Of a DNA stretch of 64,000 nt, positions 1 to 64,000 are shown piece after piece. The notes under the pieces were generated by a model. It saw nothing but the letters and a program-made list of their open reading frames with translations. It was not told the DNA's origin and searched no databases. Location of the stretch: the NCBI GenBank assembly GCA_019828545.1, contig JACVRA010000050.1, positions 372,001 to 436,000 on the forward strand, given 5' to 3'. Position 1 is the stretch's first letter; each line of letters opens with the position of its first letter. Origin of the DNA: Paracamarosporium sp. OC-R06-R3. Lineage: Eukaryota; Ascomycota; Dothideomycetes; Pleosporales; Didymosphaeriaceae. The translations under genes were made by a program, and so were the position numbers.

Positions 1-1329
1 ACGCGCTTTACTCCATAATGGCAAGAATTTTTCCTCTGTCAGCAGGTGCTTGAAAGTTTCAGCGATGCGCTCTATAGGCTCATCGAGGCGTGGAAACGTG
101 TAGACAACGGTGCATCGTGCTAGCACACGACCACTGCAAAATAGCACGTTCCCTTCGATTCGGGGCCTAGGAGGGGTTTCTTGCCGGAGCAGACCGGCCA
201 TAACTTTGAATGAGTAGTACTGGCTGTCTGTGGTGGAGCTGGCTGCATCTGCAAGGAGATCAGGCATCCATGACGGGGTGTTTGCGTTTTGAAGACGGTC
301 GTTGTAGAGACAGTGAGCATGTAGCAGCCAGGCTAGAGCGTCCTCATGCCGTGAATGTAAGTGCAAAACTAGTTCACAGAGTACTTCTAGGTATGGTCGC
401 GCGTAATCTGGAGGCAAGGCTTCTTTGGTCCCCTTGGCAAGACCGTAGAGTGCATACACGCGGTCTCGCGGATTCTGGCATTTTCGAGTCGCTGTGAGAT
501 ATACAAGTGGTAGTAAGCTCATCCTTTTGAGCTTCTTCGCAGTCGATTTGTGGTCAATGTTGAGCATTGCTGACATGTTCGCTATGAGATCCCAGTCTGC
601 TGTTGCGTTGGACCATTCGTCGCGGTACCATGCTTCACCTTGCTTGGTATTGAGGATGCGGTTCGTCCACTTATCAATATCGTTGACAACCTTCAAGATC
701 GCTTGTCCGGAACATACATGACTTCCGCACAGCAGCACCGGCTCTTTCTTAGCAAGGTGATATTCTTGAAACGTCCACATGCGCTTCCAGTACTGCAGCG
801 AGACGAATTCGAACGCGCCTAACTCGACCCGCAGATGATATCTTGCCTTAGCCTCATCCAGATCCTCGATACCATCACCGCTAGCGTCCGCATTGAGGCT
901 CATGACTTTCTGTGTATGTAAGAGCAGCGCATCGATCGTAGGCGTCGACGCCCCCAACCAAACCAGAACCTGCTCTGCGCCCATGTACACCCTGTCCATC
1001 AGCGGCACCTGCACGTTCTTCTCCAGGATGTTACATTGGTCAATGCACAACGCGTCTACCCAGAGAACCCGCGGCCGCTGTGCATCCCGTAGCACGCGCA
1101 GCGCAGCATCGAGGTTCATAGTCACGTCGCATACCTGACCGTCGACAAGAACTTCCTTACTGCCGATATCGCTGCCCCAAACGTAGGAAAGTGCCTCGTA
1201 TGGCGGCGCGTCATCGAGAGAGATGGTTTGAAGGCTGCAGTGGATGGCGTCGGTAGGTCTACCGGGGTGTAGAGTTAAGGTGCGAATTTCAGAGCGGGAT
1301 GCATTGAGGGGATCATATTGAGGTGGCAT
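1..1329 (-). CDS. HET-domain (heterokaryon incompatibility) protein, 3' end beyond window
   Basis: One open frame starts at the ATG complementary to 1327-1329 and has no stop down to base 1, so at least 443 residues are present and the C-terminus lies outside. The N-terminal half carries the HET hallmarks in order: YEALSYVWG near residue 35, then LWVDALCIDQ near residue 83, followed by a region with RMWTFQEY and later RKCQNPRDRVYALYGLA. HET proteins trigger or execute non-self recognition and cell death after hyphal fusion; whether this copy does is not shown by sequence. The frame has no intron and no internal stop, so it looks intact despite the AT-rich flank beyond 1330. Confidence 0.9.
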   Translation of the reverse strand, partial: MPPQYDPLNASRSEIRTLTLHPGRPTDAIHCSLQTISLDDAPPYEALSYVWGSDIGSKEVLVDGQVCDVTMNLDAALRVLRDAQRPRVLWVDALCIDQCNILEKNVQVPLMDRVYMGAEQVLVWLGASTPTIDALLLHTQKVMSLNADASGDGIEDLDEAKARYHLRVELGAFEFVSLQYWKRMWTFQEYHLAKKEPVLLCGSHVCSGQAILKVVNDIDKWTNRILNTKQGEAWYRDEWSNATADWDLIANMSAMLNIDHKSTAKKLKRMSLLPLVYLTATRKCQNPRDRVYALYGLAKGTKEALPPDYARPYLEVLCELVLHLHSRHEDALAWLLHAHCLYNDRLQNANTPSWMPDLLADAASSTTDSQYYSFKVMAGLLRQETPPRPRIEGNVLFCSGRVLARCTVVYTFPRLDEPIERIAETFKHLLTEEKFLPLWSKAR

Positions 1330-3058
1330 AGTGGGTCAGTAAAAAAACCTTGAAGCCTTTTGTAGAATTCAACAGACGAGATGACTTTATAAGCATCTGT
1401 ACATAGGCGCTGACGTGGAAACTAAGGTATGGGGGCGGAAACATAGTAGGAAATGCATGCGAGGTTGTGGCGTGGTATTACTTCGCCACAATGTATGCGT
1501 ATGTCATATATATATGCAAGTGACTGATCCCTAGAAATGTTATCGTGAATGCGCAGGCTTATTATGTTCTACTATCGCAATCTACTTTATAGGTAATAGA
1601 AAAGCTATTTTAAAAATGTAATGTAATCTGAGTAGTATGACTATGCTATTTATATAACAATCCCTATAACAAAGCCAGTTTCACTGCATTTCGAACAACA
1701 TCAGGCATAACGTTCGGTCCACAGACACCGCAACTTTGATGCCCTTCACCTGCCAACACATCATTTCTAGCATGTCGACACAAAACAGATGCAAATCAAT
1801 TTAGTGGTAGTCAGATACATGAAAAATGCTTATTATGCGCCTCCTTTTACACTTATTTGAGGTAGTATTGTCACGTTGCTCTCTAGAGAGTGGCGCATGA
1901 CGATGATGATCTCAAATTCGTTTGTGTTACTATCAGTGATATTTTCAGCATCGTTGCCATCACGGTCTTGATATACATCCTGCATTCAATCTGGTTTCAA
2001 CCAGCATAGCCTCTCCTACGATGGACTAGCAACACGATGTGTATAATCTCGAAAGAAGAGCGCCAAAAGCTTACGTGAACATCAACAGCGAACGCCTCGA
2101 TCTATGGAACAGACGGATGTGAGACACTCAATTCTACCTCTCTAGTTTCAAAAACATGAAATGTCACTTTATGTCGAGCATGAAGACAATAGAACACACT
2201 GCCACTCGAATCTGTCAGGAAAGCGATCCATCATCTAGTCTGTGGTCGGGCGGCGCGAAATCTTGGATTCGCGGTGAAGAGCTATCCTGAGCGTCTCGTC
2301 ACGTAGTGCAACATATCTGTGAGAAAGACGTCGCAAAAGAGACCTTCACACAAATTTCAAAGGCTATTCATATAGGGCATGGAACGTTCACAAAAGGGTT
2401 ATGAATTCCATGGGGTAGATTGGCGCTGAAGGTCACGACCTGGGGCGCTGTCCTGACTGGGCACTAGCTCGGTTCGGAGACGAAGCATGCATATGTAGGT
2501 TCTAGAACTTACCCATCCACGCAAATTCTCCAATGAGTCTCTGATCTAGTCTGCGATTCTGTGCGTATACATTAGGAAACCTAGACCTCGTGCTTATCGC
2601 TACTTCAAAGCTGTTGCTTGCTCGCTCGATGACATTCCCAACTGCGCATGTTCGGGAAGTATTGTGGTGTTCAGGAAACCTTCGATACGGGAGAAGCCAT
2701 GGAGTAAGGACTGGCAATATATTACTCTCATTATCCGCTTTGCTGCGGCTCCATGAGACTTGATGTTGGTGACATTGGCGACGCTTCAATTTCTACTAGA
2801 AGATCATTAATAACGATACTGTGCTTAAACCTATGGCACTCTTATCTCCTATCCAGTTTGCGCATATAATTGCTGCAGGAACGTTACATCAATTACACGA
2901 AGCTCTGAACCCAAGGGTATGATATGGTACGATATAACAGCTATTTACAGATACTAACATACCCTGCGCTGCCCTACCGGCCAAGATACTGGAAGTACAT
3001 TGCAACACGTTGCGATCTCCTTCTAATACTCTTAGATAAATCCCAGGTTGGTGTTCTT
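1330..3058. other. gene-poor AT-rich interval
   Basis: About 1.7 kb between the HET start and the stop of the sugar transporter. Only short open frames occur, none with a recognisable domain or plausible splicing. Runs such as the tatata at 1509-1516 and generally low GC suggest decayed sequence. I see no tRNA or promoter that I can support. Confidence 0.6.
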
Positions 3059-4806
3059 CTACTCGTCATCATTGACATCGATCACTGTCTTCTTCCACTT
3101 GCGCGCGGGGATGCGTCGCTTGAACATGATGTCAATCTCACGGTACGAGCGACCCTTCATCTCAGGAAGACCCCACCATGCAGTCGCGAGACACACAAAG
3201 GCGGTACCGCCCCAGACGTAACCACACTTGCCACCGAGGTTGCCGCTATCAGGGTTGAGCATGTAAGACGCCACTTTGCATTCATGTTAGCTTCGTCATA
3301 TGTACGAAAGTGTGTGTAGGACTTACGAAAAATGCAGGGAATCTCCACAATGTAGTACGTTGCACGGCCGATACCAGTGGTGAGGGGCCTGAGACGAATG
3401 GCTGACGTCTCTCCGATGATGACCCACGAAGCGGGTGCCGGGCCAAGGGTGAACAGCACGGAGACAATGAGACCAAGGGAGGCCTGCGCAAGTGACGCCG
3501 AGTTAGTAACGCCAAAAGAGCCAGCGATACCAAGGGCGATCAGGAGGACGAAGTTAGCGGCTGAGCCCCAAAGATAAATAGAGCGGCGACCGAAATAAGT
3601 TGTCAGGATCCACGAGAGCATGACGAAAATCATCTGGAGCGCTGACGTGATGAGACCTAGTGCGAAGGCAGTGTTGGTATTTATGCCGGCTTGTTTGAAG
3701 AAGTAGACGGCCTGATTGGCGATGAGGTTACCCGTCAAGTTTTGCGCAGCGTATACACAGCACACGATGAGCGTGCGGCGGAGATCTGTTCCCTTGAAGA
3801 GCTCAAGATGCGTGGGCTTCTTCTCCGTCTTCTCAAGTTCGATGACTCGACGCATCATAGCAACGGTCTCGCCTGAGTTGACCTGCGATTTCTTTCCGAG
3901 GCGCTCGACTGACTTGGCGGCTTCGTCGAGGCGGCCTTTGCGGACAAGCCACCAGGGGGACTCTGGCGCGAGGAAAATAAGGAGCATAAGGGGAGTGGGA
4001 AACATCCACTGCAGCGCTATCGGGATCCTGATTTGGTCAGCCGACGATGCATCAAGCAGACGATTGACTCACTTGTAGGCACTAGGATCGGGGTGTTCGT
4101 TGTAGCGGTACGTCACGCCTCCAACGATGATACTGCCAATAGCCCAGAACATCTGCAACATCTGCGTGGCAGGGGCACGTAGCTTGATCGGCACGATTTC
4201 ACTGCAGTACGCCGGTGCGTTGGCAATGAAGATACCCCACGGCAAGCCCTCGAGAAGCTGCGAAACGAACATGACGGGCAACGACTCGGCGTAGTACATG
4301 GAGAAAATGAAGATGTTCAAGAGCATGAGACCGGTCAGAGTCGCCCACCGGTATCCAATCCAGCTGGTCAGCGGACCGGCAAGGAACACGCCGATGAGCG
4401 CACCAAGCTGGCCAGAAACCTGCAGGGCCGACTGCCACTTGGTTTCTATGATGAAAGTGCTGGGATCGTTCCTGGATGGCACCCCGAACTTCTTCGTAAA
4501 GGCCGGCAGGGCGATGAAGTTACCAATGAGGAAGACATCGTACGACTCCATGATCTAGCGGCGAAGTCAGCTACGCGTCAATTGCAAAGAAAGTCAACTT
4601 ACAATGGTGCAGGACATGACAAAAGCCCATAACGAGGCCATTGGGTATGCTCGCACGGCTTCCAGCACCGTCATCTGATGTTCGGCATTCTCTGCCTCGA
4701 TGGCATCCGCCTTGTAGTCGACGGCGCCCACCTTCTCGGCATAGACGTCCTGATGGTCGACATGCTGTATCTTGGACTCGAGGTCATGGTCTGCGGTGGC
4801 TGCCAT
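3059..4806 (-). CDS. MFS sugar (maltose / alpha-glucoside type) H+ symporter
   Basis: Four exons on the minus strand: 4806-4603, 4554-4073, 4027-3327 and 3273-3059, with introns beginning GTAAGT, GTGAGT and GTAAGT. They join to 533 residues, normal for fungal sugar porters. The start at 4806 has a CACC context. Family marks are the PESPWWLVRKGR motif after TM6, a GRR-type loop (YFGRRS), and the end YMLNP...GGTAF...LPEMKGRSYREIDIMF, typical of the maltose permease branch. It should import a disaccharide or hexose across the plasma membrane with protons. Substrate cannot be read from sequence. The neighbour across the 5' intergenic stretch is an AA9 oxidase, which fits carbohydrate use, but I see no evidence of co-regulation. 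Confidence 0.9.
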
Positions 4807-7226
4807 GGTGATGTGACCCTGCGATGGGTTGCTGTATGCAGATGAGGTGCGTAGGGGAGGGGCACACGCAGATAAAGTACACTGTAGAGACGAAAGCACT
4901 AAGCGCTAACCCCGGGGCAGGGCTGCAAACGCGCACATATCCCCGCATGCTAATCCGTTCGTGGCGCGTTCGTCCATTGCGGGCGTGCCATCGTTGGTGG
5001 AGAAAATCAGATCCGGGGTAATCATGGCCGAGGCCAATTTCCCCGTGGGCCAGCGGAAGCCATGCCTGTTGCATGCGCCATCCCCGCATGCGTCCCCAAG
5101 ACAAGCGGGACAAGCAGGCTAGAATGCTTGTCGAAGCATTCCGTGCAATCTCATTGCGCCGGTGATCAGACTCTCCAGGTCGTAGCTCGCAAGCCATTGA
5201 GCCGTCGTTTTAGAAAAGTGTAGAGGCCTGGACGGAAAATCTTGCAACTGAGGGGGGGGCGGGTCGTGGTAAACACGACGGAGCGCCATTCGCTCGAGCT
5301 GTTCTGGCCGGTAGGGGCATGCGGTCGGTGGGCAAGGAACAACTGGCTCCATGTAGACGGGAGACGATCATCTCCGAAGTTGGTTGTATACGGCCTGTGG
5401 TGAACTGGGTGTGTTGCGGGCACGGCGCTGGGAGCGCCCAGGTTCAGTACGCCTCGCCTCGGACCGATGTCCGATGCAGGCAAGCAACGGTAGGGTCTGA
5501 CCATTTGCGTGGTGCTCTCCGAGATCAGTAGCCACCCACGCTTCCTGGACAAGCACGAGCTGCAGGCAGCCTTCCCTTACATCACCAAGCTACCGCGACT
5601 GTGGATGTCGGATCTGTTTCCGCATTCGCGGTAGATACAACGCCGCTCCATCTCCAATAGCGTGTGGAACCGGGTGCCTGGGCGTGCTAGAATGTCGCCG
5701 TTGGCGCGCGTTGGCTGCTCGCGAGGCCATGCTTTGTTCTATCAAACAGCGATTGCAAGGTGGCCCCCAAAGTATCTGCACAGCAGCTCGTCTATCGACA
5801 GCAAAAAGCTTTACATAACACGAGGAGGATCGTAGGCGTCGCGTGGCTGGCCGTGAAGCGTGGCGGCGCCAGGTTAGCGACGCGGCTCGCTCCCTGTGGC
5901 GGCGCCGCCATATGCTTCGCATGCTTGTCTTGACCAAACGCCGGCGCCAGTGTAGGCCAGGTCGTAGGTCGAATACGTGCATTTTGGAATCGCGGATGCA
6001 TGGCCAGTTCTGGGTAGAAGACTGGACGTTCCAGCACAAACCCATGGTTGCGGTCACCGCCAGCGCGGTCACGCATGGACAGGTGCCCACTCCAGTGGGG
6101 CGCCGCACCAATTCTTGTTGCGCTGCAAGACATAAAACGAGAACAACCAACAATGCCGACAAGGCTAGATGAGCGTGAGAGGGTACGGCGAAGGTTGCCT
6201 CGGCTCCTGTGGTGGAGCCGACTGAGGTGGAGCCGATCCGCACGGGGCTCGCCAGAAGCATCCCCACGGGGAGGCGTCGTAGCACCACGTGCAAATTACC
6301 ACAGCACTATATCCAACATGAGCCAAGACCAGTAACTATCATCGCATCATCCTAACGCGTATGGTACAAGGGAGTTGCTCGCCAGTGTAGTCGGTGTCAG
6401 AGATCCAAACATCACGTGCAGAGGAGTTCTCCAGGGCTCTTTCCGATCAATCATACTCTGGGGAGAGGAAGATGACGCTTCTATCCAATCAAAAGTTGGA
6501 AGTGACCTTCACACGACCCCGAGTTCTTTCCGGCTCCTGCAACCCTTTCAGATATTTTGAATAATATTCTAGCCTGTATATCAGGATACAAGCATAAAAT
6601 CGATTAAATTGAATATGATTACTAAACTCGACTATAGACTGCTTTTTCAATCTCACTTTCAAGCGAAAATAAGAGCATGATACTACGAAGATTTTGGTGT
6701 TACTACCCCTGCAAGAATCCCTGTTTCACGTGACCTAAGAAGTTCTAAGCTCGCTCTTGGTACGCCTACACTCGATAACAATACCGTATAGTCTTGCAAT
6801 TTGCGGCTGACCAGGGGGGGCTGAGACTTGACCAGAAATTAGCGAAGAGCATGAAAGTGGACCTTTATAACGGTGAGCACGTGGTGATTGGTACTTGGCT
6901 CACCCAGGATTTGCAAAACTCTGCTACGTACGGTAACCACTATTAAAATAGTCGAACATAATCCTAGTCGCACAAATATCGAAATGTCTAAATCGGCCGT
7001 TATCTCATCTACTTGCAACAACAAAAACAGGGGTTTAGATATACCCGCCCATAAATATGGTATTGGTTTGGCCTTAATTGGGCAGGTCGATGGTGTCGAC
7101 TACAACTGTGGTCCGCTTGCCAGACTGCCGATGCACTGTTTTCGTAGCGAGCGTTGGTTTAAAAGTTACTATAAACACAATGTCGTGGGTTCATAGTAAG
7201 GATTGTGTTGCAGGTCCTTTTTCGAG
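4807..7226. other. long intergenic region, GC-rich then AT-rich
   Basis: Bases from about 4900 to 6300 are unusually GC-rich for a non-coding part of this window and hold several overlapping open frames of 60-234 codons, but none shows a domain, signal peptide or sensible splice pattern. A small hairpin (cggctcc / ggagccg) lies near 6199-6218. From about 6550 the DNA is AT-rich. I support no gene here. Confidence 0.5.
7170..7175 (+). promoter_or_regulatory. TATA box candidate of the AA9 gene
   Basis: TATAAA lies 52 bases before the ATG at 7227, a usual distance in this window (compare 32715, 47155 and 54563). Confidence 0.4.
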
Positions 7227-8140
7227 ATGACGATCACTCTTGCTGTAACTTTGGCGGCACTGAGCGGCATTGCGCTCGCTCACGGTGGCGTTACATCCTA
7301 CCTCATCGATGGCCAGAACTTCACAGGGTAATAGGTCCATCGGGATCCTTGTTGTTAGCTGACTATCAAGCAGATACAAATGGGCAGAGCCAGAAGCTGG
7401 CCAACGAGACTTGATCCAGCGCACATGGCACATGAACCCGCTCAACGATCCCTCCTCTACCAACATAACGTGCAACGTGAAGGGCACTACAGTCCCCGGG
7501 ACATTCCATGCGCCGGCACAATCTGGAAGCACCATTGAGGTGACATGGGTAACGCCAGATGGGTATGGCTGGCCTCACACTCTCGGCCCCGTCGTGGCGT
7601 ACATGGCCGCCTGTGGAGATGACTGCACGACTATCACCGACACCGCCGACCTGAAGTGGTTCAAAATCGCTGAAGAAGGCCTGCGCGACGGTTATGCCAT
7701 TGGGGAAGAAGATGGCTGGTTTCAGAACGATCTCTGGGAGAACAGACGGACAGATCGTTGGGCTATTACTGTGCCGGATGGTTTGAAGCCTGGGCGGTAT
7801 ATGATCAGACATGAGATTATCATGCTGGAGTTGAACCCCGTGCAGTTCTATCCGAATTGTGCTCATCTGGAGATCTCTGGTAGTGGAGCGCTTGTGCCGA
7901 GCGATGACTATTTGGTTCAGTTCCCAGGGGCATACTCTCTGAGCGGTGAGCAGCGCCTATGAGAAGTAACTTTCGCAGTGCTGATTCCGATGTAGATCCT
8001 GGAATTGCCATATCAGGGAAGGTTCGAGGTGATAAAACAACAAAGGTGAGTGATCAGTGTCTCTGAGCAAGTTTCACTATCTAATTATGCATTCAGAGCT
8101 ATATTGTACCTGGACCGAAGGTCTGGACCGGTCAATGAGA
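7227..8140 (+). pseudogene. AA9 lytic polysaccharide monooxygenase, 3' exons out of frame
   Basis: Exon 1 (7227-7327) encodes a signal peptide ending ALA, followed directly by His (HGGVTSYLIDG), the N-terminal copper ligand after cleavage. A 46-bp intron leads to exon 2 (from 7374). Exon 2 has the second ligand in WPHTLGPVVAYMAAC and the axial Tyr region HEIIMLELNPVQFYPNCAHLEISGSG. These are hallmarks of AA9 enzymes, which oxidatively cleave cellulose. After FPGAYSLS the frame meets a stop at 7960-7962. Beyond it I can read the expected family end, DPGIAISG (about 7997-8020) then an intron at 8046 and SYIVPGP...WTGQ with stop at 8138-8140. The best donor (GTGAGC at 7946) leaves phase 1, while the acceptor at 7977-7978 needs phase 2. 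So either one base has been lost or gained, or the protein ends early at 7962. Confidence 0.8.
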
Positions 8141-9264
8141 ACATTATTAGATAAAAGAGAGGAGGACCATGGGTGTGATCTCAAAATTGCAAATTGATGC
8201 ACGGGGTCATATCCACATGTATTCTGACCTGGAAGACATGTTCCATGGATACTTTGAAGGTGTACCTCGAAATATTCTGGCCTCACACATATCCACATTA
8301 GGTAATCCATTGTCATTGTAGTGAGGGATTGCAGCGCCAATGCTGGCGATTTTACGCTACAAATTTATGAACTATAACCGAGATCCTATCGAAGGGTGTT
8401 CTCAAGCAAGATTGTACTCAAAACCATTCAGATAAAGGAACCTTTGATCTTATAAGCTCAACTAGGATCAATCGCAAAAGTGAGAAAGGATATATCTAGG
8501 AAGTTCACTAGGTCACACGTCTATTACACCAAGAGCAGTAGAATAAGTTTCTTTAATATCAAGTACGTCTCTGCTCGATTCCAACGAGTAGCAACTCGGA
8601 TCTCTGCATTTATCGTTTCGAATACTAGAAAGATGCTGCAACCGTACGCCAACGTTGTCGAATACACGACTCTGTAATTAGGGGATACCTGTAGGAAATC
8701 CTATATATCCCTTTATGGACTTAAGCGCTTCCATTACCCCTCTGGGGGCCCATTGACATTTTAAGATGAAATTTTGCATAAATTCCCAGAACGTTTTGGT
8801 TAAATTTCGATCCACCCAGATCCAAATAGCATGGGTTGTATCCACACTTCACCGCCAGGTCCATCACAGTGATCTAGTGCAAAGAATCGAAATAATTTGA
8901 CAATATTATATAGATATATGGACCTGAAAAGCAATATAAGCATCACGAGTACTGGAGTAACCCAAGGCACACTCTGGTTCGGATCGCCATCAGCTGTGTG
9001 TGCTAGTTTCTGAAGAAGCTGATGCACAAAGCTTCAGATAGAGCTCTGATGATCGAGGCATCGAACTTGCGACAGATTGCTTGCAAGAAGGATAGCAAGC
9101 AGTGGTGGACGAAGGAATAAGTCAATGCACATGTGTGTATAGTCGCCACCACACAACACTAGTTCCACATCAATGACGTCACCGCTGGTCTCATTACGAC
9201 CTGAAATAAACAGTCACAATCCGGTAGCTTACAGTTCGATTCATTTCTCTCATTATCCAGCAAT
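8141..9264. other. AT-rich intergenic interval
   Basis: Between the AA9 3' end and the next gene. Only short frames; one at 8800-9027 on the minus strand has a hydrophobic stretch but no homology I recognise and no supporting splice sites. Confidence 0.5.
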
Positions 9265-9921
9265 ATGGACGAAGACTGGCAATCCGCTGCCCTTACCTCT
9301 CGCCACATGCATAATCGCGTCCAGAGCAAACATTCCGGCCGAAACCGACCCTTTGACGTGTATAAAACGTTCGGCAGCTATTCGTGTAAGTGCGCTGCAT
9401 GGCAAAATCGACACACTAAATACGACACAAAAGAGGAAATAACATTAGAGCTGTACCGCTTATCCCCAAATGGAGAGGGTATCATCGGTGAGATTTATTT
9501 CCCGGGCGTGCTCAAAGCGGCGGTGATTCTGGCGGCGAGCCGGGAAAGCCTGAATGCGATAGTACAAGAGATCGAAGCAGAGGTCACTGAACAAAAGGAG
9601 AGCGACCTAAGAGATATTGACGACCCCGAGAGCGAGCGAGATCCTGGAGAGGAGCTGGCGCGATTCCAGGCATTCGAAAAGAACAGTTTCCGAACACCCA
9701 AATTTTGGCTTCGCTGGAATGGCGTAATTAAAGATTCTGAGGTGACTTCGAGCGACTTGGGATATATAGTTTTTTCTGGGGCCGACTGTCGAAAATTTAA
9801 AGGGACAATCACCTGCGGCGCGGTAGATTGGAAAGACGTTGCCATCGTTGGTCATAGGATTGCTGGGAGAGGAGCGTCTGATATACCAATCAATTGGAAC
9901 AAGCAAACACATGTGCTATAG
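9265..9921 (+). CDS. uncharacterised protein, 218 residues
   Basis: A single intact frame starting at caatATGGAC. There is no signal peptide or membrane segment. The middle reads like a folded domain (FGSYSCKCAAWQ...TLELYRLSPNGEGIIGEIYFPGVLKAAVILAASRESL, residues about 36-95), followed by a Glu/Asp-rich linker (about 100-135) and a second globular-looking part (FWLRWNGVIKDSEV...GYIVFSGADCRKFKGTI). I do not recognise the family beyond an impression that related small proteins occur in other Pleosporales. It sits 0.4 kb from the RiPP precursor, but nothing in the sequence ties it to that locus. Confidence 0.6.
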   Translation: MDEDWQSAALTSRHMHNRVQSKHSGRNRPFDVYKTFGSYSCKCAAWQNRHTKYDTKEEITLELYRLSPNGEGIIGEIYFPGVLKAAVILAASRESLNAIVQEIEAEVTEQKESDLRDIDDPESERDPGEELARFQAFEKNSFRTPKFWLRWNGVIKDSEVTSSDLGYIVFSGADCRKFKGTITCGAVDWKDVAIVGHRIAGRGASDIPINWNKQTHVL

Positions 9922-10356
9922 AAACACCATGCAGGAAGCCACCTCATTTTCATATCATATTTCTAGATTGAATGCACATCGTAGAATGGCTGCATATTGA
10001 TGCAGCGCCCTGGGTGGGCCACGAAATTGTCAAGCGATTTGTAAATTGAATATCTGTCTACACAGTACCTAGTATTTAGGAGAGGAAGCGAAGTGTATGC
10101 ATCGTCATGCGTGGCTCATAGTCGATAAGAGTGGCCGAATAATATCCATGTTCAATCGTTATACCGTCGCTGCGAAACACCGCACTTCCAAATAACACAT
10201 TTTCTTCCAAATCGCTAAAGGTAGCAGTGACGTACACGTAACAAGGAGTGCTCCTGCAGTACAATCGTATCCCAATTCAAGTCTGACAGTCAATTTAGCT
10301 GTCAGCAAAGCTCCTCCTTATTAGCATATGAAGATAGACATACCGACTATCGCGAT
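9922..10356. other. intergenic, downstream of RiPP precursor
   Basis: Includes the presumed 3' untranslated region of the precursor. A 62-codon minus-strand frame (10076-10264) is present but shows no domain and no usable link to the precursor. Confidence 0.5.
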
Positions 10357-10800
10357 TTAGATCCAATCAGGAAAAGCCTTCGCATCAACATCCGCCTCTG
10401 CATTCTCACGCTTAATCCAGTCGGGGAAGGCCTTCGCGTCATCTGCCTCCGCATTCTCACGCTTGATCCAGGTAGGGAATGCTTGGATGTCAGCGTCCGC
10501 TGCCGCCTTCTCACGCTTGATCCAGGTAGGGAATGCTTGGATATCAGCGTCTGCTGCCGCCTTCTCACGCTTGATCCAGGTAGGGAATGCTTGGATGTCA
10601 GCGTCTGCTGCCGCCTTCTCACGCTTGATCCAGGTAGGGAATGCTTGGATATCAGCGTCCGCTGCCGCCTTCTCACGCTTGATCCAGTCAGGGAATGCTT
10701 TCGTGTCGACATCTGCGACTGGCTTTGTAGGTAGAGCCATCGCGCTGGATGCGGCGCCAAATGCGCAGAGAGCCAATGTTGACAGTCTCATGGTGACCAA
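10357..10800 (-). CDS. RiPP precursor: secreted protein with seven KR-bounded AFP(T/D)WI cores
   Basis: 147 residues from the ATG at 10800, or 144 from the ATG at 10791 (MRLSTLALC), which is the more usual signal-peptide start. After the signal (to about SSAMA) and a short leader come seven cores: AFPDWI once, AFPTWI four times, AFPDWI twice. The first six are followed by Lys-Arg, a Kex2 site; the seventh ends the protein. Between cores lie acidic Ala-rich spacers (EKAAADADIQ, ENAEADDAK). This plan, signal peptide then multiplied short cores separated by KR, is that of fungal dikaritin-type RiPP precursors (ustiloxin, phomopsin, asperipin, victorin types). Two UstY-like genes lie within 1.1-4 kb. 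The core sequence matches none of the known products I can recall. Trp and Phe would be the likely cross-link residues (inference). The alternative, an alpha-factor pheromone, is disfavoured because the Cys-containing core of filamentous ascomycete pheromones is absent. Confidence 0.88.
   Translation of the reverse strand: MVTMRLSTLALCAFGAASSAMALPTKPVADVDTKAFPDWIKREKAAADADIQAFPTWIKREKAAADADIQAFPTWIKREKAAADADIQAFPTWIKREKAAADADIQAFPTWIKRENAEADDAKAFPDWIKRENAEADVDAKAFPDWI
10465..10680. repeat. four perfect-length 54-bp tandem repeats inside the RiPP precursor gene
   Basis: Units begin at 10465, 10519, 10573 and 10627. They differ at only two positions, and both differences are synonymous (GAC/GAT for Asp and GCG/GCA for Ala on the coding strand). 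Each unit encodes one spacer, core and KR site. Confidence 0.97.
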
Positions 10801-11898
10801 TGGTAGCCTGATGACGAAGGGATAGGGTCAAGTGAGAGAGAAAGGGAACCTGGGACGACTCAGATGGATGGTTCCAAAAGATAGGGTGACGCTGGGCTGA
10901 TATAGCCAGGACCCGGTTCACAAAGGTTCCAGACTGGAACTTGGAGTGACACCGCCAGTCCGATGCAACCGGCACAAGCGCTTTCTCTCAGAACAGAATG
11001 GAGTCACATCCTAAGTCTATGTAGATGAGTTGATGTAGCCAATCGTTGGCATGAGATGACTCTTGCTAAGTTGCCAGTAAGGGAATCGCTCCAAATTAGG
11101 GTAGAGTCTTACTGGCTAGATGCTGCAGCCGCGTACTACTTGGTGAGACTAATGTATAAACGGCAGTTACAAACACATACCTTTCGCTGTGCTAGGAAGG
11201 TACATAACACAGAATCAGCAAAAGATTTCGGTAGCTTCCTTCGCTTTTCACCTTGCTTCGAGACTAGTATAATACCCACAGCAGTGAAGATAAGCAATGC
11301 CATTTAGGCATGGCGTGCTTAATTATGACTACAGGTTTTCTCAAACGTCATCCGAAGTAATGAAGCTTGATGACGTTAGAGACGGGTGGCATCATGAATC
11401 AGGTTACAAGGCCACGTAACGACGCAGATTTAGCACGCATAAACGCAATGTGGTACTAACACGGTTGAGACCGTAATTCTGAGCTAATCCTGCATAAAAC
11501 AAAGCACCAGGATTCGAGTGAAGTCTGAGTCTAGACTTAAAGGTGTCAGAATGGAGACCCATCGGGACCAGATCAACGCCGCGACGGAGCTTCACGGAGT
11601 ACCCTACCCGATCTTGTACCTTTATAGATAGGCAATTGCGGGGGTGATAAAGAGCAATGTATGGACAAAGTTCTGCCTGCGAGAGAAACCTAGCCAATCC
11701 GGGCTAGGTAGGGTGGAAAGCTTTGCTCCAAACTGCACGAGATAGGAGTTGCAGAGCCAGTAGTAGTAGAGCCCCTACTCAATCCTCCAGAAACTCGTCC
11801 GCTCAAAAAGGACGAAAACAAGATCGCCTGAGTCATCAGGCCAAATTCCTTCATCACATTTGAGATTATTCTCCAAATAGCAATTGCCCTCACGCAAC
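10801..11898. other. intergenic: precursor promoter and UstY 3' region
   Basis: Holds the upstream region of the precursor (a minus-strand TATATC sits at about 10904-10899, roughly 100 bases before the start) and the downstream region of the next gene. Open frames at 11404-11697 and 11690-11902 show no domain. Confidence 0.5.
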
Positions 11899-12546
11899 TC
11901 ACCCTATGAACGGCTCATCCCCTCCCCTTCCCGGGCATTCAGGAAACTTCCTCCTGATTACCGTTCCACGACGTTCCAACTCTTTAGTGCGGTCTAGCAA
12001 CATGGTCTCGCAATGTGTCGTGTGCGCCCAGTTACCAATGTAGCTATCCAATGGACGATCATCAAGGATCGCTCGATGCATTTTCTTCCACATGAACGTG
12101 CAATGATGGAGGTGATATTCCCACGAAACGCGCAGCTCTGCATATTGGCCCGATGAAACATCGTCAAGGGAAAGCGATGTGTCAAGGTCAGTGTCCAAGG
12201 AAGTTGGGTGCGGCAACCACCACGTCCAATTTTTCAGCGCGAGGAAGTCTTCCATGAGAGGCTTGTCGAAGCAGGACTGATGCGACCAGGTGAATGACAT
12301 GACATCGAAGTGACAGCCGAGAGCGCGTGCTTCGTCGCTAGTCTTTCCACAGTTACGAGTTGGTTCTATTCGCGGTCGCGTCGCGAAGACCGCGCCCATG
12401 GCAAGCAGAAAAAGAAGGGCCACACATGTCACAATGTGCCAAAGTCGACGACGTGGTGATTTTGAAGGCAGAGAAGGTGGTTGTGATTCCGGCCCGGTAA
12501 GTCGTCCAGATCCGAGCGGTGTGTACGTGTATGCGCTCCGGTCCAT
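11899..12546 (-). CDS. UstY-like membrane-anchored protein (HHC / HTTHC type)
   Basis: The frame is open from 12774, but I take the ATG at 12546 (MDRSAYTYTPLG). This gives 215 residues with a short cytoplasmic tail, one TM helix at about 35-55 (LWHIVTCVALLFLLAMGAVFA) and an external domain. That domain has CGKTSDEARALGCHFDVMSF, WEYHLHHCTFMWKKMH (His/Cys about 145-149) and HTTHC (175-179). Paired HxxHC-type motifs behind a single TM are the pattern of UstYa-family oxidases (DUF3328), which cyclise RiPP cores. This protein belongs to a more distant branch marked by ARALGCxFD, so its catalytic role is an inference. It is transcribed away from the second UstY gene (13566), and the precursor lies 1.1 kb downstream on the same strand. 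Confidence 0.78.
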   Translation of the reverse strand: MDRSAYTYTPLGSGRLTGPESQPPSLPSKSPRRRLWHIVTCVALLFLLAMGAVFATRPRIEPTRNCGKTSDEARALGCHFDVMSFTWSHQSCFDKPLMEDFLALKNWTWWLPHPTSLDTDLDTSLSLDDVSSGQYAELRVSWEYHLHHCTFMWKKMHRAILDDRPLDSYIGNWAHTTHCETMLLDRTKELERRGTVIRRKFPECPGRGGDEPFIG

Positions 12547-13565
12547 ATTGCGTAAAGGTATTCTTGCCAAATGTGAAATGCTCGATCGACTCAGAAGATG
12601 CTGCCGTTGCGAATAGACACTTGGTCTCTGTTCGCCTAAATGGACATGCGAACGTGTTTCGTCAAAATTGTAGCCTGCATAGTGTTGTATCAAAGTGTGT
12701 TTCTGTTCCAAGAATTCAGTGTGGGGAGCCCGTGATGTTAGCGTCAGATCAATCCTTTTGCTCGTCGTCATCATAAGGTGTGGATGGTGCGCGGTTATTT
12801 CCGTTAGCTACCATGCCCAGCTCGGAAGGCGGTTCGCGAAGCCATTCCTTACTCTTAGTCTGACCCGTGGTGTCGCCTTTTCGGACCTATTTTGTGATAA
12901 GCAGTTTTTTTTTGCTGATAAGACCGCGTGTAGTTTCGAGATCTAGAAGCTGGTATGGGTCGCGACGTCTGACTTACGAGTCGAATGTATCACGAGTACT
13001 GTAGGCCATATTCCAAGAAAGGCAGGCGATTACTTAACGTAGTCCCATTCCTGGTTTCGTTCGGAATTAGTGTGTACTATATATACGCTAATTCTGTAGT
13101 ATGAAAACCGTTCGTGAAATCGAGCAGATCGTGAGCGATTACCGGTAATCTAGAACCATAGACAGGGCATGATTTCAAAGCTGCACATGCGCTGTACCGT
13201 ACGCGTGTCTTCTATGCAGCTTGCCCTCTTTAGGGAATTTGCCTACCGGGAGTGGGTGGGCATTGACGGCACGTTGCGTAAGGATTACGAGGTCAAAGAA
13301 GCAAAAAAAAAAAATCATACGAGTGGGTGGGACGTACGAGAATACACCTAAAAGACACGGGAAATTAGTACGATTGTACTGCAGGGTAAATTTGTAAGAG
13401 ACGAGTTGGAGGCCTGGCGACCCCGCCCTATACACCCGAATTCTCAAAGAGGGTATGACCTCTAGTCTTTTGCCACCCAACCACTTCATCTCCCCATGAC
13501 GTCCATCCGTCAACCAGTGCACCTTTCTTCAGCTTTCAAGGGTAACATTTTGGAGATCAGTATCT
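12547..13565. other. shared divergent promoter region of the two UstY-like genes
   Basis: About 1 kb between divergent starts at 12546 and 13566. Contains T- and A-rich runs (12904-12912, 13303-13313). No gene is supported. A bidirectional promoter is an inference from gene orientation. Confidence 0.4.
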
Positions 13566-14531
13566 ATGGCACATTCCTATCATGACAGATCTTCGTACAG
13601 CGAAGAAGACATGGAAAGTGACAAGCGAGGGCTTTTGGAAGATTTGAAACAACGAAAGCACAAAAGTTCTAGAGGAATATATGTGCTGTCATGTTTACTG
13701 GCGGTATCCATTGTTGTGAACATTGTTCTTTTACTGAAAAGTAGTCGATGGGAACCTCCAAGGCTATACTGTAAGAGTTTAAGGACGTCTTACACAAAAC
13801 TTTCACTAATGTGTGGTCAGCACCCGCAAAAGGGGTCTTGAAAGAAAAGCTTATTACTTTCGGGAGCTCGGTGGAGGGAACTGGATATTCTGCATATCAA
13901 GGCGCACCAGACGAGCAGAACAACCAACTATGGCGATCTCTCTACAGCAGTACGTTTCATATCTCTACACATGATCGACCGACAATGACTAATTCTGCTC
14001 GCAGATTCACCATCGAGCATATCCCCTTCGGAAGCTCGTCTCCTTCCCAACAAGACCGCCTCCGCCACGCCTTGGCTCGACCCCGAAACTTCTAGATATG
14101 TTATCCTGCTCAATGTGTTTCACAATCTGCACTGTCTCGACCGACTGCGACAAACGATATGGTACTTCCACGAGCCGCAGTTTAATAGCACTAGCAACCC
14201 CTACACGCTTTACAACGGCAATGTTACGGCGGCCCTTCGCGACCGCGGGTCGTCGTTCATGGACATAACACACGCGGACCATTGCATCGAGATGCTCAGG
14301 CAGTCGGCAATGTGCGAAAGCGATGTCACACCCGTGGTGTATCAGTATAGTGAGAAAACTGGAAAGTCAACGGGAAGGACGGGAGTGTTGCATCAATGCA
14401 AGGATTTTGAGCAAGTACAGGACTGGGCACGAAGGAGGGTGACAGATGTGCCAGAAGTTTGGGGGAAGGGAGTCGAGCTGGGTCTTTGTGCAGTCGACGA
14501 TCCGGAGAGTTGCGAAGAAGTGGATTTGTAG
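13566..14531 (+). CDS. UstYa-family (DUF3328) protein, likely RiPP core oxidase
   Basis: Three exons: 13566-13770, 13821-13949 and 14005-14531, with donors GTAAGA and GTACGT. They give 286 residues, the usual size. There is a cytoplasmic tail, one TM at 37-58, then the family signatures: a segment like SPSEARLLPNKT, VFHNLHCLDRLRQ (His151, His154, Cys155) and ITHADHCIEMLRQSAMCESD (His201, His204, Cys205). In ustiloxin, asperipin and phomopsin pathways such proteins oxidise and macrocyclise precursor cores in the secretory route; a metal centre on the His/Cys motifs is presumed. Its closeness to a KR-repeat precursor makes this the best candidate cyclase for AFPTWI/AFPDWI. Confidence 0.9.
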
Positions 14532-15245
14532 TGCGTGCGCATGACTACTCTATTTTATCGCTCAGATTTTACGTGAATCCAGAGACTTGTTTTTATCAAC
14601 GAGCACCTGGCTTATGAATATTTGGCAGAGGCCTGATGTAGCATTGAAAGTCTAATATTCAACTAATTGCCCTGGTTCAGGTAGGCTGAGATGGAGCAGC
14701 GCAAGAAAGTATAGTTTAAAAGGAAAATCAGGAGAACATAGTTTGATAAAGTACTTGATTTCGAATAGATAGGGTACGACGGAAAAACAAGACTGGCTCC
14801 AATTCATAGGTTGTATGTTAGACCAATCCTGAGAAGCTCGTTCACCGAGAATGTTTCTTTGAAAGTGAGCATGTGTAGCAGTCCCATAATCAGGTACGTT
14901 TAGCGAACGAATGTTGCACTCCAATAACGTATCAACTTACCGCTCGATCCTTGGCCAATTTTCCATTGGCTTGGATCTGAGCTTGCGCCAAATCCACCCT
15001 TAACCCACATATCGAGGTGCTTTTGCTTCTTTGGTGATAGTTCCTCACGTATCAGGGATGGAGCACTAGTGCCGGATCTTCTTTCCCTGTTCTGTTTATC
15101 GTGTCTCGAGACCTTCGGTGGCTCATTCTCGATTTCAGCTTAGCGCAACCATGGATTTCGTTTTCTTCCGAATTGCGGAACCCACACGCTGTTTCTTCAC
15201 CCATCTTGCGGACCTTTTCGACTTAGCTGTAACAGATACCGCACC

Positions 15246-15421
15246 TCGAATGGCTTCTGTGGTGATTGAATAGGAAAACGTTATCCTATAAACATAGGCA
15301 ACGACAAATTATATAGACCAACTCGACGAAAGCTAGCCCAATTTCTATATAGTAAAGGCAGTTGAAGGTAAAGTTCTTAAGGTAAATATTGCTCTAGTGA
15401 TAGCTTCAACAGATCTAGCAT
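15246..15421 (+). repeat. dispersed repeat A (diverged copy 1)
   Basis: Matches 15982-16165 along its length, sharing ttatccta, accaactcgac, cagttgaaggtaaag / cgactgaaggtaaag and caacagatctagcata / caacagatttggcata. Many differences are C/T or G/A transitions. Confidence 0.65.
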
Positions 15422-15981
15422 AAAGTCAGAGATGCCTGGTTGTCTGTAGTCCAATATGAATTTGGCATCCCTTGAAAATCGCCTTATTACTCATCTTGCC
15501 TAGACGAACCATAGACTCAATATTGTATTCTCTGGCACCTTTCATCAAACCATCAGCTCACCGTAATGAGGCTTATGTCCTGCGGTAGCTCAGTGAGTGA
15601 GCTCGGTGAAGCCGAAACTTCCAACTTTCACTCATGATATGCAAAGACCCATCATAACCTCGAAATTGTTAAAAGTAGTCTTACGGTTTATACGTCTAGC
15701 TTCCTCAGTCCACATATAACAGCTTCCACGATGACACGAGAGCAGCGTGGATGCTACGCTGAAGGAGCACACCCAGTTCGAACTCATACAAGCAAGCCCC
15801 CGGTCTCAAGAATCCAGCCTCAATCTCCATGTCCCCGGATCTCGCATCGATAGGAATCGAAGGGCGCGAGAAGCGTATCAGGAGTACTTGCCCATTTCAG
15901 CGAAGTGCTCGTTCGTCATCTCCATCTTGCTCGTTCGATCAGCCCTCTGGCACTAGTAATGAAAATCGCGGTATGAGCAAT

Positions 15982-16165
15982 TCGAATGGCTTTGGAGCAA
16001 GTAGGTAGGGAGACATTATCCTAGGAATATGGGCAAAGATGGCTACTGTAAACCAACTCGACTGACACTGACCTAATTTCAACATAGTAGAGGCGACTGA
16101 AGGTAAAGCTTTAAGGCAAACATTGCCATGTGCTGATGGTCTCTTAGCAGACCAACAGATTTGGC
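15982..16165 (+). repeat. dispersed repeat A (diverged copy 2)
   Basis: Direct partner of 15246-15421, about 0.75 kb away. It carries no open frame of note; probably remnant of a mobile element altered by RIP-like transitions, but the element type cannot be read. Confidence 0.65.
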
Positions 16166-16401
16166 ATATATTCATCATCTGGTACGCACGGACAACTGCA
16201 TCTTGCCACGAGTGTTACAGGAGACAAGGACGTCAACGATGTGTTTGCAATGATTTCTCGCACGACATTCATGCCACGTTAACATGGAGAATTTGGACCT
16301 TGAGGAAGAGGAAGAAGGCAATTCACCGGGACGAGGTCAAAGGACGCAAATGAGTCACCCGTGTTAGAGGCTTCTAGAACGGAGCAGTGATAACTCGGTC
16401 T

Positions 16402-17688
16402 CTAGTAACTTCTGGGCAACCCCAGGACCTTCTCCCCCACGTAGTTCAGGATCATCTCGCGGCTGACGGGGGCAATGCGCGGCACGAGAGACTCCCTGAA
16501 CCAGCGCTCGACATCGTACTCGACAGCGTAGCCCATGCCACCGTGGGCCAGGACTGCCTTCTCGCAGGCGTTGAAGGCGGCCTCGGCGGCAAGGTACTTT
16601 GCCGTATTGGCGGCGATGCCCACAGCGTCCTGGCGGATGGAGTGGTCGGCGGCGGAGGCGTCGTACAGGCGGGCAGCGTGGTAGGTGGCGAGCTTGGCGG
16701 CCTCGAGGCGCATGTAGGCGTCCGCGAGTGGGTGAGCGACGCCCTGGTTCATGCCGATGGGACGGTTGAAGACGGTACGGTCGCGGGCGTAGGCGGCGGC
16801 TTTGGTGAGAGCCGCATAGCCTAGTCCTAGCGCCTCACCAGCCAGCAGACACCGCTCGGCGTTCATGCCATGGAGGATGATTTGGAAGCCCTGGCCGTGC
16901 TGGCCGACGAGCGAGGACGCAGGCACGCGGTAGCCGTCAAAAAAGACCTCGTTTGCGTCGACAGCGCGGCCGCCCATCTTCGCGATGCGGCGCATGTCGA
17001 GGCCCGGGGCGGCGCGGTCGAGCGGGATGCAGAAGAGCGACAGGGCCTGTGAGGGCTTGGGGGCCTCGTCGCGCGGCGTGGTGCGGGCAAGCAGGATCAT
17101 GCGGTGGGCGACCTGGGCGCACGTGATCCAGATCTTCTGGCCGGTGATGGTGTAGCCGCCGTCGGCCAGGGTCGCCGTGGTGGTGAGGCGTAGCGTGTCG
17201 AGGCCCGCGTTGGGCTCGGTGACGCCAAAGCAGGCGCGCCACTCGCCCGACACGATGCGAGGAATCGTCTCGTCGAGCAGCGCCTGCGATCCGAACTTGG
17301 CCAGCGGCTGCGTGGCGTAGACGTTGGCGTGGATGCTCTGCGCGCCCGCCATGCCCGCGCCCGACTCGGCGATGGTCTGCATCATCATGGTGGCCTCAGA
17401 GATGCCCAGCCCCGATCCGCCAAACGCTTCAGGCAGCGCGATGCCCAGCCAGCCGTCCTTTGCGAGCGCCGCGTGAAAGTCGCTGGGATCCTGCCCGCTC
17501 TGGTCGCGTTGCTGCCAGTACTCGTTCGGGAACCGCGAGCAGAGTGCGCCCACGGCCTCGCGCACCGTGAGCTGTGTGTCGGTGAAGCCCGTCGTCTCCA
17601 TGATGCCCACGCGCCGCGACGTCGAGAACAAGCGCCGCCATCGTCTTGTTTGGTGGGAGAGCGCGGTGCGGAACAGTGGCCGCGACAT
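16402..17688 (-). CDS. acyl-CoA dehydrogenase, mitochondrial
   Basis: An intronless frame open from 17775. I prefer the ATG at 17688, which gives 428 residues beginning MSRPLFRTALS...RRLFSTSRR, an Arg/Ser-rich mitochondrial presequence. The body has the family order: an N-terminal helical part with LPEAFGGSGLG, the substrate/FAD loop FGVTEPNAGLDT, the middle beta domain (GYTITGQKIWITCAQVAHRMILLAR), and the C-terminal helices with RTVFNRPIGMNQGVAHPLAD and HGGMGYAVEYDVERWFRESL. It oxidises a CoA thioester at C2-C3 using FAD and passes electrons to ETF; chain-length class cannot be told. There is no C-terminal SKL-type signal (it ends RSY), which favours mitochondria over peroxisomes. Confidence 0.92.
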   Translation of the reverse strand: MSRPLFRTALSHQTRRWRRLFSTSRRVGIMETTGFTDTQLTVREAVGALCSRFPNEYWQQRDQSGQDPSDFHAALAKDGWLGIALPEAFGGSGLGISEATMMMQTIAESGAGMAGAQSIHANVYATQPLAKFGSQALLDETIPRIVSGEWRACFGVTEPNAGLDTLRLTTTATLADGGYTITGQKIWITCAQVAHRMILLARTTPRDEAPKPSQALSLFCIPLDRAAPGLDMRRIAKMGGRAVDANEVFFDGYRVPASSLVGQHGQGFQIILHGMNAERCLLAGEALGLGYAALTKAAAYARDRTVFNRPIGMNQGVAHPLADAYMRLEAAKLATYHAARLYDASAADHSIRQDAVGIAANTAKYLAAEAAFNACEKAVLAHGGMGYAVEYDVERWFRESLVPRIAPVSREMILNYVGEKVLGLPRSY

Positions 17689-17924
17689 GGGGTGGACTGG
17701 AATGTATGTTGTGTGCAGCACGAGAGACAAGTGCATAGACCCCCCGCCAATGACATCACGGGGACGTGGGGCCAAAACGTGGGGAGCTGTCCAATCACAA
17801 GCTGGCTTCTATCACGTGACTAATCATGTTCCATTACAGTGCCAGATCCGGAAAGCATACAATACACCCTATCTGCCCCTGTTTTCCTTACCAAGAGTCA
17901 TATAGTCTCTTATTCGTTACCATC

Positions 17925-18305
17925 CTACTCCCCATCCGACGTGTCTTTGAACCGAATCACGGCTCGAATGTCAAAAAGGCCGAGAAGATCTTTTCCCTCA
18001 TATATCTCTTCATCATCCTCAATGGCAACACCCAACGTCTCAAAACGCTTGGCTATGGCATTCAGCTTTTCTCTGTCGCGGCCGCCTAAGCACAAACTCG
18101 TTGCCCTCTGATCGACACTGCTGTTCTCGCTCCAGGCGAAGTATAGTTCGATGAAGTGGCGAGAACCTTCGTAAACATGAATCTGCTCGAAATCGCCGCT
18201 GGTTTGGTTGACCCCAATCTCGCCGTTGATTTTAGGATCATTTTCAAGGTTCTCGATGGCCTTTTGGATATCTTGAAGGATTGCGTCATACTGATCGTTT
18301 GCCAT
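17925..18305 (-). CDS. small acidic protein, 126 residues, unknown function
   Basis: Intact single frame starting CAAATGGCA. Soluble and acidic, with a helical start (MANDQYDAILQDIQKAIENL) and an alternating strand/helix pattern after it (IHVYEGSRHFIELYFAW, LNAIAKRFETLGVAIEDDEE, FDIRAVIRFKD). No signal peptide or TM. I do not recognise a family. It is upstream of and co-directional with the acyl-CoA dehydrogenase (236 bases apart), but fungal genes are rarely co-transcribed, so this says little about function. Confidence 0.6.
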   Translation of the reverse strand: MANDQYDAILQDIQKAIENLENDPKINGEIGVNQTSGDFEQIHVYEGSRHFIELYFAWSENSSVDQRATSLCLGGRDREKLNAIAKRFETLGVAIEDDEEIYEGKDLLGLFDIRAVIRFKDTSDGE

Positions 18306-19484
18306 TTGGTCGAGCTTGGTAATTGAGAGCTTTGGTTGGTGGATTTGTATTTGTTTTGTTGGCTGATGTTATAGGGACTTTGGCTATCTGCAATGAAGTT
18401 GTTGCTTGTAGGTGTTGTGTAGGGTGTCGTAAAGTCCATGTCTTAGACTCGCTATTTATACTCACCACCGAGCCTCGCCAATGTCACATAAATACAGTAC
18501 AGTTTGCAACGAAGACCTTCAAAGTGAAGGATGTGCTTCGATTGATGGCTTTCAGTAGCAGCATAGTTTTTGATGGAATGCACAGTGAAGTATTTACGAA
18601 CGAAGCCGGAGCGTTGCGCGAGAGGGAAATGACATAGGCAAACCTCGACAGATGTGAATGCATATATGCAAGTAAAAGTAACACTCAGTGAATTGAAAGA
18701 CTACGAAGCAATATCCTCTTAGAGTTAGTAAGGCCTACTTGGTCAATTTTTCTGGTTTGCGCTTCACGCAAGGCGCACGGCCTTTTCTTAAGGTATTCTC
18801 ATCGGGTGCTCAGGCCCCAACCACTGTCGAGTCTTAGGATCACACAGCTTCATTGAAATCACATACAATATCTAGAAGTTCTGAAGTCACCACTTCACGG
18901 ACTGTTGTTTGCTACCACAACATCTTCACAGTAGCACAAACAATCACATCACAGTCACGCGAAGAAGCGTGATGATCTTGTGAAGGTAGCAATACAATCA
19001 AACCTAAGACCTGAGGCGTTTGTCAGCAAGTCGAACGTCCTTCAGGGCCAGCTCCAACAAACGGCTTTTGGACAAGAACCCATTCTTTTAAATACAAGGC
19101 TGTTAATTGGTTACTAGGGCTAAAAAAGACAAATTGTAAGTATTCACATGCGTGCATGCCATTATAAGCATAATGTTAAGAAGCTGTTAATGACTGCCTC
19201 TTCCACACGCAAGTGCATGTTTTTAACTACAGCATCTGCGCTTAAGGAATTGGTAAACCATTTGCTGAGAAGGAAAGGGTTGGCAATGTCCATAGCTAAC
19301 TCCATTTAATTCTTGAAATTGAATTATCTTGAGGAGGAAAGCGCCGCACACCAACATCCCATACCCTGATCCCATACAAATGGCACCCGAGCCCTACATG
19401 TAAGCCATGGCTTACTTTGAATAGCGTCGTCGTATCTGTGCGCAATTTCTGAGATGCGCCATGACGCATATATAATATTTCCAT
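18306..19484. other. AT-rich intergenic interval
   Basis: About 1.2 kb with no frame I can support as a gene and no recognisable RNA. Confidence 0.5.
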
Positions 19485-20072
19485 TCAAACCGTACTACTG
19501 ACTTTCGGGTTCCGTTCATAAACCCTTACGCCTAAAAATTTCCTGACCGCCCAGCTATGCCACCCCACGATGAGGGGTCCGCCTCTCCACAGCGGCAGAA
19601 CATCGTCTCGACCACGCCTCTTCTCTACAATACTCTCTTCCCACTCTCCACGCTGGAACATCTCAACATCATCCCGGCATACCGTGTGTGTCTTGGTGTT
19701 TGCCGCCATGGCCCAAAAGCCAACGATGTGTCCCTGGTCGATCTTTTGTTCCAGAAAGCTTCTCCCGGGCTCAGATGGGAGGAGGCTGAGCAAGTCAGAG
19801 CAGGTGTATTCTGTGTTTTCGAGTTTCACGTGGCTGAGTTGGGTGCGATGCATCGATTGAGGAATTCTCTCGATGTCAATGGCGGAGAAGATGTATGGGA
19901 ACGGCGCGTACATGATCCGCAATGACAGGCCTATGAGAATAGCGGCAGGGACATCCAGACCCAGAGATACGGCAGCTAGTGTTCCAGACAGGAAGGTCAA
20001 CATTGGTGGACTCGTGGGAGTAGAAAAGAACAACAAATGTTTTTGGAAAGCAGTGTAAGTACTTCGCGACAT
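19485..20072 (-). CDS. putative membrane-associated protein, 195 residues
   Basis: One open frame without stops. It begins MSRSTYTAFQKHLLFF and has a hydrophobic region at about 24-60 (MLTFLSGTLAAVSLGL...AAILIGLSLRIMYAPF) that could make one or two TM helices. A soluble tail follows with a GHIVGFWAMAAN stretch and a basic end. No family recognised. The intact length in an otherwise AT-rich neighbourhood suggests a real gene, but a shorter or spliced form is possible. Confidence 0.45.
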   Translation of the reverse strand: MSRSTYTAFQKHLLFFSTPTSPPMLTFLSGTLAAVSLGLDVPAAILIGLSLRIMYAPFPYIFSAIDIERIPQSMHRTQLSHVKLENTEYTCSDLLSLLPSEPGRSFLEQKIDQGHIVGFWAMAANTKTHTVCRDDVEMFQRGEWEESIVEKRRGRDDVLPLWRGGPLIVGWHSWAVRKFLGVRVYERNPKVSSTV

Positions 20073-22230
20073 TCTGAAGAAGTTTTGATGTAGAGATTAG
20101 TAAATGGTCTTGTAGCCGAGCTTCGATACCGCTTTTGATGTACAGAATCTGTCAAGATGATCCAAGACGCGCTGCGCACTACACTGTTGAACTGAGGATA
20201 CTGGTCAACATGACGTCATGACTCACGCAAACCCATCTATCATTGTAAGTAGTCAGCCGCATAACATGTATAAGATATACAAATCAATCCAAAGGTGACG
20301 ATACAGAATTCTTGGAGTTCAGTGACTTCGGGTAGGTTTACATTCTTGACATGTACGGCAGTATGAGACAGAATGTCGAGCCCCACCCATCATCACAGAG
20401 CTGTAGATTTCCTCACTATTAAACCCAGAGAACCAATATCAGGTAATACGTTTACATAAACGATTTACCGATGTCGAAATATTGAAACAGGTTGGAAAAC
20501 ATAGATTATCGTCGCGGCTTAATCTCGATATGCTGATTCTTATATTAGTTGCGTGATTATCATGAAGTCAATATAGATTAATCTGTGATGCAAATTTACT
20601 GTCCTTCGCCTTAATTCTACTAAAATCCCAACTTCACCAAATGTGCCTGCGACGAAGTAACGATTGCAGTAGAGAGGGATTGTGCACAGCATAGCTAGCA
20701 CTTGCAAAATAGCACTAGTGCCAACAGAAGAAGGTGGTCAATGTGTTGTGAACTTGGCTATCAAGAAGTTCATGCGAGAGGCCGAGTTATGGTCTCTGCT
20801 AAGGACAGAACACTTTTCCCCAGCGGAGGAAAGCGTGATATACATACAATTTCGAACACGGAGAGAAACAGTACAATTCTGGGGATCTTAGAACGTCGAA
20901 ACTGAGCGCCTTATGCGTAAACCGTGCATGGAATCTTCGTACACTGCTGCTATTTAAACGTTAGGTGGGGAAAGGACTAGGTTTGTATACGAAACCGCAC
21001 GTCGCCCTTTCCTCAAAGAGGTTGCCAGATGAAAATACAGGGTGTGCTTGCCTAAAACTATAATATATCCTGTAGAACTAATTTGTTGTGAAGAATCTCA
21101 TGCATTAAATCGTCCCATTTTCTTCTATTCGCAAGCGGAGCAACGTGTCAACGCACTAACCCTAGAGAATACAAAAGCTTAGTTTATGTGACGGCCTGGT
21201 GCACTGGCAGGTCACATNNNNNNNNNNNNNNNNNNNNNNNNNNNNNNNNNNNNNNNNNNNNNNNNNNNNNNNNNNNNNNNNNNNNNNNNNNNNNNNNTCT
21301 CCTCATCTTAGTGTAGCTGAAATAGAGCCAACCTACCTCATCTACTTCTTTCGATGTAGGAGACCGAGCTCGTCCTCACAGTTTACTATGTCCTTCAGTA
21401 CTATTTTCTTCAAGGTCACGTTATTTACCATCTAATTCTAATAGAAACTGTTCTTTTGATCGAACAAGCTAAAAGGTAGGATTGGCTATGAATAGGCTTT
21501 CTCAGTACGTAGGCTGTAGTAATCCTCAAAGTTAAGTAAGATAAAATATCTACCTTTGTAGATATGAATTGGTCGATCAATATCGTGTTATCAACAAACA
21601 ATTTTTGTAAGCTCTGTCAGATCTTCTCTGCGTAACGATGTGACCACCTCGATGCCCCAATGTCAGCTCTGATCAACCTTTACGTCCACTTCTCCGTCGG
21701 CAAAGGCGACTGCACCGAACAATATGAATCGGGAGATCCTTGTTGACTAGCTCTTCTGAGTGGTTTTATCCCTGTTTCAAATAAGAGCGTCGGTGCGTTA
21801 TGATACTGGGCCGTAGCTCATCCGATCTATTTTAAGTTCCAAATACGCATCCTGTATATGCACTGTGTCATGGAGATAGTATCGGGAAAGGTTCATCGCT
21901 CTCTCCCAACTTGCAATTATTATCCAATTCATCATCATGGAGGAGTAACAAAAGTGTAGAGGATGGAGTCATACTGTCTGTATGCCAAGGAAGTCGAAGA
22001 AGAACATTAGAAAAGAGAGTGTACTCCACATACTCTCGAGCACGGTGTGAAAGATTCAGTAACCTGTCTGTGAGATCTATCAGTAAGGTGTTGAGGGTGA
22101 CCATAGCTCGCAAGTACTTGTGAGCCGATACGCACATTTCGGTTTGCAATTCGTGGTCATATTATGAGGCAACATGATGCAGTACAGCTAGATTGCTCAA
22201 ACATAATAGATGGTTCGCATTAATTCAAGG
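20073..22230. other. gene-poor AT-rich region containing an assembly gap
   Basis: About 2.2 kb with no supportable gene. Contains the 80-N gap (21218-21297). Open frames at 20682-20905 and 21868-22149 are short and featureless. Confidence 0.5.
21218..21297. other. assembly gap (80 N)
   Basis: A continuous run of N. Sequence on either side does not continue a single open frame, so no gene is known to be interrupted. Confidence 1.
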
Positions 22231-23625
22231 TCATAACCTTTCTCCGCCCGTACTTCGCTCACAATAAGTACACGCCTTGAAAGGCGAATCACGGTCAAAG
22301 TTTAACAATTTCCCTTCGTCTTGAAGTATTGCTGGCGGCGGCCGTTGAGCTAGGTCGCTGAGTCGGCTCTGCATAATCAATGCCGGAACAGGGCCCTCTC
22401 GCTCACTCACGGTCTGCTGCGACATCAGCGTCGTAAGAGCGTCCTCCGTTTTGGCTGAGCCGATAGTCAACCAATTCACGATTAAAACGCCCCAGCACAC
22501 TGGCAATCAATTTTAGCTCGAGTCACCATGATATCGGAAAAGTATGCCCACTCACCATCCAAAGTGCATATTGTGAGACATATCCAGCCTAATTCTCGAC
22601 CTCTCATAACGTAGAACGTGACCATATTCCCTACTGTAGGTAGCATGACCATGGTGCTGCCAATCAGACACTTCCAGAGGAGAACCTTGATTGTTCGATT
22701 GATATCCTTCTGGGGAGGCTGGCCGTACCTTAGCGACCTCTCACTTATCGTGCCACTTCGTCGAGTGGTCGACCAATGGATTAGGTTCGGTATAAGAGTT
22801 ATGTGGTGAAGCGACAGCATCGGCCGAAGCAGCCATATAAAGAGTCCAGTGAGTAGGAAATTGAGCCCGATGTCGAAGCACATGAGTGGGAAGGCCACTT
22901 TTCGCGGCAGGCCGATACGGCAACGGCCATCAATCCGGGAGAGTTCGGCAACAGGGAAAATATACCCAATGACGGCGACAGACCCAAAGCCGCCGCAAAT
23001 GATGAGCATGCCAGAAAGCCATAGCCAGTCTCTATGGCGGCGCATAAAGGGCGCCCGCACGATTCGCGCGCGTTCTAGGAGAAATATATATCTGCGTGAT
23101 AATTTCAGTATTTTGTGTGTGAGAACTCCGAGCAGAGATATACGAACATGGCTAGCTTGTTGCTCGTATAGAAGACCAGGCAGATGATGATCGCAGAGTA
23201 GCATAGTGAGGGAGTAGCAAGGCTCAGCCCGCTCTCCACGACCGCCGTCGCAAAGATAAAGCATATGGCAAAGGCGAAGAGGAACAATAGGATAAGTGGA
23301 GTTAAGTTGTTCTTCTTCCGGACATTTCGAGCCAATGCCCTAGCACGTAGCCCTACATCGAATGTTATTTCTCGGTGCGATGACCAGGCGAGGAAGATTG
23401 CATACCAAGGAGGAACGCTAAGAGGACTGCGCAGGATAGAGCCACTACTGTATACACCGTACGGGCGCGGCTCGTCTCTCCAGGAACGAATTGTCGACCA
23501 GTCCGCAGATCCGTCACGACCACCCGCTCGTCGCGCATCTGCCACCGTTCCGTGCTTTGCGTAGGGACAGCAAGAGAGAGCGCTACGAGCCTGGCGCAGA
23601 CAAGAAGGCGCGCGATGTAGTCCAT
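22231..23625 (-). CDS. multi-pass fungal membrane protein, about 409 residues
   Basis: Four exons: 23625-23406, 23352-23148, 23091-22556 and 22499-22231. The second intron uses the donor GTTCGT (unusual). It is the only choice that keeps frame, and it yields a smooth NKLAIYIFLLERARIVRAP helix end. There are about seven hydrophobic helices, including VVALSCAVLLAFLLG, ILLFLFAFAICFIFATAVV, LWLSGMLIICGGFGSVAVIGYIF, FDIGLNFLLTGLFIWLL and VCWGVLIVNWLTIGS. The layout matches a common uncharacterised fungal seven-helix family with a helix followed by ERARIVR. The C-terminal tail (about 70 residues) is cytosol-like with two Cys near the end. Function unknown. Confidence 0.75.
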
Positions 23626-25425
23626 GGCATGGCAGCAAGTGGAGAGAATAAATCCAAGTTCTTCAGCGTCGCATCCGGAGAGATTATTTCAAAACCAGTT
23701 GCCATCTAGCATCCCAAACACGACCTAAAGCAGAAACTTTGTCGCGTACGGGCCGTTAGCTGGTCAGTAGCGGAGCTTCTACCGGTTGGTTCGCGGATGC
23801 TTCCGTGCTCTTGGCAACGCCCGTTCCATCTCAGAATAACCGGGATATCCCAAACCGGCTACCGGGGAAGGTTTAGCGATTGAACATTGACGCAATCACG
23901 CCTCACTCTGATTGTATAGGTAATGAGCTGCGTGCCAGTTGCGCTTCCGTGATGAGCGATTTGTTGAACACGGCATATATACCAAACAAAACCCCTGATG
24001 CAGGTTGCTTTTGAAAGCCTCAGGGCTCAAAGATTGACGAAGTATGTGCCCAACGACTGCTCGCTTGCCTTTCCTTGCCGCACTTCGGCTTCTAAGCTGA
24101 ACAGCATACGACTTTCGTCCAGTAGAGCGTCGTAGAATTTCGAAAGAGTGATACACCCAAGTAAGCGTTCTTATGCAATCTCAGTTAAGAGTAAACTGCC
24201 AGGTGTTGAGAAGGTCTCCCATCCGTAACGACCAAGCCGACTTTCTTGACATGGATGCGCAGCTGTGTGATGTGGCACACGTCCTCGTTGCTTCTGCTAT
24301 TTCCAATTATGCTGACAAGACCTGCCTTCTTTCAGTCCCCGTTGACGGCCACGAAGTAGAAGAAGTTGAAGAATTGCGTCACGAGATTGTCTACATGCGC
24401 AGCAAACACAGCACGCACAGTCTGGCCTGAGAGTGAAGTCATACACTCGTCGGATAGTGTCAGTGCCGCTTGTCTACCTATTACACGCTTCTTCAATTCG
24501 GGCGAGTTCATCATTGCCACCAAATCAAACGTGCACGAAGAGTGCATAGTACCGGTAGAAGACTATTGGGTACCGAGTGTCCTGGGTCACCCTTGTCTAT
24601 AAGTTATACCCGCATTATTACCGCTAATTGCCAGGTTTAGAGCTAGCGTTATCGTGAAAGAGATGAGTTAAAGACGACGGCACACAATAAGCAACTATAA
24701 CGATTGTTGGGGTAGGTTCCAAGAATAGTAGATTTAGAATTAGGACATATGATGCCCGAGCATATGTTGGCTCAAATATTTAGGAAAGCACTGCAGTTAG
24801 ATTAGATTCCGTGGGCTTGAAGAGGCGAAAGAGGGTCCAATTGGGCATCAACAGGGATCAGAGGATTACCAGAATCGTTGGCGATAAATCTAAATAGTAA
24901 CATCAGAGTGGTAGACATGGGGAAATTTTGGGGCTCGGGTAATGATAAAAGCGGCCCAGCAAGTAGCTGAGGTACCAGTTCCTTGCGGACTTTCTTATAT
25001 CGATTTCATATGTTTCAAAGCGTCCGAAACAAATAATTAGTACTAGTGTATGCTTTATCCGCAGTTACACTATCCTACTGTGACTGATCGCTAGTATAGC
25101 AGATCCGGCAGTACAACATTGCCATGATCAACACATTATCACCACCGCCAAACTTGGGGGAAAGTTTTGAGTCTTAGGAAGTGTTCCTATTGTCCCCTAT
25201 GATGGCTGGCAAATTTTTATAACGGCACGGGGTCCGATATGGTGAGTGATGTGCTCCCAGACGCATTCGAAAATGGCTTTCTTATATTCTTTTGCGAGCC
25301 TTGTGACCTCCAATCTCATCACCAGGAGCATTATAATTACTAGATGTGGAGCCGTCGGAAGCCATTATAATCTCTTCAAAACGCCTATAATGCTTGTGAT
25401 GATGATGTTATCACCAGCAACAACC
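23626..25425. other. intergenic region, no supported gene
   Basis: About 1.8 kb. Frames at 24173-24430 and 24366-24602 look partly protein-like but have no domain and no coherent splicing. The stretch from 24600 to 25250 is AT-rich. Confidence 0.5.
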
Positions 25426-26941
25426 TCAGATACTCAAATCGGCGCACGAAAAGGCCGGTCTCGTACTGCCACTATAATCCGCCACGATAGCTTCGCAAGC
25501 CGCATAAAGGCCTGGCCCAAGTAGGAATAACCCCACCAGCATGACAATCCCATGGAACACTGTCTTTATAGTGCGCGGAAAGCCGCCAAACAGATCGTGC
25601 TTGTGCATCTGCCAATATGCGACGGCGAAGTAGATGAAGCCGAAGAACGAGTCGAAGGCAGCACCCAGAAGAGACAGGAAATCTCCCATTGAGGGAATCA
25701 CCTCAGCAAAAATGAAACCAACCCACCAGATAGCGGCCATGACGGCAGTCCAGGTACCCCAACCGATGTAGGTGTTGCTGTGCTCGTGGTGCGAGCCGCG
25801 CATGATGTGCTTGTAGATGTATTTGGCAGAGACGTTTGCGTAGATGACCTGCGCTCGTTAGTTCCCAGCCTCAATATACAAGACCGAAGTTTTACTTACA
25901 CCAATGACGAGCGTTGGTACGATGACGAAAGCAAAAGACGCCTTCTTGTACACAATGACACCCAGGCTCCCGAATGCTGGCGCCGTGGCATACTGGCCCA
26001 GGAACTTGAATCCGATCGCCGGAGGCACAATGAAAAGCACAGCGGAAAGGACGCTTATTATAGCGAGGCTCTTGGGGAAGTCCTGCGGCTTCTCCATCTC
26101 GGCGATGAAAGAGGGAAACAGAATCTGAGGCACCCAGAGGAACGTGATGTTCAGCACGGCGTTCATAGCAGCGACAAACGTAGTACCGGCCAGTGGAAAT
26201 GCATAGGTTTTGACAGGGCCTGCCTCAGGGTAGTCGCCAAGATACCCAAATCCAGGTGCGTCTTCGATACCAGCGAAGACAAGGAAAAGCAAGATGGCGA
26301 TACCCATGCAAGCGGCTGAAAACATGGACATGAAGGAGACATGGTTTAACGTGCGGGGGAGGGACATGACGATGCCCATGAGTGTCACGATGACGGAGAA
26401 GGTGACGGTGCAGAGGGAGTGGTCGGATAGCGTGTTGATGACCTTTGCGCCGGTGAGCACGTGGAAGCCGATCAGCATGATGTTGTTTGCCAGCAGCATG
26501 AAGGCAGTAAAATGATATGCCCATCGCTGCTTTCCGAACGCGTAGTATCCGAAATCGCAGATGTCCATGATCTGGGGGTGTCTGAGACGGTCAGCCTCGC
26601 CCGCCGCAGCACGGGCGCAATACGCACTTCATGATGAATCTCCACATTGTCATGCTTGTAAAGTAGAACAATATTGCAGCAAGCAGCATGGTGATGATGC
26701 CAGGCACCCAGCCCAATACGCTCAAGCTCCAGCTTTGTGCCATGATAGCCAAGCACACCTGGTCGCCTGCGAGCAGCCAAGCAGCCTTTTGCCACGACAT
26801 TGTGCGAAGCTTGATCTCATGACCATGGTCCTTTGCAACAAGAGCGGAAAAGGTCACTCCCTCGTCATCCGAATCTGTCGCAGGTGTGTTGGCGATAAGC
26901 TGATCTGGCGCTTTTTCGTCGGCATGCTTGAGGTCGGGCAT
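25426..26941 (-). CDS. amino-acid permease of the AAAP family (fungal Mtr-like)
   Basis: Exons 26941-26628, 26581-25900 and 25848-25426 join to 472 residues with about 11 hydrophobic helices. The N-terminus is hydrophilic (MPDLKHADEKAPDQLI). The region around WQKAAWLLAGDQVCLAIMAQSWSLSVLGWVPGIITML corresponds to the first helices of fungal neutral amino-acid permeases related to Neurospora Mtr. HPQIMDICDFGYYAFGK follows the first intron, and the last exon has HHEHSNTYIGWGTWTAVMAAIWWVGF. It should carry amino acids across the plasma or vacuolar membrane with protons. It is divergent from the NRPS gene starting at about 27835, with 0.9 kb between, so it may share that promoter region. Confidence 0.88.
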
Positions 26942-27834
26942 GGTGGGTAGGCGGTGCAGAGTTATGGCGAAGAAGCTGCAGCAAAGCTTGAGCGTAGAGC
27001 TAAGCAGATATAAATGCTTAGTAGTCGTGAGCACGAGGTGCGACAGGGTAGATACAGGGTTGATAAGGCGCGGGCAAGGCTCGCTACGCCGGTCTAGAAC
27101 CCTGGCGGACTCCGGGCGTGGGAAGCCCGTGCTCCAGAGGATGGAAGATAGAGAATGTGTTGACTTTTGTTGGTCGCAGTGGTGAAGAGGCGTCGGTACT
27201 CGCGTGGTACTACGCCATTTGTCGCGATATGGCGTGATTGGCCTGGGGTTGGGCCATGCGAAACCCCAGACGGAGAATAGAGGCTGCATGACACGTCTGC
27301 AGGGTGCAAGAGAAGTTTCTCATGCTGTGTCTTTTCATGGCGACCCATGATGATTGCGGGGGATGAACAAAACTCTGACCCGAGCTCGTAGAGCTACCAC
27401 TTTCCAGATAGGTAGAACCGCATCCTTTCGCGTATTGATCTGCCTTCGGACTCTATCTTGCCAGCGAAAAGGCTGCCGAGTCTTTGGGCAAGGAGATTCA
27501 TGGGATTCATGGGTAATCTTACCCCATTGAGAAAAGCCGATTCCAGATACGGCCTAGCGTTGCAACCACAGCTATCTCCAGTGCAGTGTGAACCCCAACA
27601 ACCGAGCACCAAAGTCGAAGACGCGAGCATGGAGCCAGTTTGCGTGGAATCAAGGCCTCGGGACAGCAGATACGACTCACAGATGCCGCCCAGCAATATG
27701 CGAGCGGTGACATTCGAGGTTAGGCGGCATCAGGCAGGTGTAGGATACACACGACTCCATAAGCAGATAGGACAACCTATGCCGAGCATACGATACAAGA
27801 CACAGCACTCGGCGCGCTTGTCGTACACATATCT
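26942..27834. other. divergent promoter region between permease and NRPS
   Basis: About 0.9 kb. Open frames on both strands at 27394-27928 show no NRPS or transporter motif. I find no upstream exon that would complete the NRPS N-terminus. Confidence 0.5.
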
Positions 27835-30800
27835 TTGCACCATGGCACACAACAGAGCTCGCCCTCATCCAAAGCCATGGGACCCACGAGCGCCAACCCC
27901 GTGTCCTGCGCCGCCTGGGCCATCGTAACGGCTCGCCATGCCGGTATAGACGACACTTGCGAGGCTGCCTTTGCAAACTCGCTGCGTCTGACTTTCTCTG
28001 CCGCAACGGAAATCGGTAGCTTGTTGCACCAGGCAAGGCAAGCATTCGAGTCCATCGACGCGAAGAGCCTGAGCCTCCCTGACATGGTACTCAAGACAGC
28101 CGCCGGTGAGCAACATGCGCCCGTGGTCCCAGCCGACATCCTCGACGCGCATTGCCACCAGGCGATGCTCCAGCTACAGTCGCTGTCTCCCTCGACACGG
28201 ATCGGAGAAGTCGACATGGCCTGCGCCGTGGACAGGCAACACGTGCTGCGATGGAACCAAGAAGCGCCGCCGCGCGTTGACGAGACGCTGTGCAGCCTTT
28301 TCGCACGTCAGGCGTGCGCGCGACCGGATGCGCCTGCCGTGTGTTCGTGGGACGGCGACCTCAGCTATGCGCAATTGGACCGTCTATCGGCAAGCTTCGC
28401 GGGCGAGCTGCGGCGTCGGGGCGTGCGTGGGCAGCAGGTGGTTGCGCTGTGTTTCGACAAGTCGCTAGTGGCCGTGGTCGCAATGTTGGGGGTCCTTCGA
28501 GTGGGGGCCGCCTTCGTCAACCTCAACATCGCATTGCCCCGCCAGAGACAGTCCGCCATTCTCAGCGCGGCCCAGGCTGCTCTCCTCGTAGTCGATGCCA
28601 ACAATGCGGCCTGCCTCAGCAACCATCAGACGGTACCGGGCCTTTGTATCGACCGCGAATTCGTCGCATCCCTCGCGGCACCAACGACGCCGCTCCCCGA
28701 GACGGCCCCCAGCGATGCCGCCGCCATCACCTTCACGTCGGGCTCCACTGGCACTCCCAAGGGCATTGTCGTGGAGCATGGCTCCATCGCGACCAGCTGC
28801 GATGCCATGGCAAGCCGCCTAGACCTGGGCCCCCACTCACGCGTGCTGCAGTTCGCTTCCTACACCTTCGATGCCAGCGTCGGCGACATCTTCTACGCCC
28901 TGACCCGCGGCGCCTGTGTCTGCACCCCGTCTGAGCACGAGCGTGTCAATGACTTGGCCGCAGCGGCTCGAAGGATGCAGGTGAATTGGGCTTTCTTGAC
29001 TCCGTCTGTCCTTTCGCTGCTGGAACCGCACCATGTGCCCTCGCTGCGACGCCTTCTGGTCGGAGGCGAGAAGCCGGATCCAAAGCACATCGCTCTTTGG
29101 GCACAGAGCGTATCGCTTCATCTTGTCATGGGCCCTGCAGAGTGTGCCATATACTGCGCTGCCAGCGACGCCATCCGACCCGGCCAGGATACGTCGACTT
29201 TCGGGCGAGCTGCCGGCTGCCGGTATGTATATCCCAGGCACGCAGTGCATTGTCCTTACTGACCTCGTACCTTCCCCATCAGCTTGTGGGTCGTCGACGA
29301 GCATGACCATTCGAGGCTTGCGCCTGCAGGCTGTCTGGGTGAATTGATCGTCGAGGGACGTATCGTAGCTCGCGGCTACTTAGACGACCCTGAGCGTACG
29401 CGTCTGGTCTTCCTAGATGCGAACGAATTACCGTGGCTACCGCGACAACACGAATCCCGTCTATACAAGTCTGGAGATCTGGTGCGATTCAATGTCGAGG
29501 ACGGTACGTTTTCCTTTGTCGCCCGCAAAGACAACCAAGTCAAGCTGCACGGCCAGCGGGTAGAGCTCAGCGAGATCGAGTATCATTTAAAAAGTACTAT
29601 CCCGGATGTGGACAGCGCCCTTGCCTTGCTCAACACCTCTGCAGAACACACGCACAGGCACCCGCTCGTTTGTTACCTAGTATTCGCACGAACCTCTGTG
29701 ATCGTGGATAATGCAAGCGTTTTGATTCCGTCTCTAACTTCTCTTGGGACTGATCTACTACGCAAAGCGAGAGACCAGCTAGCAACTATCTTGCCCGCCT
29801 ACATGGTCCCAACGCTGTTTGTTCCCATCAGCCATGTACCATTCACTGCCAACGGAAAGCGGGACACAGCAAAGTTACGCCATGTTCTCCAAGGACTATC
29901 GCAAGACCAGCTCCATAGTTTTTCACTGGCCCAGGAAATTGAATCAACTGCAAGACCCTTCTCTCAACACGAGGAGCAACTACGAGAACTATGGGCCCTC
30001 GTGCTTCACGTGAGCCCATCAGACCTAGGACTAAACAGTGACTTCCTCGGAGAGGGCGGCGATTCTCTCGCTGCTATGCACTTGGTGTCGGCGGCAATGA
30101 GAGCAGGATGGCATTTACGAGTGTCCACGATCTTGATGCACCCTCGTTTATCTGATATGGCATCGAAGATGCGTCCACTAGAATCACAAACACCAGTGAG
30201 AGATGCAACGCCAGCCCCATTCTCTCTCCTTCCACCTGCACTGGATGCTATGCAACTCAAGTCTTATTGCGCAGCTGCTTGTGCATTAGATGCGGACCAG
30301 ATCGACGATATTTACCCAACAACTCCGCTTCAGGAAGTCCTCTGGAAGGCCTCGGAAAGACGGCCTGGCACTTATATTCTGCAGATGAGCTATCAACTCC
30401 CTTCATCCGGCCTACTGGAGACTTTTATATCGGCGTGGGATCAAGTTGTGCAAACTACCGACACTCTTCGGACCAGATTCGTCTCCGAGCCTTACGCGGG
30501 CTACCTCCAGGTCGTCTCGAAAGCGTTCGATTGGGACATGTACAAAGACATGGACGACTTTCGCAATTGCAACCCCTATGCTACTATGGCTCTCGGTGGC
30601 CGTCTGGCACGGCTAGCCATAATCAAGACGACCGAGACACCCATCTTTGTTTTTGCTGCGCACCACGTGCTCTACGATGCCTTCATGCTCAATATGATGT
30701 TCAGGCGCGTCGCCGAAGTTTGCAAGACTGTAAGACATGCACCTATTCACGTGGCTTTGATGCTAACAGTCCCCTGTAGGGACATACTTCCGCCTTATCA

Positions 30801-31550
30801 CCTTTCAAAAACTACGTCTCCTATATCAACCACCTTCCTTCGGCACCGTCAATGTCCTTCTGGAAAGCTGCTCTTCACGACAGCCCCGCCCCTACTTGGC
30901 CACCTCCATCCCCAGCAGACATCAAAACCACGGCAACCATCCGCCACCAGATTCGCTTTCCAGTCCGGCCCACCGAATTCACAATCGCAACCGCAGCACA
31001 AGCAGCCTTTACCCTACTTTCGGCCGCTTATATTCAAGCCGATGACACCGTCTTCAGTATGACGTTCTCTGGCCGTGACGCCGATGTACCCTCTATCCTC
31101 GACACCGCCGGGCCGACTCTCTACACAATTCCGTTTCGCATGCAAATCAAGCCCAGCGTCACACTACGCAGTTTCTTCGAAGAAGTACGTGGTTTCATCC
31201 GAGACAGTGCGCCATATGGCCACATTGGTCTTCCGGCGATTGCCCGCTCCAGCCCTGATGCTGCACGCGCATGCGATGTGCGGTGCGTATTCTCAGTTCA
31301 ACCTCAGCATGTTGTCGCTCCGGAGGATGTCTTCGGGCCCAGAACATCGTTTCGAGAAGAGATGGGTCGATTGCCCTTGATTTTTGAGTGTTTCATTGTC
31401 CCGGGCGGTATGGAGATCGTTGCGGAGTACAATACAGGGAGCTTAGAGAGAACAGGCGTACAAGAGCTTGTTGAACGGTTTGAAAGAGTGCTGGCGCGGC
31501 TTTTAGGGATGCAAATGAATGAGGCGGTGAGTGACGTCGCTTTAGATTGA
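27835..31550 (+). CDS. nonribosomal peptide synthetase, partial C - A - T - C
   Basis: Exons 27835-29222, 29283-30729 and 30780-31550 join to about 1201 residues; the ATG at 27877 is an alternative start. The first ~130 residues look like the C-terminal lobe of a condensation domain (AAWAIVTARHAGIDD ... VLRWNQEAPP) lacking its catalytic part. The A domain follows with TFTSGSTGTPKG (about 299-310), FASYTFDASVGDIF, MGPAEC at 432 in place of the usual YGPTE, YKSGDLVRF, RKDNQVKLHGQRVELSEIE and PFTANGKRD. The T domain has GEGGDSLAAM with the pantetheine Ser near 724. The final C domain has AAHHVLYDA (about 923-929), an Ala where HHxxxDG has Gly. It should activate one amino acid and condense or release it. 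Substrate cannot be predicted here. Confidence 0.9.
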
Positions 31551-32775
31551 GTCACGCATATTATATGCTGGGGGGGTTGGTTGGAATGGTTTGCCTAAGC
31601 AGCTGTCGTAGCTTTCGCTTTCTCGTGGCTGCGCATTTCGAAGAATGCACATTCGCGAGCGATTCGTTCTCATCACAAAGCGGCTGGCAACTTCTTAAAT
31701 ATGAAATTCGGCACGCCATATAGCGTTTATGCATTTGTGGGGCCTTTTATATAATGGATTGTCGGCATGCGCTTGGGGGCGCGTTCGCATCTAATACTGT
31801 TCACCGTCTGCTATCCCCGTGGCTATAACCTGGTTGGCATATCCCGTATGATCTTTCTCCCCGCAAGTTTTCGTAGCCTCGGTAGAGATGCGTCCGTCAG
31901 TACGTATTCTGACATATCACAGCAATGCTCCTCGTCGGCACCTCCGTGACGACGCACCAGCATTCATTCTTGCGCTGAAGGAAGTGCACCTCGGTATAGC
32001 CAGTGGACCCCGATCTGAACAAGAATTTTCCGTTTGCGGTTCTCGTAGGGGTCCGGGTTTCGCGCAAGCCGCGTGGTCAAAGCTCTTCAATTGTCCGAGT
32101 TTCACCATTGGACATGCAGAGCCGCATCTTCTCTCATTTTCTCTAGGCGCAGCATCCTACGTGCGAAGTGCGAAGGAGTCTGTGCAAGGAAAGCTCCGCA
32201 CCTGTAAAACATTCTGTATGTTACCCATCACCAATGTGTTGATACTCTAGGATTTTCTCTGAGTTCATCCTCGCAAGAAAAGCGATGAGACAGCCCTCTA
32301 AACCGCATGTACCTGATCCCATGAAAACACCATACCAAGTATTGTCTGCAGTTGTGTTGCCCCAACTAGCGAACAGCTCGCCCCCAACACGAGTCATTCA
32401 CCCGTCAGCTTCAGAGCCAATGTGTTCCGTCACAAGCGGCGGCGAAGGCAGGTTATTCGGGCGAGTAGTAGTGCCTAGACGTTGGCGAGCGACAAATACC
32501 CTTACTTAGCGTACTACTACCAACTCCGACTTCCGCCAAGCTAAATCTGAATGTCACTACTAACCAAGCTTCGAGCGTGATTACACAATATCGCAGCCAC
32601 GTTAGGAAGATGTCTTTCGTACCCCAGTCACGATGTGGGCTACAAACACTGGTATTTCCGATCACCGCCATGCTTCACGTGGCTGAGTCGCCAAGTGCCG
32701 GTGCTCGCGTTGACTATATAGCACTGCACATCTGGGCCTACTTCACTCACTTCTTCCACTCAACATTGAGCTATC
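31551..32775. other. intergenic, promoter of lipoxygenase
   Basis: About 1.2 kb without a supported gene. Open frames on both strands are short. Confidence 0.5.
32715..32720 (+). promoter_or_regulatory. TATA box candidate of the lipoxygenase gene
   Basis: TATATA 61 bases before the ATG at 32776. Confidence 0.4.
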
Positions 32776-34807
32776 ATGCCTCGGCTTGCCCTTCTTTCGC
32801 TGCTCTTCGCCTGCAGCACTTCAGTCAACGCAGCGGCTCTCGGTGCTCGTCAAAGCGATAGTAACGGAACTAGCTTTGTGAGCATTCCCCAGAAAGATGG
32901 CGCTCTAGCAGATCGAAAGAAGGAAGTCGCATATCGGCACGACAACTTCCTTTACAATGTGTCTCAAATTGGCAATGCAGCAGCATTTCCAATGGGCAAG
33001 CTTGGGGAGGAGCGGGTAGCGCTGGCTTGGGATCAGTGGCAGGTTGACCGCAATCTCATCACTTCCGAAATTCAAAAAGATGTTGCAAAGATCAAGCAGG
33101 CAATCATGGCGGTAAGGAATTACTCTGGTCTAGCAGAAGCATAGGCTGACACACAGGTAGAAAAACGGTAGCCTTGCGACCTTGGATGACTACGCAACAG
33201 TTCTGTACAAGGATCAGTGGCTCAACGCATCCCCATTGAAGCCTGCTATTGGCTCTTTGACCAACTACACCCTCGATTCCTTCTTCGGTGGGGAGAGGCT
33301 GGTGCGTCCTTACTCGCTGTACAAAGCGACTGATAAGGACGTGAAGCTCATCAGCATATCCGATGACGAGGCGAAGAGCATTGCAGGAGTGACAGTGGAT
33401 GAGCTACTCCGTACCGATCGGCTTTTTGCCGTTGATCGTAAGTACTCAAACTTTCCGGTCCTGACTTCTACTAACTTCACCGAGACCGCTACCAGGCGGA
33501 CCAGGAGACCTACGTACCCTCGCAGTTCAATGATAAATATGGAGCTCCAGTTTCGGCACTCTTTTACATCAACTCCAATGGCGACTTGCTTCCATTGGGC
33601 ATCCGCACCAATGTCGGCACGAACCTTACCTACACCCCGCTTGACAAAGACAAAGATTGGCTTCTCGCCAAGATCATGTTCAACGTTGCCGACCAGTTCT
33701 ACAACCAGATCTATCATCTCACGGCTACTCATAATGTAGGAGAAGCTCTGCACGAAGCCGCTATGCGTACGATGAGCGACAAGCATCCCATCATGGCTGT
33801 ACTCGATCGTCTCAACTACCAAGCGTACTCTGCTCGACCGTAAGCTAAAGTCCCTCAATCGCTCGATTTAAGCTCACCTTAGCAGTGTCGGTGAAGCTCT
33901 CTGCTTCAACCCCATGGGTCACTGGGATGAGAACTTCCACATCAGTCAAATAGGGTACGTCTTCCGTTGTAGTCATTTGACGCATGTAGTAACTGGGGAT
34001 AGTTGCCGCAACTTTGTCACTAAGAACTGGCCCACACAAGGCGCCTTCGAACCCAACTATCTGCAATCCGACTTTGAAGCTCGTGGCCTTGTCGACAATT
34101 CTGGGAAGTATCCTTTTAAACAATTTCCCTTCTGGGACGATGCATCGGAGATCGTTCGCATTCAACGCGCCTTCTTTACTTCTTTCATCGACACATACTA
34201 CGATGGCGACGACCATGTCTCCGCTGATCACGAGGTTTCTGCCTGGTTCGACGAAGTTCACCGCGGGCCGACGGGTCCGGAGGTGGAGGCCCAGGGCTTG
34301 ACCCCAGTGCAGTCTTTCCCCACCAAAGCAACCAAAAAGGTCCTCGTAGACGTCCTGACGCACAATGCCTGGCTTCAAGTAGCTCACCACTCGCTTAACG
34401 CGGGCGACCCTGTTCGCTCTTCTCTGACGCTGCCTTTCCACCCCGGCGGCCTATACAAACCCGTGCCTGAATCCAAGGGTATCGATTCTATCGTCCCCTT
34501 CCTACCCAACGCCACCGCTTCAGTAACATACATCGGCTTCCTCGCGTCCTTCAACCGCCCGCGATACCGGACCATGGATCCGCCGCGCACGCTTGCATAC
34601 GCCTACTCGGGCGCAGAGTTCCTTGCTCGCTTCGCGGAGAAGGAGGTCCACGATGCAGCGGGGAAGTACCTTGAAGCGATGAACAAACTGGGTGCGAAGA
34701 ATGACGCGCGTAAAATTGAGGTGGATGGGCTGTGTAGCGAGCAGGGCATTCCGTTCTGCTGGACGGCGCTCAACCCGTCGTACATTCCGTGGTTTTTCTC
34801 GGTGTAA
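32776..34807 (+). CDS. secreted manganese-type lipoxygenase
   Basis: Five exons: 32776-33111, 33161-33437, 33485-33839, 33886-33954 and 34003-34807, giving 613 residues. A signal peptide (MPRLALLSLLFACSTSVNA) is followed by a region with several NxS/T sites. The metal-site pattern is WLLAK, 14 residues, His282, 4 residues, His287, 3 residues, Glu. The other ligands fit His474 and Asn478 (HHSLN) and the C-terminal Val613 (PWFFSV). The WLLAK form with a terminal Val is typical of fungal manganese lipoxygenases rather than the iron type. Such enzymes add oxygen to linoleic or alpha-linolenic acid outside the cell. Position of attack cannot be read from sequence alone. Neighbouring genes also encode secreted proteins, so a role during plant contact is plausible. 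Confidence 0.92.
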
Positions 34808-35968
34808 ATTTGTCCGCGACGGTCGCTGATCTCGATGCATTGTTTGGCATATGACGGCGCTTGGGAGTTCATTAGAGACGCAATAACTAGACTAGCCCGC
34901 TTTGAGGCCGATATAGACCAGCGGGAGAAACACAACAAACCGTAAAATTAGCTTTAGCGAATTTGTTTAATTACTACTTTCGTTTAGTAGTTCATTGACT
35001 AGGGCCGTTGAACTATTGTAAAACCCAACAACATCACGTTTGGATTGTTGGAGTGGTACCGCGTAGTGAGACAAGAAGAAGAAGAAGGACAAGCGGCAGA
35101 AGCAGCTTGAGAAGAGTGGGAGGAAGAGCAAGTACAACATGTGAAAAATCTATGAGGATATTGAAAAGGACGTCGCGTTCGGTGATGCTCTCTCACTGTC
35201 CTTCGTAGTAGGCTTCCCTACATGGATGGCCCTGTATCAGAACTTCCATTGATGGATCGAAGACGTCGAGACCATTGCACTCTCTCAATACGAAAGGTAG
35301 CGACAGAGTCCGTTGCGCCATTCTTCCTTTGAGAAGTAACGATCCTAGTTCCGACGCATTGATTATCATCAGGGCACAGCGTTGGCAGCTTGGTGAGAGT
35401 ATCTGTCAAAACAAGCTCTTATGCGACACCATAAGCCTGCTAGGGCTAAAGATTGGCGCGGTCTAAAGTCCGCGAAGGCTCGGTGTCAGTGTATTTTGTG
35501 TCTTTGGGATCAATCAACCGAACCGAAGTCCGCTTTCATGCCAGAGAGGAAGACGTACTATTGCGCTTTGAATATACCCCATGAATCTTTGGTGTGCACT
35601 TATTTATCTTTAGCGTAACCGAGGGAAGGAACAAGTCAAGCCAGCAGTTATTACTGTGCAAGTTAATCCTATGGGAGAAAAGGGCAAAGGTAGAAATGAG
35701 ACATTTAATAGCGATAATGGAGGTGCTATATCCTAGAATGATTATGCGTAGTCGCCCATGAATAAATCACCGTGTTCGTCGTTGCAGGATCCATCGGTGA
35801 TGATGGTGTTCCCTTTAAGAACGCGCTAACTCCTTCGCTCATCCTCCGGTGATAGCACCGAGTATCTTGTCCGTACAGGGCAGGATCAATTCCCAATGTA
35901 TATATCGAAATCGAAGGTAGGTTTCTTGATCGAGCGCTCGGCTGTCCTCTTCCTTGACCACGGACACC
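34808..35968. other. intergenic interval
   Basis: About 1.2 kb; no gene supported. Frames at 35008-35618 are short and without domains. Confidence 0.5.
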
Positions 35969-36957
35969 ATGAAGTCCCTCTTTCCTGTCCTTCTCTTTTC
36001 ACCCCTCATTGTTGCAACTCCCGTCCGGCGCGTCGATTATGGATCCGATACCTCTACTCATATGGATGAAGTACTCTCTGGAAGCAGGCAGTGTGCCTCT
36101 TCTGGCGTGTTGATTGCCCGCGAAACATTTGCCCCGGGAAATATTGGCGTGTTTTGGGGAGCACGCTTCCGCAACGAGCTCCTTGAAGCATTCAACGGCG
36201 ATGTAGATGTTCAGGGTGTTCATAGAGAAGACTACCCAGCGAACTTGGTTGACTATCACATTGGTGGGAGCGATACTGGGGCTGATTCATGCGCAAAGAC
36301 ACTTGAGCAGTATGCGGCCAACTGCCCGAATACCAAAATTTTTGTGTCAGGCTACAGGTGCGTTGCTGGAGACAGAAGAAGTGAAGGTTCCTGATGCGCG
36401 TGCTTACCATTCGACGGGACAGTCAGGGAAGTCTTGTGGCGTACAAATGCGTTAACCGAGTGAGCGATGCTGTGCGCAAGCAAATCAAAGCGCTTGTTGT
36501 TTTCGGCACGGAAGAGTCGCTCATGGATGATGTACAACCCGTTCCTGAAGGTATTGTTCTAAAAGACTATTGCGTGGAAAATACGACAGCCCCAGACGTG
36601 GTCTGTACTAAGACTCTTACCTCGGGCATCCAATTACCCACCAGCGTGGACGCAGTGGTGTCACAGATTAAACAAACCTTCGCGACACTACACGACGTTG
36701 CAACAAACGAAGATCAGCTCAAGGAAATATCCACGATTCCTTTGACGTTGCTTAAGGATCTACCTGCTGCCCTGCCCTGGATTGCCAAAGATCTCACGCA
36801 CGGCAAGGTGAGAAGATGGATGATCGTAAGTTAGAATGCGTATTGAAAGGGACACTCTAATTTCGCTAACTTGTCGAAGCTTCCTCCGCATATGATGTAC
36901 GGATTCAATGGAATGACCACCGACGCGGCGAAGTGGATGGCGAGCGTAGCTTCGTAA
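35969..36957 (+). CDS. cutinase-family (CE5) secreted protein with an internal insertion
   Basis: Exons 35969-36357, 36423-36825 and 36880-36957 give 289 residues. A second possible donor after 36807 would remove six residues in frame. Signal peptide MKSLFPVLLFSPLIVATP. Family marks are the nucleophile elbow GYSQG with Ser130 split by the first intron, preceded by GGSDTGADSCAKTLEQYAANCPNTKIFVSGY, the acid in a Cys loop (Cys180...Asp188...Cys191) and PPHMMYG with the probable catalytic His268. Cutinases hydrolyse cutin or acetyl esters. In typical cutinases about 12 residues separate the acid and the His. Here there are 79, so a ~67-residue helical-looking insertion sits in the active-site loop, which may change substrate access. 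Confidence 0.85.
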
Positions 36958-37489
36958 CCAACAAGCATTAATGCTAGCCCCATATTTGGACTTCATCTGA
37001 TCAACTCCTCACTGGGCAAAAAAAAAACACGAGACCTCGTGAGTAGCGCTTTCGCGCCATATGGGTAGTTGTGTCCAGTAGAAACAAGGACCGAATTGCA
37101 ACGCAGAAATGTAGACATTAAGAGTAGGACCCGATGTTAGGCCAAACATTAGTGCAGCGAAAGAGGATCAAAAATGGGTTAACAGCGCAACACATCTATT
37201 ATGTAAGCTAGAGATATACTTTGTGCGAGAAACATGGCATTCGCAAACTTCATCGTCGCTCAGACTCTAATTGCGCTGACCAGAGATTGTTGTTCTAACC
37301 CAATATAAACTCCAGATTAAGTAGATAGACTTGGTTACTACGCGTTGTGGTTGCTCAACATTGATGTATCAAGGTTAACGGTCCTTAGCGGTCAAAGGAT
37401 TGTTTTCTAAAAAAAAAAACCCTCTCGGTCCCACCTCTGTTTCTTGAAGCGCAGCCATACTAACCTTCATGTCTTAAAGCCATTATTCG

Positions 37490-37603
37490 CTGCAGCGCGA
37501 TTTGTCGCTACAGCACATTTTATTGTTGTCTACTGTAACACAATTTATCACTATATGCTACAATACAATATGTCGCCCCCCACTGCAACACGATCTGTCG
37601 CTA
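37490..37603. repeat. degenerate ~22-25 bp tandem repeat, about five units
   Basis: Outer units ctgcagcgcgatttgtcg and ctgcaacacgatctgtcg agree well; inner units (acagcacattttattg, tgtaacacaatttatcac, acaatacaatatgtcg) differ mostly by C/T and G/A changes, as expected of RIP-type mutation. Confidence 0.7.
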
Positions 37604-37702
37604 ACTCAGGCCAGCTGCCAGAATAAACACCTTCTATTAGCAATAGGCGCGAAAAGGTGACGATACGAACCAGATGTGCAGACAATAGCCCACTTGCAGG
37701 AT

Positions 37703-37914
37703 ATCGCAAGGTTCTGCAGCCATGAAATATCCGACTTCTGCATCAATCGTTGAGGCAGGACTTCTCGCTATCCTCACCAAACCACACGTTTATAGTGACT
37801 TCAAAGGGGACTATTGACGAGTAGAGCGACAAAACCCTGCAGATTAGTTACTGTATAGCATCTAGTGTTTAGCTCCACTCTGGAGCCTGAACCCGACCCG
37901 CCGGGTCCCCAAAC
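37703..37914 (+). repeat. dispersed repeat B (copy 1)
   Basis: Aligns over about 210 bp with 60580-60795. Shared segments include tcgcaagg.tctgcag, cgacttctgcat, ttgttgaggca / cgttgaggca, ctcgctatcct and ctccact.tggagcct. This is the more GC-rich copy. Confidence 0.8.
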
Positions 37915-38735
37915 ACCCACTCACTTACAGGATACTGCACATTGTTACAACAGAGCAACATCGCACATACCCAAAACCACAAACAACACAAGTACAACGA
38001 CAGCGAAGGCTGACTTATATCACACGACTTACCCACAATGCAGATGCACTGTACATCTTCCATCCATCGAAGCGTGGATGCGTCCATCCGGACCACAAAC
38101 ACAGACACGTCGACAACAGTTCTCTTCGCCCATTGCAGGTATTGACGATGCTCACTTTCCATGGTAGAGAACCATGTGGCAACCACAAGCATCTCCACGA
38201 AACGATCTGATGGTTCTCTGACACGGCGGCTCAGAAGCGAGCGCAAAACAACACCAGGGGCTAGTCGGCTCCAGCTAATCTCCGCGTCGGCTTTAGTTTT
38301 TCCGACCTCGAACGACTTTTATAACAGGGGCAACCCATAGCGCCAAATACTGCACGCCAGACCACAACGAGGACTACACGGGCCCGCTTCTGGCGACATA
38401 CGGTCTAGCCCAGGGCAGCTGCTCTCAATTTCTAACGGCTGTCAGAACGGGACGGCTCTCGGGTGGATACAGAGCGGCTGCAAACTCGACATCACTCGGT
38501 TTGGGCCAGCGCTAGGATGACACGCTGAAACACGTTTGCAATGCGGTTTCGTTTTCGCGATATTTGATCTGCAAGGGTGTCCCACTGGTGAGGAAATGCT
38601 CTAGGCGAAGAAGATATTGGTACATGTCCTGCCGCAGTCCATTCTCTTCCTTCATCCCACTACAGTCTTTCGTTCGTCAATTCGTTCTTTCCATCTCAAT
38701 TCCCACAGCTGGTCTCTGTTTGCTTCCATTCCACA

Positions 38736-39963
38736 ATGTTTTCCAAGGTCGCCATGGTCAACGCGCTGTTCAGCGCCGTCTCCGCAGGTACGTTAACATG
38801 CCCACCATGCTCTGTCGCCGGAGCTAACTGCAGTCGCAGAAATTCTCTGGGATGGACGCTTCAACGACATGACATCGAGCGCGGATCTGGAGAAGTGGTC
38901 TTTCTCCAACCCCGTCGGTGCTTACCAGTACTATATCCACGGCTCCGGAGCCGTTAGCGACTACGTTAACCTCGACACCTCGTTCAAGAACCCAGCCGAT
39001 ACGGGCTCGAAGCAAGGTGTCAAGATCACTATCGATGAGACGGCCAAGTGGAACGGGCAATCCATGCTCAGGACCGAGCTCATCCCACAGACTTCGGCCG
39101 CCATCAACAAGGGCAAGGTTTACTACCACTTTTCGATCAAGACCGCGGCCGAAAACGCGCCGACTGCGACCAACGAGCACCAGATCGCCTTCTTCGAGAG
39201 CCATTTTACTGAACTCAAGTATGGCGCATCGGGCAGCAGCAACACGAACCTGCAGTGGCATGTCGGCGGCGTGTCCAAGTGGGACGTGGAGCTAGTTGCA
39301 GATGAGTGGCACAATGTAGCCTACGAGATTGATTTCGACGCCAGCTCGGTCTCATTCTACCACTCCACCGGCAGCGATGCCCTCACCAAGACTGCCGGCC
39401 CCTTTGATGCGAGCACCTCCTCCAACGGCGCTGACTGGCACCTTGGTGTCCTCCGCCTCCCTGGCAGCAACGACGGAACGGGAGCCGAGGACTGGTACTT
39501 TAGCGGAGTGTATGTCGAGAGCGGAGAGCTCACCACGTCGGTTGCAAGTGCTGGTGGCTCCGGTGACTCCGACGCCTCCGCTCCCGCTTCAAGCGCTGCC
39601 CCTGCCTCGAGTGCTGCTGCTTCGAGCGCTGCCCCTGCTTCAAGCGCTGCTGCTAGCTCTTCATCCGCCGCAGCCGTCTCTGCTACTCCCGCTACGTCTG
39701 CTGCAGCAGAAATCTCTACCTCTTCCGCTGTTGCCGATGTTGCTTCCACAACATCCGCCGTAGTCGACCCCGTAGAGACACCTGCCCCTTCGTCGGCTGC
39801 CCCATCTGCATCTGCTGAGCCATCTACTACCCTTGCGTCGTCGGCTGCCCCTGCATCTTCCACTCCTGCATCCCCTGATGCCTCTTCCGGCGCCACGCTG
39901 CCCGACGAGTTCACCATCAAGGAGTTTGTCGCCTGGCTCAAGGAGGAGACAGGCACCAACTAA
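38736..39963 (+). CDS. GH131 beta-glucanase with disordered tail and C-terminal motif
   Basis: Exon 1 (38736-38787) encodes the signal peptide MFSKVAMVNALFSAVSAG. After a 52-bp intron, exon 2 (38840-39963) gives the rest, 391 residues in total. The catalytic domain (about 18-270) shows the GH131 features: EILWDGRFND at its start, WSFSNPVGAYQYYIHG, RTELIPQT, EHQIAFFESHFTELKYG and DEWHNVAYEIDFD. GH131 enzymes act on beta-1,3/1,4/1,6-glucans of plant or fungal walls. From about 270 to 370 follows a Ser/Ala/Pro-rich linker with repeated ASSAAPASSAA units. The protein ends with a compact motif, DEFTIKEFVAWLKEETGTN. The tail's role is unknown; it could bind a surface or partner. Confidence 0.9.
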
Positions 39964-40676
39964 ACGGACCTGTGCGCGAACCTGGTTGACATTATGTTCT
40001 TGTGTATATCTTTCGTCTTTGCCTTCTTCATGTACATTTATCAATGAACCTTTTTCATCGTTTAATGCCTTGCATCTCCTACCCGTGATTTGTGCCTGTT
40101 GATGGAATCGGCTTTGTTGTGCGTCTAGCCTTCAAACCCATACTTTACGTTTGCAGCCTCTTTCAGAACCTAAGTAGGGCCCTTGGTGATCCTTGAATTG
40201 ACTTTCGGATATATCGTTCCTCTATTCGCACCAACGAAATCCTTCTTACTGTCCCACGTCTACTTGTCGCAATATAAGCTTGTATGTCTCTACGCGTGAT
40301 CATCAACATGGTCAAAGTAGGATAATATCGAACCTGCATCTAGCGCCCTAGTGGGTGGAAAAGTTATCCCCCGTGCGCGTTATATGCGGGCGCGAGTCAA
40401 TTGGTGGGAACCCACTGCGGGCCCACGATTGTTTCGAATCGTTTCATGCAATCGGAACAGGCAGACCACTTCGGATGGATGCCATAGCTCTCGCGATTGA
40501 TCGCTGTAGCGATCATCTATTAGAATATGTATAAATAAATGAGTTACTTGCCCGCGAAGCCAAGACTCTGGCCGTTGTTTGCGCAGTACTCTTCTTCTCC
40601 ATCCATTCGTTCATTTTTTCGTTCGCTTTCAAGCTTTCCATGCTCTTCTGACTTTTCGCATCTTCTGTAGACAGAT
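39964..40676. other. intergenic between GH131 and next secreted protein
   Basis: About 0.7 kb, 3' end of GH131 and promoter of the following gene. No gene seen. Confidence 0.5.
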
Positions 40677-41600
40677 ATGCGCTTCATCTGTTCGACCCTC
40701 GCCGCGTTGGCTCTGACACTGGGTGTCACGGCCGATCAGGACTGGCACTTTGGCGACGTCGTGTACATGGGCCCCACGAGCGGCTCAAACTATATCAAGA
40801 AGGTCACCTACTCTGTCGTTGCACCTGCTGTGCCTACCGACTTTACCCAGAGCGACTGCTGGGCCAGCATCTGGATTGGCATCTCGGCTTCGCAGAGCGA
40901 CAACAATGTTCCGCTCATGCAGCCTTTGTTCAACTGGGCTCCAGATAACAAGGCCCAAGGCTGCCCTGCTGCTAACAATGCTTGGTGTGTCGCAGCGAGC
41001 ACCCTCCTGCCCAGTGAGTATTGATGCGCCTTCAGTGGTTCAAGACTAACGACTCGCAGCTGGCCAGACGGACGAACCTTACGTTGCGGTAGCCAACGGC
41101 GCCAAGGTGGATTTCGAAAGTACGCAGCTTCATAAATAGGTGCAGATTAACCCATCGCTGACCACCCCATCAGTCAATACTGTTTCCTCCGGCACAGTCT
41201 CGCAGAAGGTGTCCATCGACGGCACTGAGATCTCGTCCATCACAAACAGTGAGCTCTAACATATATCCCACTTCGTATACGATCCGCTTCTAACAAGCAC
41301 CAGGCAACATTGGCGATAACCCATCCTGGCTCATTGCCGCAAACGAGTGCTTCACAGGCAAGTGCGGCACGCTCGCTTCGTACAGTAAGTCTACATCTCC
41401 TTCTACACTAAACCGTTCATTCCACGTGCTAATCTAAACAAACAGCCTGGGAAAACGTCGTCGTCACTCTGAAATCTGCGGACAAGAACTTTGGTAATAC
41501 GCTTAGTATGATGGGCGCTTCGTCTAAGGGGTTCACCAGTTCGGATAACGGTCTTACATGGAAAGGCGCTATTACCTTTGCTAAAGACACGTTCGCTTAG
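40677..41600 (+). CDS. secreted protein of unknown function, 235 residues, five exons
   Basis: Exons 40677-41013, 41060-41119, 41174-41248, 41304-41384 and 41446-41600. All four introns fall in phase 1. Signal peptide MRFICSTLAALALTLGVTA, mature start DQDWHFGDVVYMGPTSG. The mature part is rich in Trp, Cys and short strands (QSDCWASIWIGISASQ, PLFNWAPDNKAQGC, WCVAASTLLP, ANECFTGKCG, YTWENVVVTLKS), suggesting a beta-sandwich with disulfides. I take it to belong to an uncharacterised family of fungal secreted proteins; a lectin-like or wall-binding role is a guess. It sits just after GH131 in the same direction. Confidence 0.82.
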
Positions 41601-43248
41601 TGGGCCGTGCATTGCCGTGCATTGTTGAGGGTGTCGAGTGGATGTTGAGTGGATGTTGAGTAGATGTCAAGCAGATGTCAAGTGGATGTCGAGTGGATGT
41701 TAAGTGGATGAACAGGACTTTGACTTGACGTCATTTTATTCTTCTCGTATATATTATATACTTCGTGTTGTGCTGGGAGAAGACGCATCTCCGGCTCCAA
41801 CGTATAGTGCGTCGTAATAAAGTCATTTTCACATGGAATTTTCTAGTCTGCTTAGTGCAGTAGAGAAGCTACGATTCTGTCAGAATTTACCTTGCGAGCT
41901 AGCTTACTCCTCATCAGTATTTCGTTGTTATTGCTAATAGCACATAGGACATACTTATACAGTGTATCCTTAAGCGCGCATACTGTTACTGTTCTAGCTA
42001 TGGGTAACGTGCAAAGTATAGATGAAGATTTCTAATGTAGATAGTTCCTTAGCAAACTACGGTGCTGAATGAATGTCCTGCCTTCGACATCGCGTACTAT
42101 ACAGCCATAAACCAATTCTCTTCTATTCGCATTGCTAGTACTCTCCTTAGTTTTTTTCCCTTCCGCCTTCTGCAACAACGTGACGTTGGCGCTCATACTA
42201 CAACTACAATACCGCCATATGTCAACTTCCCGTCCTGTAGAGCGGGACCTTGCTCGTGAGGAAGTAGACTGTCTTCTCCGCGACAAGGAAAGTTGCCACA
42301 CGACGACATTGTAACCATACTGCTACTTATACTATAGTACACCAAGGAACATACAACCATCCCGTACACGTCGAACAACATCCCATCCCGCAACCAAGAA
42401 CAAAGCTAGTCCATCGCCGGCAGCAGAAAAGTGCTCTTCTCCCTTTGCCGTCTCTCAGAGACATATCTGCATGCCATGCGTAGAGTGAGATGCGTATTGG
42501 CCGTCTCCCTCACGCTGACGTGCGTTGCGCAGAGTTCATGGATACAAAATATATCTATCTTACCTATTTCAATTGATCACTAGGGAGAACGCATTGCTCT
42601 TAACTTATATTGCTGCGGCGTGAGGCAATAAGATAGGTACCTAGCGTCGATCGCTTGGCATCGTTTGTCTCGTTTGCCGGTTTACTTGTTACTCTATTGC
42701 TGTGCTCTACTCTACTCTACTCTGCTCTGCTCTCCTCTCCTCACCTTTACCTCTAGTACAAAGTACAAAGGTACGTAGAGAACGTCTCAGCGGGCGTTAG
42801 CGCACATTAAACACTACGGCTTGAGCGCTTCTGGGGACGTGGTTGGCGGGCGTCGAGGTACGTAAGGTGAGCCGAGGAATATGATCCAGGAGATTGGAAG
42901 GTGTAAAAGGCAGAATTCAAGTCCGGCCCGCAGTTGTAGCGTATTCGTTCCATCGCCCGTCTAGGAACAAACAGGATTAGTAATTGGATAATAGATGGGA
43001 AGCCAGGGATAGGGGGTGAAAACATGCACGATAAAAGATGCGGCGCACGAGGACTGGACAGAGTAACATCAGTGATACAGACAGATAAGGAACAATGCGT
43101 GATATGCAAATGCAATGCAGGATATACCGCAAAGGGTAGAACTACACTGCATGTCTACAACAGCTGGATGCTTCGACATCAACGCACAACGATGATAGAG
43201 CATTACGAGTTTTCTTTCACGCGTCGACGAACGACAGCAACTAATGCG
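41601..43248. other. intergenic with minisatellite and pyrimidine-rich tract
   Basis: About 1.6 kb. Starts with a tandem repeat (41631-41711). A ctctactctgctctcctc tract lies at about 42704-42742. No gene supported. Confidence 0.5.
41631..41711. repeat. 12-bp minisatellite in the 3' region
   Basis: About seven units related to gtggatgttgag, with variants agcagatgtcaa and gtggatgtcgag, directly downstream of the stop at 41600, probably within the 3' untranslated region. Confidence 0.85.
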
Positions 43249-45029
43249 TCACCTGGAGAAACCATCGCGGATCTCCACAAACGTCATGTACCGATCGCGC
43301 GACCACCGCCGCGTGCGCTTCCCAAACACAGCCATAGGTAGACTCAACCCCATAACGATCAGCCCAAGCACGCCGAGCACAATGAAGCAGTTCTCCATGC
43401 CCGAGTCGATCCAGGGGCTCGCGATGAAAGTAAAGGCCATTGCGAGCGTGTTGTTGATGACGGCAACGCCAACCATGCCCTCGAGGACCATGTCACTGAC
43501 AGTGTTAGCGATGATGAATGTACCATGAATTGGGGGGGGGGGGGGGGGGGGGGNNGACGGGAAAGAATCTGCAAGATAGGACAAGCTCAGGTCGCCTGCG
43601 CAGCCATAGCCAAACCCGATGAAGCCAAGCCCAACGTAGGGCACCGGCCAGCTCCACCCACGGGCCGACCCGATGCCGAACAGCCACAGCCCGGTGGGGA
43701 ACACCAGCGTGCAAAGAGCCATCAGATACAGCCGATACTCGGCCTCCATGACGCCTTTGTTACGCTTAATCATCCACTGCATGAATGCGTCGCTCCCATA
43801 GCCGCCATACGCGCAACCGACCAGGCTACCAATCAGTGTCGGGAGGTTCATGTTGCCCACAGCAGCGGGGCCATAATTCCAGGGAGGACCGTACCACCAG
43901 TCTTCTTGCACGGTGAGGTAGAAGGTAAGGCACGACTGCTGGAAGCCCCACTGCAGTCCGGCGTACCACACAGCGGGAAAGGTGAAGACGCGCAGCGTGT
44001 GCCACAGGCGATTGAGGTATTGCTTGAAGCCGGTGCCGCAAAGGTTTGGCGCGAGGGTGATGACGCGGATGCGCTCCCAGTACGTCTTCTTCTGCGAATA
44101 GGTCATGCGACGTTCAGATGCTGCAGGTGCGGAGAGCGTCTTCTCTGCATCTATATCTGCCTGCGGGGCCTTCGCAACAGGCTGTTCCGCATCGGCAAGG
44201 ACGCTGTCGCTGCTGCTGGCCATGTAGCGGTCGCGCGAGAACTCGGTCTCCTCCAAGCCGAAGTAGAAGACGACGAGGCTGCCGCCGCAGATGATGGCGC
44301 CGACGTAGCCGATCCAGCGCCAACCAAGCCCGGACGCTACATAGGCTCCGATAAGAGGGCTGCCACTTGCTCAGTCTCGTGATGCTGCGAAATGCGGAGA
44401 ACCTACCCCAAGTACGTGCCAATGGCGGTTGCGAAGGTGTATATGCCGAGCACGCTGCCCGTCTGGTGCTCGAACCAAATGTCGAGTAGCGACAGCTGAG
44501 CAGTGGCCTCGCCAACGGACTCGGCAGCGCCCACAAACAATTGGCTCCAGACGACGCCGGCAACGTTGTCGATGCGGGCATACCAGATGAGGCCGCCGAT
44601 GTTAAAGATGAGCGAAATGAGGTAGCCCAGACGGCGGCCGTACAGATGCACAAGCGGCGAGCTCAGGAGCGCCCAGTAGCCGATGCCGATGAAGAGCACG
44701 CCGGCGCCCGTGTTGAAGACATCGTAGCTGATGCCGTACTCCTCGTTGACGCCATCGGAGCCCGAGCCGGCGTTGTTGGAGGTTGCGGCGGTGAGGCCGA
44801 CCATGTACAGGACGAGGAGCGAGTGCCATATCTTGCGCCACATGGGCCAGCGGAGGGGGTCGTTGGGCGAGTCGGTGGGCTGGGGCACCAGGACAATGGC
44901 GCCGGCCTTGTGCAGCGACGAGTCGCCAGACAGCGTGTTGCCGTGCGCGTCGTACAGGCGTCGCGTGCCCGGGACGACCTCGTCGTGGCCGTGGGGGTTG
45001 CTGCGGCTGCGCATCCTGGGGGCAGACAT
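43249..45029 (-). CDS. MFS transporter (drug:H+ antiporter-like)
   Basis: Exons 45029-44407, 44365-43559 and 43495-43249 join to 558 residues. The hydrophilic N-terminus ends PNDPLRWPMWRKIWHSLLVLY, as in fungal DHA-type exporters. Next come VHLYGRRLGYLISLIFNIGG (loop 2-3), GESVGEAT-like AAESVGEATAQLSLLDIWFEHQTGSVLGIYTFA and the long central loop. The end is SFPDMVLEGMVGVAVINNTLAMAFTF...WIDSGMENCFIV...KRTRRWSRDRY. It likely exports small molecules. The second intron contains a G-homopolymer and NN (43532-43555) on the plus strand. Its donor reads GTC followed by unknown bases, so the gene is probably intact but the assembly is faulty there. Confidence 0.85.
43532..43555. other. G homopolymer and 2-N gap inside an intron
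   Basis: Twenty-two G followed by NN, unlike anything nearby. Most likely a mis-resolved or low-quality junction within the second intron of the MFS gene. Confidence 0.85.
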
Positions 45030-45180
45030 TGTGCACGTAGCCTGCCGCTGGGCGTCGCTGTCGTTAGCAGGGGAGCATGTCGCGACCTTCGGGACGTCGA
45101 GCTGGAGTGCAGATTTCGCTCTTCTTATCGTCGGGCCTTATCTTCGGGAATGACGCACCCCTGCCAAGCGCATCCCACGC

Positions 45181-45250
45181 AAAACGCAAGACAAAACAAG
45201 ACAAAACAAAACAAAACAGAACAGAACAGAACAGAACATAAAACAACACA
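45181..45250. repeat. AAAAC / GAACA microsatellite
   Basis: acaaaacaag, acaaaacaaa and acagaacaga units in tandem just upstream of the MFS transporter start (on its coding strand, a GTTTT-type tract). Confidence 0.9.
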
Positions 45251-45336
45251 ATCCAATCCAGAGACGGCAGGTGGTATATCGCCAACGCCTTGCTCAATGC
45301 ACAGTCCCGAACGCCGGCCATGCACATGCTTGCATT

Positions 45337-46551
45337 TCATCGGCCTCTCTTCGCCCTCTTGTCCAGCCCGTTGCTCCCGCCCATTATCTCTGCCCGCAGC
45401 TTCGCCGACTCGTCCTCGGCCTGCTTGAGCCGCGTCCTCAGGCTCTGAACTTCTTCCTCCAGGTCCTCGGCGTGGGCTTCGACGCGCGTGAGCTTGTCCC
45501 TCGCGCCCTCGAGCTCCTCGTGCAGCTCGGCCTGCTTGCTTTCCGTGTCTGTGAAGTGCGCCCTGAGGTCACGGTACTGGTCGTGCAGATGGATGATGCG
45601 CAGGCCGAGCGCCCGGTTGATGCGCTCCGTATCGCTGGCCGTGGGCGTTCGCGGGCTGGCGGGGTGGGAGCCCGAGGGCATCGTCAACGGCGCAATCTGC
45701 TCGCTAAGCGTGCGGCGATGCTTTGCCGGGCGCGTCAGGGCATCCTGTTCGCGCTGGCGCTTGGCCTGGGTGGTGTCGGTTGCGGAGCGTTTGATGGGCG
45801 GCGATCGGACGTCGTCGGCGGCTGCGTGTCGGTAGCTGGCAGCTGGCGGGGTCAGCGACATGGGGCAGTCTGACCGGGGGGACTCACAGGCCGTCAGCGA
45901 CCTCTTGGGCCGCACCGGTATGGGCTCCCTCTCCTCGACCAAGATGTTCGCACCCGACGAGCGGCGCATGACGAGCTCGCCCGGGGGCTTGCCCCCGTTT
46001 CCCACCCACATGCATGCGTGGCGGAAGTTCCTGGTGAACTTGGCCGGGTCGCCTTCGGGCCGGGCGAGCTCTGGCACGAGCCCTTGGTCGAGGAAGAACC
46101 ATTCGATGAGGGCCGTGACGCGGTGGCCGGCGCGGTGGTCGCCCTGGCCGTCGCCGACGTCGCAGAAGGGCGAGTCGAAGTCGACGGCGCTGGTCGAGTT
46201 GACGTCCTCGAGCGAGCGCGACGCGTCCGTGTGCTCGACGATGCGGTAGAAGCGCACCTCAGCCGGGTCGGCGTGGACGTGGGCGGCGACACGGTCCGTA
46301 GGCTGGTGGTCGTCGGGGCCCGGCGCGTACCAGCCGACGACGAGCAGGCGGTTGTGTTTGGAGCGCTTAAGATGGCGGTAGACGGCACGGTCGGAGCCAA
46401 TGCTATCGGTGTCGTTGACGTCGAACTCGAGCCACCTGAAGTCGGGCGCCGCGGCCACGAGCTGCGCGAAGGCCTCTGCGAAGCTCGCGCGGGCGAGCGT
46501 GCGCACTGTGGCCGCCGTCAGCGGCGTCTTGGGGTCGCTAAGAAGGTCCAT
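45337..46551 (-). CDS. uncharacterised protein with C-terminal coiled coil, 404 residues
   Basis: Single open frame, start MDLLSDPKTPL at 46551. Residues about 1-215 look like one folded domain: FRWLEFDVNDTDSIGSDRAVYRHLKRSKHNRLLVVGWYAPGP, VRFYRIVEHTDASRSLEDV, ALIEWFFLDQGLVPEL, RHACMWVGNGGKPPGELVMRRSSG. A basic, Ser/Pro-rich middle follows (PPIKRSATD...AKRQREQ...PAKHRRT, possible nuclear signals). From about 310 to 395 there is a heptad-rich coiled coil (LHEELEGARDKLTRVEAHAEDLEEEVQSLRTRLKQAEDE). It ends KRAKRGR. A nuclear or chromatin role is an inference from the basic clusters; no family name comes to mind. Confidence 0.7.
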   Translation of the reverse strand: MDLLSDPKTPLTAATVRTLARASFAEAFAQLVAAAPDFRWLEFDVNDTDSIGSDRAVYRHLKRSKHNRLLVVGWYAPGPDDHQPTDRVAAHVHADPAEVRFYRIVEHTDASRSLEDVNSTSAVDFDSPFCDVGDGQGDHRAGHRVTALIEWFFLDQGLVPELARPEGDPAKFTRNFRHACMWVGNGGKPPGELVMRRSSGANILVEEREPIPVRPKRSLTACESPRSDCPMSLTPPAASYRHAAADDVRSPPIKRSATDTTQAKRQREQDALTRPAKHRRTLSEQIAPLTMPSGSHPASPRTPTASDTERINRALGLRIIHLHDQYRDLRAHFTDTESKQAELHEELEGARDKLTRVEAHAEDLEEEVQSLRTRLKQAEDESAKLRAEIMGGSNGLDKRAKRGR

Positions 46552-47207
46552 CTGCCGAGCGTCGACGGCACTGCATCATGGGATGCGACTACGATTGGGA
46601 TTGCGGCGGCGGGGAGAGCAGTGCGAGCGCACAAGCAGCGGTGACGGACAAGCGAGAGAGGAGCAAGCACACTGCGGGCGGGGCCTCGGGTCGCTGCAAC
46701 GCAACGGGCAGGTCACAGCGGGCACACCTCGGCCGCTGGGGCCTCGACAAGCACCCCAAGGAGCATTCCAACGAGTCTTCCAAGGAGCGAGACCAGAAGC
46801 GCTCCAAGAAGCCTTTCATCGTCGTCGGGTGCTGCTCGTAGGCGCGCTTGGGCCCCGCCGCTGCCTCGCCTCGCATCCTCCCACGCCCTCCTCACCACCA
46901 CCCCCGCCCCGCACCACCACCCCAACCATCGCCGTGCCTGGTCGATCGTTGCCATCGCAGTCCACTCGAGTCGCCTGATGCTGTACGCGAGGTTCTCCCC
47001 ATTGGTGGGATCCCGATGCGCCGTTGTATCTCTACTCTACACCTTAGATATGTCTCCTTCCACATGGGTCCCACGGCTGATAGCTTCGCCCATCACCAAC
47101 TCAGCGTGTTGAGCTCCTGCGAGGGGCATGCCGGGGGGGACCAGCATGCACAAATATAAAGAGATATCGTCTTCCTGGCACGCCACGTCCATCCATCCAG
47201 CTTCGCC
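46552..47207. other. divergent promoter region
   Basis: About 0.65 kb, GC-rich near 46600-46930, between the coiled-coil gene and the GH127-type gene. Frames on both strands here are low-complexity and not supported as genes. Confidence 0.5.
47155..47160 (+). promoter_or_regulatory. TATA box candidate of the GH127-type gene
   Basis: TATAAA 53 bases before the ATG at 47208. Confidence 0.45.
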
Positions 47208-49670
47208 ATGGCCCGGATAAATGGCCCCTTCAGTCTGCGCCGGGCCCTCGTGGCCCTGGCCGTCTCTATCGCTGCATTGCCAGCTCCAGCTTCGGCCGAC
47301 AGCACCGCAGACCATGGTCCTGGAGGCACTGCCCCCGTTCGCCCCTTCCGTCTCGACCAAGTGCACCTCGGCGACGGCCTGCTCCAGGAGAAACGCGACC
47401 GCATCAAGGAGTTCGTCCAGGCATACGATGAGCGTCGCTTCCTGGTTCTCTTCAACAACCAGGCCGGCCGCCCGAATCCCGATGGCGTCGACGTCCCTGG
47501 CGGCTGGGAGGATGGAGGGCTGCTGAGCGGGCACTGGACCGGCCATTACATGACAGCACTTTCCCAAGCTTATGCGGACCAAGGCGAGCATGTTTACAAG
47601 ACGAAGCTGGACTGGATGGTACAAGAACTCGCCGCCTGCCAAGATGCAATCACTGCTCGCCTGCATAGCAACAAGACCAAAGAGTTGAACCCAAGGGACG
47701 AACAGGTTGCAAACAGCAGTGCCGCCGACTGGGTGCCCACCCATCCCGGATACCTCGGTGCCCTTCCAGAGGATACCGTACTGAGGCTCGGTCCACCCCG
47801 CTGGGCTGTGTACGGCGGAGATGCCTCGAAGAACACTTGGGCCCCATGGTACGGATAGCTCTTTTCGTTTCGCTGACTTGCGCTGACTCAAACATCCAGG
47901 TATACCCAGCACAAGATCATACGGGGTCTACTGGATGCCTACTACAACACCAACAACACCCAGGCGCTCGACGTAGTAGTCAAAATGGCCAACTGGGCGC
48001 ATTTGGCGCTCACCGTGGGAGACAAGAATCAACCAGGATACACCGGAAATCTGACCAGGTCGGATCTCAATTACATGTGGGATCTCTACATTGCAGGGGA
48101 ATTCGGAGGCGCCAACGAGGTGTTCCCAGAGATCTACCAGATCACTGGCGATGCGCGCCACTTGGAGACGTCCAAGGCCTTCGACAACCGCGAGTCGCTT
48201 TTTGGCGCAGCCGTCGACGATCACGACATACTGGTGGTGCCGCAGGACCAGATACCGGGAAGGCGCCGCGCATATCGTCTACACGCCAACACGCACGTCC
48301 CTCAGTTCGTCGGCTACATGAGCGTGTACGAGCACAGTGGCGACCAAGAGTACTTTGACGCCGCAAAGAACTTCTACGGCTGGGTGGTGCCACACCGTCA
48401 TTTTGCCCATGGGGGTACGGGAGGAAACTATCCGGGTGCCAACAGCAACCCGGAGCTCTTCCAGAACCGAGATAACATTGCCAACGCGATCGCTGAGAAC
48501 GGTGCCGAGACGTGCACAACGTACAACATGCTCAAGCTGGCACGCTACCTGTTCCTGCATGAGCACAACGCCACGTACATGGACAACTACGAGCGCGGCC
48601 TGTTTAACATGATTACCGGCTCGCGTGCTGATCAAAGCAGCACTGATGATCCTCTCCTTACCTACTTCCAGCCGCTGACCCCAGGCTCGAGCCGTGAGTA
48701 TGGCAACACGGGCACCTGCTGCGGAGGCACTGGTATGGAGAGCCACACAAAGTACCAGGAGACTGTGTATTTACGATCGGCCGACGGATCTACACTCTGG
48801 GTCAACCTCTTTGTTCCATCCGAATTGGACTGGGCGGAGAAAGGCTTCAAAGTCAAGCAAGAAACGCGGTTCCCCCGCGATGACACGGCCAAGTTCACCA
48901 TCAACGGCGACGGCCCCCTGGACATCAACCTGCGCGTCCCGGCCTGGATCCGTAAAGGTTTCCAAGTCACTGTCAACGGTGCTGCCGTCTCCAATGCCAC
49001 CGCGCGTCCCGGCACATACCTCACTCTGAGCCGCACCTGGACCACCGGCGACGTCGTCGAGGTCCGCATGCCATTCACGCTGCGCACCGAACGCGCGCTT
49101 GACCGTCCAGACATCCAGGCCCTTATGTGGGGCCCCATTCTCCTCCAGACGCTGGGCACGCCTGCAGGCAACCAGCCCTACCACCAGCTCTCGCTGTACA
49201 GTCATCTCGCGCTCGACGGTGACTATGCGCGCGCCGCCGTTGTGCAAACTTCGACGACTCCCGCCGGCGATCCCATTTTCACCATTTCCGCTGGCAGCGG
49301 CAACAGCAATTTCACCGCGCGACCGTACTACATCAGCGACACATCCGCCGTGTCCTCGTACTTCCGGCGCGTAGAGCCGAACGTCGTGTTCGGCTCGCTG
49401 GACACGCGGGTGCCCAACCGCAAGCGCAACGACGGCCTCCCGCGGTACGATGTGCCCGTCGAGGGCATCGCATCGCCCGGCACTGACGGTCCGACGTTGC
49501 TGGATGTGGTGTGGGATTTTGCGCCATTTGCGACGCACGATGCGTTTGTGAAGGCAGTTGAAGGCGTTGTGGGTGCATTTGTAGACAGTGGTGTGTACTC
49601 GCAGGACGAGGGTGACGAGATTGTAAAAGGAGCAAGGGATGCAAAAGATGAGTTGGAGGCGAATGAGTGA
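47208..49670 (+). CDS. secreted GH127/GH146-type glycosidase (DUF1680; beta-L-arabinofuranosidase family)
   Basis: Exons 47208-47848 and 47900-49670 give 803 residues. A signal peptide (ALVALAVSIAALPAPASA) precedes FRLDQVHLGDGLLQEKRDRIKEF, the usual family start. The (alpha/alpha)6 core contains GGWEDGGLLSGHWTGHYMTALSQAYA, AHGGTGGNYPGANS, ENGAETCTTYNMLKLARYLF (Glu417, Cys419) and NTGTCCGGTGMESHTKYQETVY (Cys487, Cys488). In characterised GH127 enzymes the equivalent Glu and three Cys bind zinc and one Cys is the nucleophile. C-terminal beta domains follow (INLRVPAWIRKGFQVTVNG). It likely removes L-arabinofuranose from plant glycans outside the cell. Confidence 0.9.
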
Positions 49671-49971
49671 TGGCTTCTGCAAGAAAGTAAAAAGATCGGG
49701 GGGCTAGAGCTTACATACGTAGATGAATTGTAAGCGTAGATCCTCTTGAAACCCCAATCTTGCGTGATTCGACGATGGCGTAGCAGAGTGCATAGATGAT
49801 GACATGGCAAAGGGAAGTGCAACGCATTAGACATGCAAAGAATACATGCGTTATAGCTAGCGATGGATCAACTTATCGGGCTGCAAACAGTCTGTTTGAA
49901 ATCACCTTCACCGCCAGAGTAGAGAAGAATCGAAGTGGAATATTCAACGCTTTATTCACTGTCTAGGGCGA
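49671..49971. other. convergent 3' region
   Basis: About 0.3 kb between two convergent stops. Nothing else seen. Confidence 0.6.
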
Positions 49972-50708
49972 TCAAACACCTAATGCCTTTGCTATGGCTT
50001 CTCCAACGCCCGTGGCGCTTGCGGGATTCTGGCCGGTGATGAGACGGCCAGACACGACGACCTTTTCGCCCCAGGGCTCTGGCGCCTTGACAAACCTGCC
50101 GCCCGAGGCCTTCTGCAGGGCATCCTCGGGAAGGAAAGGCACGGCGCTCGTCAGGCCGACCTGCTCCTCCTCTGCGTTTGTGAAGGCCGTGATGTCCTTG
50201 CCGGCAACGAGCAGGCTTCCGTCGGACAGCTTTGCGTCGTAGAAGACGGCGGGCGCGTGGCACACGGCGGACACGACCTTGCCGGCCTCCCAGAACTCGC
50301 GGATGAGCTGCTGCGACGTGGGGTCGTCGACGAGATCGAACATGGGGCCGTGGCCGCCGACGTAGAAGATTGCGTCGAAGTCGGCGGCCCGGCCGACGAA
50401 GCTGTCGAGGCGCTGCGTCTTCTTCCACACGTGCTCGCTGTTCTTCAGGAAGGCGACCGAGACATCGTCCTTGGCGGCTTCGACGGACGCGGGATCGAGG
50501 GGAGCCTCGCCGCCCTTGGGCGAGGCGACGGTGATGTCGGCCTTGGAGTGGAGGACGTGGTAGGGGTGCGCGAGCTCTGCGGCGTGTCAGCACGTGGCGG
50601 ATCTAGCGGGGGGCGTCCAGGCGTACCGGGGAGGTACCAGCCCGTGGGCTTGTCGAGGCTGCCCAGCTTGCTGTGCGAGGTGAGCACGAAGAGGATCTTG
50701 GGCGCCAT
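49972..50708 (-). CDS. Hsp31/DJ-1 (PfpI) family glyoxalase III-like chaperone
   Basis: Exons 50708-50627 and 50576-49972 give 228 residues, the normal size of fungal Hsp31 proteins. Motifs in order: MAPKILFVLTSHSKLG, KPTGWYLPELAHPYHVL (Glu28 corresponds to the conserved acidic active-site residue), DITVASPKGGEAPLDP, FDAIFYVGGHGPMFDL and the nucleophile elbow SAVCHAPAVF with Cys133-His134. The family degrades methylglyoxal to lactate without cofactor and acts in stress protection in the cytosol. The end (VVVSGRLITGQNPASATGVGEAIAKAL) also matches. Nothing suggests a special link with neighbours. Confidence 0.92.
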
Positions 50709-51282
50709 GGTGTGGGTGGTTTTTGCGTTGCCTGCAGCGCTGTGGTTTTGTGCCCCGCCGGCACCGGATGACATCACGGCGGGCGCATCTTCGGCCTGGA
50801 CGACGAGGAAGTGGGTGCGGGCCGATTGCTGCTTGCTGTGCGAGCTCTGGGTGGGCTGGCTGGCACGTGACTCGGTGCTTCCCCGTCCTCGGCATCGACA
50901 GCTTACTTCGTCGCGGTACAATACCACCCCGATGCTCACCCCGTGCCTCCTAGTCCTACTTGATCCTCTTCCAAAAACAACCAATCTATCGTGGCGCAAG
51001 ACAAGGTAGCTGAGATGATTCAGCATGCTCCGCCCCCAACCTTCTCACGGCCCAATCAGCAAGGACCACACAACGCTCCGGCTTCAGCCAAAAGCAGCTA
51101 TAGACTACTGCAGCGCACGAAAAAGCTTCAGCTCATGCAGGCTTAGACGCCATGTTGGTAGATGCACAATGTTTGCATCTTGGGGCTGAGACATCCACAT
51201 GTCTATAGCCCTCGCTCTCCCTCAACACCATCGACCCCCGTGTCTTTTACTATCTGTTCCCTGATGCAACTCTGCCGCCAAC
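50709..51282. other. divergent promoter region
   Basis: About 0.57 kb between the Hsp31 gene and the next gene on the plus strand. No gene seen. Confidence 0.5.
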
Positions 51283-53286
51283 ATGGAACGCCAGACATAT
51301 TCCGGAGTCGACTACATTGAGCAACACGCAAGCAGAGACACATCGAGGAGCCCGGTCAGCAGCCTGGACGACCCCAAAATCACCTATCAGTTCGATGTGG
51401 AAGAGGCAAAGGACGACCATGATCATGGCATCGACTGGCAACCGGGCTGGCGCAATCAGTTCCCTTGGATCGGCTTCGCAGGCTTCGTAACCGTCGTGCT
51501 TGCAACCGCAATAGCTGTTGCGATTCTCGGGATATCGAACCACAAGCGAGTCAAGGACTGGCCCTTCGAGAAATACCCCGTCCAGCCAAATGTGCTGCTC
51601 AACATCGCAAACCAAGTGCAGAATCTGGGGCTCATCACGCTGATTGGCCAGGGTCTGGCAGTCGCCTGGTGGCGAAAGGCACTCCAGGGCACGTCTCTGG
51701 ACACCCTGCATCGAAATCACGCCTACTCGTATAGCTTCTACGCCATCATCACGTCCGGGAAACACTTCAACGCCGTTGCCCTTGCCGCGTTGATGACCAA
51801 GTTCGCCGTCGTCGACAGTACGCTGTTCCAGAAAGCGACCAAGACGGCAATCACACAGCAGACCGCGTACATGAATAGCTCTGTGACAGCTTGGATCGCT
51901 ACCGAATGGCCCCAGAACAGTGGTGGCATACCCGGCAAGAATGGGACGATTAAAACAGTAGATGCGGCCTGGGCGAGCGTCATCGATGCGTACACGGGCA
52001 AGATTGCGAACGGCAAGATGCACGACATGCTTGACGAAAAAGCGTCCTTCTTCGATTGTCCCTTTCGACAAGAGTGCTCTGGGACCATCAAAGGTATCGG
52101 ATTCGCTTTCGATTGCTCAACGACGACCGAGGACATCGACTACGGACTGCAGCACGCAAGCCAGCAAGGCGGCGTTGCTTCGTCTTACCCGCTGTGGGAT
52201 GTATCTTTCAACACCAGCTGGGCCACTCCAAGCAAGCCCTACGCCAGCGTGTGGCTCAACATGCTGTATGCCGACAGTCATCGTGGCGAACAGCCAGGGT
52301 CTTGTCCGGGATTCCTGACGCGTCGCTCGTGCGAGATCCGACCGGCGATGGTGCAGTACCCTGTTACTGTTATGATTCCGAGCGAAGAAGAACTGCGCGG
52401 GAAGAACATTGTGACGCATATCAAGTTTTACAACCAAACGTCCAACCTCCCATTCGGAACTCCCGTGGATGGAGAACAGATCGACCAGCTCAAGGTACTC
52501 GAATATCGCGACTTGAACGAGCAGGCCGGTCAGGTATCTACAGTCGGCGCACTCACGTACGTGCTCAACAATCTCTACGAATCCTCGGCCGCGCTGGAAT
52601 TCGAGCAGGAATGGGATGTCAAAGTGGAAGGTGCGCAAGCGCAGAGCATATTCTTCGCCGACAACGACGAAGAGGACGCCAACCGCTGCTACTACGATAT
52701 CGACAAGGACGGCCGCGATGATCCCGCTATCGCACTTCTCCGCAAGATCAACACGATTAGCTTCGTCGCTGGTCTCTATCTCAACGGCGCGCCCACAACT
52801 GTTGTCAGCAAACGCGCCGCCGCCGGCATGCCCAGCCAGACGGTGCTCACGTCCGTCACCGGCATCGTCGAGGAATACGTGACGAACTTTAGCTATGTGG
52901 CCGGTGCGCTCGTCGCAACGCTCGTAACGGTTCTTCTCGTGCTGCCAGTGTACTGGGGCTTCTGGCAGCTAGGCCGCAAGGTGACGCTAGGTCCGCTCGA
53001 GATCACGCAGGCGTTTGGCGCGCCCATCGTCGCGCCGGAAAAGTACAAGAACACGCACGGTGACTTCACGCAGGTGCTGCAGGAGATTGGCCAGCGGCGC
53101 GTCCAGTACGGGCAGCTCAGAGGCGCGCCACCGGGCCAGATGGGCATCGCTGAACCCCACAACGTGCAGTATCCTGATACGGTCGTGCGAGCGGGGTCCT
53201 CGAGTGGGAGGGCAACGGGCGCGGGCCTCGGACTCGTGCTAGGTGGTATCACGGCGGCGGTCGTTGGAGGGAATAGTAAGAGCTAG
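51283..53286 (+). CDS. large fungal membrane protein, 667 residues (DUF3176-like layout)
   Basis: Single-exon frame with start CAACATGGAA. After a polar N-terminus come a TM at about 61-84 (FPWIGFAGFVTVVLATAIAVAILGI), the segment VKDWPFEKYPVQPNVLLNIANQVQNLGLITLIGQGLAVAWWRKALQG and FYAIITSGKHFNAVALAALMTKFAVVDSTLFQKA, then a long Cys-containing extracellular-like domain (CPFRQECSG, CEIRP, NRCYYDID). A last TM lies near 538-562 (YVAGALVATLVTVLLVLPVYW), followed by a cytosolic tail. The arrangement recalls the DUF3176 group of fungal membrane proteins, but I am not certain of the family. Function unknown. Confidence 0.75.
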   Translation: MERQTYSGVDYIEQHASRDTSRSPVSSLDDPKITYQFDVEEAKDDHDHGIDWQPGWRNQFPWIGFAGFVTVVLATAIAVAILGISNHKRVKDWPFEKYPVQPNVLLNIANQVQNLGLITLIGQGLAVAWWRKALQGTSLDTLHRNHAYSYSFYAIITSGKHFNAVALAALMTKFAVVDSTLFQKATKTAITQQTAYMNSSVTAWIATEWPQNSGGIPGKNGTIKTVDAAWASVIDAYTGKIANGKMHDMLDEKASFFDCPFRQECSGTIKGIGFAFDCSTTTEDIDYGLQHASQQGGVASSYPLWDVSFNTSWATPSKPYASVWLNMLYADSHRGEQPGSCPGFLTRRSCEIRPAMVQYPVTVMIPSEEELRGKNIVTHIKFYNQTSNLPFGTPVDGEQIDQLKVLEYRDLNEQAGQVSTVGALTYVLNNLYESSAALEFEQEWDVKVEGAQAQSIFFADNDEEDANRCYYDIDKDGRDDPAIALLRKINTISFVAGLYLNGAPTTVVSKRAAAGMPSQTVLTSVTGIVEEYVTNFSYVAGALVATLVTVLLVLPVYWGFWQLGRKVTLGPLEITQAFGAPIVAPEKYKNTHGDFTQVLQEIGQRRVQYGQLRGAPPGQMGIAEPHNVQYPDTVVRAGSSSGRATGAGLGLVLGGITAAVVGGNSKS

Positions 53287-54618
53287 GCTTACGACTAGCC
53301 TTCCTACTTGATGTTCTTTGTACATATTCTGTGTATTTGCAATGCTATACAATATAATGCGACATAATACAAGACTTACTTTATTCCGTTGCGTTATTGA
53401 CGATTCATACTCTTGTTTTGGCGACTATGGAAAAGATGGCTAAGCTGCAGAGTGCTTTGCCTGCACGACGACCGAACATGTAGACGTGAAATTCCAGACA
53501 TGGATCTGCCATTCGTGCTACGGGCAGAGCTTCAATTGACGCATGTGGCACGTAGCTAGCTAGCTGGATATTTGACAGAAATATCCTAGATGGAAGAACA
53601 TGCGGCACGCTTCACATTTCCTTTCAATCCCTATCCCTATTGACACATCTGAGTTAATGAGAGGGCAGGGGCAAGGTATGTATATGATTTTGGCTCCGTG
53701 TTCTTCTTTTTCTGTCGATTGTGCTGAGGATAATAAACTAATGTATTAGACCAGAGCAATTTGATTGTTACTTGAGGAATGTAAAGACAAATTTTTTGCG
53801 AAGATAAAACGATATGGAAGAGGTAACCTATCCGTCTGTCTGTCCAGTTGACTACTCAATGAAACATTGATAAGAATAAATACTGAGAAAGAAACCATTA
53901 TTGTAATACGCAAGCTCGCGGCGTGCCTCTGTATTGGAGATGAGGATGAAGTGGGGCTGAATATAAAGGCGACATAATGGTATGCGAGACTACGGTTCTA
54001 CCATGTTTGAAAACGACCGGTCGCAGCAACGAACTGAGACCGCTCTAGAGAGCGGTTTATCGGAGATTCAAGAATATCGGGTTAGAAGATTCTTATCATC
54101 TCACGTACGTCGCCTCTCTGTGGCTAGTAGTGTACTGACGTCCCATCGATCTAATACCATTGAGGCACCACTTCTAAAAATGCAAGAATACGACGAAGCA
54201 GAAGTCCAGAACAACCTTCCGGATTCCAGGTTCTCCGCCGGGCGCCATCACTTTACATACCTACACACAGCCTAGATCTCCGAAGCTACGATGAAGCAGG
54301 TACTTGCATCAGTCGCGTGCAGCCAACGAAAACAAGCATCATGCCTCCAAGATATTAAGTATATTGCTCGAGTATCCAAAGCTTGTTTATCCATTGGCGA
54401 AGCTTGGGAAGCTTCCTCTTGCGGCGATGGTAACGGTGCATCCTCGCCTGATCCCTGTTCGCAATCAACTTCATTAGGCAGGTACCAAAGTCGTGGCGAT
54501 CGCATCACTCTCCTTCCCCAATCGTCGTGTATGGGCGACGTCGAAGCTTTGAGCCATGAGTCTATAAAGCGACTTGGGCAGGCTTGGTCCTCGCCAGCTT
54601 GCTTGCCCAGCAGCCAAC
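53287..54618. other. intergenic, promoter of sedolisin
   Basis: About 1.3 kb. A 97-codon frame at 53982-54275 and others at 54291-54671 have no domain or signal peptide and are not supported. Confidence 0.5.
54563..54568 (+). promoter_or_regulatory. TATA box candidate of the sedolisin gene
   Basis: TATAAA 56 bases before the ATG at 54619. Confidence 0.45.
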
Positions 54619-56476
54619 ATGCGCTTCCTTCAGAGATTGGCCGCGCTCACTGCCCTGGCGTTCGTTTGTGATGCACGGCCCACGAGTAGCGTCGTCTTCG
54701 AGAAGGTAGATGATAGCCCGGCCGGATGGGTGCTGGACAAGTCTGCCAAAGTTGACAAAGATGGAACGTTCATTACGCTGAAGGTGCACCTTGTGAACCA
54801 AGGCATGGAAGCTTTCCACAAGCTCGCCATGGATGTGAGCTACTCCACATACTAGCCACGCAGCTGGACTGGAGCTAATCAAGGGCGCAGATCGCAACGC
54901 CAGGCCATGCGCAATACGGCAACCACCTCGACTATCAGACGATACTGAAAATGACTGCACCAAAGGAGGAATCCGTTCGCCTCGTAAAGGAGTGGCTTCA
55001 CCGAGAAGCCCCCAACGTCAAGGTCGACGTCACGGGCGATTACGTTACTGTCGAAGCAACGGTCAACACTGTCGAGAAGCTCTTGAAAACGAAGTACAGC
55101 AGTTACGGTACGAGGCAAGCCGAGAAGGCAGGTCATGAATCTAACTCTGAGTAGTGAACGTGGAGACAAAGGCAAAAACGCTTCGGACGCTGGAATATAG
55201 CCTTCCTTCCACGCTCGTTGGCCATGTCGACATGGTCCAACCCACCACGTTCTTTGGGCTTCGGCAGCTCCGATCCACCATCTCCGAACACCACGAGATT
55301 TCAGACGAACCAGCCGACTTCCATACTGACGCTGTGCAGGCTGTGACAGGATGCACTGGCACGCGCATCACTCCTACTTGCCTCGCTAACTTGTACAACT
55401 TTGCAAAGGCGAAGAACCAGACGGCCGGGCTGCTTGGTATCGCAGGCTTTCTAGAGGAGTATGCGATCAAAACCGACTTCACCACCTTTCTCAATAACTA
55501 CGCCTACTTTTCGAACAAAGCGAAGTCATTTACCTGTACTGGTGTCAATGGAGGCACCTGTCCATCATCCCCTGCGGGCATCGAGGCCAACCTGGACGTG
55601 CAATATGCGGGCAGCATCTCAAGCTCCGTCCCAATGACTTACTACAGCACAGCAGGCCGTGGCCAGTGGATCGGCTCCGGAACCAACACGAACGAGCCTT
55701 ATATCGAGTTCCTAAACTACCTTCTTGCGCTGCCTGCAGCGTCGCTCCCCAACACGCTTTCCATCTCGTACGGCGACGACGAGGCCACGGTGCCCCTTTC
55801 GTACGCGACCAACGCATGCAACCTGTTCTCTCAGCTCGGAGCGCGCGGTGTTTCGATCCTGGTCTCATCTGGCGACTCGGGCGTCGGTAGTAGTTGCAAG
55901 CTCAACGGAAAGTCGTCCTTCACCACGGCCTTCCCAGCTGCCTGCCCTTGGATCACCAGCGTGGGCGGAACAACAGGCAACTCGCCTGAGAGTGCTTGGT
56001 CGTCAGGCGGCGGCGGCTTCTCCGAGATCTTCGGCCGACCTGAGTACCAGAATGCGACGGTCGCGCGGTGGCTCACTACAGACACGACTCACAGCGGCGT
56101 GACGCAGTACTTCAACTCGTCCGGGCGTGCATATCCCGACATCTCTGCGCAGGCCACCAACTTCGTCATCGTTGCCAGCGGCTCGGCGCAGTCTGTGTCC
56201 GGCACGTCGTGCTCAGCACCCACGGTCGCGGGCATATTCCAGCTGCTCAACAGTGGGCGCATCGCTGCAGGCAAGAAAGGTCTTGGGTTCCTGAACCCGT
56301 GGCTGTACGGAACGGCAAGTAGCGGGTTTACGGATATTAAGAACGGGAAAATTGGGGGATGCAGCGGTGTCATTTCAGGGGCGGGATTCTCAGCGGTGGC
56401 AGGTTGGGATCCCGCTACGGGTCTTGGAACGCCAAACTATGAGGCGCTACTCACGTTCGCGACGTCTACCGCGTAG
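54619..56476 (+). CDS. secreted sedolisin / tripeptidyl-peptidase (S53)
   Basis: Exons 54619-54834, 54891-55107 and 55155-56476 give 584 residues. Signal peptide MRFLQRLAALTALAFVCDA, then a pro-domain (to about 200) with LVNQGMEAFHKLAMD, HAQYGNHLD and LVKEWLHREAP. The catalytic domain carries Glu288 and Asp292 in GIEANLDVQY, the oxyanion Asp in VSSGDSGVGS, and Ser496 in VSGTSCSAPTVAG, the sedolisin triad and its SGTSxSxP form. A C-terminal calcium-binding segment is expected near GWDPATGLGTPNYE. Such enzymes release tripeptides from protein N-termini at acid pH outside the cell. Exon 3 is joined through a 47-bp intron with donor GTACGA. Confidence 0.92.
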
Positions 56477-56751
56477 GCAAGATATATATATATATAGTAC
56501 GTCAGGAAATGTTTTTCAAATCAAGTTGCATGGACGTGTTAGAATAGCGCAGAGGTGCAACATGTTAGAATCCAAGATTAAGAACCAATACTAAATTCTG
56601 AGCTCGATGCTTTTAAGTCGTGTTTGTAAAGGTCTGTAAAACTATTACAAGAGTTTGAAATCTTGATTTGATGTACCCACTTATTGAACAAGTAGTGTAT
56701 TTGTTGAATCTACCATATGTTCTGAAGAGTTTCACACGAGAACGCATAAGC

Positions 56752-58905
56752 CTAAGATTTTTGGGGACAGAAATTGCGAACGAAAGAAAGAAACATTGGA
56801 AACTTTGAAACAAACAGCGCTACCAATAGCAGCCCTAAAACACCCCACAAGTAGGAAATCGTGTGCCTTTCGGCCTTCTTTTTAGGCGCATGACCACTGT
56901 CCTCCAGTGTTCTCGATCCTGGTTGCAACATCCCATCGTTGAATTGTAAAAGCTCAACGACAGCAATTTCCCCACTGGATATGGCAAGATCAAGCGGCGT
57001 ATTCGACGCATCATCTAACACATCCATTTGTGAACCGGCACCGACTTCAAAGAGCTTTTGAACTACCGCAACATTCCCCTCCAGAGCCGCGTAATGCATC
57101 GCAGTCCTTCCGCGGATATCACGAACCTGTAAGTTCGCGCCTTCCCGTACCAACATCTCAATAACTTGAGCCCCTCGGCTGCTTTTGGTAGCATAATGCA
57201 GTAACGTGCGGCCCTGGTAGTCTCGACCGGCAATATCAATGTCGTTTTGTTTGAGAAGATAGGAGACGAGATCCAAATTCCCTCTTTGACATGCAAAATG
57301 GAAAGAAGTCTTACCATCGTTGTTTGGTATACTCAATAAGGACACGTCATTTTGACAGCAGCGTAGCAAATCCGTAGCCTGCGAGCGATTGGTCCAAGCA
57401 ACGTACTGCACTATAGTCATGCCACGAGAGTCTTGTGCAGTACTGTCCAGCTCGAGGTAATGGAACTCGATGAGACTTTGGACAGCGGAGTTGAAATACA
57501 CGTGTAAAGGCGTCCCGCCGCTAATATCTTGGTGAAAAAGATCTGCTCCGGAGTCGAGAAGTTTACTCAAGATATTGTAGTCGCAGTTGGCTTTCACAGC
57601 TTCTTGGAGAGGTGTCCTGGAACGCGCCATTAGATTGTATTGGTTGGGTGCAAGGACGAGATGGGAAAATCCGAACTTACTCTCCGAAGTCGTTTTCGGC
57701 ATCGACTCTGGCGCCTTCCTGGAGCAAGCCCGCGACCATATCGTATTTGTTTGAGCAAGCCGCTATCTGTGTGGACCATCAGCAAAAAATGGAACGAGAA
57801 TGTTAAGGTACCTACGTGGAGAAATGTACTTCCATACACAGTGGTGTCGTTCAAACCAACTTTCTTGTTTTGTATCAGACTTCTCAGAAGCGGCCAATCA
57901 CCCTTCAGGCATGCTGCATATGGTTCTGATCTAGTGTCGAGAAGACCGCTGATAGTAAGACTATATGATAAGTTTAGATTGGAAATGTTCGTAATGCTCG
58001 CTGCTCTTAAAATGAAACGTCGAGGAAAGACTTTGTGTAGGCGGAGAGTGGCAACAAGACTGAGCCCGTGTCCCCACGAAAGAGTCTTGTAAACTGGTCT
58101 TCCATCTTTGTTCCATGTTCTCACGACGGTTGATCCTAGCTGTAGATCTACAGACCAAGTTTGGAAATGTGCAGATGTCCAGCACAGAATGTTGAGGCCA
58201 GCTGGAGCTACTTGATTGGATAAGAATGCACTCAGACTTTTTGGCAGTCCTTTTTCCCCAGCATGTATGGCAGGACTATGTTTCGAGACCGGTTTCTAGT
58301 GCGTATGAGCGTACTGATGCGAATTGAAACGTTGATCACTTACCGTAACATAATTTTCAGGGCAAATAGTAGGCAAGCGAGGTTGTAGATTCTCAGTTTG
58401 GTGTTTTATCTTAACCAACAGTGCTCTGGACAATTTTAATTAAATGCATCATTGTTCAATTGTACGGGGCAACGAACACTTCGTTTCTAGTCACAGCCAT
58501 TGAGAAGATAGTCATCCATTCATCCAGTGAGCCATAAAATTTGCGCATCCGTCTATTTGAAGATATCCAAGATAATCGCTCCCGCAGGTGGTATGCGCGA
58601 CTTCGGTTCAGTTGCAAGCTACTCGTTCGGATATCCGTCTCAATTTTTCCAATGTGGCCGAGAAATTTGAGTAATTGAACTTTAAAAAAGGGGTCCAGAT
58701 AAAGCTCTACAGGCGTGTTATCCTGTTCGTGGAGTTTGACAAGGTCCGAAATTGCTTGTTTCAAGCACCGTAGCTTGACCGCTTGAGAGTGGATCTCATC
58801 CGGCAGCTCGGAGATGTCAAGTATAAAATTATACAAAAATTCACAACTGGCGCCTGCTGCGCCGAGCAAGGTGAGTAGGCTGGCAGCAAACGAGGTGGGA
58901 TCCAT
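56752..58905 (-). CDS. STAND-type N-terminal domain - ankyrin repeat - TM protein
   Basis: Five exons: 58905-58466, 58425-58344, 58295-57816, 57766-57681 and 57616-56752, joining to 650 residues. The N-terminus (MDPTSFAASLLTLLGAAGASCEFLYNFILDISELPDEIHSQAVKLRCLKQAI) matches the fungal N-terminal domain of STAND/HeLo-like proteins. A linker leads to about seven ankyrin repeats from roughly residue 290 (STFLHIAACSNKYDMVAGLLQEGARVD, GGTPLHVYF, GKTSFHFACQRGNLDLVSYLL, GRTLLHYATK, GRTAMHYAALEGNVAVVQKL, NTPLDLAISSGEIAVVELL). A single TM lies near the C-terminus (YLWGVLGLLLVALFVSKF). There is no NACHT or P-loop. It may act in signalling of non-self or damage at a membrane. Confidence 0.82.
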
Positions 58906-59432
58906 TTGTGCGTTCGTTGCTCTGCTTTCGTATCACAGAAGCTTTTAGCTTTCTCACACCCTAGTATTAAGGACATGAACTCACCTATGCTGGGTAATGG
59001 ATTGAGTGACTCGTCAGACTCACTTTTCCTCGGGAGATTTTTACCTGAGCTTCAAACATCGACTCTTCTTTACAAATTGAGTGGCAGCACAGCCTGATCG
59101 CTCTGACGTGGCAGCCTCGCCTGTTCTTATGTAACACAAGGTATTCTGTGTAACACAACGTATATTGCAGCACCGGTGAAAAGCTGCAAGGCTGTACTGT
59201 ATGGATTTCAGATGGCACAAGGCTGATGATAGAAGAGACATGCTATAAAGCTGAGAAAGCCTGCCGGCGCATTTATCATTCCTTAAGGCATTCGATTCAC
59301 CGACTTTACGCTGCGAATCATCGAAGATCTTTTGATACAAGCTAGTACTAGCTCACGGTAACTATAAATGCGTTGGTAACTTTTTAATTATGGCTAATAT
59401 ATATATATATCAGGCTTCGATCTGAAAACAAG
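58906..59432. other. divergent promoter region
   Basis: About 0.5 kb between the ankyrin gene and the small gene at 59433. Holds a (TA) run at 59399-59410 close to the small gene's start. No further gene seen. Confidence 0.5.
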
Positions 59433-59682
59433 ATGGCTGGTGAATATGCAATAGGTGCTAAGGTCCAAGTTCTTGATCAAGGTTAGTAGAGTGTCGATTT
59501 AATGTTGCTTATCGGAAGATCAGTGCGATAATACTGAGAGTGAGATAGGAGATTGGTGGCCCAATGGCGAAGTTAAGAAAACAACCTCCAGTAAAACGAA
59601 ATACGTGGTGGAAGTAACTCTGAATGACGGTACCATACGTCAAGTGACGAAGACTAAGGGGGAACTGAAGCCCGCTGCTTGA
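59433..59682 (+). CDS. small protein, 70 residues, possible SH3/Tudor-like fold
   Basis: Two exons, 59433-59481 and 59519-59682, joined across a 37-bp intron (GTTAGT...GGAAG) that is needed to keep frame. The product begins MAGEYAIGAKVQVLDQ, then DNTESEIGDWWPNGEVKK, KYVVEVTLNDGTIRQVT and ends KGELKPAA. The alternation of short strands with Gly turns and a Trp-Trp pair suggests a small beta-barrel such as an SH3 or Tudor-like fold. That is an inference; I know no family match. It lies between two incompatibility-type genes. The short second-exon frame lies outside the usual length cut-off for gene finders. Confidence 0.5.
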
Positions 59683-61728
59683 GCACTGAAGGCATCGGCA
59701 GGTGCCCATATTTTGTGTGTAGATGGTATTCCAACACCTCAAGTCGCATTTTCGTGACTTTGTATGATCCTTCGGACTGCACTCAACATCTCTATGCTTG
59801 TCGAATACGAGGCTACTCATGATTTTAAAAAGTGCATGCGACGCCTTGGTCTCACCTTGACAAACTTGATACCGTTATTGTTATAAGCGCACGTAGACGC
59901 GGAGCTAGGCGTATATCACGGCGGTTCAATCGAAGAAGGCGAAAACTGGAGTATCAGTCCTTGACGTTTTCTTCATAAATGGGAGCCGGTGGTTTCGTGG
60001 TGGTCGTTGTGAGATAGTAAGGGCGGTGGGAATGGTGCGATGCTCTGCGTCTGTAGCTCCGATAGTTTTCCCTTAAGGACAAGAACTTCCCAAGTACTGT
60101 GTTAAGGTGATATCTTTCATGCTATGAGAAGAAGCCGGTACCAACTTTGTATTCCTTTAGTTGATTCGTAACGCTCCTGGCAAACGTGCTCCGCACTGCT
60201 TTAGCAAATGCGCACGATTGTGCCGACACGTCGCGTCGCAATGTGGTCATCTATAGCCTGCCCAAAAAGAGTTGAAAATCTTAGGAACATAATACCACGC
60301 ATTCTAGATAGTGGATCCGTGGCTTTTGAGCCTATCCGTTACGTGTGATCGGTGCGCAGGGGCGTGTCGGGGGAAGTGTGGGTTTGTAGGGGGCTGGCCT
60401 GTAGTGAGCCAGGCTTTCAGCGCAATGCGACAGATTTCCGCATCGTGCAGTGTAACAGGGTGGCACGTCTACATAGGCTTTAAGCCACTGTACAACACTT
60501 GCTTAGGTGGCTGTTGCTGCTTGAATTATCTTTGGAGCAGTTGATTAAAGGCGTCGCGACTCTGTCTTCTGAACTAGAGATCGCAAGGCTCTGCAGTCCG
60601 CATGAAATATTCGACTTCTGCATTGATTGTTGAGGCATGACTCCTCGCTATCCTAACCAAACTATACATTTGCAATAACTCTTAAGGGGAACTGTTAACG
60701 AGCAGAACCATATAAAACTACAAGATTAGTAACTACAAAGCATTTGGTGCTTATCTCCACTTTGGAGCCTAAAGCCAAGTCGCTGGGTCTAAACTTGGCC
60801 TAACAACAACTTGAACAGGGTGGCAGCGGTGATAGTCTCTATGCGCGCAAATTCTCTACGCCGCCGGAGTCTGGATTGCGTGGACCGTGGTGCGATGGTG
60901 GTATTTGTTAGAGGATCAACTAGTCGCGAGAACGTGTGGGTCCACCAGTTTAGTCCAAGTTTTCGGTATGGCCTGGCTACAATTAGATTTACATTGCGCA
61001 ATCTAGCTACACTTGTGTTAAGGTAGGAGGTAGTCTGAGACCTATGGCTTTCTTTCAAACCAATATGTGTTCACAATCTCAGAGAAGAAGAAAAAGGCCC
61101 TTGAATGAAAGTCGCAAGAGCCTCCAAGAATACTCAGCGGCGTCAAGCCTTGCCGCATAACTTCGGTTGAATCTCGGGAAAACCGCGATGAGAATTTACC
61201 ATACCCAGGTACTGCTTTGGTGAGATTTATCAATTCCGTTGAAATCTTGTATCGAAAATTAATGGATAAAAATGGTATGTGCAATCGATTGTGGAAAAGA
61301 TTGGTGTCTGATGCGATAGCAAAGTAAGTCGTAAATATTCCTTCCTTACAATTTCGTAGTCATTGACATAGTGTAACATAAGCGCGTCCACGGCTTGAAA
61401 GGCGACGACGACCTAACCCTCCTTCTTATCAGCTATAACGTAGGACTGCTAAGGTTGTTAAGTCAAGTATTGGCTATGATCCTGAGAGTTTCTCATCGTC
61501 TCACCGGTCGTAAGCTGCGGCTTACATAGCCTCGCGCAACCACGCTGACCAATTATAAACGCGCCGTGCTTCTCAGCCACGAAACCCTGCAGGACACGAA
61601 GCGCCAGGCTGAAGGACCTTTCATCTTCTAAACTGACAGCCTGCTCGAAACCATCTCAGTTTTGGTTTGTCAAGTTAGTTGTCCTGCACCTTTACAATTG
61701 CAATCTATGCAGTGTTGTCTTTCTACCC
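59683..61728. other. intergenic with dispersed repeat
   Basis: About 2 kb without supported genes. Contains dispersed repeat B copy 2 (60580-60795). Frames at 60311-60544 and 60789-61284 show no domains. Confidence 0.5.
60580..60795 (+). repeat. dispersed repeat B (copy 2, AT-shifted)
   Basis: Same orientation as 37703-37914. Compared with copy 1 it has many C-to-T and G-to-A changes (tatccgactt / tattcgactt, tcaccaaaccacac / taaccaaactatac, gaacccgaccc / aaagccaagtc). It is probably a fragment of a retrotransposon end, but no boundaries or target duplications are visible. Confidence 0.8.
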
Positions 61729-64000
61729 ATGACGAAAAATCGAAGCGCCACGATAGCTAGGTCATTTTGGCCGAAAAGCAAACAACCAAAGGAGCGCGTC
61801 ATAGTCGGTTCAGAACATGAGAGCCGACGGGAACTCGAGGTCGTCAATCTGAAGCGCGAAATTGAACAAGAACTCAAGCGCACCAGCTACTGGGACAAGA
61901 ATCATCGAAAAGCCGGCATTGTTTCGCTCGGGTTCATTTCCAGTCTATTCAAATCAGTCAATCCGCCGAAGCTGCAACTAAGTCTTCAGAGTGATTTGGC
62001 GGCCTCAGACAACAACCTTGCTGGTGATGATAGGAAGCTTAGGATTCAGAAATTGGAGAGTTTCGTTTTGACGTCTGCCTCAAAGCTCTACGCAATCCTT
62101 CTGCTCATCGATAAATCGCAAAAAATCATTGATATCTTCTTGGACGACCGGCCCGCTAATGACGATTTGTTTGAGAAGAAGTATGCACGTGAAATGCCGT
62201 ACTGTCCTCTGGAATATCTTCGCACAAACCCACCTTTCGAAGACATCGCGGACGAATTTTACCAGAAGCAGTGGTGCATCCCACCCATTCTCCGCCGCGA
62301 TATTACCCCTAAATTTCCCGGGGATAATTTTCGTTTCCCATTTGAGGGTAAATCTGATTACTTAGGAGGCGGCGCTGGTGGACAGGTTTACCGTGTAAAG
62401 ATCGCAAGTGGACACCTTAAGGACGGCAGCAAACTCAATTCACAGGTAAGCAATATTTCCAAGCATTTGATCTCAGACTTCTAATTCAAGACCATTCTCA
62501 CAGGATCTTGTCGTTGCCTGCAAAGAGGTTACGATCGACAACGACGAGCAAAAGGGAAAACTAATGCGAGAAGTAAACTCGATCCGCGCCCGCAGCCATG
62601 ATAACATCGTGAAGTTTCATGCAAGCTTCATTGCTGGACGTGAAAATCCTTGGTCTAACACAGATAGGACGGAGTGTTTGTACCTGCTTTGTGAGTATGC
62701 CAATGATGGAGACCTACAACGTTGGCTAGCGCGAGAGGACACACCTACGGATCTTATAGACAAAACCAGCCGGGGAGAACAGATATTGAGTCATGTTCAA
62801 GATCTTGTCAGTGCAGTGAGTCACATACATTCGGAGATAAAGGACTACTCTGGGTACCACCATGACATTAAGCCCAGTAACATAGTTATCTTCAAAGGGT
62901 CACCTCCAATATGGAAGCTTTGCGACTTTGGCATGGCCAATCTAAAACATCGCGATGACGTGAGTGGGGGTACTTTAGGTAAGTACATTAGTATTGGTAC
63001 ATACGAATATTGGCCTCCGGAGTACATCAAGAGGAGAGTTCATGGACGACCATCCGATGTATATTCCCTAGGGTGTGTCTTTCTAGAGCTTGCTGTTATC
63101 TGGAAATATAGTTGGGTTGGCGCGAAGCTCAAAGAATTCCGTCAAGACAGGGGCCAAAATAAAGACCAAACACACAACGAGCTAAGCCAGAGTGAGTTGG
63201 ATTACTCATACCACAATAACGCGCCTGTGGTTCAAGAATGGTTCGCCAAATTGCGCGAAGGAGAATCTGAGACTAGCTCTTTCACAAAACTGTTGGATCT
63301 CATCGGAGAGATGATGGCGCCGAGCCGAACGGATAGAGTTTTCATCTGGGAAGCTCAAATGGACCTCTTTGAGATGAACGAAGACAAACCACTCGAAGAA
63401 CTCAAGAGATACTTCAGAACCATTGTTCAGCCATCCAAGACATCAATAAACGCCTTAGACAATCATCATAATCCTATACGGAGAGCTATTGATAAGCGCA
63501 AGGATTGGCAAGTGGAAATCCTGGAAAAGTTCAAATGGTCGATGGAGTTACCCGATTTGGACAAAGGTTCATCTGCATTGAAAGGAGAGCTCTACTCAAA
63601 TCTGGATTTATGCCCCCAAACTCATGAATTCCGATCAAAAAAATTGGTTGGGCGCCACAAACTAGACCTCTTAATTAGCAAGAAGTTACAGGCGTGCAAT
63701 TATGTGGGGCTATATGGAGAATGCGGATCCGGGTAAGTAAAGCTCGATAGATGCTTGTGATGGATGTTGACACATTTGCAGCAAGTCGCATCTCGCATAT
63801 CACTACGTCAATCGCTTTCGAAATACTTTCGCAGAAGCGCGGAGGAAACACACTTTCTGGGTTGAGGCTAGCACAGAGGCCAGACTGCGACAGACCGTGC
63901 TCAGGCTTGCAGATCATGTCGGGTTGGAAATAACAGAGTGGGAAGACCCGCTCATAGTCATAAGAGAATGGCTGAATGAAGCATCGAATGGCCCGTGGAT
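61729..64000 (+). CDS. protein kinase - P-loop NTPase NLR-like protein, 3' end beyond window
   Basis: Exons 61729-62445, 62504-63732 and 63782 to the window edge, open to base 64000. Residues 1-205 form a helical N-terminal region (ELEVVNLKREIEQELKR...LESFVLTSASKLYAILLLIDKSQKIIDIFL). A full kinase domain follows: glycine loop YLGGGAGGQVYRV (211-223), ACKEV with Lys246, HHDIKPSN with Asp360, DFGMAN with Asp380, and GTYEYWPPEY. It looks catalytically competent, with HHD in place of HRD. Then comes REFRSKKLVGRHKLDLL-like linker sequence and a Walker A GLYGECGSGKS (641-651) followed by HLAYHYVNRFRNTF and VLRLADHVGLEI, as in NB-ARC/NACHT ATPases. Kinase-NB proteins are a type of fungal NLR; a repeat sensor domain is expected downstream but lies outside the window. 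Confidence 0.88.

Follow-up and report, generated by a model that had tools for sequence, protein, structure and literature searches.

A tyrosine-free AFP[T/D]WI repeat precursor beside two UstYa-type genes: a probable new addition to the dikaritin-type RiPPs

In a 64,000 nt stretch of DNA from Paracamarosporium sp. OC-R06-R3 (hereafter, the window), we found a gene for a repeat precursor with the core AFP[T/D]WI next to a diverged UstYa-like gene, designated here type B, and to a canonical UstYa gene (Table 1). There are strong grounds to believe that these three adjacent genes form a minimal dikaritin-type RiPP cluster, from which peptides would be released by Kex2 and modified by copper oxidases of the UstYa kind. 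Judging from sequence, the product is probably a modified peptide of this known fungal class, and the cluster is probably a new, Tyr-free addition to it that includes a second kind of oxidase.

The precursor gene starts at the first ATG of its reading frame, at 10,791, and not at 10,800, as proposed in the first-pass annotation, which corresponds to a TTG codon. The minus-strand translation agrees with the seven hexapeptide cores annotated there, four AFPTWI (residues 50, 68, 86, and 104; cores 2–5) and three AFPDWI (residues 32, 121, and 139; cores 1, 6, and 7), and hence with the claim that at least two related peptides, a Thr and an Asp form, are encoded. The cores are arranged in tandem with Kex2 sites (KR) between them: as annotated, KR follows cores 1–6, whereas core 7 constitutes the C-terminus. 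The leader, MRLSTLALCAFGAASSAMA, is hydrophobic, with a Kyte-Doolittle mean of 1.35 over residues 1–20, and the precursor is probably a secreted protein. The spacers are EKAAADADIQ (four times), ENAEADDAK, and ENAEADVDAK; a residue count of the six KR-to-KR pieces after the first gave a net charge of −2 in four and −4 in two, so the spacers are indeed acidic. TRF described the array as a 54-bp unit in 4.7 copies with 95% match, and its score of 455 was the highest of the ten TRF rows in the window.

Table 1. Coordinates of the precursor, its two oxidase genes, and other features mentioned in the text.
Feature	Location	Positions	Strand	Remarks
Precursor gene	Window	10,357–10,791	−	144 aa plus TAA; no intron
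Probable signal peptide	Window	10,732–10,791	−	Residues 1–20; basis hydropathy only
Core 1	Window	10,681–10,698	−	AFPDWI, then KR
Core 2	Window	10,627–10,644	−	AFPTWI, then KR
Core 3	Window	10,573–10,590	−	AFPTWI, then KR
Core 4	Window	10,519–10,536	−	AFPTWI, then KR
Core 5	Window	10,465–10,482	−	AFPTWI, then KR
Core 6	Window	10,414–10,431	−	AFPDWI, then KR
Core 7	Window	10,360–10,377	−	AFPDWI, then stop (TAA)
Diverged UstYa-like gene, type B	Window	11,899–12,546	−	215 aa from ATG at 12,546
Canonical UstYa gene	Window	13,566–14,531	+	Exons 13,566–13,770, 13,821–13,949, 14,005–14,531; PF11807 107.5 bits (cut-off 25) on exon 3
ORF adjoining precursor	Window	9,265–9,921	+	218 aa; no Pfam match
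NRPS pieces	Window	27,763–31,550	+	AMP-binding and condensation domains in neighbouring frames
Lipoxygenase piece	Window	33,872–34,804	+	PF00305 33.8 bits
Pheromone-ending pattern match	Window	4,912–4,931	+	Probably chance
Further precursor near UstYa	L027	5,087–5,611		
Further precursor near UstYa	L029	3,263–3,625		
Further precursor near UstYa	L030	3,106–3,471		
Further precursor near UstYa	L032	7,552–7,824		
Further precursor near UstYa	L033	2,452–3,201		
Further precursor near UstYa	L036	6,267–6,650	+	Tyr-free; adjoins canonical UstYa
Further precursor near UstYa	L037	2,569–3,429		
Further precursor near UstYa	L039	3–521		
Further precursor near UstYa	L045	2,765–3,130		
Further precursor near UstYa	L047	596–1,021		
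Further precursor near UstYa	L058	1,992–2,396		
Cys-containing repeat near UstYa	L028	6,823–7,272	+	Few KR; looser screen only
Three-copy repeat near UstYa	L046	3,327–3,563	−	KK, not KR; looser screen only

Repeat arrays can also encode unprocessed structural wall proteins or other repeat proteins, or be in decay; in this sense, the near identity of units 2–5 may come from slippage, and Pfam gave two repeat matches on the precursor ORF, both below threshold (PY_rept_46, 20.3 bits, and DUF7428, 17 bits; cut-off 27 for each). We nevertheless consider this very unlikely, because KR follows all six internal cores, the reading frames of the precursor, type B, and UstYa genes are intact, and codon changes among the cores of units 1, 6, and 7 are all synonymous. 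Compared pairwise, these cores show three, three, and five synonymous codon differences and none that changes an amino acid. The corresponding spacers differ by one synonymous and five amino-acid-changing codons plus one indel (1 vs. 6), by four synonymous and five amino-acid-changing codons (1 vs. 7), and by three synonymous and no amino-acid-changing codons plus one indel (6 vs. 7); these counts are not independent, and units 2–5, being nearly identical, carry little information on core conservation. The hexapeptide is, then, conserved; its N-terminal end is left unfixed by the codon comparison, and we place it at the Ala only provisionally. The motif FPxWIKR, searched as a DNA pattern, had six matches in the 43.1-Mb genome, all of them inside the precursor ORF, while the reversed pattern used as control had none. 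The core had been annotated as undescribed and, in keeping with this, AFPTWI, AFPDWI, FPTWIKR, and FPDWIKR were not found in the main texts of open papers; the supplementary tables of repeat-precursor surveys could list the core.

The same plan of leader, repeats, and KR sites is also that of alpha-type mating pheromone precursors, and the repeat contains Trp. However, pheromones of filamentous ascomycetes have two Cys per peptide, whereas the only Cys of the whole precursor is in the leader and the repeats have none. Additionally, with three exceptions, KEPs annotated as mating factor or pheromone had no DUF3328 (UstYa) neighbour in the survey of Kex2-processed repeat proteins, a source available in part (PMC7329392). 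A pheromone function is consequently the least credible of the explanations considered, and extremely improbable. A pattern modelled on the pheromone ending gave two single matches in the genome vs. one in the control, and so does not reveal the true pheromone gene; one of the two lies in the window, and is probably due to chance since the control also gave one.

The neighbourhood of the precursor supports the dikaritin-type plan put forward in the first-pass annotation: Pfam annotation of 16 distinct ORFs of the window places a canonical UstYa gene (PF11807) 2.8 kb from the precursor and in the opposite orientation, and type B, on the same strand as the precursor, lies in between. The canonical gene contains two introns, of 50 and 55 bases and both GT-AG, and its product shows the motif HNLHC-x45-HADHC; its structure model was poor (pLDDT 57.2). 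The remaining ORFs above the Pfam cut-offs, none of them obviously connected with the precursor, correspond to an AA9 enzyme, a sugar transporter (two pieces), an acyl-CoA dehydrogenase, an amino-acid transporter, NRPS pieces, and a lipoxygenase. None of the 39 genome matches to tyrosinase (PF00264) falls in the window, the nearest one on the contig being around 71 kb from UstYa, and none of the six to S41 peptidases (PF03572) is on the contig, hence none in the window. The 218-aa ORF adjoining the precursor may or may not be a gene of the cluster.

The product of type B, which would be 291 aa long from an alternative in-frame upstream ATG at 12,774, contains the motif HLHHC-x25-HTTHC. The general form HxxHC-x25-HxxHC is present in all 15 aligned type-B relatives (the protein from the window and 14 others), as well as in two aligned paralogs from the same genome, and 11 of the 15 also match CG-x4-EA-x3-[GS]C. 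The spacing is thus exactly 25 residues in type B vs. 23 to 50 in 14 segments of canonical UstYa genes from the same genome. The protein from the window had no Pfam match, PF11807 included, and this model reached E ≤ 1 in only three of the 15 type-B proteins (best E, 0.013); because the protein from the window does not reach its cut-off, we name it UstYa-like, outside PF11807. In profile comparisons with the 14 UstYa segments of the genome, the broader type-B alignment gave a probability of 85.5% and an E-value of 5.7e-6, and a comparison of the narrower one with UstYa was weak (14.6%, E 0.0018). The structure model of type B (pLDDT 89.7) has one helix at residues 18–42, which would be a membrane anchor preceding a luminal helical domain, and both HxxHC motifs are on helices (129–148 and 160–171); a search of the PDB with this model returned no useful match. 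A UstYa-like family outside PF11807 was not described in the titles and abstracts found by our literature search. These characteristics point to type B as a second kind of oxidase, putatively copper-dependent, that is missed in searches with PF11807, and this Pfam-invisible partner is the least expected part of the cluster.

The association of type B with UstYa genes and repeat precursors recurs in the genome. PF11807 had 75 matches, which reduce to 54 places once matches less than 500 bases apart are merged. Type B was found at six places, in two cases by a weak match (E 0.0018 and 0.009). Each of the six is no more than 5,219 bases from a UstYa place; the zone so defined covers 1.4% of the genome. 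Together they make up five loci: the window, C142, C260, C111, and C148. Tandem-repeat precursors occur in four of the five, with the repeats VDEGFSKIIY-KR in C142, VDQAFVNVAYFGL in C260, and DVAYNN...GGYK in C111; none was found within the stretches read of C148. This recurrence bears on whether the AFP[T/D]WI peptide could be a linear, secreted Kex2 product (a signal, antimicrobial, or repellent peptide) that is never oxidised, with the nearby UstYa genes serving another substrate. In the same survey (PMC7329392), only 22% of 7,878 Kex2-processed repeat proteins had a DUF3328 gene nearby, suggesting that linear products may be common, and a core without Tyr also agrees with this possibility. 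But no oxidase gene is nearer to the precursor than the two UstYa-type genes, both within 2.8 kb, and C142, C260, and C111 repeat this trio, so we regard a linear product as unlikely and favour the oxidised one.

A strict screen detected a KR-repeat precursor in 10 of 21 UstYa regions, a part of the 54 places selected non-randomly by their UstYa score (C142 and C111 by their type-B match). It found none in 420 codon-shuffled versions, a control that tests for chance alone, since shuffling destroys any repeat, and does not address other genes with repeats. Elsewhere in the window this screen yielded no gene-like match, its two rows being the precursor ORF and a shifted frame of it. A looser screen added C76 and C172 among the 21 regions, and C111 in a further stretch. 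Altogether, UstYa genes of this genome have eleven more repeat precursors in their vicinity, an unusually rich dikaritin-type repertoire; examples of their cores are QWYDLTYID, QYHGKNVVK, APLVYVGGL, FAPWYRATNILPA, and AAPAYVWAS. The looser screen alone retrieved a Cys-containing repeat, VDCTRDLDARACAWSKYV, and a three-copy repeat, YARADGVPLSFNIVKK, both near UstYa genes. With a dozen or so precursors in a single genome, the pairing of substrates and oxidases becomes directly testable.

For the oxidised product we propose the following route. The leader would take the precursor into the secretory pathway, where a Kex2-type protease would cleave after each KR and a carboxypeptidase would strip this dipeptide, giving peptides that end in Trp-Ile; this C-terminus is fixed by core 7, which ends at the stop codon. 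Another protease would trim the acidic spacer. UstYa and type B, both membrane-anchored and in the same lumen, would then act on the core as copper-dependent oxygenases, the likely outcome being that Trp, Phe, or both are oxidised or crosslinked, with at least two products, the Thr form and the Asp form.

The precursor does not contain a single Tyr, and a Tyr ether as in ustiloxin, phomopsin, and asperipin is thus impossible in its core; the lack of a tyrosinase match in the window likewise excludes an ether of the ustiloxin type. Victorin is another Tyr-free core. The modification site is likely Trp or Phe. Since DUF3328 proteins also hydroxylate and halogenate, the safe inference is an oxidation of Trp or Phe, of which a bridge would be one form; the cyclisation held probable in the first-pass annotation is likewise an inference. 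Among the 14 precursors compared, including two less certain ones (C76 and C172), the only other without Tyr is that at C42, with the Trp-rich cores DSDD[I/V]WLW (L036 in Table 1). Of the repeated sequences near DUF3328 genes, 65.6% contain Tyr and 20.5% Trp, according to the available part of the survey (PMC7329392), and a Trp core beside UstYa is therefore not unexpected. We saw no solved product of such a core in the literature covered, partly available; there, the characterised crosslinks use Tyr, which counts against a dikaritin-type reading.

The repeated pattern F-x(2-7)-[Y/W] is present in the four precursors beside type-B genes vs. one of the ten other precursors compared (one-sided Fisher test, 0.005, for a pattern chosen post hoc), which we take as a hint found after looking. 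It allows the tentative and rather doubtful proposal that, in a Tyr-free dikaritin, UstYa and the Pfam-invisible copper oxidase (HxxHC-x25-HTxHC) act as a pair, crosslinking Phe with a Trp or Tyr located downstream. If true, AFPTWI would be converted into a peptide with a Phe-Trp bridge, and the site of the crosslink could be predicted from sequence by means of the second oxidase family.

Only one close candidate appeared among 7,997 scored sequences from 5.8 billion proteins, PRK78_005658 of Emydomyces testavorans, with a weak E-value (0.066). Its sequence (...AQALTWI-KREKGED...AQTLTWI-KR..., with HPLNWI at the end) resembles our precursor in its plan: each of the three repeats closes with L[T/N]WI, KRE[N/K] follows every core but the last, and this last core ends the protein. 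The core residues differ (ALTWI, TLTWI, and PLNWI). Conversely, searched against the Paracamarosporium genome it retrieved only the AFP[T/D]WI precursor (three pieces; best E, 6.7e-5). Emydomyces belongs to the Onygenales, and the likeness could thus stem from an old family, from a transfer, or from Trp-Ile ends that arose convergently.

Kex2-processed repeat proteins share the plan described here, and their survey, in its available part, reports cores with Trp accompanied by Pro near DUF3328 genes (type P-3; PMC7329392). CctR is a DUF3328 protein that hydroxylates cyclochlorotine as an oxygen-dependent binuclear copper oxygenase; the part of its description that was available coincides with both oxidases found here in the N-terminal transmembrane helix, the luminal helical domain, and the motif HxxHC(x)nHxxHC, although its substrate is a non-ribosomal cyclic peptide (PMC12435403). 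What type B adds is the indication of a second oxidase family, which accompanies UstYa and precursors and escapes the Pfam model for UstYa. The ustiloxin and phomopsin clusters also have a leader, multiple KR cores, and more than one DUF3328 protein; in them, however, Tyr is joined to Ile by an ether with the help of a tyrosinase, and phomopsin-like clusters include S41 peptidases, these two enzymes being absent from the window (PMC6514808, PMC9233826; both available in part). The asperipin-2a cluster, as described in the same partial source, is similarly small, without tyrosinase, and has a DUF3328 oxidase and a repeat precursor with a hexapeptide core, but this core, FYYTGY, is linked through Tyr ethers and the cluster combines one DUF3328 gene with a reductase and a transporter, instead of two UstYa-type genes (PMC6514808). 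To this class, whose crosslinks as characterised in the sources covered use Tyr, AFP[T/D]WI would add a core that has Trp and no Tyr.
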